Shown piece by piece: positions 1 to 64,000 of a stretch of 64,000 bases of DNA. A program made the translations under genes and the position numbers. The number at the start of each line of letters is the position of its first letter. Within the stretch, counting starts at the first letter, position 1. The notes under the pieces were generated by a model, which did no database searches, was not told where the DNA came from, and saw nothing but the letters and a program-made list of their open reading frames with translations. The stretch is taken from assembly GCA_011109175.1 (NCBI GenBank), contig RDEW01000058.1:6033-70032 (forward strand), given 5' to 3'. The DNA is from Dicyema japonicum. Lineage: Eukaryota > Dicyemida > Rhombozoa > Dicyemidae.

Positions 1-124
1 TATTTAAATACAACTAAGAACATAAAGTAATTTTTATTTAAATTTTAAATATTTTTTTTATAATTTATTTAAATTTTAGAACCAAAAAATCGGTTGATTC
101 ATTTACTAAAAAAAAGACATATTC

Positions 125-270
125 GATTTGCCGCGTGGCGCCATGTGGTGCTGCGTTGTTAATTGGTTTAATTTTTCCGCTTGCTTGTCTGTTCTTCCTC
201 TCTTCCTATTAGAGTGGCGTCATATGATCCACCTGTTTAGGTGACGCCCAGTGCCAGGCCGGCACTAAAA
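125..270 (+). repeat. Short interspersed repeat SINE-A, copy 1
   Basis: GC-richer block starting near TGGCGCCATGTGGTGCTGCG and running through a GCCAGGCCGGCA motif to an A-run. The same order of blocks recurs on the minus strand at about 22,865-23,075 and 13,935-14,100, so this is a dispersed family. No protein is recognised; the weak ORFs across the copies are not in a conserved frame. Copy boundaries are approximate. Confidence 0.6.
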
Positions 271-284
271 AAAATCATTTGCTC

Positions 285-447
285 TTCCCCACTCCATTGG
301 AAAGGTTTCCACACCTGCATGTAATGGACGTCTTACCTTTTATGTTGATCCCGGATAAACTCTGTTTCTGTAGAAGTGGAAACTGGATACACCTAATTAG
401 TTGTTTACTTTAACTACTTTCTCGTTGTATCCGGGGTTAATAAATAA
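285..447 (+). repeat. Short retroposon SINE-B with hairpin 3' end
   Basis: About 160 bp ending in a stem GGATACA (385-391) / TGTATCC (426-432), then GGGG and a TTAATAAATAAATAA tail. Related copies lie at 6,231-6,375 (+) and 19,075-19,210 (-). The stem is a base-pair-compensated version of the GGATCAC/GTGATCC stem at RT-B 3' ends elsewhere in the window. The TAA tail suits a retroposon copied by a LINE enzyme. There is no clear tRNA head. Confidence 0.55.
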
Positions 448-1369
448 ATAACTAAAAGAAAGAAAAAACAGTATGTTTAATTTTATTAGTTTAAGAATTG
501 ATAATTTTTACGGCGCTTAGTAAAATCATTAAAGAACAATAATTTAAAAAAATCAACATTTTTATTATCTATAAATTTGTTTCGTTAAAACAAACCATTT
601 TATTTTATTTAAATGCTTTGGATCATCTATGTTCTTTATACTCAATTTTTTGAAAAAATCTCAGGTTTTTACGCGTAATTAAGCCAGATGCGGTTTAAGT
701 CAACGTTTTCATTGTTCATTTCGTACATAAGTTCTGGAGGCAAAGGTACAGAAACAAATGCTAAAGCAGTTCACACATGTAATCTATGTTAAACCAAATT
801 AATTATATTTGTAATTTACTAAGGAAATTAGTTCATTGTCATAAATAACACTTTTTATCTTTTCTTTCATAACTGCCTTAAATAAGTACGTTAAAAAAAA
901 GAGAGTCCTAAATGACTAAGTGAGAAAGCACTGATGATGAGGAGGATGAGGTTGAAATTAAAGGGTATCCTGTACTATATTTTAATTTGAGTAGGTAAAT
1001 GTATTTGACCTGCTTTCTATTTAAGTTATTTTGAGTAATTTAGCTATTTTCACTTCCAACGGTTGTTCAGTAACGCATACCTTCAGATTAACATATCTAT
1101 CTTAAATAGTAGTCATTAGGCAATATTGACAGAATTAGTCGATCAGACTAGCAAGTTTTCCTTGCATCTTTTCCGGAATGGGCATGCCCCTCTTCTATCC
1201 TACCGAGCCTAAATATCAGTGACAGTCAATACACTAACCATTTTCCAATTGTCAAATGAAAAAAATGAAAAATGAATTAAAACAAAAAGTTGTGGAATAG
1301 GTAACTACCAGTGCGCCGGTTGGCCTGGACTGTTCCTCCGGGTACCCCTAATTTTTGCTATCCATCCAA
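448..1369. other. AT-rich spacer, nothing recognised
   Basis: No ORF with recognisable similarity, no structured RNA and no clear repeat termini seen. The stretch is AT-rich with short homopolymers. Confidence 0.5.
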
Positions 1370-1890
1370 TTACTAATTTATCTCCAGAGCGTTGTAGGTA
1401 CAAAGCCAGTACGCCCATTTCCAGATAGTTCTCCTTTTGTAGGTCCTTTCCCCATTATGTTATTCCACGGTGGTCCTAACCGTCCTGCAGGGACCGATGA
1501 TGTGGTTAACAAAGTCCCGTGTAGATCCCANCTCGAGTGCTTCTTCCACAAACCCAGACATCATATGACTTTATTATGCTTAGTTGACATCTGCAAAGCA
1601 TTCGATCTGTTCAATCTTTCAGACAGTTATTTCTAGGAATTTCGATGTTGTTTTTGCAAATCGGGATAAGACATCCGGGTGACGGAGAGAATACAACATC
1701 AAGTGAACCGCTAGTTGTGTGGTTAAACGGAAATTGATTGACAATTAACACTGATAAATGTTTTATATTCCTAATCACCACATACAAGAAAATGTCGACA
1801 AGTCAATTGAAACTGAAGCGAATGGGAAACATTTAAGAAATTGTGGAATCCTGCGAGTGATTTTGATATACACATGAGTTAAAAAGTCCT
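1370..1890 (+). pseudogene. Decayed reverse transcriptase fragment (RT-A-like)
   Basis: Read across frames, the segment carries remains of RT blocks in order: a P-A-G-T-D-D-V-V stretch resembling the RT-A box G-R-S-T-A-D-V-V, then L-L-C-L-V-D-I-C-K-A-F-D (the RT motif with catalytic D in D-x-S-K-A-F-D), then LTINTDK near 1,740 matching TVNTDK of the intact RT-A ORF. The catalytic xADD box is not visible, and frame changes separate the blocks. An N at about 1531 interrupts it. I infer an old, dead LINE copy; assignment to RT-A rather than a sister family is uncertain. Confidence 0.45.
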
Positions 1891-2734
1891 TTAAAGTCCA
1901 TTGCTTGTCAACGAGTCAATCCCAATGACTTCCTACGAATGCTTGAAAGCATGAGAGAGGTTAGCGACATGTTTAGCTTTAAAGATAGAAAACATGCAGT
2001 TATGTACGACAGTTGCTATGTGGGAAGCTTATCAGTTTTCCAATCGTTGACGTACTTCTTACCATTTTTGAAAAGATAGCTAGTAACACTTTTTCCCAAT
2101 AGCTCATATAATCTTCCATATTGAGTTTCTTCTCATAGTCAATGTCATAAAACTGTTTCACCTAAAAATCATCAAATCTTGTACATCATTGAAATCATTC
2201 AAAATAATGTAAAAGTAATAGCATTTAATGATTGCAACGTAAATAATTATTAAAAAGCAGTTTCATAGAACCAGAGAACATTATGTTAACAGAGGTCCCG
2301 TTGGTGCCACACATTTCGAAATTTGTTTCACTAGGCATCTTCATCGCCCTCTGCTGTGTGTATCTGTTCGTAGATCTTCTAGGTCTTCTGCACATTTAAG
2401 TTTTCTTTCAATTCCATTAGGATCCTTGTTTAAAGTCACAGGAAGAGTGACTTTAGACCTTCGCATGAACAATGGTTTGTTTTCATACCTGATTTAGTAA
2501 AAATGTAATATTCATTGACTCCATTTCAATTTTAACAAAGTATATAGACAAATTCGAAAATATCATTTTTTAATAAAAATTGACGTTTGTTCGAATATCG
2601 TCAATTCTTTTGGTCAGTTTCAACAAAGCTCTTGGATATGGCAAAAATTATGATCCATATGGAATCCATAACGAGTGAGTAAGGAGTCTTCGTCTTCTAC
2701 TATGGCAGTGGTTCCCAACCTGGTTCGGGTTCGG
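1891..2734. other. Spacer, nothing recognised
   Basis: AT-rich; no conserved ORF, RNA gene or repeat boundary seen. Confidence 0.45.
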
Positions 2735-3016
2735 CTGGCATCGTGGTTAGGTGTCGGGCTAATGAGACTTAGGTTACGGGTACAAATCTCGCTGAAGTTC
2801 ACCTGGTGGAAGGTTCCACGCATCTAAGATGCCAAAAGGGTTTGACGAGTGACTCCGTCATCAGTGGATACTCACTGCGGAACTGTATTGTCTAGAAAAG
2901 ACCCACACACAAGAAAAAAAATGAAGATCATTCCTTGGTTCTACGATTAGTTAAAATTAACTGTTTTTTACATAAATAAAGTGTGTGTCCCGCCAATGCG
3001 GAGCTATACATACTAT
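2735..3016 (+). repeat. tRNA-derived SINE-C, copy 1
   Basis: The head resembles a tRNA: box A-like GTGGTTAGGTGTCGGGC and box B-like GGGTACAAATCTC about 40 nt later. The body follows (CACCTGGTGGAAGGTTCCACGC) and the 3' end reads TAAATAAAGTGTGTGTCCCGCC before a degenerate GGAGC hairpin. A minus-strand copy at 47,646-47,945 has the better box B, GGGTTCGAATCTC. Internal RNA polymerase III promoter boxes are what such heads normally provide. This copy looks the more mutated of the two. Confidence 0.7.
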
Positions 3017-4339
3017 GGTCTCGTGAAAATGCNAAAGGCTGTTATCTATTATTTTTATCAGGCCACAAATGCATACTTTACATGAAAAATCATTTTATGT
3101 CTTTTATCGATTCAGTTTTTCTATACAATCTTATTTGGAGTATAGATTGCAAAACTATGTTACGAACGGATTTTTATTTTCATTTTGAAACATGTCTGGT
3201 TTGTGAAAAATCACAGATCAATTGAAACTCGTCTCTTCTCTATAGAATCGTCATCTTTCTTGACATCTTCTTTGATTTCCAAAATAGAATATTAGACAAG
3301 AAAGATGATCAATTTAAAGCCTTGGGTTACATATGCTTTCGAGCCATTTTGAGGTGTTGTTACAACTAAAGTCCATTGAGGTGTTAGTACATCTTCAAAG
3401 ATTCTTAGTCCGATATTGGACAGATGATTGATTAAGTGACTTAACAAATCATAAGTACACCATTCACAGTTTACTCATCAACCTAGCAGAACTACGGTAA
3501 CATGTAGTGGGTAGAGTGAGCTGGAGACGTGTAGTGAAGAGGATCTTAAATCGTGAAGCTCAAATGCACGTAGTCAACGCAACATTCTTCAATTCTGTGA
3601 ACCTGAGTTTAATACTAATAACTCCTTTTACAATTATTCTATGAATATAGCTCTTCCTAAAGAAACGATCGACCTCATACTTTGTCTAACTTACAACATG
3701 TTAATAAAACTGCTGTTAGTAATTCCAAACAATACATTAGTTAAGAGGTTAGAGTATTATGATCTACAATATTCTACTGTGGTTCGATTTTCACTACGGA
3801 TCATTCGGTTGAAAATCAGGTCATTATTTTGACTTAACTTCAACATCTATACATGCCATCGTCTACAACAACTCCAAAAATCTGTCATTTTTCACCTTAC
3901 ATTGTTAATGACCAAGAATTGAATTAATTATGTGTTTATCTGTGAATTCCATAGGCGTGCATCTAAAAGTATGTAAAATTTAAATTTCTAAGGTAAAATA
4001 GACACAGAACTGTATAGTATCTGTCTTTCAACATGCATCGAGTAAAAAACAGAATAAATCAATATATTGAAGTTAATGGGTCAATTCAGTTAGGATCAGA
4101 AATTCATTACTGAGAGAGGATGTGTGATAAATTTGACGTTGATGCTTTTTTTGTTGGAAATAAAGATAATAATTTTAAATGTCGTAAAATTTCATTTATT
4201 GTTTTTTTATAAATTAACTTGTCTAGGATTAATATAAAATAGGTAGAAATGCTATATTTTGGTATCAAAGTAATGTTTGTGTTTTTGGGGGAATGGTCAC
4301 TGAGGAGAAAAAAAAATCTTTTTTTTCAAAATAATGTAT
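3017..4339. other. AT-rich spacer
   Basis: Several short ORFs of 60-80 codons occur on both strands, but none shows a recognisable domain, a second copy in the window or a plausible splice pattern. An N lies at about 3033. Confidence 0.45.
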
Positions 4340-6230
4340 TAATTTTTATTTGTAAAAAATAATCAAATAAATCCAAATAACGAATAGAGTGTATGTTTTG
4401 ACAACTGCAAGAGATAATTTGTAGGATATTCTTAATAACTGCTCGTCAAAGATGTCCTTAGAAGAAATTATAGAAAACTGGATATTTAAAAAAGGTTTTT
4501 GTTCAATTTTCACGGAATAGTTCATCAATACTGTAAGATCCACCAATTCATCCTATTATTGAACTAACATCCATATTAGAATCAAAATGATATAGACTCT
4601 ATTAAAATCTAGTGAACAACATATCCGATAATACAGAGATAATCCAAATGTATAGAAGATGTAAAATTAACAGAAGGGAATCCAATGACTTCCATCTACA
4701 CCAAAAACAACATAAATCATCGGTAAACGTCTTAACTAGAAATTGATGAGGAATCTGAAATCAGTGATAAGGAAAAGTGATAAAACAAGTTTCCTAACTC
4801 TCTTATTTTTAATAAAACCTTTCATAATTCGATAAATTTGTAATGAAAATATTATGAACAAGTTAAACGATGAAGCATTATGTGGAAATATATAAATATT
4901 TAATGTATTTTCAGTAATACCGTCTTCTTCAAAATTAAAAGCAATGTAAAAACTACGTGAGAGATGAATCAAAAATTTATCCAATAAAATTGTGATCAAT
5001 CTGATTGCATTCAATATTGAAGAGAAACTTACATAAATTTTCAATAATGAAGAAATTATACAAATACTGGCAATAATAATGTGGTTATACTCCGACTTTA
5101 AAATTTTATAATATAGTGTTGGCCATACTGAAATATATTATTATTTTTTATAAATAAATTTATTTTTCAATATCATAAATATCTCGTTCGGCAGCCACTA
5201 CCAAATAAACTATTTTGTGGTCGCTTAATAATAATAAGAGGTAGGTTTGTTCGCTACAAATCTAGGCAGTTATCTCGAAATGTGACTTTGTCAAAACTTT
5301 ATAAAAATTAAATCTGTTGACAAAGTATATTTAAATATAATTTAAATAAAGATGGTAACAATTATTAGACTTTTAGATGTGGTCTAGGATCACTTAGTTA
5401 TGTGAGGACATTCTTTTTCCTTTTTACCCCAGTAACCCTGTTTATCAGTGATTATATTTATACAAAATTACAAAGATTGACTTTATTAAACAAAAAAATT
5501 GTAAAACGAAGTATAGAGATGAACTAAGATAATATCTTTGATCGGTCCAAGTTACCCGCAATTGTTGTAGTAACAATTGTAGGTATTACAGAGAGTAATT
5601 GACTTTTTTCAAGAGACTAGACGTCTTTATAAATCAGAAGCCATGTGTAGTAAAACATAGTGACTTGCCTAATTGATCTCCGTTGCCTGTGTCAAAATAA
5701 CAAATGAAACTTAGTTTAATAAATTAAACCGCGTAAAAATAGCAAATATTATTAATTAAAGAAAATATTGAGGCATCTCCCTAGATTTCTCAATTCAACA
5801 AGTACTTCTGTAACACATTCTTGTTCCTATAATTAAATGACCAAAATACCAAAAGTAGATCCTGAATCGCAGGGATTTGCGATGACCTTTCAGCTAAAGC
5901 CTGTATTAATAATGAATTAGATTCTGCTTGAGTATTTTCTATGGTAGAATCAATCGACGGTGGATCTTCAGCTGAGAGTTCGCGAAGATTATCCATTAAG
6001 CTGTTATTAATTTCTTTTAATTTCGATTCGTAAAACTCGATTCTGCCGTTAAGAAAATTAAATATCGGGAGTCCATGAGTGTTTCGTTCGTCCATTATTA
6101 TGTTTAATAATCATTTGGGGAATTTGTATTTATAAGTAAATTATAAAAATTTCACGTATATTAGTCATATTTTTTGTATACAAATTTATAAACTTTCTAT
6201 GAAAAAATAGAAATCGACTCAATTAGAATA
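4340..6230 (-). pseudogene. Copy A of a duplicated, decayed locus (inverted partner at 19.2-21.3 kb)
   Basis: Read on the minus strand, this segment matches 19,205-20,900 (+) over most of its length: the small ORF at 5,790-6,095, a GGCCATACTGAAATATATTA-type block near 5,120, and a hydrophobic reading frame at 4,736-5,044 with an L-C-C-F-W-C-R-W motif just downstream. The final part (4,346-4,546) keeps an open frame but differs from copy B. The plus-strand block at 5,384 (GGATCACTTAGTTATG) is one arm of the recurrent hairpin. Copies A and B differ by many indels, so at most one can be functional. Function not recognised. Confidence 0.5.
5790..6095 (-). CDS. Conserved hypothetical ORF in copy A
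   Basis: The 101-codon ORF starts M-D-E-R-N-T-H-G-L-P-I-F and contains L-N-G-R-I-E-F and Q-A-L-A-E-R-S-S-Q-I-P. The same frame is kept at 19,340-19,600 (+) in copy B with about three-quarters of residues shared, but there the first codon is ATA and a stop falls at I-Q-D-V-L. The middle is acidic and Ser-rich and suggests a short helical protein; no domain is recognised. It may be the 5' exon of a larger gene, because the remaining copy A sequence lies downstream on the same strand. Whether it is expressed is unknown. Confidence 0.4.
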   Translation of the reverse strand: MDERNTHGLPIFNFLNGRIEFYESKLKEINNSLMDNLRELSAEDPPSIDSTIENTQAESNSLLIQALAERSSQIPAIQDLLLVFWSFNYRNKNVLQKYLLN

Positions 6231-6375
6231 TTCGATACTCCACTGGAGGGTTCTCAAGGAATGGGCATCTTTTACCTTATAATCAAGTGACTTTGAAAGG
6301 AGTCTGTTATAGTGAAAGTGGGAACTGGATACACTTAATTCGTTGTCAACTGTTAACTTCTTTCTCCTCGTAAGA
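6231..6375 (+). repeat. SINE-B copy 2
   Basis: Matches 285-447 (+) and, more closely, the reverse complement of 19,075-19,210, including GGAATGGGCATCTT and GTGGGAACTGGATACACTTA. The 3' arm of the hairpin and the TAA tail are missing. It sits at the outer edge of copy A, and its partner sits at the outer edge of copy B, so it was already there when the locus was duplicated. Confidence 0.55.
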
Positions 6376-6751
6376 GTCATGGACTGCTCTAAAGCTGCTA
6401 CGTCAATCTCTCCATTTTAGTATCAATAATTTACTCGTCGACATTATACTCTTCACAAAGAATAACGATTTCGTTCTCGCCGAGCACTTCTGTTTTAGTT
6501 ATTTCTTATTTATTAGCAATTTCAGTCCTTTCGATACTCATTCAAAACAGGATCTTGCATTATATCTTTATTAGCAAATTAATCAAGACATTTAATTGCC
6601 TTAGTCTTTTTAAAACAATTTTTATGGTCTTTTACTTCGTGTGTGAGATATCAAAATGATGGCTTTCCGTAAATTCACAAAAAATGTTCTTTTTCCAAAT
6701 CAAAGGAAAATAATCCAAAAAAGCCTTTTTCTATAATAATACTTAAAGTTT

Positions 6752-7115
6752 TTGATTATACTTGCATCCATGGTTGTAGATGTGCAGTTGTGTTTTTTGG
6801 AAAAAATAAAATTTCAATTTTCAGATATTTTCAAATCGGTTCAGACACCTGGAGCAGCTGCTTCGACTGCGGAGAACCTAAAAAGCAAGAAATATTCTTG
6901 CCTCGGGGATCGCTACCGATTTACTCCTGTTGCGACCGAATCATCGGGAGCCATTGGTCCAATGACGCCTGAGTTTTTGCGAGAACTCGGAGGATTGCTT
7001 GCCAGAAAGAAAAAGGATCAACGAGAAGGGTTATGGTTAAGACAAAAGATTGGAATAGCCATACTCCGAGGAACTTGTTTGCAATCCACGCAGCAGGCTT
7101 CCTCAACTGACATTT
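6752..7115 (+). pseudogene. RT-C retroelement, C-terminal fragment
   Basis: In one open frame from about 6,835 the product reads S-V-Q-T-P-G-A-A-A-S, then K-S-K-K-Y-S-C-L-G-D-R-Y-R-F-T-P-V-A, then E-S-S-G-A-I-G-P, F-L-R-E-L-G-G and finally L-R-Q-K-I-G-I-A-I-L-R-G. That order of blocks is the C-terminal region of a widespread class of metazoan non-LTR polyproteins that follows a PD-(D/E)XK-like core. The core itself is absent, because this copy starts at the same point (just before SVQTPG) at which the copy at 26.6 kb is joined to extra upstream sequence. The RT domain is missing, so the fragment is dead. Confidence 0.65.
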
Positions 7116-7189
7116 GTTCAATTGTTAAAAAAATTATTTTGTTTAAAAAAAAAAATTTCGTTAAAACATGGAACATTATCAATGAGTAA

Positions 7190-8360
7190 AAATAACTTTT
7201 TCTATAACATTTTAATTCATCACTATGATGACTGATGAAAACATTAAAAAATTATGTGGCATTCAAACCCTTTTATTTATAGTACAATAATTTTCAAAGT
7301 CTAAACCTTTTTAAAATTCTTGGTCTTTTATTATGACCAATAAAAAGGATTAATTTTTATTGTTCTAGTTTCATTAGCACAAAGAGCTATAGTAATCCTC
7401 AATTTTGATTCTTTATGCCATTTCTATCTTTAGATGAATTTTTTTAAAAAGGTAAGATTGAAAAAGAGTTTAGCTTCATCCATTTTTACTAATACGTCAT
7501 GGTCAACTCCTTTTAACTGATCATATTTCTTTTTTCATATAAATTTCATCTTGTGTAAGATGTTAGCTTCTTCGTGAAGAATTTAGTTTAAAATTAAATC
7601 TTCCTTTAATTCTGTGTAGCCTTTACTAACTTCAAAATTATTTATTCCAAGCTTTTCACAAAATACTTTAGCTTATGAAATGATAATATTTTCAGTAATA
7701 AAACCATTAATTTCATTCAATCAACAAGTGATTATCAAATAGATGATATTTACCACTAGATTGTCTTGACTTGTTAATCGTAGTTTTAGTTTGCCAACAT
7801 TCACGGTTTTTTAGAATTTTTGAAAGAGTAGAAATTCCCAAATAAGAGTTCATTTTTATATCGTAGATATGGGATAATTCTGAGAGTCATGTATTTTTAC
7901 TTCATAAATTTACTTTTTTCTAACAAATTGGCGCTGTTTGATTTTAAATTTAAAAGTAAATTCATCTGAATGTATGATAAAAAAATAAATTAATACAAAA
8001 TTATTAATAAATGTCTTTTAAAAATTTAAGTTTCAGTTTACTGAAGCCTGTTTGTAAGAAAACTTTGTAAAATTTTACTGACTAATCAAAAAAAATTCGG
8101 ATTAGTATAGTTTTCAAAATATTGAAGTTCTGATTAATAAGGGTTTACTGTATTTATTACGTAATAAAAGGATTATCATATTATTGATTTGGACTCTGAT
8201 TGTTGACATTATAGGCTTAGATTCTAGTCACAAAGACTTTTATAACTTTGTGTAGCGTTATAACGTGGTGTGTCTTGTGGCGTTCTGCTAACATTTATAA
8301 TTATTTTCTTTTTTCCTTTTGAAAATAAATCTTTCACTTTAAAGTTAAATAAAAATATTA
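7190..8360. other. AT-rich spacer
   Basis: No recognisable gene. One copy of a 19-bp direct repeat lies at 8,190-8,208; its twin is at 8,800-8,818. Confidence 0.45.
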
Positions 8361-8645
8361 AAAAAGATGACTTTTTACCTTAAAGATGTCGAGATGACTT
8401 TGGTAAAATGTTCCACTTACCCAAAGGACCCGTTAAAATTAATTTTTATAAGATTTAAAAAAGATGACTTTTTTACCTAAAGATGTCGATGACTTTGGTA
8501 AAATGTTCTACTTACCCATAAAACCCGTTATAATCACTTTTTATAAGATCTAAAGAAGATGACATTTTACTTAAAGATGTCGAGACCTTGGTAAAATCAA
8601 TTTTTATAAAATTTAAAAAAAAGACTTTTTTAAAGATGTCGTTTC
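8361..8645. repeat. Tandem repeat, about 95-bp unit, three and a half copies
   Basis: Units begin at about 8,361, 8,457 and 8,552 with a partial unit from about 8,615. Each has AAAAGATGACTTTTT, then AAAGATGTCGA, GACTTTGGTAAAATGTT and TTTTTATAAGATTTAA. The copies have diverged by substitutions and small deletions. No ORF runs through. Confidence 0.75.
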
Positions 8646-8818
8646 GCTAAAATCTCGTGATGTTTATTTATGAACTTATGCAAAACCTTAAAAAATTAAT
8701 TAGAGGCCATTCTGAATGAAACGGTGTTGTTGGGTTCTAAAAATTCCGTAGTGGAACCCTTCTTCATTCTTTGAACTGTTGATTTCTTGTCAAATGATGT
8801 GGACTCTGATTGTTGACA

Positions 8819-9000
8819 CATTCGAGATGAGTCAATATCTATTTTTTCTAGGAATTTTAGAAGTAAACATACAAAATATGACTAACATAGTGAAAATTAA
8901 GAAATTAACTTTAAATGGGATATTCTTAATAACTGCTCGGCAATTATGTCATCAGAAGAAAGTATTGAAAACTGAATATTAAATTACCTAAATGGCGAAA
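8819..9000 (+). repeat. Internally deleted derivative of the copy A/B locus
   Basis: The left part (GAGATGAGTCAAT..TATTTTTTC near 8,825) matches the start of copy B at about 19,210. The right part (GATATTCTTAATAACTGCTCG near 8,920) matches the far end of copy A at about 4,425. The roughly 1.7 kb between these points in the full copies is absent. Confidence 0.45.
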
Positions 9001-11359
9001 TTAGATATTATAAAAGACGACAAACACAGATCAAAATAATATTGGACGATTGGACTTGTGTACTCCATGACGGAGATCCACCTAATCCTGATACATCCAT
9101 GGACCAAAATTACCCTAGTGAGCAAGGTTCATAAAAGTGTAATTTTTAGAGATGTTACTGCGAGAACGTGAGGTCTTTTTTCTATCGATGGTATGTTATT
9201 TTTTCAAATATAGGAATATGAATGTAATCGTGCAATCCTGAATGCTATTAGAAGGTACGCAGAAATCTAAACTTTCATTAATTACTAATAAACGCTTTAT
9301 TTTGGTCGTTAAGTTAACTGACTTGAATTCATTTTCATTATTACAGAGAGGTGATCCTTTAGTTTTTTAATTTTGATTCTACTCAAACCCGGTGCTTCCT
9401 TCATTCAGAAATTCTCGTCTTCAATGTCTGTCGAGGGCTTTCATGCATCGTGTAGCTAAGTACAATAGAGATATGGCACTACCACAATCCACATAATATA
9501 AAGTTCCTTAGTCATTTGTCTACTCTTTAAATGAAGCGGGTAAGAGAAGTATCATAGTGACTATTGTTTCTCGTGCCGCATCTGTGTACATCCCGGGTTT
9601 TCAAAAATTCCTATCATAAGAAGTAAATTCGATTCAAATTTTGCTATAATCAATTTGCACAAACAAATCAGCTAGCGTGAACGAACAATTAATTGCATGT
9701 AGTTTCTATGGTCATGACTGATGGACAGCAACTTAAAGACTTTTAATTTATTTAGGTAGTTTGTAGAGCAGGAGTTAATAATATTGTAGATATCTATCCA
9801 AAGCGGTGGCAGCCTCTTTCCTCCTCTTGAGAAAGTTTGCCACCTACCCATCCTTATTCCTACTCCACATTGGAATTAGTCAGTTCTCTTCCAACTTCAA
9901 ATGGTCAGTTCCACTTGTTGTTTTGAAACAAATATTAAATATCACCGGGAGGCCTTAATCCCACTGTTGTTTACAGCCACCATACTTTCAAGAGTTCTCT
10001 TCAACATGACTGAATTCCAAGTTAAACGTATTATTTAAAATATTCACTATTATCCCCCAAATTCTACTATTTTGTGATCCACTGTGATATTTTTATTATT
10101 AAAGCGTAATTAGAGAAAAAAGTCATTATTATGTATCTTGTGCCTCCCTGTAGCAAACTTTCTCCAAGTACCACCATTGTGAGTTTTCTTAAGGATAGTG
10201 AGATAAGATTGTCTTTACTCCATCGCGTATTTGCATCGCTGAAATCAGCTGTATCCGCTTGTGCACGGCGAAAGCAAAAGTCCGTAGTTAAACAATCAGA
10301 TTCGAGGAACAGTAAGCCATATTCACTCATATTAAATTACTGCCTGATGGTCTCTTGTAATAAGCAAGCTGATATGACATTTTTGAAAAGATCCAAGTAT
10401 AACGGATACATCTCCATCGTCCTAAAGTCTATGCACGTTGAATAAGACAAAGTTGAAGTGTTGACATTGATAAGACGTAAGCGAAAAAATATAATTGCAC
10501 CAACAAAAGAATAATAAATTAAATTTTTTAAATTAAATAATTATTTAAAATCAATATATTTAACAAAAAAATTAAATATTTTAACAATTAGCAAACTTCA
10601 TTGCCTGTCTAATCGCCCGCCTTTTGATCCAGGTTCGATCTGGTTACAAAACAGCTCCGTAAGCACCTCGTTCAATTGAGCTTTCTGCCGATATGGTATC
10701 TCTGGACTCTGCCTGCTATATTGCAGTGTAAGACTCTCTTGAGTCCGCTTAAAAACAGCGGACTGTAATTAGTCCTGGAACTTCTTATTTAGCTCTATCT
10801 GTCTCAGTTTACTTTGTTGCAATTCTTTCCCACATCATTACTATTTGAATAAATAGGATGCGATCTAGATGCAACGAAAGTACATAGCCACTCGCCTTTG
10901 AATTCGGTTGTACAACTCCTTTTTCGAACCAATTCTACTTTATAACGTGGGGACCTGTTGCTTAATTACAAAAGAACTTGAAAACGTCAACTTTATCCAC
11001 AGATAAAAACTGCGACCTCTTCTGGAAGTTTACTGGCCAAATTGGATAACCAACAACGAGGTATATAGAATTACTCTAAACCTAAACCATGGCATAAATC
11101 CTATCCCTTAACCATATCTAATTCTAATCCGTCCCCTAAACATACCTACGTGTATTCTCAAACCATAATCAATGCATAAAATCAACATAATCAATAATTA
11201 ATCTCATTCATAATCAACACCTAAATCTAATCTCTTAAGCCGAAAAAATCAAAAATTCTTTTTAGAGTGGACAGTCATTTAAAACAATTCTTTATTCTGC
11301 TTTGGTGGATCATCATTGTTTGCGAGTTACCACCATCTATGTGCACCATATGCTCTTGT
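9001..11359. other. Spacer with two unassigned ORFs and a tRNA-like T-arm
   Basis: Overlapping ORFs of 104 codons (10,131-10,445, +) and 87 codons (10,067-10,330, -) are open on opposite strands; neither shows a recognised domain. Near 10,620 a T-arm-like CCAGGTTCGATCTGG follows a possible box A (TAGCAAACTTC), but no acceptor stem pairs, so it is probably a SINE or tRNA remnant. Nothing else is supported. Confidence 0.4.
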
Positions 11360-11365
11360 ATATCT

Positions 11366-11640
11366 CTACTTGATAAATTGATGTGTCCAAGTGGTAATAT
11401 AAAGCTGCTTTTTTCGTTGATGGTTTGAAATCACAATCCATTCGTGTAATAACTCTATCTTTAACATTAAAAGATTCTTCATTTTTCCAGCGTCAGTTCT
11501 TACGCATTTCTTCTGCAGCAAGCGAAGTATGTCTTCGATCAGAATCCACTGACAGCGATAAATCTTTATCTTCATACTGTAGTAAATTCAAACGTTAATC
11601 CGAAGGTCCATTAAAAATTTTTAATAGAACATGTTTCGTT
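11366..11640 (-). CDS. Candidate spliced exons of an unknown gene
   Basis: On the minus strand an open exon after a TTTACTACAG acceptor reads Y-E-D-K-D-L-S-L-S-V-D-S-D-R-R-H-T-S-L-A-A-E-E-M. A GT..AG segment of 27 nt can then be removed to continue Q-S-F-N-V-K-D-R-V-I-T-R-M-D-C-D-F-K-P-S-T-K-K-A. The intron length and form match those in the confirmed genes at 57-64 kb, which is the main support. The product is not recognised, and neither the 5' nor the 3' end can be placed. It could be a host gene fragment or a decayed transposase. Confidence 0.25.
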
Positions 11641-12980
11641 GTATGAACTGAAGACAATATTAATCCTATATTTTCGAATTACTCTGCAATAAACTTTATT
11701 TTACTCGTAAACTAGCAATGCGGCAAGTCTCCAAATAAGCTGTTTACACTTTCTGAAAGGCGACGCTTCAAGAAATCCAATTATAAGCCCCAATTTCATA
11801 TCAGGGTTGAAAGAGTACAAGAAATTCGTGCTCCCAAATCTTCCGGCCAACTAATTAACAAGTTACAGAGAACAGCATCAGAGAAGTTTCTTTCAGGTAC
11901 AAAGACATGAAAAGTTCTTTAATACTGACCAGACCACGTGGAGTCTTAAAAAATTTTTTTGTGTTTCGATAGAAAAACTCTAATCGTTTTTGGCTGAAAA
12001 AAATTGAAATAGAGATTTATATATTTAAAGATATCCTGCCCAAAATTAGGCCACGTGTTGTTCTAATCTGCATTCAACATTCTTCAGATTCCTTAGGGAA
12101 TATATTCGACGAACAATCAACAACTCATAATCGTGACTAACACTCAAGGGATGACAAGTACTCTATATGTGAACAAATATAGACACGTGTAAGTTTGCTC
12201 TAGTATATTCCATTGATTGGATGTCCTGAAAGACTAACTGTAATTTTTTCAAGGTTCCTTTTATTATAGTAGTCACGTGTGTAAAGAATATGTTCGGCTC
12301 TCAACTCAAAGACATTGACCACGATTTCTTGAATTGTTTAAGGTCACAAGTGCAAATTCATTAACGGGAGTCCCAGGATTGGATGAAAGTTTTAATTCTC
12401 TAAATATCCCTCACTATTCCGCAGCTGTCTCACTACCTACAATCAAATAAAATCACTTGACAGTATCGTGGTTCCCCAATACCTTATGCCTCGTCTACCA
12501 ATAGATACTTAACCAATAATCATGGAAGTAACGGAAGTCACCATCCCCCCGTCAAATTAACATTCGAATATTGTGCCTCACACAGCGAACTTATCCATAA
12601 GCCTCAATTTCGGGAACATCGCCTGGTGGACAAATACAAGTCATTAGACCTAAAATATGATGTAAGTTTTTCTACAAAAATATCCCAATCGCTAATCAAA
12701 TCAACAATTTAAAAAAAATCAGGTAACTTAGTGAAGTATTAAATGTATCTATGATCCACGGATCCGATTCCGATCTTTTTTTGTGCCATCTTAGACTGGG
12801 CGCTATTTAAGATGAGTGAATCGCATGATTTTTCTCTAGTTAAAGGAAGAAAGAAAGCAATAGGAGAAAGGAAGAGAAGTCTTTGACCATGATGTAGTAA
12901 AGGGAATTCACTGAGTATGCATAGAGACATGACATTCTACATTGCCTTGGTACTAAAAAGCACATTAACTGAGTCAAAGA
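11641..12980. other. Spacer, nothing recognised
   Basis: Weak ORFs only (for example 12,739-12,930, -). No domain, repeat partner or splice pattern seen. Confidence 0.4.
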
Positions 12981-12984
12981 GAAG

Positions 12985-13310
12985 GAAATAAAAAGTTCTC
13001 ATCTAACTAAGTGATCTGAGACAGACAAGGAAGAGGACGAGTTTGGCGGGGTCGAGAATCCTGAACAGCTCTTGTCATCAGACATGGAATCGGCTCAAAA
13101 TTTCTGTATGATTGTAGATATTTAAATAGTGTATGGAACTGAGGGCAGCTCGGTAGACTAGCCGTTATAATTCGATTAATAATGTTTAATTGGCTGGATT
13201 TTGTTTTCTGGTCAGAATATACGAATAAATTATACATTCTGATTGTTTTAAAATTTATAAATATTTGGAAATCGATATTTAATTTTTTTTTTAAATTTTC
13301 TATTGTCAAT
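12985..13310 (-). pseudogene. RT-B LINE, 3'-terminal fragment
   Basis: On the minus strand the sequence encodes P-S-C-P-Q-F-H-T-L-F-K-Y-L-Q-S, F-E-P-I-P-C-L-M-T-R-A-V and S-R-P-R-Q-T-R-P before an I-T-stop that lies in the hairpin arm GATCACTTAGTTAG. The plus-strand RT-B piece at 27,420-27,600 gives the matching series F-E-P-M-P-C-P-M-R-R-A-V and F-R-P-R-R-T-R-P. The 3' arm of the hairpin is mutated. It is a 5'-truncated LINE insertion with no RT core left. Confidence 0.6.
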
Positions 13311-13689
13311 TTTTGGTCTTTTTGCCCGCTAGGACAAAGGCCCCTCTTATAGCTTACAACTTCCCAGCAACACCAGATCTGTTTGTTAGCATTGATGATT
13401 TAAAATAATGACTTTCAATGTTAAGTAATTTCCTGAAAGACATATTTTTTAATATTCGACAATTCAACCTAAGATTTCATTACATTTTCATTAAAACATG
13501 GAAAATAGAAATCAAAGCATTGCTTATATGTGGGAAGTAGTACATGTGTTTTAAATATAAAAAGAGTTAAAAATCAGGAACACAATAACTGTAAATATAT
13601 TTGAGACAGTCTTGTTGAGCCTACTTGAAATAAATGAGATACAAAAATAAGATTTAAAAAAAACAATATAGATATAAGCAGGAAATTAT

Positions 13690-13860
13690 CTTCTTTTATC
13701 TAAAAAATTGAAACGTCTGTTAAACAAATCGTCAATGAAACCATGTAGCTCTTCAATTGATCTCCGTTGATATCGTGAAAAATAACGTTGTATCAATTTT
13801 GTAAGCGCAGATCAAAATAATATTTGCTAAAAATACACTCAAATGAGTCTTAGTGTGAGT
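13690..13860 (-). repeat. Small fragment of the copy A/B locus
   Basis: AATTGATCTCCGTTG followed by a GTC/GTG-AAAATAAC block matches 5,670-5,700 (copy A) and the reverse complement of the block near 19,750 (copy B). Only a short stretch is alignable by eye. Confidence 0.35.
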
Positions 13861-13934
13861 GAATGATTCCAATTAGAAAAATAAATTCCAAAGACAAAGG
13901 GTAACCAAACTAACTAACTCCTTGATTCACTTGA

Positions 13935-14100
13935 ACTTGTCTTCAGGTAACGACGTTGTCCCCGGGGAAGTTTTGTTGAATCTTCTTGATGCCGGCCAGG
14001 CATTGGGACCCTCCTCAGTAAGGTGGATCCATTAACGCCATCGGAAGGAGAAAAATAATTTTGACAAACGATCCACGTTGCACCACATTGTATTATTTAT
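13935..14100 (-). repeat. SINE-A copy 2
   Basis: Close match to 22,870-23,070 over GATGCCGGCCAGGCATTGGG, AAGGTGGATCCA and CGCCATCGGAAGGA, ending near the CACCACAT head. The 3' part runs into GTTAGTTAGTTTGGTTACC, a relative of the recurrent hairpin arm. Confidence 0.65.
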
Positions 14101-14109
14101 TTAATAACC

Positions 14110-14280
14110 CAGAAAAAGGAACATCAAGAAAGAAGGAGTAAACCAACTCATTAAGTGATCCCGGTACGCCTCAACAGAATCGAGAGGTGTTTCCTATGTT
14201 CCTCCAGAGTACCTACGGCTTTCCTGAATAGACAACGATCATCTTTCATTAGAGTTTGAAGAGGGAGCCACGCGAAATTA
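14110..14280 (-). repeat. LINE-like 3' end with degenerate hairpin
   Basis: On the minus strand a reading frame ends R-T-G-I-T-stop, with the stop inside GGGATCACTTAATGAG. A GGGTTATTAAATAAATAATA tail follows. The C-terminal G-I-T-stop and TAA-rich tail are as in other RT-B-like ends of the window. Confidence 0.45.
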
Positions 14281-14545
14281 AAAGTGTTCAATAAATGGTA
14301 TTCAAATAAGCATATAGTTAAAGTATATTATATTTTTTACGATTTTAAATTTTTTATATTATTTAAGTATAAATTAATTTTTATTAATAATAATATTTCA
14401 GTATGGTCAACCAACATATAGTAATAGTCTAAATCGCGGTTAGACTGCATTTTTTGTTAACCGCAGTTGCTACTTTATTTTCGTGCAATTTTTTTTCATT
14501 GTTGAAACTATCAGGACTATCAAAATTTTATCGAATAATTTTTCG

Positions 14546-14558
14546 ATTTATCTCTCAT
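14546..14558. repeat. Target-site duplication, left
   Basis: ATTTATCTCTCAT, identical to 17,578-17,590. Confidence 0.85.
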
Positions 14559-17500
14559 TATTATTATTATTTTATTTAAAGCACTCCCGAGAAGTCATAA
14601 AATTAATCAAGCCTCCCTTGTGCCGTATTTCTAGCCATCCTCTCTATCAGCCTTTTCCAGGACCCTCTACTTCGTGCCAGTTCCCTTAAGGTATCTAGGT
14701 CGTCTGCGGAAGTGAGCTTCAGTCCCACAGCCGACAGGTCTCCATTCAAAATAGTTGGGAGTGTGACTCTTGGTCTTCCACGGAAACCGGCTCCCGTATG
14801 CATTAGGTAGTTTTCCATGGCGATATTCGCGGGTACTTGAGCATTTAGACGTAAGATATGTCCAAAGAGACTCCATCTTGATCTGAAGATCTCCTCGGAT
14901 AGTATACCAGATTTGCACTTCGAGTAGAGGTCATTGTTTGAGATCTTCTTAGGCCACTTGATCTTGATTACTGATTTCAATTGTGTCCTGTGGAAAGCGT
15001 CAAGACGGTCCATCTCTTGTTTAGAGATTCCCCAAGTGCCTGAATTGTAGGTCAGGACGGGGATGACAAAAGCCTTATATATTCTGAGTTTGGTGTTTAA
15101 TCCCATCCTCTTCTTATGACCCCACATATTCGATACTTTCTTTAGTGCACACATTGCGAGGATTTTCCTCCGAGAAACATCTTCTGAGTCCCCGAGAAGC
15201 GAACCCACCTTCTTTTGCTTTCTCCAAGACTCGTCCGATCTTCGATCATTGCGTGTAAGTGTTGTGAACTCTGTTTTATCGGTGTTAACGGTTAAGAACC
15301 ATTTCGAGAATACGTGTGGAAGAACGTTAAGCATGTGTTGAAGTACTTGAATATCCTCAGAAACAAAGTCCAGGTCGTCCGCGTAGATTATCTCGTTATA
15401 ATTGTTGCCAACCAGGGGTCTGAACTCTCTTAGTGCGGCCTCAAGGTAGACAATAAAGAGGACCGGGGATAGTGAGTCCCCCTGTGGAACTCCACGTGAG
15501 GTCGAAAAAAAGTTAGAGGTAGAGTCACCAATTTTGACGGCAAGTTGAGTGTTCCGCATGAGTAAGTGTATTATTTTGACATCGTCAGGCAGTAGAAAAC
15601 TCTCCAACACTTCCATAAGTTTTCCACGGTCCACCGAGTCGAACGCACGGGACATGTCGATACCAAGTATCTCAATAGATTTTTTGTATTTTTGGCACAG
15701 GGCACAATACCACCTGTGCCCCCATACCACGTCAGCCGTGGACCTGCCCGTCCGGAATCCACTTTGGCCGTCCGAAAGAAATATGTTCACCCTCTCCTTT
15801 ATTCGGTTTAAAGCAATGAGGGATAATGTTTTTCGTATGGAGGTTAGGAGTATAATAGGTCTGAAGTTGTGAGGGGGCCTTTACTTTTTCCCGGTTTTTG
15901 TAGTGGAATTAGCCACCCTTTTCCCAGTTCCAGTTCATCTGCACCCTCGAGAGACCGGTTGAAAATGTTAGTAATCATTTCAATTAGCTCCTCCGGGCCG
16001 TATTGTAAAAGTTCTGCAGTAATGAAGTCTGGTCCGGCAGATCTTCCGGTATTTAATTTTTTAATAGCTTGTTGAGTTTCGGATATGGTAATAGGGCTAG
16101 TTAGAGTGTACTTGTAAGACTTCCGAGATTTCATTGCTTGGTCAGCCGCGTCCTGTTTGTTGAACATAAGGTCAAAATGGGATGCCAGAACGTTTGCTTT
16201 GTTAATGGTCCCGATAACGTCGTGACCAAGGTTGTCATGGACAGTTAACGAAATTGGACAGTTTTCTCTGCTAAGAAGCCGGATTGCTTTGAACATTCTT
16301 GGTCCGTTCTTGTACTTTAATATGTCTGAGATTTTCTCCTCAGCTTCATTTTTGGCAAGGAATCTTTGTATTTGTTTGATCTTCGTTAAGACTCTCCCTC
16401 TCTGGGTGCGCAGTACTTTGATATCTTCCGGAGCGTTTGTGTTTTCCATCCGGAGTCTGAGCTCTTTCTGTGTTACAGAGAGTTGTCCGATATCCGGATT
16501 ACATTGTTTGTGACGAGATTTGGTGATGTGACCAAGCACACTAAAGGCTGTGTTTTGGATAGCAACCACTATTTCATCCCATAAGCTGTTTGTCGGCTGA
16601 TTTTGGTTAATACTGTTGATGCTATCTCTCAGAACTGCACTATAACGACATTTGGTGGATTCTTCGTAGCGTAACCTCTCAGTGTCGAAACGTACTGAGG
16701 TAAGGCCTTTGTGTTTCCCGTGTATTCCATGGATTCTTTTAAGTACTAGCCGGGCGACCACAAGTTTATGATCGCTACTTGTTTCAAGTCCACCGTAAGA
16801 TCTCGAGTCCTGTAGGAGGGCCTTCTGATGTTGCTTGCAGATAATATAGTCGATCTGATTGTATATATTGACTGTGTTTCCAGATTTGCCTTTTCTGGTA
16901 CCAACCCACGTGGTCCTGTGTCTTGCCGGGTGCTTGAAACAAGTGTTGCATATGAGTAGGTTGAATGCCGTGCAAAATTGTATTAATGCCTCTCCGGGGA
17001 TGTTACGGCGGTTTCTACCGTGGGATCCAATACACGTTTCACCAGGTCTTGCTTTTCCGGCCCTGGCGTTCCAGTCCCCGGCGATAAAAAGAAAGTAAGA
17101 GGATGAAAGTGAGTTGTACACACTTGTGAGAGTAGAGTAAAACGTATCCAGTTCTTCGATATTCGTTGATACACGTGCTCCGGTTGGGGCATATACATTT
17201 ATGATGGAGATCACTGAGTTGAGTTTGTTTCCGCATTTGATTTGTAACACCGCGACACGGTCAGATACTGCCCATACTCTTGAGACACAGTGAAACAAGT
17301 GCCGATGAACAGCAAATCCGAGCCCATAGTGCCTGCAGTCTGGTGTGAGGGTCAAAAGGTAAAAATTCTGAAACAGTTCTGCAGATTGTTCGGTTATTTT
17401 CGTCTCTTGCAAACAACAGACAGAGATGTTGTATTTACTCAGATCACGCGCCAATTGTTGTTTCTTGTAGCACTGATTGAGGCCTCGGCAGTTGAGGGAT

Positions 17501-17577
17501 CCAAGAGTGAGGGGAGAAACTGGTAAGCAATACGAAGAAGACATAGTGCAAGTAGAGGGACGTCACCACCTCAAACC
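14559..17577 (-). mobile_element. RT-A: nearly intact single-ORF LINE (RTE-like)
   Basis: A 3.0 kb non-LTR retrotransposon bounded by 13-bp identical target-site duplications. The 5' end (17,577) lies 33 bp before the ORF start. The 3' end after the stop has a short hairpin-capable segment (GCAC..GTGC) and finishes in TTTAAATAAAATAATAATAATAATG, a trinucleotide-repeat tail rather than poly(A). The short 5' leader, one ORF with APE endonuclease plus RT, and repeat tail are the RTE-clade plan; the clade call is an inference, not a phylogeny. At least five truncated relatives lie in the window (25.4, 47.95, 50.66, 51.34 and 54.4 kb). Confidence 0.85.
14603..17544 (-). CDS. RT-A endonuclease-reverse transcriptase (one frameshift)
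   Basis: A polyprotein of about 980 residues that would nick target DNA and reverse transcribe the element RNA. The N-terminal half is an APE-type endonuclease: S-L-N-C-R-G-L (about residue 16), C-L-Q-E-T-K-I (catalytic E about 47), A-G-D-W-N-A-R, Q-I-D-Y-I-I and S-S-D-H-K. The RT half has P-L-Q-K-P-G-K, Q-S-G-F-R-T-G-R-S-T, D-M-S-R-A-F-D-S-V-D, G-V-P-Q-G-D-S-L-S-P, I-Y-A-D-D-L-D-F-V and T-V-N-T-D-K-T-E-F, so all catalytic aspartates are present. The C-terminal part keeps W-G-I-S-K-Q-E and S-R-W-S-L-F-G-H-I-L-R. The frame is broken once, at the G5 run 15,873-15,877: one extra base restores a continuous ORF (K-G-P-P-H-N-F-R-P-I). This may be a sequence error. The start is the first ATG after the target-site duplication. 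Confidence 0.85.
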
Positions 17578-17590
17578 ATTTATCTCTCAT
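17578..17590. repeat. Target-site duplication, right
   Basis: ATTTATCTCTCAT, identical to 14,546-14,558; flanks RT-A. Confidence 0.85.
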
Positions 17591-17800
17591 ATAATTTTTT
17601 TAAATTGCTTTTAATAGTAAAGATGGTATTATTGCCGAAAATACACCAAAATTCTACTACATTTACGTACATAAAATTATTTCTCATATTTTTTATTTTG
17701 GAACACTTCTACTATTTATCTCAATCTATTCTATGTGGGGGAAATGCTATATTTTTATCTCCTTCCAATATTATTGCCCAAAAGCTAGTTGCATATGTTT

Positions 17801-19060
17801 TGAACATTTTTCGAATTTAAAGTGTGACTCGAAAACTTGTTAACTTATGTATGATTTGAAGGATGTCTTTCACCGAAGCTTAAATTCAAGGTTTTTTCTC
17901 AATCAATAAGGCGAGTGCTTATTTTTGATTATCCCATGTGATATGAAGTCCTCAAAAAAATCTCCACGTGTCTAGAATGATTAAGCATGTTATGAAACAT
18001 CACATACTAACTAAAGTGAAATTCTTTGGTTGAGCAGATGGTCTATTTTCTCCATTTCAGTCATGCTGTTCACGTCTTATAAATTATTGTAATGCCTCCT
18101 TGTTTATTTAAAAAAACTTTTTGATTTTTTAATTCTTTCCGTTCGAGGAAGGGAAGCCATTAGTATGGGATTCCATGTGCATTGCCCCCCGTAGTTGTCG
18201 GAAACTCGTCAAAAACTTGTTAGACACGTTGTATGCTCCGGAAAAGGTTATAATACAAAGTGCTGTTGGACCGGTTCACATTCCAGCCCATAGTAGTTGA
18301 GAAAACTAAATGAATAATCGGGAAATCGATTCGTTTCTTCTAGAAGCTGGAACATATGGCTACACTCAAAATCCACGAACACACGTGAGATTCAGTGGTT
18401 TCTACTGTTGATTTGTTGCAATCGTAATATATCATTTTTTAAATAATTTAAATAATAAAATTAATTTGTCTAATTTTATAGTTAATATAAGTAATGATCT
18501 TTTTCAAGTATAATTGATATAACGCTGTATCTTAAGATAGTAGTAAAGATCAACTAAAGCAGCCCCAAATACATTTCTATAAATTTTAAATATCGGTTCT
18601 GCTTTAGTGACAATACAATTATGGACGTTTAGCTACTCTTATGTAAAAATGTGACAGCTCTGTCTGATTGTAGGGCAGGTTGGTGATTTTTCTTATTTAT
18701 CATGAAGAGGCACGTACTATCTTAGGAGAATGTTTGATGTGCTACTGTTAAGGAATTAACACAAGGATAAACATTGGATATTAGCACAGAATAATCTACT
18801 TCATGTATTATGTGAGTCCGTTGACAGAATATGTGAAGTTCAAACTCTAAGAATAATTCCTATTAGTTTTAAATTATCGATGAGCCACAATCCATAAGGA
18901 GGAATATATGATTATTTATCAGACTAAAGAAATAACGAAGGTAGTAAAATGAACGGTCGGTTACTCTTCTAGCATAAGAAGTGTTAACCTTAAATAGAAA
19001 TTTTGTGATTTTTTCTATTCTAATATTATTGTCAACTCCAGTTTCGCCGAGAAAGAAGTT
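17801..19060. other. Spacer with a possible RT-C remnant near 18,270
   Basis: Mostly AT-rich without recognisable genes. At 18,250-18,300 (+) the frame Y-K-V-L-L-D-R-F-T-F-Q-P-I-V-V-E resembles the RT-C block K-Y-..-L-..-R-Y-x-F-x-P-x-A-x-E, but it stands alone and the G-P block does not follow. Confidence 0.3.
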
Positions 19061-19074
19061 AACAGTTGACAACG

Positions 19075-19210
19075 AATTAAGTTTATCCAGTTACCAATTT
19101 CACAGTAAGAGAGTCCTTCCAAAGTCACACGAGTTCATCCAGGACCAGCATAAAAAGTAGAAGATGCCCATTCCTTGAAAACCCTTTCAGTAGAGTATCG
19201 AATATTCAAG
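19075..19210 (-). repeat. SINE-B copy 3
   Basis: Reverse complement matches 6,231-6,375 over GGAATGGGCATCTT, GACTTTGGAAGGACTCT and AACTGGATAAACTT. It marks the edge of copy B as its partner marks copy A. Confidence 0.55.
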
Positions 19211-21270
19211 ATGAGTCAATTCCTATTTTTTCATAGAAAGTATAGAATTTTGGGTACAAAAAATTATGACTATTATACGTGAAATTTTATAATTTAATTA
19301 TAAACACAAATTCCTGAAATGATTATTAAACATAAAAATAAACGAACGAGACACTCATGGACTTCCGGTATTTAATAATCTTAACGGCAGAATCGAGTTT
19401 CACAAATCAAAATTAGAAGAAATTAATAACAGCATAATGGTTAATCTTCGCGAACTCTCAGCTGAAGAACCACCTTCGACTGATTCTGCAATGGAAAATA
19501 CTCTAGCTAAATCTGTTTCATCATTAATACAGGCTTTAGCTGAACGGTCATCGCAAATCCCTGTTATTCAGGATGTACTTTAGGTATTTTGGTATTTTAA
19601 CTATAGGAACATGAATATTTTACTAAAATACTTTATAAATTGAGAAATCTAAGACGATGCCTCAATATTTTCTTTAATTAATAATATTTTTATTTTTTCG
19701 AGGTTTAAGTTAATAAACTAAGTTTCATTTTTCATTATTACCACAGCAACGGAAATCAATTAGAAAAGTCACTGTGTTTCACAACACGTGGCTTTAAATT
19801 TATAAAGAAGTCTAGTCTCTTAAAAAAAGTCATTTACTCTGTTTTACCTCCACTTTTTACTACAACAGTTGTGGGGAATGTGGACCGATAAAGGATCTTT
19901 TCTTAGTTCTTCTATCTATACTTCCCGTATTTTTCGTTTTAAAAAGGTTTTGCATGAATAAAGTCAGTCTTTGTGGCTTTGTAGAATTATAATCACAGAT
20001 AAACCGGGATCACTGGTGTAAAAATGAAAAAGAATGTCCTCACATAACTAAGTGATCACAGACCTCATTTAAAAGTCTAATAATTGTTGTCATCTTTATT
20101 TAAATTATATTTAAATATACTTTGTCAACAGATTCAATTCTTATAAAGATTTTACAAAGTCATATCTGAGTTAACTGCCTACATTTGTAGCGAACAGACC
20201 CGATTTCTCATTCTTATTAAACAACTACAAAATAGCTTTTTTGGTAGTGGCTATGAACGAGATATTTATGTTATTTAAAAATAAATTTATATAAATAATA
20301 ATATATTTCAGTATGGCCAACCACTATATAATAAAATTTTAAACTCGGAGTATAACCACATTATTATTCCAGTTATTTTTAGTTTATTAGTATAATTTCT
20401 TCATTATTGAAAATTTGTGTAATATTCTCTTCAATATTGAATACAATCAGATTGATCACAATTTTATTGAATAAATTTTTGATTCATCTCTCACGTGTTT
20501 TTACATTGCTTTAATTTTGAAGACGGTATTACTGAAAATACATTAAATATTTATACATTCCACATAATTTGGTTCATCGTTTAAATCGTACATAATATTT
20601 TTATTACAAATTTTATCGAACCAACGAAAGTTTTTATTGGAAATAAGACAGTTAGGAAACTTGTTTTATCACTTTTCCTTTATACTGATTTCAGATTTCT
20701 CATCAATTTCCTAGTTAAGACGTTAACCAATGATTTATGTTGTTTCTGGTGTAGATGGAGGTCATTGGATTTTTTTCTTTATCGGATATGGAGTTCACAA
20801 AATTTTGATAGAGTCTGATATCATTTTGATGCTAATATGGATGTTAGTTCAATAATAGGATATTTGGTGGATCTGTACAGTATTGATGAAAGATTCCGTG
20901 GAAATTAAACAAAAGCATTTAACTGAGGCTCTTGATCCTTTGATAACTCTAGAAGGCTTTGCTTGGAAACAAATCAATGACATTTAATTCGTCTATCCCT
21001 AGACGCACAATTCAAACAACAGATTTGGCGGTGTTTGATATATTACTTTATTACTCTCTGAGTAACTCTTGATTCTCCAGATGAGAAGTTTAGTAAAATT
21101 TTTCCTGGACTGATTTATCTGATTTTCCAATGGTGTCAGATTTGCTTTATAAACGTTCAAAATGAGATATAATTTGACTCTATAATAAAACTATTACTAC
21201 AGCCATCATCTCACTATGTCATTTACTATTCTGTTAATTTTGATAAAGTGGAATTTGTTCTACTCTTTGC
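19205..21270 (+). pseudogene. Copy B of the duplicated locus
   Basis: Plus-strand counterpart of copy A. The first block (19,340-19,600) repeats the 5,790-6,095 frame, but its start codon is ATA and it stops early. A minus-strand hairpin-bearing insert (GGGATCACTGG..AACTAAGTGATC, 20,000-20,065) lies inside. The hydrophobic middle frame (20,430-20,730) is broken by several one-base shifts. Downstream of where copy A ends, the sequence continues into possible coding exons at about 20,880-21,160. Whether the locus is a tandemly decayed gene or a transposable element cannot be settled from the window. Confidence 0.45.
20880..21160 (+). CDS. Possible GST-C-like exons at the end of copy B
   Basis: After one T is dropped near 20,987 the frame reads T-L-E-G-F-A-W-K-Q-I-N-D, I-P-R-R-T-I-Q-T-T-D-L-A-V-F-D-I-L-L-Y-Y-S-L. 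A 19-nt GT..AG segment (21,062-21,080) can then be removed to give N-E-K-F-S-K-I-F-P-G-L-I. The pattern T-x-x-D-L-A-x-F-..-L-L-Y-Y followed by F-P-x-L resembles the N-capping box and following helices of GST C-terminal domains, as found in tRNA-synthetase-associated factors. Similarity is short, the intron is unusually short, and a frame fix is required, so this is a weak call. Copy A keeps only a distant version (V-K-T-Y-T-L-F-V-I-W-I-Y-L-I). Confidence 0.25.
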
Positions 21271-21559
21271 AGCATTAAATCTCAATTTCTACATAACATC
21301 ATTAATTCTCAGCTAATTTCAATAAGATGTCTATTTATCGTAATAAATTGAAATCGTCCTATGAATAAGCTATTTTCATTGAGTGGAATCTATTATTGTG
21401 TTTGCCATCGTTTTTGAAATTTATTAAATTTTATTATAATTTTTGTTTATATCTCCAAAATGTAGTACTCAGGCTGTATTCGTTAGAATCAGCGTTATTC
21501 CTATTTTATTCATTTTGTTACACTTGAATTTCCATATTCTGTTATTTCAAGAATACCAC

Positions 21560-22740
21560 AAGTTCATGGACTAGCGAGCCTTTTAATAGAGGAAATCAAA
21601 TAGAAGACTTATCCAACATAATCACCCCAGGTGTTGTTTGGACTCGTGAGTGTATATTAAGGATTTTTTGAAAGTCGTATTCAAATGAACGAATTATTAG
21701 TCGCCAGTTTAAATCGAGTAATCTCAGTTTCTTCAATACCACTTAATGTTCCTCGGTGATCTCCAACTTGATGCATTTTTGCCTTCTACGTTGCATCATT
21801 GTTGTCTATCTCTAAGATAGGTCTTTTCCATTAGTGAATCAATCCACGTGGACCCTCCCATAGGTACTTCCCTTTCTATTGGTGTTTGATGTAAAAAGTA
21901 TCTCCAATCATTATTGATTTCTACTTCATGGCCTTGATGAATATAGATGATTGAAATTTTTCGTATTTATGTTGCGGAATAATAAATAGAAAAATAGATT
22001 CCAAAATTAATTCGCGAATATTGGATTGTCCCATTATCGCGTTATCTTAACATTACTCACATTTTATAAGTCCGATTCTCTAAAAAGGTTTTCCACGTGA
22101 GATCTATGGATAATTATTGAAGAGTTAGATAACCCACTCATGTAAGTCTCTCTGATCTGTGTTTGTCTTTGTTCGTGAAATTCTACTACTCCAAGAGTTA
22201 TGTAATATGTTATATTGCAAGATTTGGAGAATTCGATCATAAGTGCCCCATTGTATACTATTTTTGATAACAAAATGGGAGGGACAGATGAGACGAGAAA
22301 TGGCTGATTGAGCTCATTTCCATACAAATCATATGAGCGAATGCACTCCTAGGATGAGACCAACACTAATTTATAGCACTTTGGAAAACTAAAAAATCCT
22401 TTGTTATCAATAAAAATGCGTTTATCCCTTATTACTCACACATGGATTACTTTTTCATCAATAGATGTTTAGTTAGTAAGCTAGTTAATTGCACTCCCAA
22501 GTTGCACATGAGCACATGAATACTTAGGGTTCTGGTGTGCCGTTCTCACTGTCAGTTATACCAGTTTTCTACATGCAACTTCCTCCTTGCACGTCTCCTC
22601 AGTTCATCGAGGTGGCCCGAGGCCACGCTAGTTTTGTATCGTTTTAAATCCATGCATAAGGTCTCCTGCTTAATGTTCGAAACCAGTCCTCTGACATTGA
22701 AATTTGCGATTGTATCGTGGTAGAATAAACAGACTGTTAG
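21560..22740 (-). pseudogene. Possible APE-endonuclease LINE fragment
   Basis: On the minus strand near 22,700 the frame T-I-A-N-F-N-V-R-G-L-V-S-N-I-K-Q-E-T resembles the start of an APE endonuclease (compare S-L-N-C-R-G-L in RT-A). The following 22,064-22,327 (-) frame is open for 87 codons without recognisable motifs. The rest is frame-shifted. Family assignment is not possible. Confidence 0.3.
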
Positions 22741-22864
22741 TACGATAAAGACATAGGCATTATTAGAAAGGTGTCAACCACTCAACCAACCAGTTTAAAA
22801 GGATGATTCAATTTTTGAATTATTATTTTATTTTTTAATTATTAATAAAATTTGGTTTATAATA

Positions 22865-23075
22865 TTTTTTTTATTTTAGCTACGAACTTGTCACCAGGTA
22901 GCGACGTTGTCCCGGGGAAGAATTGTTGGATCCTCTTGATGCCGGCCAGGCATTGGGCGCCTCTTCAGTAAGGTGGATCCAGTGACGCCATCGGAAGGAA
23001 GGAAAATAATTTTGAAAAACTATCCACGTAGCACCACATGGCGCCACGCGAATCTGTTGCGTCGAATTCATTGTG
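22865..23075 (-). repeat. SINE-A copy 3
   Basis: Best preserved copy. On the minus strand it starts CGCGTGGCGCCATGTGGTGC, passes GGATCCACCTTACTGAAGAG and ends CTACCTGGTGACAAGTTCG before an A-rich tail TAAAATAAAAAAAATATT. A tail of this kind suits retroposition. An incidental minus-strand ORF spans it and is not considered coding. Confidence 0.65.
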
Positions 23076-23779
23076 TTTAAGTTTCTGCCTTCACATAAAC
23101 TCGGCAAAATAACTGTTAGATGTTGACGTGTGGTTCAATTTTTTGTTCTGCCATTTAGCACTATCTCAGATTCTGTAATATTTTTATGAGAACCTTTCTA
23201 TGTGGTGTATATGGGCACCAGTAATCGGATCAATAAGATGATGCCAATGCAGGGTCGCCACATTTATTCTTTCGTTAAGAAAATAGACTTTTGTCAATTT
23301 CTACCATCAACTCTTCACGCCTATCGTATAATACTGATTTTTGATTTGATCGATGTAATCAAGCATGTTCACAGATCTCTCGGACAAACATTAAACAGTC
23401 TCTAATGTCGTTGAACTCAAACGAGATTGTCTTGACTATTCTTTAGGTCTAATTTGGGAACTCCACATAAAATTGAATGAAAATTCACGGATACACCACA
23501 TTTTTTCAAAAGTCCCAAAATATATCTCCGTTTGCGAGGCCTCTGAGTTAAACTGTGATTGCATTCCAAATTTTATTGATGACTTCCGTACCAATTCTTT
23601 TAATCTCTCCGGCGATTTCGGAAGTGATTGGGACAAATGGGAAACACCGAAGGATGAATACCTCTTCAATTTTCTCGTTCTTTAGTGTCGGTTTTTGGTG
23701 AATAAATTGACCCCCGTCACGTCCGGTACAGAATCTTCCAATGTAGGGTCAATTGAGTTGAATTTATTAATTTGAGGAC
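23076..23779. other. Spacer with an open segment on both strands (23,436-23,685)
   Basis: Frames of 70 (+) and 77 (-) codons overlap at 23,436-23,685. The minus frame is Ser- and charge-rich (S-H-L-S-Q-S-L-P-K-S-P-E-R-L-K-E-L-V). No domain, repeat partner or splice evidence. Confidence 0.3.
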
Positions 23780-23850
23780 CCCAAGATCATAAGAAAGATT
23801 AAAAACCACTAACTAAGTGATCCCAGCATCAATTAAATTCTGGATCCTCC
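23780..23850 (-). repeat. Hairpin 3' terminus of an RT-B-like element
   Basis: Minus strand GGGATCACTTAGTTAGTGG ... ATGATCTTGGGG followed by an AATTAATAAATTC tail. It has the G-I-T-stop codon arrangement seen at RT-B ends. Confidence 0.5.
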
Positions 23851-24799
23851 TTGCAATGTCCCAACTGTAGAACGCTAATGCCTACAAAGGAACTCAATCG
23901 GGATCTCTCTCTTTAGGATCGATCGATGTTGCTATGCTCGAGAAATCGCATGGCCCAATGAGTTTCTTTTTTACAGAAACACAGGAATTCGCTGCCATGG
24001 TTCTTGTGGACTTTTCTGAAAGAAGAGTAGGAAGAGGGGGTTGTAATAGTTTAGGATGCAACGTGCCGTTTTTAGTGTAGCATCATGCGGTTCACCAGTT
24101 GTGGTGTGCTCAGTGTAAGATCAGCATTAAAAAAGAATCGTTCAGCATTCTCCGTCCCTCCACAGCCTCGTTTTGGGAGACCAAGTGCCTCTAAATTAAG
24201 GGATCTCCCAAAAACAAGTGTTATGCATATTATTTAATCTCAAATATAAAAATAATTTTAGGAAAGTAATCGGTTATCTGACTCCAGTTTTTATTATGTT
24301 TATTACGTTTTTCATCGATTATGGTGGACACTAGTAGAAATATTTGAGCGACTCGGGAGATAGTAGAAAATATCTCCTCCAAATTAACAACTGAATTTTA
24401 CGTTTTTTTAACTACCGTATAATTTTTTAGTTTCTATATCCCCATTATATATTATTAATATCGTCGCTTTGAGAATTCAACGTTTTGTTCTGCAAGGTTA
24501 TCTTCAATTGTCTGAGAATCACGATCTTTTTGATTTCAACGATTTGAAAAGAAATTGCATCAACTTTTCCCCAGTTTTTGGAAACTAGCATAATTAGCTA
24601 ACCTAGGCTCAATTGTTTCATCTCCGTCGTGCAATCACAATAATTCTACCATGAATTTATAATAAAGATCTTTCACGTTTTTTATTATTTTAAGGTTGTA
24701 AACAGGATTTAGAATTTTTCAAAAAATAAAAATTTAATATTGCTACTTTTTATTTTTTACAATAATAAAATTGTCAAGTAATAATCTCCTGGTGAATAT
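23851..24799. other. Spacer, nothing recognised
   Basis: No gene, RNA or repeat boundary seen. Confidence 0.4.
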
Positions 24800-25020
24800 A
24801 TGATTATTAAAATTTTTCCGGCGAAGAATGAAGCGGTGGTATTACGTGTAATGAAAACGAAAGAAGGCTGACTTACTTCTTCCCCTGTTTTCGGAAGCAG
24901 AAACCTGTAATAGACTATCGGAGGATTGATTTGGTTGTCACAGGAAGACGTTCTCCCCTGGGTTTTTTTGGATTAATTATATGTACTGTTTTGTTGGTCT
25001 TACCAAAGATGTTTTTTCGT
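24800..25020. repeat. Dispersed repeat SINE-D, copy 1
   Basis: Matches 53,930-54,130 in order: a GGT(A)TTACGTGTAATGAAAA-type block, CTACTTCTCC/TTACTTCTTCCCC, GCCTGTAATG/ACCTGTAATAGA, TCGGAGGAT and GGGCTTAC/TGGTCTTACC. Two copies only; orientation undetermined. Confidence 0.45.
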
Positions 25021-25419
25021 AGTCAAAAACTATTCACAACAAAAATATTATAAACTGCGATTCCTGGCCGACATTCAAATGATTATCTCTTAATTCCAAT
25101 GATAAACAGTTTTGGTACCGACCCCAGCATCTCGGAGAAAACCCTCTGGATCACTGTGCTTGGATGAGAGTTCTACTGGAACGCGCTAGGATCACTGGTT
25201 TAATATTTTGTCTTTAACTTTAGAGCAGCCACTCTTGACTCAAAGAACCTTCAGGAGTTGTTAACTTTTATAACTAATTATCCCTTTGGATAATGGCTCA
25301 AAATTCGTGCAAACAGTTGTTGATTGGCTGACATTTCTCAAATAACTTATAAGAATTAAAAAAATTAAGTCTTCTAAAACGACTTTTAAGTCTTCATTTA
25401 ATGCAGATTGTAGAGTTGT

Positions 25420-26350
25420 ACTGAGCCTTTTTTGGTATACTCAACATTCTTCCATGTAATATTTTCCATCACCCGGTTTCCTGTACACCCAACTCCATCC
25501 TCAAAATGTAACCGAAAAGTCTCCATCTCGATCGTTGGATTTCCATCGACAGTGGTTCGCTATTATTAATTTGTATAAGTTTGCGTCAGTTATCCTCATA
25601 GTGTATCGCATACATTCTTGAACCTGACACGGCAAAAGCTGTCACTACTCTCCATAGAGTGTTATGGCAGGCCCATGCCCCCAATTATATATTAGGATAG
25701 GTAAGAAAAAGATTGCATATCTTTACTTTGTGATTACTGCACGTTTCAATAACAAATAAGATCTCGAGTTTCGTATAAGGTTTTGTTACTTCTACACAAA
25801 ATATAGTCGATTTCGTTGTATATTTTAATCAGGTTCCATTTTTGTCCTTTTGAACAAAGTAGTCTTGTGTCTTAGGATGATCGAAAGCTGTATAAACAAG
25901 TTGTGGATCAGCAGAATTGGACTAATGATAGCAGTAGAGGAATTTCGACGGTTCCGAAATACAAGTCTCCTCATTTCGGCTTTACCAACTATGGCATTCC
26001 AATCTCCACCAATCAACGTCAGAAACGATTACGAAAGTAAATGAATGTCCCAGTCAAGCATGAATAGAACACGATAAGCTCTATAGGGTCTGCATTAACC
26101 CAAACAGCAGTTGGGGGGTTAGACCTTAATAATAGAGATGGCAGAACTGGGTTTCACTCTGAACTTGAATTGTAGTCCTACAATGCGAACGCCACACAAT
26201 GTTATAAAAGTCTCTGTGACTGGGAATCCAAGCCTATAATGTCAGCAATCAGAGTCCACATCAATAATATAATAATCCTACAATTACGTAGTAAATATTT
26301 GATAATTTTCGTCTTTAAGAAAGCAATACTGACTCCATGGATTGATAAAT
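25420..26350 (-). pseudogene. RT-A relative with the RT domain deleted
   Basis: Read on the minus strand the segment first gives endonuclease remains: G-G-D-W-N-A-I-V-G-K-A at 25,980-26,010 (compare A-G-D-W-N-A-R-A-G-K-A) and a D-..-Y-..-L-G stretch near 26,230. It then passes directly to the far C-terminal part: Y-A-I-H-Y and Q-R-S-R-W-R-L-F-G-Y-I-L-R-M near 25,520 (compare S-R-W-S-L-F-G-H-I-L-R). The region between, which should hold the RT catalytic core, is missing. Stops and frame changes are frequent. Confidence 0.6.
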
Positions 26351-26439
26351 TGCAAAGTTGATATTTTTTGAACGTATTAGTATAGAAAGTACCGTTTATA
26401 ATAAAATAAATATTATTTTAAACAAAATGATTTGATTGT

Positions 26440-26885
26440 CAGCTCTGAAGGCTACAGGCTTCCCATCACAGCTTGAACCCGTGGGTCTCGATCGAGGAGA
26501 CGGAAAGAGACCTGACCCTTTTCCCTTACACATCCGGAAGATCTTTGGTCTGGGACGCAAATTGTGTTGATACGTATTCAAGCACAAACCTCCTTAAATC
26601 AGTTCAGACACCTGGAGCAGCTGCTTCAATTGCGGAAAACCTAAAAATCAAAAAGTATTCTTGCCTCGGGACCGGTGCCGCTTTACTCCTGTTGCGGTCG
26701 AGTCATCAGGAGCCGTTGGTCCAATGACGGCTGAGTTCTTGCGCGAGCTCGGAGGAATGGTTGCCAGAAAAAAGGGATCAACAGGAAGGGTTCTGGCTAA
26801 GACAAAGGATTAAGTGACCTTACTCCGAGGGAACTCATTCGCAATCCACGCAGCAGGCTTCCTCAATTAACATTTGTTTTTTTAT
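26440..26885 (+). pseudogene. RT-C C-terminal region with PD-(D/E)XK-like core
   Basis: Across two frames the product reads L-E-P-V-G-L-D-R-G-D-G-K-R-P-D, then L-T-L-F-P-Y-T-S-G-R-S-L-V-W-D-A-N-C-V-D-T, then S-V-Q-T-P-G-A-A-A-S-I-A-E-N-L, then R-F-T-P-V-A-V-E-S-S-G-A-V-G-P and F-L-R-E-L-G-G. K-R-P-D followed by V-W-D-..-C-V-D-T is the PD-(D/E)XK-like arrangement known in this class of RT polyproteins. One-base shifts near 26,515 and 26,665 and a stop after A-K-T-K-D break it. Its second half is nearly identical to 6,835-7,100. Confidence 0.65.
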
Positions 26886-26949
26886 CTATATTATAAAATT
26901 TAAATAAAATTAATTTAAATAAACATAACATAATTATTTAAATTAAAAA

Positions 26950-27625
26950 CAAAATAATGAATGAAGCGGAGACTCGACACATCAGCAGCAAAGTCCTTCG
27001 TCACACTGTTTACCACCTACAAAAGACAGCTCTGTATCGAACCAAAAGTCTTTATGAAGAACGAAACTATCTATATTAACAAAACACCGAAGATTCTGGG
27101 AGTAACCATTGATCAGGACTCACCTTTATCCGGTATGTTGAAAACAAAGTAACTTATGCTTTGAAAAAAATGAGAATTTTAAAAGTGCTCTCAAAAACAC
27201 TAAGAGACCAAACTGGTGTCCTTGCCACGATTTACAAACAATTTATCCGACAAACGATGACGTATGCAAGTCCTTCATGGGCAATGAAAATGTTACGATC
27301 TTCCTCATTGAAATTATCCGCAATCGAGGAGACTGCAATAAAGTTAATTGGACCAGAACACAATATCCAACCTATTGAAAACTTTTTAATCGAACTACAA
27401 CGGAAACTATTAAAGAAGGCTATTCTACCGAGCTGCCCTCTATTCCAAATACTATCGAATTATCTACAATCATAAAGAAATTTGAGCCGATGCCATGTCC
27501 AATGAGAAGAGCTGTTTAGGATTTTCGACCCCGCCGAACTCGTCCTCACCTTTGTCGGTCAGGGATCACTTAGTTAGATGAGAACTTTTATTTCTTTCAT
27601 TTGACCCAGTGATCCTGGGGGTAAT
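26950..27625 (+). pseudogene. RT-B LINE, RT C-terminal part and 3' hairpin
   Basis: Frames at 26,961-27,152 and 27,161-27,475 give K-S-F-V-T-L-F-T, I-N-K-T-P-K-I-L-G-V-T-I-D, then K-Q-F-I-R-Q-T-M-T-Y-A-S-P-S-W-A and E-T-A-I-K-L-I-G. These are the blocks after the catalytic box of jockey/CR1-type RTs (compare N-P-x-I-L-G-V-T-x-D and E-Y-A-S-P-A-W). The reading ends C-R-S-G-I-T-stop inside the hairpin GGGATCAC (27,562-27,569) / GTGATCCT (27,609-27,616), followed by GGGGTAATAATAATAATATG. The element is 5'-truncated and frame-broken. Confidence 0.65.
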
Positions 27626-28199
27626 AATAATAATATGATCTTAACCCCCGCTAGTATCGGCAACAATCATGTGTCTCCCAAGTTTTTTAAAGTCTTTAGT
27701 TTTGTACTGGACGAGATTCGAATCTAGATCCTTTGTGGATTTGACATTTCCTTGTTCAGAACTTTGGGTTTCCAACGTTTTTTGAGTCCGTCATCACTTC
27801 CATGATCACTAGAACTCATGGACTTTCATCCACCATCAAGCGAGTGGACATTTTGTGTAATAGAGGTATGTCACCACCGTAATTGTCTGGTCAATTAATA
27901 TATTCTCAATAAAAAGTGGATTCCTGTAATTTTTGTTGACGGGAGTTCGCAATTTCACAATCTCCCCCAAATTGAATATAAAATTTAATATACCTTATGT
28001 AATGATCTTTGACTGAGAAAGTCAAATCTTCCGATGAACTAATGTACTACAGAATCAATCAACTCACTCACCTAGTTTTTCTCTAGAATGTACTCAATTG
28101 ATTTGATCACGTTTCTATGTCCTTTATAAGACTTCACTATGCAGCACTTGTCTGCACAAGGTTGTGATTGGAATATTATTCGACAGAACTTCCAGACAA
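27626..28199. other. Spacer with a box-B-like motif
   Basis: At about 27,715 the minus strand carries AGATTCGAATCTCG, a box B-like sequence, but no box A or tRNA fold was found. Otherwise nothing recognised. Confidence 0.35.
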
Positions 28200-29060
28200 A
28201 TTTCCCGCTTCTAAATTATGCTAAGATCCCCTATTTTAGACTTAACAAATATGACGAGTTGGCTCTTTGTTAATTGTTTGGAAGATTACGAGGTTATAAA
28301 TCGAGCTTACTTCAAAGCTGTTGAAAGTCTTTGTTTACCTTCCTTTCATAACCATCGGCGATGGGATAGACAGAATAAAATGTTTTTACAAATTTCCAGA
28401 TTACTTCATCCAAAAAATCTGGAGAGCACGTACATACAAGTTAACAAAGATCCCACGAATCACTCAAAACCTCAAGATTAATAAATTATGAGTAAGGGAA
28501 GAGGGGAACTGTCTTTTATGATGCATTAAAAATAAGACAAAAGAGGAAACTGGTTTCCTTGTTGCTTGCGACGCTGGAATTGCTGAGTCGTCTAGGAAAT
28601 TTTTGAAGATCCTGGAAATTAGAGGAATGTTGAAACTCTCATGTGGTTCCCTATACAGGCTGATCGACAACACATTATCGAATTCAAAATTGGAGTCCAA
28701 CAAGACGACCCCAGTGGCCCCCTACTCTTTGCCTTGAGCATCGATTATGCAGCATCGGTGATTGGGACTCCACTGAACTTATGGTACCTGGATGATGCGA
28801 TCGTCGGAAGGAATTGCAAATTTTGCTGGCAAAGGTCGAGTACGCCATCTTAGCACTTGCAGCACTCTGGTTGGAACCAAATCCGTACAAATGTGAAATC
28901 ATTAGCGTTGCTTGTTGAGAGGACAACTTTGACCGTGTAATGGCTACGATTTCTACATATCTAAGGAATGTCTCGGTCACTCGACTCGAAAAACGCAATT
29001 TTATCGGCTCTCTCTAAATGGAAGTAATATGTCAAAAATGCATCTGGAGAAGCTCGATAA
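28200..29060 (+). pseudogene. RT-C reverse transcriptase core fragment
   Basis: The frame at 28,641-28,853 reads I-E-F-K-I-G-V-Q-Q-D-D-P-S-G-P-L-L-F, then S-P/T-P-L-N-L-W-Y-L-D-D-A-I-V-G. In this RT class the expected boxes are S-G-V-Q-Q-G-D-P-L-G-P and N-x-W-Y-L-D-D-G-T-L-G-G, so motifs 5 and the catalytic Y-L-D-D are recognisable with typical decay. After a one-base shift the text continues L-A-K-V-E-Y-A-I-L-A-L-A-A-L-W-L-E-P-N-P-Y-K-C-E-I, matching the helix with L-N-P-x-K-C-E. Stops at several points make it dead. Confidence 0.65.
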
Positions 29061-29894
29061 ACAAAAACGAAATTCCAACAATAAATCTTAATATATCCGA
29101 TACTGAATAAAATTAAACATCGAGATGACCCTTGTTCTTAACAGCAATATCAATCCTGTGTAGACTGTCACGAACACTGGAAAAATTAGTCCTAAAAAGA
29201 ACACGCCATTTTTAAAACTATGTCAGAATAAAAATTCTTATAATTCACTCGCCCAATAAATAAAAAACGGCAGTGATCGGAAAGAGCGCTCATCTCGCGT
29301 TGTAGTTAAAGGACATTTGTAGTTTTGAAAGTATTAATTTTCTTTCTAAATTAAAAGCTAAAATTTTTAAAATAGAAATTTGGAGATATTTGCTAAAATT
29401 TAAATTTATTTTATTAGTATATAAAAATTTCTAATTTTTTGAATAGTTTTTATGTGTTATAATTTTATTTAGGTTTTAATGGCCTCTTTATCAGTGGAAG
29501 AAAATATCTGTGATTTTAGTGACAAATCAATTCGCCTAGGTACATAAATTACCCTAAAAATAGGATTCATCAGAAAAGTGTATTCACTATTATCACTTCA
29601 ACTGCTATACTCAGTCGGCATAATTTGCTTATTTATATTCACGTAATTTTACAAAATGACCAATAGAATTGAGATTAATATCTACATGCGAATCCAAATT
29701 TGGTTTATGTACACAAATATGTATTCCCACGTATAAACATAGGGCCTTTGTCATTGTGATGTTATTCATAAATATTTATCTCTCTTCTTATATTCGCAAA
29801 GTTCCTCAAAATTACATTATGCTTTTCTTATTTGTCAGTTATTAGATTTATTTAGACATTTTTCTTATCTAACTATATGGGGCTGTGACCTGGT

Positions 29895-30231
29895 TTACTT
29901 GGGGATTATTGTAGTTACTATAATATCTTTGCTGTGCTGATCGCCATTGGAGTGACCGCTGTTATGGCTATTGGGCTTACCTTGTTCAGTTTTCAGACAA
30001 AGGTGTTGTGTGGTTGATTTTAGATCGACTTTACGATAACAGCTGGATGGGCATTCTGTGCAATTTTGGTCTTGATTGTGTTTGGACTGATATTCCCGAT
30101 CTCTCACGTGCCTGTGTTACATAAGGTTTACTCATGTCTGTGTGCCTTGATATTCTGTTGGGTTTGACGGAGACTGATTGTAGTATATTGTGATTGACAC
30201 TCAAATGTTGATGGATGGACATAAAGAGCAT
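29895..30231 (-). other. Two overlapping ORFs kept in unit 1 and in the inverted copy
   Basis: Frames of 70 and 66 codons (minus) are open here and, in the inverted copy, at 51,940-52,276 (+). For example, K-V-D-L-K-S-T and H-L-C-L-K-T-E-Q-G-K-P-N-S-H-N-S-G-H-S are shared. Both overlapping frames are similarly conserved, so this is sequence identity rather than proof of coding. Units 2 and 3 have lost the region. Confidence 0.3.
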
Positions 30232-31119
30232 ACCATTTCACCTGAGGATTATGTGTGGGCTGCACTCAATCTGTATTGTGATTTTGTCAACCTATTCCTT
30301 ACCATTCTGCGTTTATTTAACAAAGATGAATAAATAATACTGTTTTATTGGTTTGTGAAATCAAATTGCTTTTATTGAGTTTGGTATTTTAATAATTTCT
30401 AACATTGAGAACTCTGAAGTTTCTCTCTCAAGCCTACATCGCACACCATCCTATCACATCTATCCAAATCCCTCAACAAAAGAAAAATTATTATGACAAC
30501 GAGTGACCGAAATCGTCAGAACAGAGACAGGGTCATATTTCTTTGAGAACCATCCGAATACTCGGGATAATAAAATACTAAGTCGTCTCCTCCTCCAATA
30601 GACGGTCTGAATGTTTTCTTTGGGGACATCCGGGTAAACCTGGCTCTTCTTCCTCTACCGACGCACGTATGTAAACTGGATGATGTAAAAGATGTCATGT
30701 CCCCTTTTTTAACCTCTCTATTTCGACAGCAAATCACCTTTTTGAATGTCCTGAGTTAGTGCAATGTTTTCGACAACGACAAGACTTTCCGATATATGGA
30801 GGCAACCGGCAATTGCTGCGTCCTTCTTGATTGTCACTGATCTCGTGCAAGTTAGTTAGATTGGGGTTACTTAACTAACTAACATTGACCTTAAGTTCTT
30901 TACTTTAGTCGAAAGGTACACCTAAGGACATAATTTTATTTTTAGGGTCAATTCTTGTTAAGGGAAACTATTATTATGCTTATTACATGGTCTCCCCTTC
31001 ATGAGGAGTAACTCCCATTGTGGGCTCAGTGTCTGCATTTTAAACAGAGTTCATATCAGCTATGTCAGGTTAATTAATTATTCATAAGTTTGATGTCTCA
31101 TACACCTTATATAGGTTTA

Positions 31120-31480
31120 TTGCATTGAGCTCTGTATGCAACAAATTTATGACATTCTCTCACATTTTAAGCAATATTGTTCAAGACTACATGACATTAC
31201 TTCCTTTGTCTCCTAACACTCCAAGGTAGCGATAGCCTTCATGTCCATTAAGAAATTTTACTTCTTCCATACATCTCAGATTAATGGTAGACTTTACAGA
31301 ACTCATCAATATCATTTATCATCTTCACCATTGAATCTTCCTTCTCAGTAAATATTTTTACATCATCAATGAAAAGTAAGTGATTGGTTAAATACGTTAT
31401 CAATGATGAATTACTTTGGAATATGTACAATTTTGGGAATTTATTATTTTAAGTTTTGCTTAAAAGAGCTACGACTAGGT
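31120..31480 (-). pseudogene. RT-D reverse transcriptase fragment (FIDD box) in unit 1
   Basis: On the minus strand the frame reads N-H-L-L-F-I-D-D-V-K-I-F-T-E-K-E-D-S-M, then (shifted) R-C-M-E-E-V-K-F-L-N-G-H-E-G-Y-R-Y-L-G-V-L. The known pattern in one class of metazoan RTs is N-H-L-L-F/Y-M-D-D-L-K-L followed by E-G-Y-K-Y-L-G-V-L, so the catalytic DD box and the following L-G-V-L block are both seen. It is embedded antisense in the array unit. Confidence 0.6.
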
Positions 31481-34354
31481 GACACAGATAATAATAATGA
31501 GTGAATCACATGCTTTCTTATCGTCAATCAAGTTGCAAACAAATTATTCCCATATTCATTATTTACACACTGATTGATCCAGTTGTCATAAAAATTGTCG
31601 TGGTATGAAATGACAGAATCTATCTAATTAGAGCACCTAATTGGGTTCTAAATATGATGATTTATCATTTAACTTTTTATAAGCCTACCTGTTATCTTTT
31701 GCTGTTAATGTAACTGGTTTTGTAACCAATTTTAAATTTTTAAAAGCAATAATATAATTAATATATTATTCAAAATACGTAATAAAATTGAATAAATAAA
31801 TTAAATAGAATAAAGTAACTAAATCTTATTTCTAACCAAAATCCTTATTTTCTATAGTCATGTTAGCATTAATTAATTACGATTGCGACACATGCCAAGC
31901 ACGTTGTCTGGGTTTCTTATTGCACTACAGACTGAAATAATATTTATAATTACATATTCGATATGTTGATTGGTAGAATAACCTAATTGTATTAATATCA
32001 AAAAATACATTCCATCATTATTTAGATATATCTCAGTAAAGACAGGTTTAAATCTAAACTAAAAATAATTCTATACGCTTGTGGTATGTTAAATGGATCA
32101 AAATAATGCAAGAATACTAATTTAATATTAAGAATACCCTTCTAATCGAACATTATCTGAAAGAGCTACTCTAAAAGATTGTATAATAGAATCAGTAGGA
32201 AAATAACTATAAATTAATAATATAACTTACACATGTTCGAGATTTATCAGTGTTTCTGCAAAATTGATATGTATAAGTGTCAGTCCATAACAAGTTTTGA
32301 ATGACTAACAATTTAAAATATATAAAACATTGCTATAATTGTACCTAGGAAACGTATTCGAATGAATAGTTGTAATACTATGATCATTTTGGCAACGACT
32401 ATAAATAATTTATATATAATACAAATTTTCAACATTCAATGTATCAAATGAAAAAATATTTCCGTCATGTATAGTAATGTTTCGTACATTAAGAATTGTA
32501 TCTCTGAATCGTAGTTAAGTTCAGGATTATTCCGAGTTGACAGTCAATCCAATATCTGTAATAATAAATGATTATAAATATTACACATTGATACGATCAA
32601 TTACTTGATCGTTACATTCTTTTATCATAGTCGTGTAATAAAACATTGTTGTAAAGATAACAGAATAGTACATCATAATTATTGCATCAATTTACGGAAT
32701 TTGTTTTATAAACCTATTAATTAATTCATATTTCACTATCCATAGCGTCGACAATGCGCTCACACTTGTGCACAAATTAGAAATATATTTTTCCTATAAA
32801 ACCTTCCCAACAGCTTATCAGTTTCCATAATATCTTTTAATGTCACAACTATTAATCTCAAAACACGTTTCCGCGTATTTTACATATTTCCATATGATTA
32901 AACAACATGCTCAAAGTCAGTGCTTTGAACGGTGATGATTTTTATTCTTCCGAGTGGTGTTTTTGAACTACAAATTTATTAAAATATTGAAAAATCATCA
33001 CTATTATGACTTTTGTTTTTAATAAAGTGAAAGAAATTTACGACAATAGTGATTATTTCTGCAATGTCTTGAGAATTGGATTCAATCAAATCATTGAGTC
33101 TTATAATGAGTTTGACGACCATTACTTGGATATTTATAGAAAACAAATTTTTGTAAGAATCAATTTAAATTAATTTCACTTAAATATTGTTATGGTAAAT
33201 CACATAATTTTTCTGTTGCATATTGATTTTAATGGTGCTTTAGATTGTTCTTGATTTTATATTTGGATATTTGTAGATCTTAGTAATCTGCTCTTTTACT
33301 TTGCGTAAATTTCGCTCTAATTTTTGAAGGTAAATAAGATCTCAAATGGCTGATTATTTTAAAATGAGAGACCATTTTGACAATCCGTACTAACAATCTG
33401 TGATGTATGACTTAATAATTTAATTAATTGTAATATTTGTCTTGAACAAAAATATTGTATTTTAATTCTTTAACAATTTTATCCCTTTGTTTTTAGTTAT
33501 TCATTAGCTAATCATATGTTATTTCTTATTCAATTGATAGTTATTACTTCTTTAAGTATAGTGTGAGTTCTGTCGCAGGTGAGGTTCATGTAATGGAAAT
33601 ATTACCTGCTTTTTGTTTGAAGGGCGTTTTTATAATTAAGGTTAACAATAAGGAAAACTGATGCTTATTTGAAAATTCTAAATTAATTAACACAATTTTA
33701 TATTTCGAAAAGTACTTAGATATTTCAAATCTTTGTTAAGAGACTGCGCGTGATTTCACAAGCATACAGAGAGTGCATATAAGTATTAAATGAGCAATCA
33801 ATTTTTTTATCAAATAATTACGTTGAGTTCATGAAATTAGAAGCAGATAAGTGATAAAATTATAAGCAATTCCTTTATAACCATGCTCGTTGGAGAAGGG
33901 GAATTTAAACTGGTTGTTCAGCTGTGCTTAAAAATAGGTAGTGGACTATGTAAAGCATTTTTTCTGAATTAGACTCTATTGCTGGTTTTCTTCTAAAGTT
34001 GGGCCTGATGCAGAAATATCTGATCTCCTCTACTGGAAAGTTGGGAAAATATCATATCTCCTAACAATTATCGACCAGATGAATAAGGAAGACAAAGTTG
34101 AGTGGGTTTCGAAAGTTTCCGAGTATCCCAGGCAAGATTGGGAGACTATCTCGAAGTGGATGGCCTTTAATAGGGAAAACCTTCATTAAAAATTTCATAC
34201 GTAAAGTCCATGGAAAATCGGAAGAGGTCGTCAAAATTTAAACCAAAGTGGTTTATTGCTCAAATAGATCGGAGAACTTGGAAATATATTCAACAATCGG
34301 AATATCATATTAAGGAGATGCTATAGATGGGTTCTACTACCAAATTCGTGAATT

Positions 34355-34930
34355 GATGTTGATCCCTCGCGATGGTCGTAAACCTACGTAGAAAGTTCAG
34401 TACCAACTTCTTAAAAAGGAGGTTGTATTTGCTAGTAACCCCACAATCATATTAAGTGTCCACCATAAACAATATTACAGATTTTATTTTTTCTAGACAA
34501 TTTATTAAAGTCACAAATTAATAAAAATGGTACTAAATAAAAAACAAAGACAAATACAAGAGCAGCAATGCATAGCAACTCTTCCCGCCCTCCGGGAACT
34601 TCGATGGTTAAATTCTTCACGAAAGAAGACAAGAGGCTGTGCACGTCTGAAGAATCTAAATTCGCAAACGGAATCTCTATAAAGATGTTTAAAGCAGGAC
34701 CAGATTCCATGACAAAGAAAGCGGAACCCACTCGTGAAACCGATACGAGAGCGACCGACACTTCTAGTACATACTCTTACAAACTGACTATTCAGATCTC
34801 AGTCGACTCTGCTATGAGTGCGATTAAGATCTCTAACGTATTGATATCATTAAGATCTTACTTATACGACAAATCACGATATATTAGCATGAGCCAGAAG
34901 AAATTATCTGTGATTTTAGTTACCAATCAA
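34355..34930 (+). pseudogene. Gag-start remnant ending unit 1
   Basis: Contains M-L-I-P-R-D-G-R-K-P-T and, after shifts, K-K-Q-R-Q-I-Q-E-Q-Q-C-I-A-T-L-P-A-L-R-E-L, as in the complete gag at 43.4 kb, up to D-K-S-R-Y-I-S-M-S, where the next unit begins. Confidence 0.55.
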
Positions 34931-35714
34931 TTCGCTTAGGTACATAAATTATCCTAATAACAGGATTCATTAGAAAAGTGTATTCACTATTTTCACTTTA
35001 AATAACATTCTAAGTCGGCATAATCTGCTTATTTATATTCACGTAATTTTACAAACTAACCAATAGACTTAAGATTCATATCTACATGAATGTCCAAATT
35101 TGGTTTATGTACACAAATATGTATTGCCACGTATAAAATAGGGCCTTGGTCATTGAGATGTTACTTAAAAAAACATTTTTTTCTACTTTTATATGCAAAG
35201 TTCCTATAAATTACATTATGCTTTTTTTATTTGTCACTTTTTAGATTTATTTAGACATTTTTCTTTTCTAACTAGATGGGGGATGTGACCTGGTTTACTT
35301 GGGGATTATTGTTGTTACTATAATATCAATGCTGTGTTGATAGCCATTGAGTGACCACTGTTGGTAAAGCTGACTCGTCTCTCTCTAACGACGCAAGTAT
35401 GTAAACTGGATGATGTAAAAAATGTTTTGTCCCCTTTGTAACCTCTCTGATTTGACAGCAAACCACCTTTTAAATGTCCTGAATTAGTGAAATGTTTTTT
35501 TTACAACGACAAGACTGTCTAATATATGGAGGCAACCTACTTAATTGCCGTTAGTCTCCTACAAGTTAATGAGATTTGGGTTACTTAACTCACTAACATT
35601 TACTTTGTCCTTATGTTCTTTGCGTTAGTCAGTACCTGCAGATTAAACTGAGTTCATATTAGTTTTTTCAGGTTAATTAATTATTTATAAGTTTGATGTC
35701 TCATAGACCTTAGG

Positions 35715-36390
35715 ACACGTGTGCTTCTCCTTAAGAATTTTCTTCATATTTGAGATGCTCTTTCTATTTGAAAACCTCCATTGATACAACCAACAACTTC
35801 ACTCGTCCACCAGCACTTGGCTAATTTTTATAGACGAAATAGGAGTCAATTGTTCTATGAGATCCAAAATTGGAAGATCTATAAAAGGAATTACTCCATA
35901 AAATATTTTAGAAACATAAGAAAAAAATTTCTCTATTTGTGCTGCTAGTTCAGTGGACGGTCTTTTACATTACAAAATCAATTCCTCCATTATCGTGCTG
36001 AGACGTTCATTGATTTTGTAATCAGTATATTATAAGCTTGAACATGCATGGGAAAAAGTATGGTCATATGTTATATTCAAAACATGCTATTGATATGTGA
36101 GTGCTTCTTGTGAGGTGATTCAACTTCTATAATCACAATCTCATTCTTCATTTTGTCATACACAACAATGCTTGGATTATTGTGTTGAATTTCACTGTCA
36201 GTCTCGGGCTATTATTTTGACTGGTTAACCATTTCGAAGATCCGGCTAGGTCAACGTTTCATCTTCGTAACTGTTAAACAGCATAGAATGAAGTGGCATC
36301 TTCTCAATCGAATCAATCGTCCTTTCTCTGGTTTTATGATAGTCTTTATATTAACATGTAGATTTATCCGAACATCAATACATGACACAA
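35715..36390 (-). pseudogene. RT-D C-terminal nuclease-like fragment in unit 2
   Basis: On the minus strand: I-D-S-I-E-K-M-P-L-H, then Q-H-N-N-P-S-I-V-V-Y-D-K-M-K-N-E-I-V-I-I-E-V, then H-V-Q-A-Y-N-I-L-I-T-K-S. Near-identical to 40,430-41,100, which keeps the better motif. Multiple stops. Confidence 0.55.
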
Positions 36391-39079
36391 TAATCAGGTG
36401 AGTGAATCACATGCTTTCTTATCGTCAATCAAGTTGCAAACAAATTATTCACATATTTATTATTTACACACTGATTGATCCAGTTGTCATAAAAATTGTC
36501 GTGGTCATGAAATGACAGAATCTATCTAATTAGAGCACCTAATTGGATTCTAAATATGATGATTTATCATTTAACCCTTTATAAGCCTACCTGTTATCTT
36601 TTGCTGTTAATGTAACTGGTTTTGTAACCAATTTTAAATTTTTAAAAGCAATAATAGAATTAATATATTATTCAAAATACGTAATAAAATTGAATAAATA
36701 AATTAAATAGAATAAAGTAACTAAATCTTATTTCTAACTAAAATCCTTATTTCTATAGTCATGTTAGCATTAATTAATTACGATTGACACACATGCCAAG
36801 CACGTTGTCTGGGTTTCTTATTGCACTACAGACTGAAATAATATTTATAATTACATATTCGATATGTTGATTGGTAGAATAATCTAATTGTATTAATATC
36901 AAAAAATACACTCCATCATTACCTAGATATGTATTCTTGGTATCAGATTTATATCTAAATTAAATCTAATTCTATACGCTTGTGGTATGTTAAATGGATC
37001 AAAACATAATGCAAGAATACTAATTTAATATTAGGAATACCCTTTTAATTCAATATGATAAGAAACAGCAATCCTAAAAGATTGTATAATGGAATTAGTA
37101 GGGAAATAACTATAAATTAATAATATAACTTACACATATCCGAGTTTTATCAGGTTTTCTGCAAAATTTATATGAATAAATATAAGTGCGTGACAAGTTT
37201 CGAAATTTCTATAAATTAAAATATATAAAACAATCCTATAATTGTGATTGGAAATAAATTTGAATGAATAGTTGTAATACTACGATCTTCCGCGCATTGA
37301 CTATGAATGATTTATATTATAATACAATTTTTTAAGATTCATTCTCTCAAATGATAGAATGTCTGCGGGCAGTAGAGTAATGTTGCTTGCATAAAGAATT
37401 GATATCTCTGAATCGTAGCTCAGTTTAGGATTACTGTCAAATTGACAGTCCGTCCAAAATCTGTGATAATAAATAAATTTAAATAATACACTTTGTTCCT
37501 AACGATTGCTTGATCGTAACATTTCCTAATCATTGTCGAGTAAAAAAACATTGCTGTGAAGATAACGGAATTGTACATCAGAATTATTATATCAATTTAC
37601 GAAATTTGTGTTATAAACCAATTAATTAATTCATATCTCACCGTGAATAAAGTAGTCGTGGCGTGACACTTGTGCATAGCTTGAAAATATTTATTCCAAT
37701 AAAACCTTCCCACGTGCTTGTTTTTACTTAAAGTGAAAGAAATTTACGACAATAGTGATTTTTCTGCAATGTCTTGAGAATTGGATTCAATCAAATCAAT
37801 GAGTCTTATCAATGAGTTTGACGACCATTACTTGGACATTTATAGAAAACGAATTTTTGTAAGAATAAATTTAAATTAATTTCCCTTAAATATTGTTATT
37901 GTAAATAACATGATTTTTCTGTTGCATATTGATTTTATTGGAGCTTTAGAGTGTTCTTGATTTTATATTTGGGATATTTATAGATCTTTTTAATCTGCTC
38001 TTTTACCTTGCGTAATATTCGCTCTATTTTTTGAAGGTAAATAAGGTCACAAATGGCTGATTATTTTGAAAATGAGAGACCATTTCGCCAATCCGTTCTA
38101 ACAATTCTAGATGTATGAAATAATAATTTATTTAATTGTGATATTTGTATTTAACAAAAATATTGTCTTATATTTACATTAACAATTTAATCCTTTTATT
38201 TTTAGTTATTCAGTGGCTTATATATATTATTACCTATTCAATTGATGGTCATTACTTGTTTAAATAAAGTGTGAGTTCTGTCGCAGGTGAGGTTCAAGTA
38301 ATGGAAATATTACCTGCTTTTTATTTGAAGGGCATTTTTTATAATTAAGGTTAACAATAAGGAAAACTGATACTTATTTGAATGTTCTGAATTAATTAAC
38401 ACAATTTTATATTTCGAAAATTACTTAGATATTTCAAATCTTTGTTAAGAGACTGCGCGTGATTTCACAAGCATACAGAGAGTGCATATAAGTATTAAAT
38501 GAGCAATCAATTTTTTTATCAAATAATTACGTTGAGTTCATGAAATTAGAAGCAGATAAGTGATAAAATTATAAGCAATTCCTTTATAACATGCTCAAAG
38601 TCATGCTCGTTGGAGAAGGTGAATTTAAACTGGTTGTTCAGCTGTGCTTAAATATAGGTAGTGGACTATGTAAAGCTGTCTTTCTGAGTTAGACTCTATT
38701 GCTAGCATTCTGGTAAAGTTGGATTTGATGCAGAAATATCTGATCTCCTCTACTGGAAAGTTGGCAAAATATCATATCTCCAACGATTATCGACCAGATG
38801 AACAAGGTGGACAAAGTTAAGTGGATTTCGTAAGTTTCCGAGTATCCCTAGCAAAATTGGAAGACTACCTCGAAGTGGATGGCCTTTAATAGGGAAAACC
38901 TTCATTAAAAATTTCATACGTAAAGTCCATAGAAAATCGGAAGAGGTCGTCTAAATTTAAACCAAAGTGGTTTATTGCTCAAATAGATCGGAGAACTTGG
39001 AAATATATTCAACAATCGGAATATCATATTAAGGAGATGCTATAGATGGGTTCTACTAACAAATTCGTGAATTGATGTT

Positions 39080-39600
39080 GATCCCTCGCGATGGTCGTAA
39101 ACTTACGCAGAAAGTTCAGTACCAACTTCTTAAAAAGGAGGTTGTATTTGCTAGTAACCCCGCAATCATATTAAGTGTCCACCATAAACAATATTACAGA
39201 TTTTATTTTTTCTGGACAATTAATTAAAGTCACAAATTAATAAAAATGATACTAAATAAAAAACAAAGACAAATACAAGAGCTGCAATGCATAGCAACTC
39301 TTCCCGCCCTCCGGGAACTTCAATGATTAAATCCTTCACGAAAGAAGACAAGAGGCTCTGCATGTGTGAAGAATCTAAATCCACAAACGGAATTCCTATA
39401 AGATGTCCAACTCATAACCAGATAAGAAAGCAGAACCAATTAGTGAAACCGATACGAGAGGGACCGACACTTCTAGTACATACTCTTACAAACTGACTAT
39501 TCAGATCTCAGTCGACTCTGCTATGAGTGCGATTAAGATCTCTAACGTAATGTACTTATACGACAAATCACGATATATTAGCATGAGCCAGAAGAAATTA
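39080..39600 (+). pseudogene. Gag-start remnant ending unit 2
   Basis: Same blocks as at 34,355-34,930 with a shorter open frame (39,287-39,496). It ends at the identical unit junction. Confidence 0.55.
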
Positions 39601-40429
39601 TCTGTGATTTTAGTTACCAATCAATTCGCTTAGGTACATAAATTATCCTAATAACAGGATTTATTAGAAAAGTGTATTCACTATTATCACTTCAAATAAC
39701 ATACTAAGTCGGCATAATCTGCTTATTTATATTCACGTAATTTTACAAACTAACCAATAGACTTAAGATTCATATCTACATGAATGTCCAAATTTGGTTT
39801 ATGTACACAAATATGTATTGCCACGTATAAACATAGGGCCTTGGTCATTGTGATGTTACTTAAAAAAACATTTATCTCTACTTTTATATGTACACAAAGT
39901 TCCTCAAAATTACATTATGTTTTTTTTATTTGTCACTTTTTAGATTTATTTAGACATTTTTCTTATCTAACTAAATGGGGGCTGTGACCTAGTTTCCTTG
40001 GAGATTATTGTAGTTACTATAATATCAATGCTGTGGTGATAGCCATTGGAGTTACCGCTGTGGGTAAACCTGGCTCGTCTCTCTCTAACGACGAAGTATG
40101 TAAACTGGATGATGTAAAAAATGTTCTCTCCCCTTTTAACCTTCTGATTTGACAGCAAACCACCTTTTAAATGTCCTGAATTAGTGAAATGTTTTTTTAC
40201 AACGACAAGACTGTCTAATATATGGAGGCAACCTACTTAATTGCCGTTGGTCTCCTACAAGTTAGTGAGATTTGGGTTTACTTAACTCACTAACATTTAC
40301 TTTGTCCTTATGTTCTTTGCGTTAGTCAGTACCTGCAGATTAAACAGAGTTCATATTAGCTATGTCAGGTTAATTAATTATTTATAAGTTTGATGTCTCA
40401 TACACCTTAGGACACGTGTGCCCCTCCTT

Positions 40430-41100
40430 AAAAATATTCTTGACATTTGAGATGCTCTTTCTATTTGAAAACCTCCATTGATACAACCAACAACTTCACT
40501 CGTCCACCAGCACTTGGCTAATTTTTATAGACGAAATAGGAGTCAATTGTTCTATGAGATCCAAAATTGGAAGATCTATAAAAGGAATTACTCCATAAAA
40601 TATTTTAGAAATATAAGAAAAAAATTTCTCTATTTGTGCTGCTAGTTCAGTGGACGGTCTTTTACATTACAAAATCAATTCCTCCATTATCGTGCGGAGA
40701 CGTTCATTGATTTTGTAATCAGTATATTATAAGCTTGAACATGCATGGGAAAAAGTATGGTCATATGTTATATTCAAAACATGCTATTGATATGTGAGTG
40801 CTTCTTGTGAGGTGATCTTAACTTCTATAATTACATTCTCATTCTTCATTTTGTCATACACAACAATGTCTGGATTATTGTGTTGAACTTTACTGTCAGT
40901 CTCGGGCTATTATTTCGACTGGTTAACCATTCCGAAGATCCGGCTAGGTAAACGTTTTCATCTTCATAACTGTTAAACAGCATAAAATGCAGTGGCATTT
41001 TTTCAATAGAATCAATCAGTCCTTTCTTCTGGCTTTCTATGATAGTCTTTATATTAACATGACTAGATTTATCCGAACGTCATAATACATGACACATATA
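40430..41100 (-). pseudogene. RT-D C-terminal nuclease-like fragment in unit 3
   Basis: The minus strand reads E-S-Q-K-K-G-L-I-D-S-I-E-K-M-P-L-H-F, Y-L-A-G-S-S-E-W-L, then after a shift V-Q-H-N-N-P-D-I-V-V-Y-D-K and V-I-I-E-V-K-I-T-S-Q-E-A-L. In RT polyproteins of this class H-N-R-P-D-I-V-x-x-D-K..IIEV marks a PD-(D/E)XK-type region; here P-D and E-V-K are present. Same class, but not demonstrably the same element, as the FIDD RT at 31.1 kb, which sits at the equivalent place in unit 1. Confidence 0.6.
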
Positions 41101-43367
41101 ATCATGGTGAGTGAATCACATGCTTTCTTATCGTCAATCAAGTTGCAAACAAATTATTCACAAATTCATTATTTACACACTGATTGATCCAGTTGTCATA
41201 AAAATTGTCGTGGTTATAAAATGACAGAATCTATCTAATTGAGAACCTAATTGGCTTCTAAATATGATGATTCATCATTTAATCCTTTAAAGCCTACCTG
41301 TTATCTTTTGTTGTAATTGTAGCTGGTTTTGTAACCAATTTTAAATATGTAAAAGCAATAAGGAATAGAATTAATATATTATGCAAAATACCTAATAAAA
41401 TTGAATAAATAAATTAAATAGAATAAAGTAACTAAATCTTATTTCTAACCAAAATCCTTATTTTCTATAGTCATGTTAGCATTAATTAATTACGATTGCC
41501 ACACATGCCAAGCACGTTGTCTGGGTTTCTTATTGCACTACAGACTGAAATAATATTTATAATTACATATTCGATTTGTTGATTGGTAGTATTTCCTAAT
41601 TATATTAATATCAAAAAATACAGTCCATTATTACCTAGATATGTATTCTTGGTATCAGATTTATATCTAAATTAAATCTAATTCTATACGCTTGTGGTAT
41701 GTTAAATGGATCAAAACATAATGCAAGAATACTAATTTAATATTAAGAATACCCTTTTAATTCAATATGATAAGAAACAGCAATCCTAAAAGATTGTATA
41801 ATGGAATTAGTAGGGAAATAACTATAAATTAATAATATAACTTACACATATCCGAGTTTTATCAGGTTTTCTGCAAAATTTATATGAATAAATATAAGTG
41901 CGTGACAAGTTTCGAAATTTCTAAAAATTAAAATATATAAAACAATCCTAAAATTGTGATTGGAAATAAATTTGAATGAATAGTTGTAATACTACGATCT
42001 TCCGCGCATTGACTATGAATGATTTATATTATAATACAAATTTTTAAGATTCATTCTCTCAAATGATAGAATGTCTGCTGGCAGTAGAGTAATGTTGCTT
42101 GCATAAAGAATTGATATCTCTGAATCGTAGCTCAGTTTAGGATTACTGTCAAATTGACAGTCCGTCCAAAATCTGTGATAATAAATTGATTTAAATAATA
42201 CACTTTGTTCCTAACGATTGCTTGATCGTAACATTTCCTAATCATTGTCGAGTAAAAAAACATTGCTGTGAAGATAACGGAATTGTACATCAGAATTATT
42301 ATATCAATTTACGAAATTTGTGTTATAAACCAATTAATTAATTCATATCTCACCGTGAATAAAGTAGTCGTGGCGTGACACTTGTGCATAGCTTGAAAAT
42401 ATTTATTCCAATAAAACCTTCCCACGTGCTTGTTTTTATTTAAAGTGAAAGAAATTTACAACAATAGTGATTTTTTCTACAATGTCTTGAGAAATGGATG
42501 CAATCAAGTCAATTAATGTTATTAAGAAGTTTTACGACCACTACTTGGACATTTATAGAAAACAAATTTTTGTAAGAATCAATTTAAATTAATTTCACTT
42601 CAACATTGTTGTGGTAAATTACATGATATTTCTTTTGCATATAAATTTTTAATGGTACTAATGATTATTAGTTGAATTTAAATTTGAGATATTTATAGAT
42701 CTTGGTAATCTGCTTTATTACTTTGAGTAATATTCGCTCTATTGTTTTAGAAAGTAAAAAAATAAAGTGAAAACTATCACAAATGGCTGAATATTTCTAA
42801 AATGAGAGACCATTTCGCAAATCCGTACTGACAGTCTGAGATGTGTGATATAATAATTTATTTAATTGTGATATTTGTTTTTAACAAAAATATTGTATTA
42901 TATTACTTTTACAATTTATTTTTTCATGTTTTAGTTATTCATTGGCTTATAATATATTGTTTCCAATTCAATTGATAGTTAAACAGATCTGAATTGAAAA
43001 AAATATCATAAGTATTAACTGAGCAATCAATTTCTCTTCCAAATAATTACGTTGAGCTTTAAAATTAGAAGCGAATGAGTGCGCGGTTTTTTCAATTTTT
43101 TTTATGGTATTCTGCTAAAGTTGTTTCGGAATTTCCGAGTATCCCAGGCAAGATTGGGAGACTACCTCGAAATAGATGGCCTTTAATAGCGAAAACCTCT
43201 ACTGAAAAATTTCATACGTTAAGTCCATAGAAAATCAGAAGAGGTTGTCAAAATTTAAACCAAAGTGACCTATTGCTCAAATATCGGAGAACTTGGAAAT
43301 ATATTCAACAATCGGAATATCATATTAAGGAGATGCTATAGATGAGTTCTACTACCAAATTCGTGAA

Positions 43368-44600
43368 GTGATGTTGATCCCTCGTGATGGTCGTAAACCT
43401 ACGCAAATAGTTCAGTACCAACTTCTTAGAAAGGAGGTTGTATTTGCTAGTAACCCCGCAATCAAATTAAGTGTCCACCATAAACAATATTACAGATTTT
43501 ATTTTTTCTGGACAATTAATTATGTCAAATTAATAAAAATGGTACTAAATAAAAAACAAAGACAAATACAAGAGCAGCAATGCATAGCAACTCTTCCCGC
43601 CCTCCGGGAACTTCAATGGTTAAATCTTCACGAAAGAAGACAAGAAGCTGTGCATGACTGAAGAATCTAAATCCGCAAACGGAATCCCTATAAGGATGTC
43701 CAACTCATAACCAGATCAAGAAAGCTGAACCAATTAGTGAAACCGATACGAGAACGACCGACATACTCTGACAACCTGAATATGCAGATCTCAGTCGACT
43801 CTTCTATGAGCGCGATTAAGATCGCTAACGTATTGTACCTTTACGACAAATCACGATATATGAGCATGAGCCACAGAGGATCGGCCACCTTCCGGCACGG
43901 ATTCTATAGCAACTCTGAAAAAATGGCCTTTATAGAAGCCGTGAACGATAATATCCTTTTTGGACAGTCATCTCTTCAGAATTATAACAACGAAGTCATT
44001 GGAGTTTGTAAAAAAACTTACCCTTTTGGGATGAGGCTAGCGACCTCCTGAAGTACCTCCAAAAGATGGCTCCATCCACTACGAAGGTCTCTCGAATGTC
44101 AAGAGGAGGACAGACGTTGCCAAAGGTCAAGGCGTAAGTTGGGAACAAATCAGAGGCCAAATCGCCAGTCCGCTGTGGATTTTCTATTGGAAGAAACGTG
44201 ATCACTTGCGAATGGATGCAAAGAGGGCCGTTGATCTGTTATTGCTGCCACCAAATCGAGCACTTGGCATACCAATGTGAGGAGAAGAAGTGTTTCCGAT
44301 GTGCAGAGGAACACGAGGTGGATCCAAGATCAAAAAAATTTGTGTCAACTGTGGATCTCCTAAGCACGGGGCCAGATATGGAGGGTGTCCATGATATTAG
44401 AAGCTAAACATGAACTTGATGCCCGCAACAACAAAATGGAATCAAGACAGAATGTTAACACCAAAGTTGAACCAATAACGAAACACCGCTCAAAAGAAAC
44501 ACGGTTTAGAGCCAATGAAACCGACAGAGAGAAGAATAATCGGCCTCCAAAAATTAAAAATGAACTGGTTCAACAGACACGAGAATCGGTTTGGTAGACT
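43368..44600 (+). CDS. RT-B gag-like ORF1 with zinc knuckles (frame-broken)
   Basis: ORF1 of jockey-like LINEs encodes an RNA-binding gag-like protein. The N-terminal part is M-L-I-P-R-D-G-R-K-P-T, K-K-Q-R-Q-I-Q-E-Q-Q, then after shifts Q-I-S-V-D-S-S-M-S-A-I-K-I and F-R-H-G-F-Y-S-N-S-E-K-M-A-F-I-E-A-V. The C-terminal part carries three knuckles: C-Y-C-C-H-Q-I-E-H-L-A-Y-Q-C (CX2CX4HX4C, near 44,230), K-C-F-R-C-A-E-E-H, and C-V-N-C-G-S-P-K-H-G-A-R-Y-G-G-C-P. The C-x2-C-G-x-x-x-H-x-A-x-Y-x-G-C-P form is typical of jockey-clade gags. At least three one-base shifts interrupt the frame, so the copy is decayed or the sequence has errors. Confidence 0.65.
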
Positions 44601-45460
44601 TAGAACAACATGCCTGAAAAGATCTCCAAATAACTAGAGGATGTAATCTCAAAGTTACAGGAACTCAGTAAAATCCTAGGAGTGGATATAAAAAAGATGG
44701 TGGACCTGCAATGGAGAGTCCAGGCCACCTAAAAAACAATTGAAGAGGTCTAAAAATAGTGTCGGTACTGCCCGATCTCTGAAAAAAAGCATCATGATCA
44801 AACACTGCTTTTGACAGCCATCGGGATTGACTTCCTGGTGGTCAAAGTAAAAAAAGACAAACACTACTAAAATGGAAGGATTCAACTCTATAGTAATACC
44901 CTGGACGGAAGGCTGCGACTGGTAGGGAAACCACCCTTTTCTACCGTGATGACCATCAAGCATGGAACCCGAATATCATCACAATTTCACAATGCGAATT
45001 CGTGTCCATTGAGATACGTTGCTGTGGCTCGTGGATAAGTATCGGGGTCTATATTCAAAAAGTATCACAAACTGTTCTTCACAGATCATAGAATTTTTTG
45101 AAAAAAATAAAATGTCAATTTTGGTGGGCGACCTAAACGGCAACAACGTTGTCAAACTTTGTTTGTCAATTACACGTGCTGCTTCAGGAAATCCTTTAAG
45201 GAGCGCTGATACTGCACTTCTGATTTAACCTTATGTTCCCTCTATAGCAGAATTACTACATGAATGTGAACTATGGTTTTTCCAGCGACATGATCCCATC
45301 GTTTCTTATGTTAAGAGGATTTCGGAGACGCCGGACATTGCAGACCGAAGTGAATAGTTTCAAAAATTAAAGAAGGTGACTAGTCTGGCTTCGCCTCAAC
45401 GGGAAAAGTTCATCTCATCAATTTTGAAACACTAAAACAAATAAAATCAGAGTTGGGAGA
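44600..45460 (+). pseudogene. RT-B ORF2 start: APE endonuclease fragment
   Basis: After the gag stop a frame at 45,019-45,228 reads I-I-E-F-F-E-K-N-K-M-S-I-L-V-G-D-L-N-G-N. G-D-L-N is the endonuclease motif IV form used by jockey-type elements. Upstream, L-D-G-R-L-R-L-V-G-K-P-P (44,890) is in a compatible region. No RT core follows; the copy is cut off before 45,500. Confidence 0.45.
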
Positions 45461-46239
45461 TGCAAATGGAACAGGTAACCTTTTCTAGAACACATTTGTT
45501 ATATACACCACAACTTACTTATAAACATTACGCTGCGATCAGCTTCAAGAAAAAAAGTAAAATTATTTTTTAAATTAAATTTGAGCACCTAACATAAACA
45601 AATTAAAATACCCTTAGATTCCGTCAAATCCATCCATTCAATAAGCTTAGTATCAAGTTAGGAAATTTTAACGATTTGCATGTCTTTGTTGAAGGAATAT
45701 AATTTTTAGATGTTTTTAATATGGACTCGGGAATTAAGAATATTATTCACTATTTTTCTTGAAATTCGAATATTAAATAAATTAGAAATCTGTGAGCGAT
45801 TGTTTGGAATGATGTAGTATTATTCTCCTCTTTATATCTCAAAATTTCGAGTTTTTGGAAACATAAAGCCTTGTATGATTGCAACGATTTTTTGATTGAA
45901 CTGGTGAGGTGGCTTTTAAATTATGTCTTTTTCACAAGTGTGGCACAAACGGGACCTTAGTTAATATAGCGTTCTTTGGTACTGTGAAAGTCCTTTTAAG
46001 AATAATAATTGCAACGAGAAGCTTTCGACACATGGTAAATTTTTTAGTTTTAAATTTTGATTTTTAATAAAATAATGAAAAAGATTATTAAAAATAAATT
46101 TTATGTTTTTTAATAATATGTGGCCAATTTGAGAACTGGCCAATTTCTTTGCCAGCTTAAGGCTCTTCCAGAGCTAGTGGGAGTGTGAAATGAACTTGCG
46201 TGGTAGTCTTTTATAGAAACCTGTCTTTAAGTCACAGGA
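45461..46239. other. AT-rich spacer
   Basis: No recognisable feature. Confidence 0.4.
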
Positions 46240-46620
46240 GATTTTCAAAAGAAAAATTATTAGGGCAACGAGTGATCTGTTTTGAATTCTATTATCCATC
46301 CGCTCCAGTCCCAATGACCGGAGTCGTCAGAAACAGATATACGGTCATGTTTCTATGAGAACCTCAGAGATAATAAAATACTATGCCGGTCTCCTCCTTC
46401 AAAAGACAAATCTAAATCTTCTCTTTATCTTAATTACCGCTAGTCTCCTACAAGTTAGTGATACCGGGGTTACTTAACTAACTAAAATACTTTGTCCTTT
46501 GCTACTTTAGTCGAAAGGTACGCCTTAAAATATGGTTTTATTATTGGGGTTAATCCTTGTTGAAGGTAACTATTATTATGTCTATAGAGTGGTCTTCATT
46601 AATGGGAAGTATTTTTTCTA
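46240..46620 (+). repeat. Segment related to array unit 1 (30,480-31,000)
   Basis: CGTCAGAAACAGATATACGGTCATGTTTCT..GATAATAAAATACTA matches 30,510-30,580, and GGGGTTACTTAACTAACTAA with GTCGAAAGGTAC matches 30,860-30,930. It ends in GGTAACTATTATTATG, another stem-plus-repeat-tail terminus. Confidence 0.5.
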
Positions 46621-46639
46621 AAATGTAATTTCATCTTTG

Positions 46640-46870
46640 CGCGCCGGGTCTGCTGTGAGTATTACAAAAGATTCTAAAAGGAAGAAGTACGCGGCATTGG
46701 AGATCGGCGGTATTGAGACGTCTGGCGTTATTGGCCCTGAGTTTATCGATTTATCGGTTGTCTTGCAGGAAGCGGAAGGAAGAGCCTAAAATGGCACGAT
46801 GACTATTCCAAATAAATGGACTCGGCTTCATGATGAGTAACTCCCGTTGTACGCTTAATGTATGGAGTTT
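46640..46870 (+). pseudogene. RT-C C-terminal fragment
   Basis: The frame reads A-G-S-A-V-S-I-T-K-D-S-K-R-K-K-Y-A-A-L-E-I-G-G-I-E-T-S-G-V-I-G-P-E-F. It aligns with G-A-A-A-..-K-K-Y-..-E-S-S-G-A-I-G-P of the copies at 6.8 and 26.6 kb, with the D-R-Y-x-F-x-P stretch deleted. Confidence 0.55.
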
Positions 46871-46902
46871 TATCAGAGTTCATATCAGTTATTTCACGTT
46901 AA

Positions 46903-47394
46903 TTAATTATTTATAAGATTCAGCGAGAGGTATTTTGTTTCACATTGTGGTCCCAGCATGCGTATTGTTTTCCTTTGCAGTAAGTTTAGTTTTTGGATAG
47001 TAGCCTCTGATAACGCGAATCTCCACGCAGCAGAAGCATATTCGACAGCCGGCGCGATTGTCTGGTGGTACATGGTTCCGATTGCTTTATTCATATTCGC
47101 TGGGGTCTTCTGGATGAGGGCCCGTGTGATATTCAATTTCTGTAGTCCTTTGGTGAAGACTTGTTTGGGATGGTCGGTAAAATTAAGCAGCCTGTCGTAT
47201 GTCACTTCCAGGATCGTGGGGTTTTTTGTGACAGGTATCCGAGTATGTCCGATGAAGATTTCTGGTTCTTTTTTGGACCGCCGGTCGGAGGTGAATAGAG
47301 TGCATGATGATTTTAGAGCCGATACCGAGAGACGGCTATAATCAAATCTGCAGCGACTGTAAGTAAATAATACAGTAATACAAAGATAATACAT
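46903..47394 (-). pseudogene. RT-B LINE, RT C-terminal part
   Basis: A 163-codon open frame: K-S-S-C-T-L-F-T-S-D-R-R-S-K-K-E-P-E-I-F-I, then R-I-P-V-T-K-N-P-T-I-L-E-V-T-Y-D-R-L-L-N-F, Y-H-Q-T-I-A-P-A-V-E-Y-A-S-A-A-W and K-L-N-L-L-Q-R-K-T-I-R-M-L-G. These blocks (K-x-x-x-T-L-F-T-S-D, N-P-x-I-L-G-V-T-x-D, E-Y-A-S-x-A-W) are the region after the catalytic box of jockey-type RTs. Better preserved than 26,950-27,480 (+), but the catalytic core is not included. Confidence 0.65.
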
Positions 47395-47645
47395 CCATCT
47401 TCCTAATTACAAAGCTCTCCCTGGAGGATAATCATTTCTTGCACACTAAGCTCTCTATCGGTAATCTGTACTTTGTATCATAATTAGTATCGTAATGACA
47501 GCGAATCCAATCTCTGTGATATGAAAAATTTTAAATACTACAAGAATCTATCTCTGACCACTCGTGCATCACTACAATTTCCAGTCATAATTGAATGAAA
47601 ACACATTGATAAAATGAATAAATGCTGCATTAATAATAATAACAG

Positions 47646-47945
47646 TTTTTTCACGGAGCCGTGGTATTAGCTCCGCATAGGCAGGACACACACTTTATTT
47701 AAGTAAAGAACAGTTAATTTTAACTAATCGTAGAACCAAGGAATATCTTCACTTCTATTTTTTTCTTGTCTGTGGGTCCTTTCTAGACAATCCAGTTCCG
47801 CAGTGAGAGTCCACTAATGACGGCGTCACTCGTCAAGCCTTTTTTAGCATCGTAGATGCGTGGAACCTTCCACCAGGTGAACAACAGCGAGATTCGAACC
47901 CGTAACCTAAGTCACTTTAGCCCGACATCTAACACCTTAAGACCT
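47646..47945 (-). repeat. tRNA-derived SINE-C, copy 2 (full length)
   Basis: On the minus strand the head has GGTGTTAGATGTCGGGC (box A region) and a perfect box B GGGTTCGAATCTC. The body follows with CACCTGGTGGAAGGTTCCACG, then CTACGATTAGTTAAAATTAA, TAAATAAAGTGTGTGTCC and a terminal hairpin GGAGC..GCTCC before an A-run. About 300 bp, colinear with 2,735-3,016. It lies inside an RT-A fragment, just beside its Q-S-G-F-R box. Confidence 0.75.
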
Positions 47946-47949
47946 TCCT

Positions 47950-48785
47950 TCTCTGAATCCACTTTGTCTAGGTGATAAGAATTTGTTGACTATTTTTATG
48001 AGGAGTGCCCAAAATCAAAGCCGTCGTATTCTTCAGTAGACTAAACGTTACTCCACAAAGTATTGTCTGCATCTTAATTATCTCCTCTCTGAGTTTTTCG
48101 GCATACTCTTTCATCTTTGTTCCATATAAATTCCTTAAAGCTTTGGGTTTCCACGTCTAGCAGTTTATACAAACTCTCTAAGAAAAATCGAGTGATCGCT
48201 AGTTTGTGTTCACTGGACGTTTCGAGGCCATCATAAAATATCGAGTTTAGTATAAAGGTTTTAGTTACTTTTACACAAGACATAGTCGACTTGGTTGAAT
48301 ATTTTTATCAGGTCCCCATTGTTATCCTTACTTGAACAGTCACAGTAATTTTGTCTTGCTGGGTGATCAAAGGCAGTATTCGCAATAATAGGATTCGCAT
48401 AATTGGACTAATGAAACACCAGAGGAATTTCGGCAGCTCCGAGAATGCGATCCAATACAAGTCTCTCTATTCCTCACTTCACAAACTCTAGCATTCCAGT
48501 CACAACCAATGAACATCAAAAATGATAGCGAAAGTGAGTCATATGTTCTAGTCATACATGAGAGAACGCATCGAGCTCTTCCGAGGTAGGCATCAACCCG
48601 GGCAGAGGTCGGAGCATAGACATTGGTAATAGAAATACGAATTGGGTTTTGTTCCGAACTTGAGTTGCATGACTACAAGCACACACACGTGTAAAAGGTT
48701 GACAGCATATCCAAGACTATAATGTCGAAATTCTGAGTCCAAGAAAGTTACCACCTCAACAAAAAATTTAATTTCAAAGTTAAAG
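47950..48785 (-). pseudogene. RT-A relative, endonuclease part
   Basis: On the minus strand: F-R-H-Y-S-L-G-Y-A-V (compare C-R-H-Y-G-L-G-F-A-V), L-K-F-G-T-K-P-N-S (compare I-K-C-G-N-K-L-N-S), F-I-G-C-D-W-N-A-R-V, R-E-T-C-I-G-S-H-S-R, then D-G-L-E-T-S-S-E-H-K-L-A. Near 47,965 a Q-S-G-F-R box survives from the RT, so most of the sequence between is deleted. Frames change often. Confidence 0.65.
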
Positions 48786-48786
48786 T

Positions 48787-49366
48787 AAAGAAATTTTACA
48801 AATTTTGGTAATGTTGTATTTGAGTGACCTATATTTTTTTGGTGGGATTGACTGATATGCCAGTCATCCATCGGTCATAATTCTCGTCCCAGGAAATATG
48901 TGTCTTGTAATCACATCTTTCAAGGTTTCCGTCGATCTACAATGTTCAATATTTTTAAATAAACCTATCTTGAACCTCTGCAAGAAAACAGCGCCCTGTT
49001 CCGCGCTCGATTTCTCCAAGGACCCAATTACCTTCCCACCATTGACCGCGATGGTATTTGCGGTGGAAGAATTTAAACTTGTCGATTTCCACGACATTTG
49101 GTTCTATTAATTAGCAAAATAAATTTAAACGATTGTTTTTGTCAAGTCCACTAAGCAACTTTGGGACTGTCTCGAAACATGTCTCGCATGTTTTTCGACA
49201 AAAGTTATTCCAATCCACAACAGTTTTCTTGGATATTTCGAGTTCGAAAGCTACTTCGCAAACGAGATGTCTTTCGCCCACATACGCGTTAGCTCCAAAA
49301 TTGTTCTAAGACTTAGATGGCTACCTAAAAAATTAACAAAGATGCACTACCTTCAAACCATGAGTG
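48787..49366 (-). CDS. Merlin-type (IS1016/ISXO2-like) transposase with three ultra-short introns
   Basis: A DDE transposase of the Merlin superfamily, 5'-truncated. Reading on the minus strand: H-S-W-F-E-G | S-H-L-S-L-R-T-I-L-E-L-T-R-M-W, then F-E-L-E-I-S-K-K-T-V-V-D-W-N-N-F-C-R, V-V-E-I-D-K-F-K (first catalytic D), R-K-Y-H-R-G-Q-W-W-E-G-N-W-V-L-G, E-R-G-T-G-R-C-F-L-A-E-V-Q-D-R, S-T-E-T-L-K-D-V-I, P-G-T-R-I-M-T-D-G (second D) and L-A-Y. GT..AG introns at 49,325-49,350 (26 nt), 49,104-49,130 (27 nt) and 48,937-48,964 (28 nt) must be removed to join these conserved blocks in frame. Breaks: one missing T near 49,260 and a TGA where the family has Trp after the second D. The C-terminal Glu region is absent. 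Confidence 0.75.
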
Positions 49367-49532
49367 ACTATCTAGAAAATGAGGGGAATCTATGGAGAAT
49401 GAGACCGTCCCCGTTTTTACCAATTCTGTTGGATCTTCGAGGACCCCGAACGACAGCCAGAACCCGGAAAACCGGGATCACTTAGTTAGTAGTTAACTTT
49501 TACTAATCCGGTGATCTTGGAGTAAAAAATCT
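49366..49532 (+). repeat. RT-B-like 3' end with hairpin, inserted into the transposase gene
   Basis: The frame ends R-T-T-A-R-T-R-K-T-G-I-T-stop, with the stop in hairpin arm GGGATCAC (49,474-49,481). The partner GTGATCTT is at 49,511-49,518, then GGAGTAAAAAATCT. The last 165 bp match the inverted insert at 55,397-55,628. It interrupts the 5' part of the Merlin transposase. Confidence 0.6.
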
Positions 49533-49589
49533 ATTCATTTATTAAGGGTATAACAGGACTATCTAATTCATTGATCCTTACGCGTTCCA

Positions 49590-49990
49590 GTGGAACTATC
49601 ATTCAAGCACAGTAATCCAGAGCATATCGTCAGGAAAGCTGAGGTCGATGCCAGAACTCGTCTCCACGGAGCGAAATAGTCTTCATCTTGATTAACCTGT
49701 TTAGGCTTTCGGCCTGGCCTCAGCCAACAAAAGACCTGACAAGATAACTTTTTTCCAATGGGAAAGCGGTGGATACCTCGCCTGAGACGCCACCCATGTG
49801 GATGGCCTTTCCCATCCAACTTTGCACTGACGGCAACTCACCTAGGTTCAGCCTCAAAAATGGGCAAGATGACAACAACCCCTTTTGCTAATGATCGGAA
49901 CCTGCATGGTTCAATGAATTGTTTGTGCATTACGTTTAGGACGCTAAGTGTGTTTATACGTCCTCTCCGAAAAATTTGACAACTTTAGTC
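49590..49990 (+). pseudogene. RT-C fragment with PD-(D/E)XK-like core
   Basis: The frame reads A-N-K-R-P-D-K-I-T-F-F-Q-W-E-S-G-G-Y-L-A-stop-D-A-T-H-V-D-G-L. It corresponds to K-R-P-D-x-L-T-x-x-P-W-x-x-G-x-x-L-V-W-D-x-x-V-V-D-T of the class (and to the 26.5 kb copy). The following A-A-A and E-S-S-G blocks are not clear. Confidence 0.5.
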
Positions 49991-50439
49991 TCGGACCAAG
50001 GCCATGCTTCTAAGTAAGCAGAGAATCAAAAGAGAAAGAAATACTGAAGTATTTCAGAGCATAATTTTTTTGACCCATTTGCTGTTGAGACATCATGAAT
50101 CATTGGTCCACAAGCTGACGATCTTGTCCATCGGATCAACTCAATGATTCAAAGGGTCACCAAGGATCCACGTGAGACTGGATGGCTTGAGAGCGTACCT
50201 CGATAGCTATCGTCAGAGGAAAGATGGGATTAGTTAATTTGTTGTACCCTTTGTCTTTGAATAATTTCATTGAAATGTTATTAACCATCTGCATGGCCGT
50301 AGCATGTTAATCACTGACTCCTATAAATTAAAAAATTGATAATAATTTATGCCAATAATACAAAATCTGTGTCCAAGTACAAAACACAACATTAAATTGT
50401 TGATCTATAACCAAGTACATGCTAATTATTATAGCAACA

Positions 50440-50660
50440 CACGTAAACCCATAGTATTTTTAGTTGTACATGTAGGGACATGCCTATATTGCACACGTGT
50501 CTAAAAGGTGTATGAGACACCAAACTTATAAATCATTAATTGACCTGAAATAACGATATGAACTCCGATCACAACTGCAGCTCTGATCACAAATTCTACA
50601 ATGATACTGCACTTTACGGAGAGCCATATTAGTTGTAGCTCCTCCTAGGAGGACACACAA
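50440..50660 (-). repeat. Inverted fragment of array/SINE-C-like sequence
   Basis: GTATGAGACACCAAACTTAT..ATTAATTGACCTGA is the reverse complement of the array block near 31,070-31,110. It is followed by a GGAGCTACAACTAATATGGCTC-like 3' end related to SINE-C. Confidence 0.4.
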
Positions 50661-50661
50661 T

Positions 50662-50800
50662 ATACAATTATTATTAAAAGCACTCCCGAGAAAACATAAA
50701 GTTAATTAAGTCTCCCTTGTGCCGTATTCCCAATCATCCTCGACCATACTCTTCTGTTGCGCAGCAGTCTCTCTGGTCGTCCAGCTTTTCCGCCGAAGTT
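50662..50800 (-). repeat. RT-A 3' end, 5'-truncated insertion
   Basis: GCACTCCCGAG..CATAAA-TTAAT-AAG-CTCCCTTGTGCCGTATT matches 14,581-14,630 base for base over most positions. The tail ATTATTATTAAAA is on the 3' side. Only about 140 bp remain. Confidence 0.75.
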
Positions 50801-51340
50801 AGTAAAAACTCAAAAATAGCTTTTTTCAAGTTTCTTTTTTGTTGATAAAAAAATTAATTCTAATAAAAAAGTTATGCAGCTTGAATGGAAATGCTGTTTC
50901 CTCTGACGACAGCGATCGATATACGCTCTCAAGACGTCCAGTCTCACGTGGATCCTTGTTGACCCTTTGGACCAGTAAGCCAAAGTATTTACCTTCTTAT
51001 GAAAGGAAAATGATATTCGACCAAGCATTAGTGACCTTTCTGATCCTAGAGTCGGTAGATGGAATAAGAAAATCAGATATTTTTTACAGTGGCACCTGTG
51101 AAATTGTAATAAAGTGTTAGTTTGAAATGTTTCTTAGACGAAATGTTCAATAAAAAGCTGTTGTTAGACAATTCGTGAGTTAATAGAAAATTCTTTAGAT
51201 TTTTTCAAATAACAGTATTGACTTTTCTGATTGAACGTGGCGTAACAGCTGATGACAGTATTTTAGCAAAAAATTTTACAAAAAAACTTGAAAAATTAAT
51301 AAATAAAAATTTAATAAAAATTTGACTTTATTGAATAAAA
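50801..51340. other. AT-rich spacer
   Basis: ORFs on both strands at 50,810-51,120 without recognisable domain; nothing further. Confidence 0.4.
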
Positions 51341-51720
51341 ATAATAATAACACCAGAGATTACTGTTACACGAACTAATCACGTGATCCCAATCGATCTC
51401 AGGTCATACAGATCGTCTCCCGTCCTTACGTATTTCCTCACTCTTTGGAGTTCTTTGTGCAGTATAATATTAGTGTTATCCTTGGACGGCCACTGAAGCA
51501 TTTCCCTTTAAACATAAAGTGATCCTTTAAGGCAGCGAGTTCCACACACAAGATGCGTCCAAACAGTCTCCACCCGGCGACAATGATGTCCAATCTTAGA
51601 GGCCTGCTATGCATTAAAAAATAAATTCCAGCATTTAAAATCCTGGCAGGCCACTCCATGACAAATAACACTCTAAACTATCTTCTGTGAAACGTATCGA
51701 TAGCCTTTCGATTCCGCAAT
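51341..51720 (-). pseudogene. RT-A relative, C-terminal part and 3' tail
   Basis: The minus frame reads G-W-R-L-F-G-R-I-L-C-V-E and F-S-G-R-P-R-I-T-L (compare R-W-S-L-F-G-H-I-L-R and F-R-G-R-P-R-V-T-L). It ends in GGGATCACGTGATTAG.. and GGTGTTATTATTATTTTTATT. The 3' end is thus a mixture of the RT-A C-terminus and the GGGATCAC terminus. Confidence 0.6.
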
Positions 51721-51799
51721 CTAACAGGCCCAAGTACCACCATTACACGTTACTTTCACAAAAGCATTAAAAATGGGCATCCGAGATCAGCAATACAAA

Positions 51800-52950
51800 A
51801 CCCAATAAAAAACCAAATAAAGATTTATTAATTAAATAATAATCAATCTATTTAATAAACTAAGAATAGTAAGGAATAGGTTGACAAAATCACAATACAA
51901 ATTGAGTGCAGCCCACACATAATCCTCAGGTGAAATGGTATGCTTTCTCTGTCCATCCATCAACATTTGAGTGTCAATCACAATATACTACAATCAGTCT
52001 CCGTCAAACCCAAGAGAATATCAAGGCAGACAGACATGCGTACACCTTGTGTAACACAGGCACGTGAGAGATCGGGAATATCAGTCCAAACAGAACCAAC
52101 ACCAAAAGTGCGCAGAAAGCTACTCCAGCTGTTTTCGTAAAGTCGATCTAAAATCAACCAGACGACACCTTTGTCTGAAAACTGAACAAGGTAAGCCCAA
52201 TAGCCATAACAGCGGTCACTCCCATGGCGATCAGCACAGCATTGATTTTATAGTAACTACAATAATCCCCAAGTAAACCAGGTTATAGCCCCCATGTAGT
52301 TGGAGAAGAAAAATGTCTAAATAAATCTAAAAACCAACAAATAAGAAAAGCATAATGTAATTTTGAGGAACTTTGCGAATGTAAGAGGAGCAACAAATGT
52401 TAATGAGTAGCATCACAATGACCAAGGCCCTATGTTTATTCGTGGGAATACATATTTGTGTACATAAACCAAACGTGGGCTATCATGTAGTTTCGAATCT
52501 CATGTCTATGGGTCAGTTTGTAAAATTACGTGAATATAAAAAGACAGATTATGCCGACTGAGTATAGCAGTTGAAGTGATAATAGTGAATACACTTTTCT
52601 GATGAATCCTATTTTTAGGATAATGCAAGTACCTCGGCGAATTGATTTGTCACTAAAATCACAGGTATTTTCTTCAGCTGATAAATAGTCCATGAAAACC
52701 TAAATAAAATTATGACTCACAAAGACTATAATATATATTTTTATATATTTATTCAAAAAATTAGAAATCAAATATACTAAATAAATAAATTTAAATTTTT
52801 CAAAATATCTCCATAATTTATATTTTAAAATTTTAGCTTTTTATTTAAGAAGAAAATCAATATTTTCAAAACAGCTAAAGTCCTTTAACTACGAGGCCAG
52901 ATGAGCACTTCTTCGATCACTGCCATTTTTTATTTAGTGGGCGATTGAAT
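51800..52950 (-). repeat. Inverted partial copy of the array's first unit
   Basis: Reverse complement of about 29,265-30,330, starting with the leader GGCAGTGATCGAAGAAGTGC at 52,950 and ending at CCTATTCCTTACTATTCTTAG near 51,870. This copy keeps the 5' leader but stops after about 1.1 kb, unlike usual 5'-truncated LINE copies. Confidence 0.7.
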
Positions 52951-53589
52951 TTAAAAATTTTTATTCTGACATACTATTTTTGATCATTTCGAGTATAAGA
53001 AAATAATAGAAAAATCAATAACAAGTTCAGAATTGACCGAATAAATATAAAAATCAATATTTGGGTGAATCTACTGTAGCTCAAGGGCGGGTTTCTATCA
53101 AAGACTACTACCCCAGTTCCCATTGTTCACTTTCTCATTAGGTCCGTCAGAGTCTTAAGGTTGGGAGTTTGTTTTGTTTACTGACAGATAACAAAAATAA
53201 AAGAAATACAAATAGATAATAGTTTATAAACGAAACCGTCAATGACACTATTATGTTGACAATCACATATATTATTTATTCTTACATAATAAGCCGCACA
53301 TTCACATTCTGAGACAATGATATTATTAAAAACAATTTAAATAAACAGAGATGTTTCTCAGCGCCTTGGAATTGTATCGTGCTAATATTGACTGTCTTCT
53401 GGTTCTGATTTGATTATATTTTTAATAAAGATATTAGGATTTAAAAATATTAATATTAGAAGAAAAAAATCACACATCGGCCGTCAATAGACGGAAGGTA
53501 TTTCCGCCAACGATTTCAATTCCGAGGCGTTCATGGAACAATACCGCTCCCTAAAAATGATTAAATAGTAATCACACAGTTAATTAGTC
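52951..53589. other. Spacer, nothing recognised
   Basis: AT-rich with no supported feature. Confidence 0.4.
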
Positions 53590-53912
53590 AAAAATTTGTT
53601 TTTTGTTAAAAATCGTAAGATTCGGTTTCGGAATCTACAACTCTCGGTTTCGGATTTCTACGCATTAGCGAAAAAGATGGACGCCCACTAAGCCTCTCAC
53701 TGTTCCACGCAAAAGAAAATCGATTAGCTAAGAAATTTCCTTCCCCAATCGGCTTCCTCTGCAAGGATACAAAGAAGACATCTCCGTTCGACAGTGGGAA
53801 CAATGGAGACGCACAGGTTTAGGATGGCACATTTGGTTGCGGAACTGGGATCACCTAACTAGTTGACTTTACTTTTGTCTTTCGTTCTCGGTGATCCCGG
53901 GGTTAATAAATA
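53590..53912 (+). repeat. LINE/SINE 3' end with perfect hairpin
   Basis: Ends with the best hairpin of the window: GGGATCAC (53,847-53,854) / GTGATCCC (53,891-53,898), then GGGGTTAATAAATAAAATAAATAA. The upstream frame ends G-C-G-T-G-I-T-stop with the stop after the first arm. The upstream part is not recognised. Confidence 0.55.
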
Positions 53913-53929
53913 AAATAAATAATTATTCC

Positions 53930-54130
53930 CGCATAAACCGTCTAAGAACGAAATGATGTCCGCGATGGTATGACGTGTGATGAAAATAGAAGAGGCGGAC
54001 CTACTTCTCCACCTCTCTTCTGGAATGGAAGCCTGTAATGAATTGTCGGAGGATGTATTTTTATGCCACAAGCAATGCTCTCCCTTAAATTTCTCCTTGT
54101 AGTTGTGACTGTTTGTGTTGGGCTTACTAA
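53930..54130. repeat. SINE-D copy 2
   Basis: Matches 24,800-25,020 in block order, including GTGTGATGAAAA, GAGGCGGACCTACTTCTCC and TGTCGGAGGAT. It abuts the tail of the preceding element. Confidence 0.45.
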
Positions 54131-54446
54131 AATTATAAGCCTGAGGTTAAAAAAAGAAACAAATAATTTTTTTGTGCATTGGAATCAGGAAAATCGCACA
54201 AAAAAGTATTTCCCTTCTGCTTGAACTAATTTTTATTTTTTTTTCTTATAATGCCGCATTTTCTTTATGGTGAATGGGTGTCTTGAATAGTCTCGCCACA
54301 AAATGAAAACTTTGGAGGATTCCTAGAGATGGATGGAATTTTTTCTTTAAAAATCACTAAATATTCTAAGAATGTAAATTTGACCTAAAAAGAACTATTA
54401 AATCAAAGATATCGAATAAATATGAAAGGAGGATTATCATAGGCAA

Positions 54447-55980
54447 CTATCGTAGAAACATAATTGTTATATTTCCACACGAGCTTAAAGCGATTTTTCT
54501 GATCAATCTCGTCCATCCTCCCCTGTTACACGTCAAACTTTCCATAGCATCCAGATGCTTGCCATTTACGAGCCTCCGGTTGATTGCTTTGAGATCCCGG
54601 TAGCGTAGTACGCGGGCGCCCCCGATATTTTTTTCCACTTGCAGCGAAATATTCCTCCATTGCCAAATTTGCAGGTGATGTGGGACGTGTTCAAACAGTC
54701 TCCATAGGGCCTCCACCACATCTTAAGTCACAGGTCGCGTTGAGCACTTCCGGTGCAGTGCCTCATTGATGATCCGTGTCGGCCATTGTACCCCGCACAG
54801 TATTCGTAATTGCATTCGGTGGAAGGAGTTAAGATTTTTGGTTTCTGAGACCTAGGTCCTCCAGCAAAAAAAGTTATATAACAAGACCCGCTTCACAAAA
54901 GCATTGTAGAGGCGCGATTGTTACCGGTCTGTTAGTCAACCAATCCGTCTTCATCCTGTTAAGTGCGACCGTCGATAGTACTTTTCTTCGGTTATGTCTC
55001 ATTGTCTCCGAGGAGGGAGCCGAGCTTTCTGGAACGTCTCCATTCCTCTTCCAATCTTGATCCCATCGTACGATTTCCACAAAATCAGTTTTAGTTGTAT
55101 TCACCGTAAGAAACCATTTCCCAAGCTCTGCAGGAGCAACGTCAAGTACCCGCCTCATGGCTGGTTTATTTTCCGATACAAAATCCACATCATCAGCGTA
55201 TATAATTTCGGTGATTTGGCTATTATACAAACTTTGAAGACCACGTAGTGCTGCTTCCAGGTATACCACAAACAGCAAAGGGGAAAGGGAGTCTCCCTGG
55301 GGGTACCCACAATCGTCGAAAAATTTCTGGACGACGTACTCCCAGTTCTTTGCTCGATAATAAAACTTGTATCATCCTGACAGAATCCCTATTAAGTTAA
55401 AAGTTAACTACTAACTAAGTGATCCCGGTTTTCCGGGTTCTGGCTCTCGTTCGGGGTCCTCAAAGATCCAACAGAATTGGTAAAAACGGGGACGGTCTCA
55501 TTCTCCATAGATTCCCTACATTTTCTAGATAGTCGGATGTAGAAAGTGAATGCGGACATCCTGTTTTCATTGCCTACTGTAGAAATGACTTCACTCTCCA
55601 CCTTAGATATTCTTGGGGTAAAAAATCTCTATTAAGGAATCCCCAAAGCAGCAATAAGCTTTCCTTGGCGTATTGTGTCGAAAGCTCTCGACGTGTCGAT
55701 CCCCAAAATTGTAGTCTCACTCTCAAATCTTTGGTAAGTGACACAACGCCACCTATGCCCCCAGACCACATCAGCGGTAGATCTGCCTGTCCTGAATCCA
55801 CTGTGGCTCGAGGACAGGAATTCATTCACAGGCTCTTACACACGATTCAGCACCACCAGAGCAAGGACCTTTCTTAGCGTATTGAGTAGGATGACTGGGC
55901 GCAGGTTTTCCACAGGGCCCGCCCTTTTATTCGGTTTTTGAATCGGGACCAGATTTCCTTTACCCAACAGAAGGTCGTTA
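54447..55980 (-). pseudogene. RT-A relative (second subfamily), RT domain, split by an insertion
   Basis: On the minus strand: G-N-L-V-P-I-Q-K-P-N-K, E-N-L-R-P-V-I-L-L-N-T-L-R-K, S-G-F-R-T-G-R-S-T-A-D-V-V-W-G, G-I-D-T-S-R-A-F-D-T-I, then (after the insert) L-F-V-V-Y-L-E-A-A-L-R, I-I-Y-A-D-D-V-D-F-V-S-E, W-F-L-T-V-N-T-T-K-T and near the end W-R-L-F-E. All RT boxes are recognisable, including Y-A-D-D, but several frame changes, the insertion at 55,397-55,628 and a decayed V-P-x-G-x box make it inactive. Divergence from the intact RT-A suggests a sister subfamily. Confidence 0.75.
55397..55628 (-). mobile_element. RT-B-like insertion with inverted 5' part (twin-priming form)
   Basis: A 232-bp insert flanked by CTATTAAG at 55,389-55,396 and 55,629-55,636. 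The first about 212 bp are the reverse complement of an RT-B-like 3' region (matching 49,366-49,500 +) and begin TTAAAAGTTAACTACTAACT. The last about 20 bp, ATTCTTGGGGTAAAAAATCT, are the forward 3' terminus of the same family. Inverted 5' segment plus short forward 3' segment within one target-site duplication is what twin priming by a LINE enzyme leaves. Confidence 0.6.
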
Positions 55981-56199
55981 GTTGCAAACATTGTTCATTG
56001 CGTGTGGAAACAAAATGGTTATTCAGACGGTCTACCTAATTTGATAATTGAAAAGTTTAACAAAATTTTAATAAGGCGATTATCTTTTTTATCAAAAAAT
56101 AAGAAATTAATACTATTAACTAATCCTCTTACCTACTGTCGTTTTCACAATATTTTTACAGTTACTTGACTGTTGTATTTAAATTTATTTAAAAAATAA

Positions 56200-56310
56200 A
56201 GTAGCAAGTTCTAACGAAAAGGTCCTACAGAGATCCGAACTCGGGTTACCGAGTGATAGCCACTACATCATGTTTGGGAATCTTTCTGCACTCCTTACCA
56301 CCGCATCAAC
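56200..56310 (-). repeat. tRNA-like SINE head
   Basis: The minus strand has TGTAGTGGCTATCACTCGG (box A-like) and GAGTTCGGATCTC (box B-like) separated by only a few bases, then GTAGGACC and a TTTATTTTTTAAATAAAT tail. The anticodon arm is missing, so it is not a working tRNA; more likely a shortened SINE. Confidence 0.4.
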
Positions 56311-57002
56311 AATTGCGAAGTCATCAGTCCAAGTTTGATGGAGAAACGATGCAAACAGTATCTTCTTCATGTTGATCCCAGCGCTTCCAATCGAGAGGGC
56401 ATGATCCATCCGCCTCTCCCTTCGCATCTTCCAAAATTAGATTGCTTCAAGATAAGATTTTTTTGCTTCTTCGCTTGTAGATTGAACAAGGATTAGGTCG
56501 TCGTTTCGAACACGTTAAACGTATTAAAAGTTAAACGAAATCGGTTACCGGATTTAGAGTGATTGATAACTGCTACTCCATATTACCTGATTTACATTAA
56601 ATTTCAAATTCATTTCTTTGTTTATTAATCATACGGAATTTTGTTTTTCTTTTTATAATCAAACAAATATTTTCACAATTAATCGACAGCCCTATTAATA
56701 GACGATTAGGCGGATTCAAAGATAAGGACTACTAAGGAAATTGTCCGGTTACAGAGTCAGGTAACTTCTGCAGTCTTCTCGAGAAATCAGTTAAAGTTAT
56801 CAAGTAAATGTATACAGGTCACAGAAACCCCCTATGTGGAGATCAAATGATCCCTTCCGTGTCAGTGTGTCCCACTAATGAGAACAAGGGAATATCATGA
56901 ACAGTAAAAAGGAAGAGAAACCACGCTATCGTGTCCTTAATGAGATAAAAGCCCACCCAAAAACCGAAATAATAAAAAATATGACAGAAATAATTAAATA
57001 AT
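56311..57002. other. Spacer downstream of the ARF gene
   Basis: No supported feature. The ARF 3' untranslated region must lie at its right-hand end. Confidence 0.4.
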
Positions 57003-57641
57003 CTATTTACTATTAAGAATCTCAGCAAATGAGTTCATCCCCTCAAAGATTCCACTCCCGTTAATGGCATCACTAGGTTGATAAATGACCTAACATTATA
57101 AAACAGAATACCCGTCGATTTTGGTCATTTGGCAAGGCAAAAATATTAGCAAGTTCATCACACGTCAGAGCATCAGGCAAATCCTGCTTGTTGAAGTAAA
57201 TTAGAACGGTGACATCCTGCATTACTTTTTCCTGCAGCTAAAAATATCACTGGGGGTTAACCATGGAGTGTAGTGTAGTCTTTGATTCGTCAATCCGTTG
57301 TTTGTCGTTGCTATCGACAACGTAAATAAGTCCCTGTGAGCCCTCGTAGTAGTGGCTCCAGAGACTCCGAATGTTTGCCTGACCACCAACGTCAAAAACG
57401 GTGAAGGAAATGTTTTTATATTCGACGGTTTCAACGTTAAAACCTAAACTTAATCAATCCTGATACCAAGCGTAGGAATGGTGCTTACAACGACTCCCAT
57501 TTTCAGTGAATATAAGATGGTGGTCTTCCCTGCTCCGTCTAGGCCAACTGGTTACATAATAAAATATAGTGAACGCATTAATATCTTCATTGGCTTGGAT
57601 CCCATCAGTCTATTGAATATTCTGGAGATTGTAAGACCCAT
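57003..57641 (-). CDS. ARF: ARF-family small GTPase, five exons
   Basis: A membrane-traffic GTPase recruiting coats at Golgi or plasma membrane in a GTP-dependent, myristoylated state. The spliced product begins [20 protein letters not shown] (Gly2 for N-myristoylation, amphipathic helix). It then has G-L-D-G-A-G-K-T-T (P-loop), T-I-P-T-L-G-F-N-V-E (switch 1), [10 protein letters not shown] (switch 2), N-K-Q-D-L-P-D-A (guanine specificity) and ends [18 protein letters not shown]. Introns: 57,548-57,574 (27 nt), 57,444-57,466 (23), 57,238-57,261 (24), 57,090-57,111 (22); all GT..AG and all keep frame. The C-A-T of the usual G5 loop (C-A-T-S-G) reads S-D-A-I-N-G here. ARF rather than ARL is favoured by the N-terminus and N-V-E-T-V-E-Y-K-N. 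Start and stop are both in the window. Confidence 0.93.
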
Positions 57642-58149
57642 CCACACGAATAAATACACGAAACAAATATTCAAATATTTGTATAAAATTAAAAATATTT
57701 TAATTAAATTAATATGAATTTTAAATTTAGGCTTTTAAATTAAACCGTAATGTGACTATGAAGCCACAAACTACAGGCCGTGGTTTCCTGCGCTTCTCCA
57801 AAAACCAGGAAAACCATTTGGGGAAAGGATTACCCTTGTCGATGAATCCAGATCGGTTTTGGTGAGACATCTCGTTCTAGCACTCTAGAGAAATTCGGGG
57901 AGACATTTCGTAAGCTGTAGGATCGCTTGCGGACCACTCGATGAGAGTGAGTGAGAGTTACTAGAAGTGGTTTGAAGACTTTTAAGTAAATAAAGCCATA
58001 AACTATCTTTGGTGAATAAATGTTAACTTGGACCTGATCTCAATAGAATTCTAACCTCGTATACCCAACTTTGAAGGAGATTTGTAATTTTTTGAGAGTC
58101 TTCGATATTAGGACATTAAAAGTTATGATTAATAGACAATCAATATGAA
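57642..58149. promoter_or_regulatory. Upstream region of ARF
   Basis: About 500 bp between the ARF start and an RT-C remnant. AT-rich next to the start codon, with no distinct core promoter element that I can defend. Confidence 0.3.
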
Positions 58150-58440
58150 GGTCATACAGTAACTGACTGTTTGGCTATTCCCTCTCAGAATGGCGAGCGA
58201 GATTCTCTCAGCAGGCCTCACAGAGATCTCCAGTGAGTGTAGAAATCCGATTCCCTAGACGACCCAGGAATTCGAGCTTCAAAAACCAAGAGAACCGGAT
58301 GTTTCAGCTGCAAGCGGAATAAACAAAACATCCTCTGATAAGACCGCGTATTTTGCTTTTTGATAGATCAGAGCAGGAACTTTGATGTAGGCGAAACATT
58401 TTATAAGACTACGGTGATCTTTCATTTCCTACGGTGATCT
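58150..58440 (-). pseudogene. RT-C C-terminal fragment between ARF and the next gene
   Basis: The minus strand reads A-K-Y-A-V-L-S-E-D-V-L-F-I-P-L-A-A-E-T-S-G-S-L-G-F then stop, and further on A-E-R-I-S-L-A-I-L-R-G-N. This fits K-Y-..-F-x-P-x-A-x-E-S/T-S-G and R-Q-K-I-G-I-A-I-x-R-G-N of other RT-C copies. It is an old insertion in the gene-dense part. Confidence 0.6.
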
Positions 58441-58636
58441 TTCTTTAATATAGCTTTATTTGCTTTCTGCGTTTCACTTGTACAATATCCCAAGCGATCC
58501 CAACTCATCATAACGCAACTCAGTAAGCAGTTTTGAACTTCTTGCGTTAATTTGACTTTCAAAAACCTAAAGCAAATTAATAAATTAAATTCCAAATGAA
58601 TCCGATTTCGCCAGCGACAAAGGCAGAATCACAATT

Positions 58637-59190
58637 CTATAAATGCTGCAGATACATCCGTAAATGACTCCATCCGCTCTTGACTCCTTTATTATAAACA
58701 AGAATTCTCAGATTACAAGGGCTTACATCCCTCAATTTTCTTTTTACAGGCCTCAGATCCCCATCGGGAATTTCAGGATGTGTTATATGAAAATGTCCAC
58801 AAAAATTTCTCCCAATAAACAACGCGTATATTTTATTGCCTCAAATTACCAGCTAACTAAGTGTCCAGACAAAAAATAGTACTGACGAAAACGGGCATTT
58901 TGTAATGCTCTTCTCATTGGAATAATATCACCTCAGAGAGGTTTTCAATGTATCCGATAAGAATTCCGTAGATTGCAGTTAGGAAAGTTGCTTTTCATAG
59001 GAATTATTGTTGTCGACAATAAAATAGATTTGGCAAGTCTTTCAAGAAACATAGACTCTAAAATAGGATCAATGACTCTGGTGGTGGTTCTCTGTTAACC
59101 AAGAACATGGATGGCCATTGATCACGATGCACAAGCATAGATATTGATCGACCAACAGGGGATCGACAAACTGGGTTCTAGAGTTTTAAG
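58637..59190 (-). CDS. Unassigned spliced gene with a membrane segment
   Basis: The minus-strand reading uses several short GT..AG gaps (about 42, 27, 22 and 18 nt). It gives P-V-C-R-S-P-V-G-R-S-I-S-M-L-V-H-R-D-Q-W, F-L-K-D-L-P-N-L-F-Y-S, T-F-L-T-A-I-Y-G-I-L-I-G-Y-I (a likely membrane helix), S-S-V-L-F-F-V-W-T-L and a C-terminal part G-R-N-F-C-G-H-F-H-I-T-H-P-E-I-P ending S-H-L-R-M-Y-L-Q-H-L-stop. The C-terminal 61 codons are in one open frame. The gene follows the MED1 stop on the same strand within tens of bases. The L-x-D-L-P-..-F motif before a helix faintly recalls ABCG transporters, but I do not assign a function. The start is not placed; the 18-nt gap is doubtful. Confidence 0.4.
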
Positions 59191-59241
59191 GAGATCCTTA
59201 GAATGTAAATTGAAAAAAACTGTTTAAATAAAATCATTTAG

Positions 59242-61989
59242 TTAATTCTTTTTATCCTTCTTTTTAGGAATTCTAAAGTTTGGGACAAAATCCTCAGAAT
59301 ATACAAATCTCTCCTTATGAAACTGAGTCAAATTTCTTTCGGTTTCCGACGTAACATCGACCGGGGACGGCTTATAAACTTCTAACGGAGTGTAATCCAT
59401 CATAGAAGGAACTGAATTATTCTCAGTAACTGGGTTTCTGTGAAAATCTTGATTATAGGAATTTTCCAACAAAGCGTTTTCCACTATACTTGTCACATTC
59501 TTGTTTCCAGAATAGCACGAATATGAATCTTTAACCACGAAATTCTCATCAAATTGAGGATCATCATTTTCAAATTTAAAAATAGATTTGGCGGGCAATT
59601 TTGTATATTTTTCTGTGCTTTGTGAGTGATAGCTAAAATCCCTTTCTGTGAAGGACGAATCATTATAGACATCCTCAGATTTAAAAGAAAACGAAGTCTC
59701 TGAGCCTTTAGACCAATTCTGAGATTGAAACTCAAAATCAGGTAACAGCTCTGGTCTAATATAGTCAGGTTTAGTAATATGCCGATTCTTACTCTTCGTT
59801 ATTCCAACAAAATCAGGATCTTGACCAGAATTGTTAATATTTCTAGCATCAAAAATGACATTCGAGTTTTTCTTTCTTCGAGTTCGTTTTTCCTTCATCT
59901 GAGTCTCATCACGAATCTTTCTTGGTCGACCACGAGGCTTTCTCTGGCATTCTTGATCACATTCCTCAGTCATTTTGCATCTTAAAAACGTTTCTGGTTC
60001 ACAGTTAATCTCTTGGACGTGTTTGTTGGGACTTTTCTCTTTTTTCGGCCACTCCCAAGAGAGGGGCGTCGAAGGTGTACCCACCAGGAACATTACGATT
60101 TTCAGAGGAAGAGAAAAACTTCATTTTAGCAAACTTCTCTTCATAAGTAGGAATCCCAAAGTCAGCATTTGTTTTGTTGCTGATATATTTCACATAACCA
60201 GGCGACTCCTCCTTATTAATTTGGGTTTCCTGCTCCTTAGTGACTTCCATGGACTCAGAAATTCCGCATGCCTCTGAATTGTCGTCAAACTAAGTTAAGG
60301 TCAAACGTGCTTCCAGCTACCTGCGAAATTGGCTCATATTCTGAACCAATTACTTCATTTTTCAATAAATTCAAATCCTGTGACTCAGATTCAACACATT
60401 CTGTGATATGTAGAGCTTTCAGTACTATAGGAACGGACAAAAAGCTAGAAACTTATTAAATGAGTAAAAACCGACGAAAAATGATGGTTAATTTTCTACT
60501 CAGTTCTTCATCTCCTTCCACGTGGCAAGAGGGTTCAGAGAAAGTCAGAATAAAGTCCACTACTGGTAAGTACATTATATACGGATTAAAAAGTCATCCT
60601 TGTAAACCATAAGTAAAGATATTTTGCTTTCGGAAATACCTCTGATGGCAATGTTTCCAATTTCACGCTGGTTAACCATTTCTGGAATAGATTTGGCGGT
60701 CTTTTTCAGCGGATTTTGCAAACAGTTTAGTAGTGTCGTGTTTAATAAAAGTTGGTTTCTAACAATATTGACGATTGAAATTAATTGGGAGATATTTCCG
60801 AAGCAAATGTAATCCAATTTGTAACCATTCTTAGATTTCAATATTTTAAAGTCAATATTCTGAAAATTTAGAATACAAGATACGCTCATTTCCTTAGTCT
60901 TGGCAATATCCAAATCTAGTAGACTGATAAACTCTCCCTTTTCTCCATTTCCGACGTTCATTCCTTCAATTCCGGCCAATTTAGTCATATTTTCTTCACA
61001 CATCACAACAGAATGTTCAAAAGTCAAGGCAAACGCAAAATTGGAAGGGCAACTATTCGACTGAGGAGATCTCATGATCAACTCACTAAACATGAAATAA
61101 AGCTTATAAACGAATTTTCAGACGAGCAAAGTGGCTGTGTTTGAATCTGGCAGGAAACACCTCCTTTTACCTCAACGTAAGCTTTAAAGCACTTTTTGCC
61201 ACGTTGAAATATCGTGAGACAGGTAGGCACACCTTGAATTGTTAAAAATCAAAACCAATCTTTCTTGTTTCGGATGCTCCCAGTAAAAGTCTGTTAATCC
61301 TATCCGATTCCCCGTCTCTAAAAATATCGACAAAACAAACTTTAGACATGAAAATATCGTATCGATGTCTTTCTCTAGTGAGCACAGGCATCTGTACATT
61401 AAAAGCAAGTCGTTCCTTCGAAGGTTAAATAAGCAAAATAAACGAGGTCGCCTGAAAATTAAACAATCTCTTCAGTCCCTTCAAATGCTCGACAAGTTGA
61501 ACGACGTCAAGTTTTCTAAAATTTAAAAATGGCTCGAACTTTAGAATCGGCAAAAATAAAGGAAAGTTCTAAAGTAATTAGGATGCGATACCTTTTTTTC
61601 ATTTCTCAGCACAAAGTTGACGTTAGAGACTTTGGGTCCGTCGGCAATCGTAAATTCGATATGAAAGTTATTTGTGCTTAGAAAACACTCGTGCCATTTT
61701 TTATTAAGGAAAATCTCAAATCTGCAACAATCGCAGCATATTTCAGCATCTCTATAACATTGCCAATTTTTGCTAATATTAGTTAGTTGTACAACCATCT
61801 CCTCTGTCAAGCCTGTCAGTTAAGACTTTTTTGACTTTTGTGAGGTATAAAGGGTTACATGTCATATCTCTCTACTTATAAGTAAATTGAATAAACATTA
61901 GCATTTAACTTCAGTTTTTCTAATGTTCTGTCCCACGAAAGATTTGAAGCCCTAGCTTTCTTTAAAATATCGTAATCTGTTATGCTCAT
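59242..61989 (-). CDS. MED1: Mediator complex subunit 1 with AT-hook tail
   Basis: MED1 is the Mediator subunit that contacts nuclear receptors and other activators. Recognition rests on ordered matches: S-W-D-R-T-L-E-K-L (start), C-F-L-S-T-N-N-F-H-I-E-F, V-V-Q-L-V-E-H-L-K-G-L-K-R-L-F-N-F, C-L-C-S-L-E-K-D-I, C-P-S-N-F-A-F-A-L-T-F, L-I-S-I-V-N-I-V-R-N-Q-L-L-L-N-T and F-R-R-F-L-S-V-P-I-V-L-K-A-L. Introns that keep frame: 61,569-61,591 (23 nt), 61,416-61,443 (28), 61,318-61,340 (23), 61,233-61,255 (23), 61,086-61,111 (26), 60,563-60,582 (20), 60,445-60,471 (27), 60,290-60,320 (31). Exon 1 (from 61,989) joins the next exon through an unresolved stretch at 61,815-61,925. One extra T in 60,040-60,045 must be ignored. 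The C-terminal about 300 residues are charged and disordered with an AT-hook R-K-P-R-G-R-P-R-K. Confidence 0.85.
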
Positions 61990-62427
61990 GTACCTTCCCC
62001 ACGAACAACTGAAATTCAAAATTTAAAAAAAATAATATTTATTAAATATTTAAAAATATTTATACTAAATCTAAAATACAAGAACTCAGTAATAATCTTA
62101 TTTACTATGATTATTTCTACCATAATTCTAATAAGTTTCACGCGTGTTTGCTTGACAGCATTAAGCACAACAAAGCCACTTAATTGCTGGTTTCCTAAAA
62201 AGGGCCGAAGCAAGAATTTGTATTTATTCATTAAACACGCTATATTTTAGTAAATGTTTTTATTTCGTCACTTATAAGCAAATGTTGACTCCTTAGCGAG
62301 AAGATCAAATGAAGAGTAAAGATGGATGACTGTTACAATACTTTTCTCATAGGAAAATTTTTCAAAATAAATTTAGTTACCTGGTTACATGGAAATCGGT
62401 AAGAATATTTGATTTAAAAAACAACTA
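61990..62427. promoter_or_regulatory. Divergent intergenic region between MED1 and dynein
   Basis: 438 bp separate the two start codons, which point away from each other, so both promoters must lie here. The MED1-proximal half is very AT-rich (TTAAAAAAAATAATATTTATT). No motif can be assigned with confidence. Confidence 0.45.
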
Positions 62428-64000
62428 TGCCTACTATTTTAGATGAGTTTGAACATAAAAGGAAAGCAAGAATTGAGCCTTTAAATCTGACGTCATATTC
62501 CCTCAAAGACGTCTTGACATTACATTCGATAATAATGCCTTTCAAATAGACAACAATTCTGCCAACAAAGCCACATCACTAACATTTCCAGAATCGTGTC
62601 CCAAACTACCAAAATTAGAGCCTTTGGTAATATTTGACAACTCATAAATAGCCGTATCTCCAAAAAGTCCAAATAAAGAATCAACCTTCCTACATTCAAG
62701 AGAAAAACAGAAAAAATTACGAAAAGGAAAAACGGCTATACGCCATCGACGACTCAAAGTCTAAATCTCAACGAAAGCAATCCCTGGACAACATTCAGCT
62801 AAGAAAAGTAATATAAATTATTCATTTAGGCGGTTCTAGCCAAATATGAAGTTAATATACCAAAGACCCTTTCTGTGCTACCAAAAAACAAAATTGAAAC
62901 TCAGTTGATTTTCACGGACGAATATAACGGCTGCAGGAATCTGCTTGAAATAATCGGAGTGATTCGCCAAAACGCTTGGCTGGGGTTTTTCTACATGATC
63001 CCTGCGGTCTCAAAGTCAAGTGTGCAGTATCACTACTATAACCTCAAGTAAGCCAATTGAATGTATTTTCAGAGTCACAAATTACCAGCGTATTTTCAAG
63101 CTGGACTATTGCACGATCAGTTCTATTGGGGTGACCAGATCGACTCAGGGGGACGAGGTTGACTTTACCCACCTTGATGTATATGAACAAGAGTACAAAC
63201 ATTTCTGGCGACACAAAAGTTAGAGAAACTTAAAATTTAGATTCCAACGTTCCAAAATTTTCAAGCAGGGTGGAAGGCATTTTCTTGTGTGGCGTTGGAC
63301 AATTCGCTGCGAGAAAATAAAAAAATGCCAAGAAAACCATAGAAAACTCGCTTTTCTTGGTCAACGCTGTAATTTACGGTTTTCAATTTAGCCTCTGCGG
63401 TCGGCTCTATTGAGTCTCCGGGGGATGATTTACAGAATTTGTGATTTGTCCCTGACAAATTTTTCCTACGACGAGACGGTGACTTTGGACAAGTTCATCG
63501 AAAACCACACATTCTCGACATCTCAAGTTTAAATCCAAGTTTCGATTCTTAGATCGCCAAAAGGCTGAAGGAATTCAGATATTTGGTCATTGATATAATC
63601 AAATGCGCTTGCCGAACAAATTTGCTCGAAAGTGGCTTTAACCCTGACTTTTATCCCTCACGTGGACTTGATTCTGGTATATTGCAGTTCGTGAAAAAAA
63701 CAGATCAAACCTCTACCGAGTCTGGGAGTGACGGAGAATCAGATATTGTGGAGACGTGTGAAAATTTGTGTTACACAGAACAGGCTGAAAAGCGGGAAAA
63801 GTGCAATAGATTGGCCTGGTGACCTGTCTATTAGTATTTCAGCTTCATCTGCCTGTCGGACTATTTGATAGCGAATGCTCTCCACACCCTGACCGTCAAA
63901 TCAGTCGAATCAATAAAGGACTTCTTTTTTAGCAAAATACAGCTGACTCCCTCAGACAACGTCATTTCAAACTTCACTCGAACGAAGGAGGACGTCAGCA
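62428..64000 (+). CDS. DNAH: Axonemal dynein heavy chain, N-terminal part (cut by window edge)
   Basis: The motor protein of cilia; this is the tail region. Key matches: A-V-L-A-K-Y-E-V-N, D-Y-C-T-I-S-S-I-G-V-T-R, V-D-F-T-H-L-D-V-Y-E-Q-E-Y, (K)-I-P-T-F-Q-N-F, V-W-R, N-S-L-F-L-V-N-A-P-L-R-S-A-L-L-S-L-R-G-M-I-Y-R-I, and C-L-S-D-Y-L-I-A-N-A-L-H-T-L. These are the tail blocks of axonemal heavy chains (compare Y-T-x-S-x-x-G-V-T, E-x-W-E-Q-E-Y, L-F-I-L-N-P-x-L-R-x-A-L-L). Introns: 62,627-62,651 (25 nt), 62,808-62,829 (22), 63,048-63,072 (25), 63,219-63,240 (22), 63,369-63,391 (23), 63,527-63,552 (26), 63,819-63,842 (24). One surplus base must be ignored at each of 63,215-63,218 (A4), 63,280-63,283 (T4) and 63,319-63,325 (A7). 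The start ATG at 62,428 is tentative and a frame change near 62,500 is unresolved. The subclass is not determined. Confidence 0.85.

Follow-up and report, generated by a model that had tools for sequence, protein, structure and literature searches.

The window analysed here (64,000 nt of the Dicyema japonicum contig RDEW01000058.1; positions count from its first letter) contains the remains of a Merlin-type transposase gene interrupted by very short introns. Comparisons across the assembly and with external proteins confirm, at the level of sequence, that the three interrupting segments are introns of the minimal type found in the host's own genes and not random insertions. The best explanation, which we consider likely, is that the locus is a dead copy of a host-spliced Merlin transposon and that its introns were gained within the transposon lineage, independently of those found in a second Merlin family (family C) and in a Tc1-like family. 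Repeated independent intron gain in cut-and-paste transposons of one host lineage is the simplest account, because no intron position is shared, a probable sister family is intronless and two transposon superfamilies are affected.

On the minus strand, positions 49367 to 48842 encode the middle of an ISXO2/IS1016-like transposase, which runs directly into a terminal inverted repeat (TIR; Table 1). This copy, a member of the Merlin family termed A, is dead, internally deleted and 5'-truncated: both ends of the protein are missing, the C-terminal one with the third catalytic residue, and of the two TIRs just the 3' one is left. A sequence-only reading of the window had proposed three ultra-short introns, and the spliced aligner re-found them with exactly the proposed boundaries and lengths (28, 27 and 26 nt), all GT..AG on the minus strand. 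The same reading held that the conserved blocks join in frame once the segments are spliced out; the joins are indeed codon-true against external proteins, but the window copy keeps a frame shift near 49270 and an in-frame stop after splicing. Intron 2 was missed in the window copy by the external queries (<15% of 50), since only 17 nt of the upstream exon are left there. Taken alone, the window frame 48864-49097 scored 12.1 bits against PF12762, under the cut-off of 27. The truncation adjoins a repeat of ~135 bp (49366-49500), which has a second copy in the window at 55400-55534 and, across the genome, no fewer than 26 additional matches at 96-97% identity. Elsewhere in the window, the GC content of which is 34.7%, an open frame at 46903-47394 on the minus strand (163 aa) resembles, by eye, what we take to be the tail of a non-LTR reverse transcriptase; a Pfam search with this frame at 0.001 gave no match.

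Table 1. Features of the Merlin relic in the window, and intron sites of family A (slashes mark intron positions)
Feature	Coordinates	Strand	Evidence or remark
3' TIR of the Merlin relic	48807..48840	-	GGTAATG... on the plus strand; inverse match to the ends of C83, C88 and C122; MITE ends
Partial exon 5 (STETLKDVIT..DG-LAYQSI), internal deletion into the 3' TIR	48842..48936	-	spliced alignment
Intron 4 of family A, 28 nt, phase 2, D/RSTET	48937..48964	-	48/50 external queries (window copy)
Exon 4 (VVEID..HRKYHRGQWWEGNWVLGEIERGTGRCFLAEVQD), catalytic core with the first D	48965..49103	-	tblastn, profile and spliced alignment
Intron 3, 27 nt, phase 1, NN/QPNVVEID	49104..49130	-	49/50 external queries (window copy)
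Exon 3 (SHLSLRTIL..VDWNNFC..), frame shift near 49270	49131..49324	-	spliced alignment
Intron 2, 26 nt, phase 1, WFE/GSHLSL	49325..49350	-	family-A query; 47/50 external queries each in C83 and C88
End of exon 2, last 17 nt (..HSWFE); truncation point	49351..49367	-	similarity to other copies stops at 49367
Unrelated multi-copy repeat adjoining the truncation	49368..49500	.	at least 26 further matches, 96-97% identity (40 scored of 152 candidates)
Family-A intron sites 1-5: CRSCK/IYC (phase 0), WFE/GSHLS (1), NN/QPKVVEID (1), D/RSTET (2), QY/GTSNQ (1)			

The searched assembly comprises 64.7 Mb in 191 contigs; the D. japonicum genome has been reported, in the accessible part of the source, at 67.5 Mb with a GC content of 36.7% (PMC6736024). 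The assembly contains a paralog, C83:801588-802958, an element of 1371 bp with inverted ends of ~100 bp (89.7% match over 107 columns) and with the same three introns plus two more, which raises the count for the family from the three first noticed to at least five. With this element as DNA query, 60 matches were obtained at ~35 places, many of them fragments. Complete copies had been expected to show TIRs with target-site duplications, and among the 17 end pairs scanned we found an exact duplication of 8 bp at C83 and one of 7 bp at C120, with none at the remaining pairs. Merlin target-site duplications are said, by Feschotte in 2004, to measure 8-9 bp. The assignment to a Merlin-type transposase is borne out by the spliced mosaic read-through, which reached 51.2 bits against PF12762 (cut-off 27); the mosaic protein retrieved 456 homologues, those at the top of the list covering 92-99% of the query with 48-50% identity, and several of these bear animal names (Hydra, Pycnogonum, Biomphalaria). 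A complete DDE triad is readable in C83 if, as we assume, its residues lie in VEIDES, ITDGW and IENLW. A MITE-like group of six shorter copies (C122:305883-306330, C132, C131:277k, C117, C110:440k and C170:1197k; ~450 bp in C122 and C117) shares one internal deletion, and the three MITEs examined at the 3' end (C122, C132 and C117) show a 3' deletion like that in exon 5 of the window copy. The right joint of the shared deletion coincides exactly with the 3' boundary of intron 3; a trace of splicing was considered and rejected, since the opposite side is not a GT donor, and the joint is read as an ordinary internal deletion.

The gene in C83 and in a second copy, C88, consists of at least six exons separated by five GT-AG introns of 25-28 nt, according to spliced alignment. 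As an external test, the best 50 of the 456 homologues were placed on each copy by spliced alignment, any GT..AG intron of 18-60 nt being permitted. Sites 1-5 were recovered at the same bases by 47, 47, 50, 49 and 49 of the 50 queries in C83, and by 47, 47, 48 (38 in phase 1, 10 in phase 2), 50 and 49 in C88, where 10 of 50 queries also gave a stray 40-nt intron call near the end. In the more decayed C126, site 1 (42/50) and site 3 (50/50) were recovered and site 2 was not; in C129, 27 of 50 queries put site 2 at one donor and 23 at another close by, and 49 of 50 found site 3. Among fetched copies spanning sites 1-5, the segment was present in 9/11, 8/8, 7/7, 13/13 and 6/6, respectively, the two exceptions at site 1 having larger deletions there. 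None of these copies bore unrelated or coding sequence at the three sites of the window, the pattern that the sequence-only reading had named as the mark of random gaps in a dead gene. Splice dinucleotides have been lost at site 1 in C129:187k, site 2 in C126 and C135, site 3 in C120 and site 5 in C120. A search for the spliced junction of site 4 (the 28-nt intron) at up to 3 mismatches gave no match in the assembly, so that no copy processed at this junction came to light.

Family-A copies decay neutrally: pairwise differences amount to 7.5% for codon positions 1+2, 7.2% for position 3 and 6.0% for intron interiors, with no codon-position bias and no sign of purifying selection between copies. 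Gap cells make up 4.2% of intron interiors versus 0.9-1.5% of codon positions. Because of this neutral decay, segments common to the copies attest only common descent, and since all family-A introns derive from one master copy, their presence in every copy counts as a single observation; nor, without codon-position bias, can selection on splicing be read from family A alone. For the case for introns, as read from sequence, we rely on the external proteins and on family C, whose intron set differs. The choice of splice dinucleotides was assessed by scoring all 256 donor/acceptor pairs with five external queries per locus. By gain, GT-AG ranked first in C83, second in C88 and first in C66 of family C, and it came first when the ranking was confined to pairs having no more than double its candidate sites (212, 201 and 236 pairs, respectively). 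For C83 and C88 this was a stricter repeat, to which C66 was added, of an earlier test on ten loci with introns of 18-60 nt, which was too permissive; there GT-AG had ranked 1, 1 and 2 in three family-A loci with a family-B probe, and 29, 9, 4, 23 and 4 in five decayed family-C loci with a C66 probe.

Two further Merlin families were compared with family A. Family B, which is probably its sister family, is represented by three decayed partial loci (C177, C162 and C64), 32-50% identical to family A over the matched pieces. Sites 1-5 are covered by 1, 1, 2, 2 and 1 of these loci, and at none of the covered sites was an intron found, no call in the three loci reaching 15% of 50 external queries; frame shifts lie near two of the sites, and the single best query places a 23-nt intron near the end of C64. 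Family C (C66, C179, C181, C2, C114, C34 and C94:700k) forms a separate Merlin clade with five or six introns of 22-31 nt overall. In C66, introns of 26, 22, 26, 23 and 26 nt were placed by 49, 50, 50, 50 and 50 of 50 queries, the family-C queries being the best 50 of 820 homologues. Its relatives, mostly partial, have introns of 22-31 nt at the same positions with less secure placement (18-50 of 50 queries): all five sites in C179 (19, 48, 43, 50 and 41), the last three in C181 (32, 50 and 46) and C114 (45, 49 and 28), and the first two in C2 (44 and 29). C34 has two family-C sites only, the first of them weak (18/50), and C94 one further site (48/50). Intron interiors are loosely alike, with 16-20 identical of 27-34 aligned positions, and position and frame stay constant while length and content drift, as is usual for introns. 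A 29-nt phase-0 call in C179, C181 and C114 (45, 50 and 44 of 50) starts with conserved Val-Glu codons and so may not mark the true boundary in these copies; C110:69905, which aligned poorly with apparent introns of 30-55 nt, was left out of the later family comparison. Group-D loci (C21, C94:210k, C137, C114:523k and C131:362k) were covered by tblastn.

In the joint alignment, the introns of family A fall at columns 172, 223, 307, 356 and 479 and those of family C at 218, 298, 382, 412, 433/435 and 491, with zero overlap; single-query alignments gave stray introns at columns 236, 384, 400, 505 and 515. A tree of 80 rows, nine from this genome (2 of 5 family-A, 2 of 3 family-B and 5 of 7 family-C rows of that alignment) and 71 of the 240 listed external proteins, separates family A, together with B, from family C in two clades with a 100/100 split, each alongside 35-36 external proteins. 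The grouping of A with B has 93/85 support; the joins inside family C are weak and include two long branches. The external relatives are predicted proteins, mostly from sources that appear to predict uninterrupted frames. They are therefore biased towards single frames, as intron-bearing genes would come out broken in such predictions, and these sources probably under-report intron-bearing relatives.

Tiny introns were also found in a second superfamily. The PF13358 profile gave 146 Tc1-like matches in the assembly, and three fetched loci (L086-L088) have a single uninterrupted frame of 308-344 aa. Locus L090 (C127:240700-242400) has introns of 24 and 28 nt, each placed by 14/14 external queries; in L091 (C77:226300-227900) the first was again placed by 14/14, and the second, lacking a GT donor, was not recovered. 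Both loci contain frame shifts. Six loci show the same split as L090 and L091 in the PF13358 search.

The introns of the host are of the same size. Actin gave 68 matches in the assembly, and the three loci read, two of them distinct, have introns of 27 and 27 nt and of 27 and 22 nt, so that 25-28 nt in family A compares with 22-27 nt in two host actin loci. Two of the loci, L084 (C94:965109-966273) and L085 (C94:1001667-1002831), lie on one contig in opposite orientation with the same spliced alignment and introns, and represent either a recent inverted duplication or an assembly effect. The assembly also contains one Wnt gene and 67 homeodomain matches, which mark it as an animal's. For predicted host genes of Dicyema sp., the accessible part of one report gives a median intron length of 27 bp (PMC6543705).

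These observations are consistent with the following course of events. An intact family-A element would have consisted of TIRs of ~100 bp around one transposase gene of at least six exons, the five GT-AG introns of 25-28 nt being removed by the host spliceosome; the resulting DDE transposase of ~300 aa would have excised the element via its TIRs, and its reinsertion would have duplicated 8 bp of the target. For the introns, gain inside the family-A transposon lineage and within this host lineage is the most probable origin, ahead of retention with differential loss, and family C and one Tc1-like family would have gained other mini-introns at other sites independently. Of the two alternatives offered by the sequence-only reading, gain by the transposon while living in this genome is the one we favour. 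For the broader proposition that at least three transposon lineages (two Merlin clades and one Tc1-like) each acquired their own introns of 22-31 nt after host entry, with intronless sister families, we would put the chances at about even. As for the source of the introns, similarity of 23 introns to the 45 nt on each side was at about chance level over 1000 shuffles (3 of 46 comparisons below 0.05, the lowest 0.022), and tandem duplication of the flanking exon was rejected as their origin. Intron 4 has 14 matches in the genome and intron 3 has 7, all at family-A places and none outside Merlin; without near-identical copies at unrelated sites, these two introns do not qualify as introners.

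The principal competing view derives the introns from an older Merlin transposase rich in introns: the three families would have retained different subsets, B having lost every one. For plant CACTA transposases, intron loss has been put forward as the chief process in the accessible text of PMC4158355. Two family-A introns, 2 and 3, have a family-C intron a few residues away (columns 223/218 and 307/298), both pairs in phase 1, and C34 and C94 lack some family-C sites in unbroken aligned stretches, so that loss or gain inside family C does happen. Against this stands the fact that no position is common to A and C: at least ten ancestral introns and complementary losses would be needed, in clades of full-length predicted relatives. 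P0123, nearest to family C in the tree, has 292 aa on a contig of 982 nt, and P0099 has 324 aa, its longest contig measuring 1055 nt; neither leaves room for a full intron set. We regard ancestral introns as rather unlikely.

The other readings are far less probable. The second alternative of the sequence-only reading, a host gene domesticated long ago and carrying the host's usual introns, draws on the host-type introns at conserved places in the gene, and introns are frequent in domesticated transposases; such a gene would hardly be multi-copy, flanked by TIRs, bordered by target-site duplications at two copies and accompanied by MITE derivatives, nor would its codon positions 1+2, position 3 and introns diverge almost alike, with no sign of constraint, and we judge domestication to be highly improbable. 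That the window copy is dead, with its frame shift, stop and truncations, would suit random intron-like insertions, a reading we consider the least credible of all given that the segments occur in all fetched copies spanning sites 2-5 and in 9/11 at site 1, and that their joins are codon-true against external proteins. Differences between germline and soma DNA are known in dicyemids, and the segments might be removed as DNA, by programmed elimination of the IES kind, instead of by splicing. Circular contigs have also been reported for Dicyema sp. in the accessible part of PMC6543705. The GT..AG ends of the segments, the presence of segments of the same size and type in host actin genes and the lack of any assembled copy with a site-4 junction make such elimination very unlikely.

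Host-spliced transposons with introns gained in this lineage, the reading we prefer, would bear on how introns arise in animals. In animals, intron gains are few and ancient, which makes them difficult to observe. Transposon families, by comparison, presumably arrive intronless, multiply and can be dated through copy divergence. If different families gained different tiny introns independently, animal intron gain would become testable family by family, and datable transposon families would provide a rare direct clock for it. A transposon that needs host splicing of minimal introns may also be tied to hosts with such introns.

Variable transposase introns and dicyemid mini-introns are both known; for their combination we found no report in the literature searched. 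No report of introns in Merlin or dicyemid transposons was found in that literature, which included few subscription papers and the accessible parts of PMC6736024, PMC6543705, PMC9942856, PMC2685015, PMC1636069 and PMC4495683. Blepharisma has tiny introns and a Merlin-type domain, and the accessible text of its report mentions no introns in transposons (PMC9942856). Family A resembles Merlin, the animal relatives of bacterial IS1016/IS1595/ISXO2, in its PF12762 domain, 8-bp duplication and compactness (1371 bp); the Merlin element of S. mansoni is given as 1.4 kb, most copies being internal-deletion derivatives, in the accessible part of PMC1636069. It differs in its five spliceosomal-type introns of 25-28 nt, the relatives retrieved being predicted proteins. 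The minimal introns described in dicyemids, as far as the accessible text goes, have the same length and GT-AG type, but occur there in host genes and here in transposons (PMC6543705). In plant CACTA and Mariner-like transposases, too, related families differ in intron number and position; in the accessible part of that study, loss is the main reading for CACTA, whereas the present case concerns an animal, minimal introns, two superfamilies and non-overlapping intron sets (PMC4158355). Introners, as described in the accessible sections of PMC9860276, likewise tie rapid intron gain to transposable elements, but they become introns in genes, whereas the introns described here sit inside the transposons themselves.
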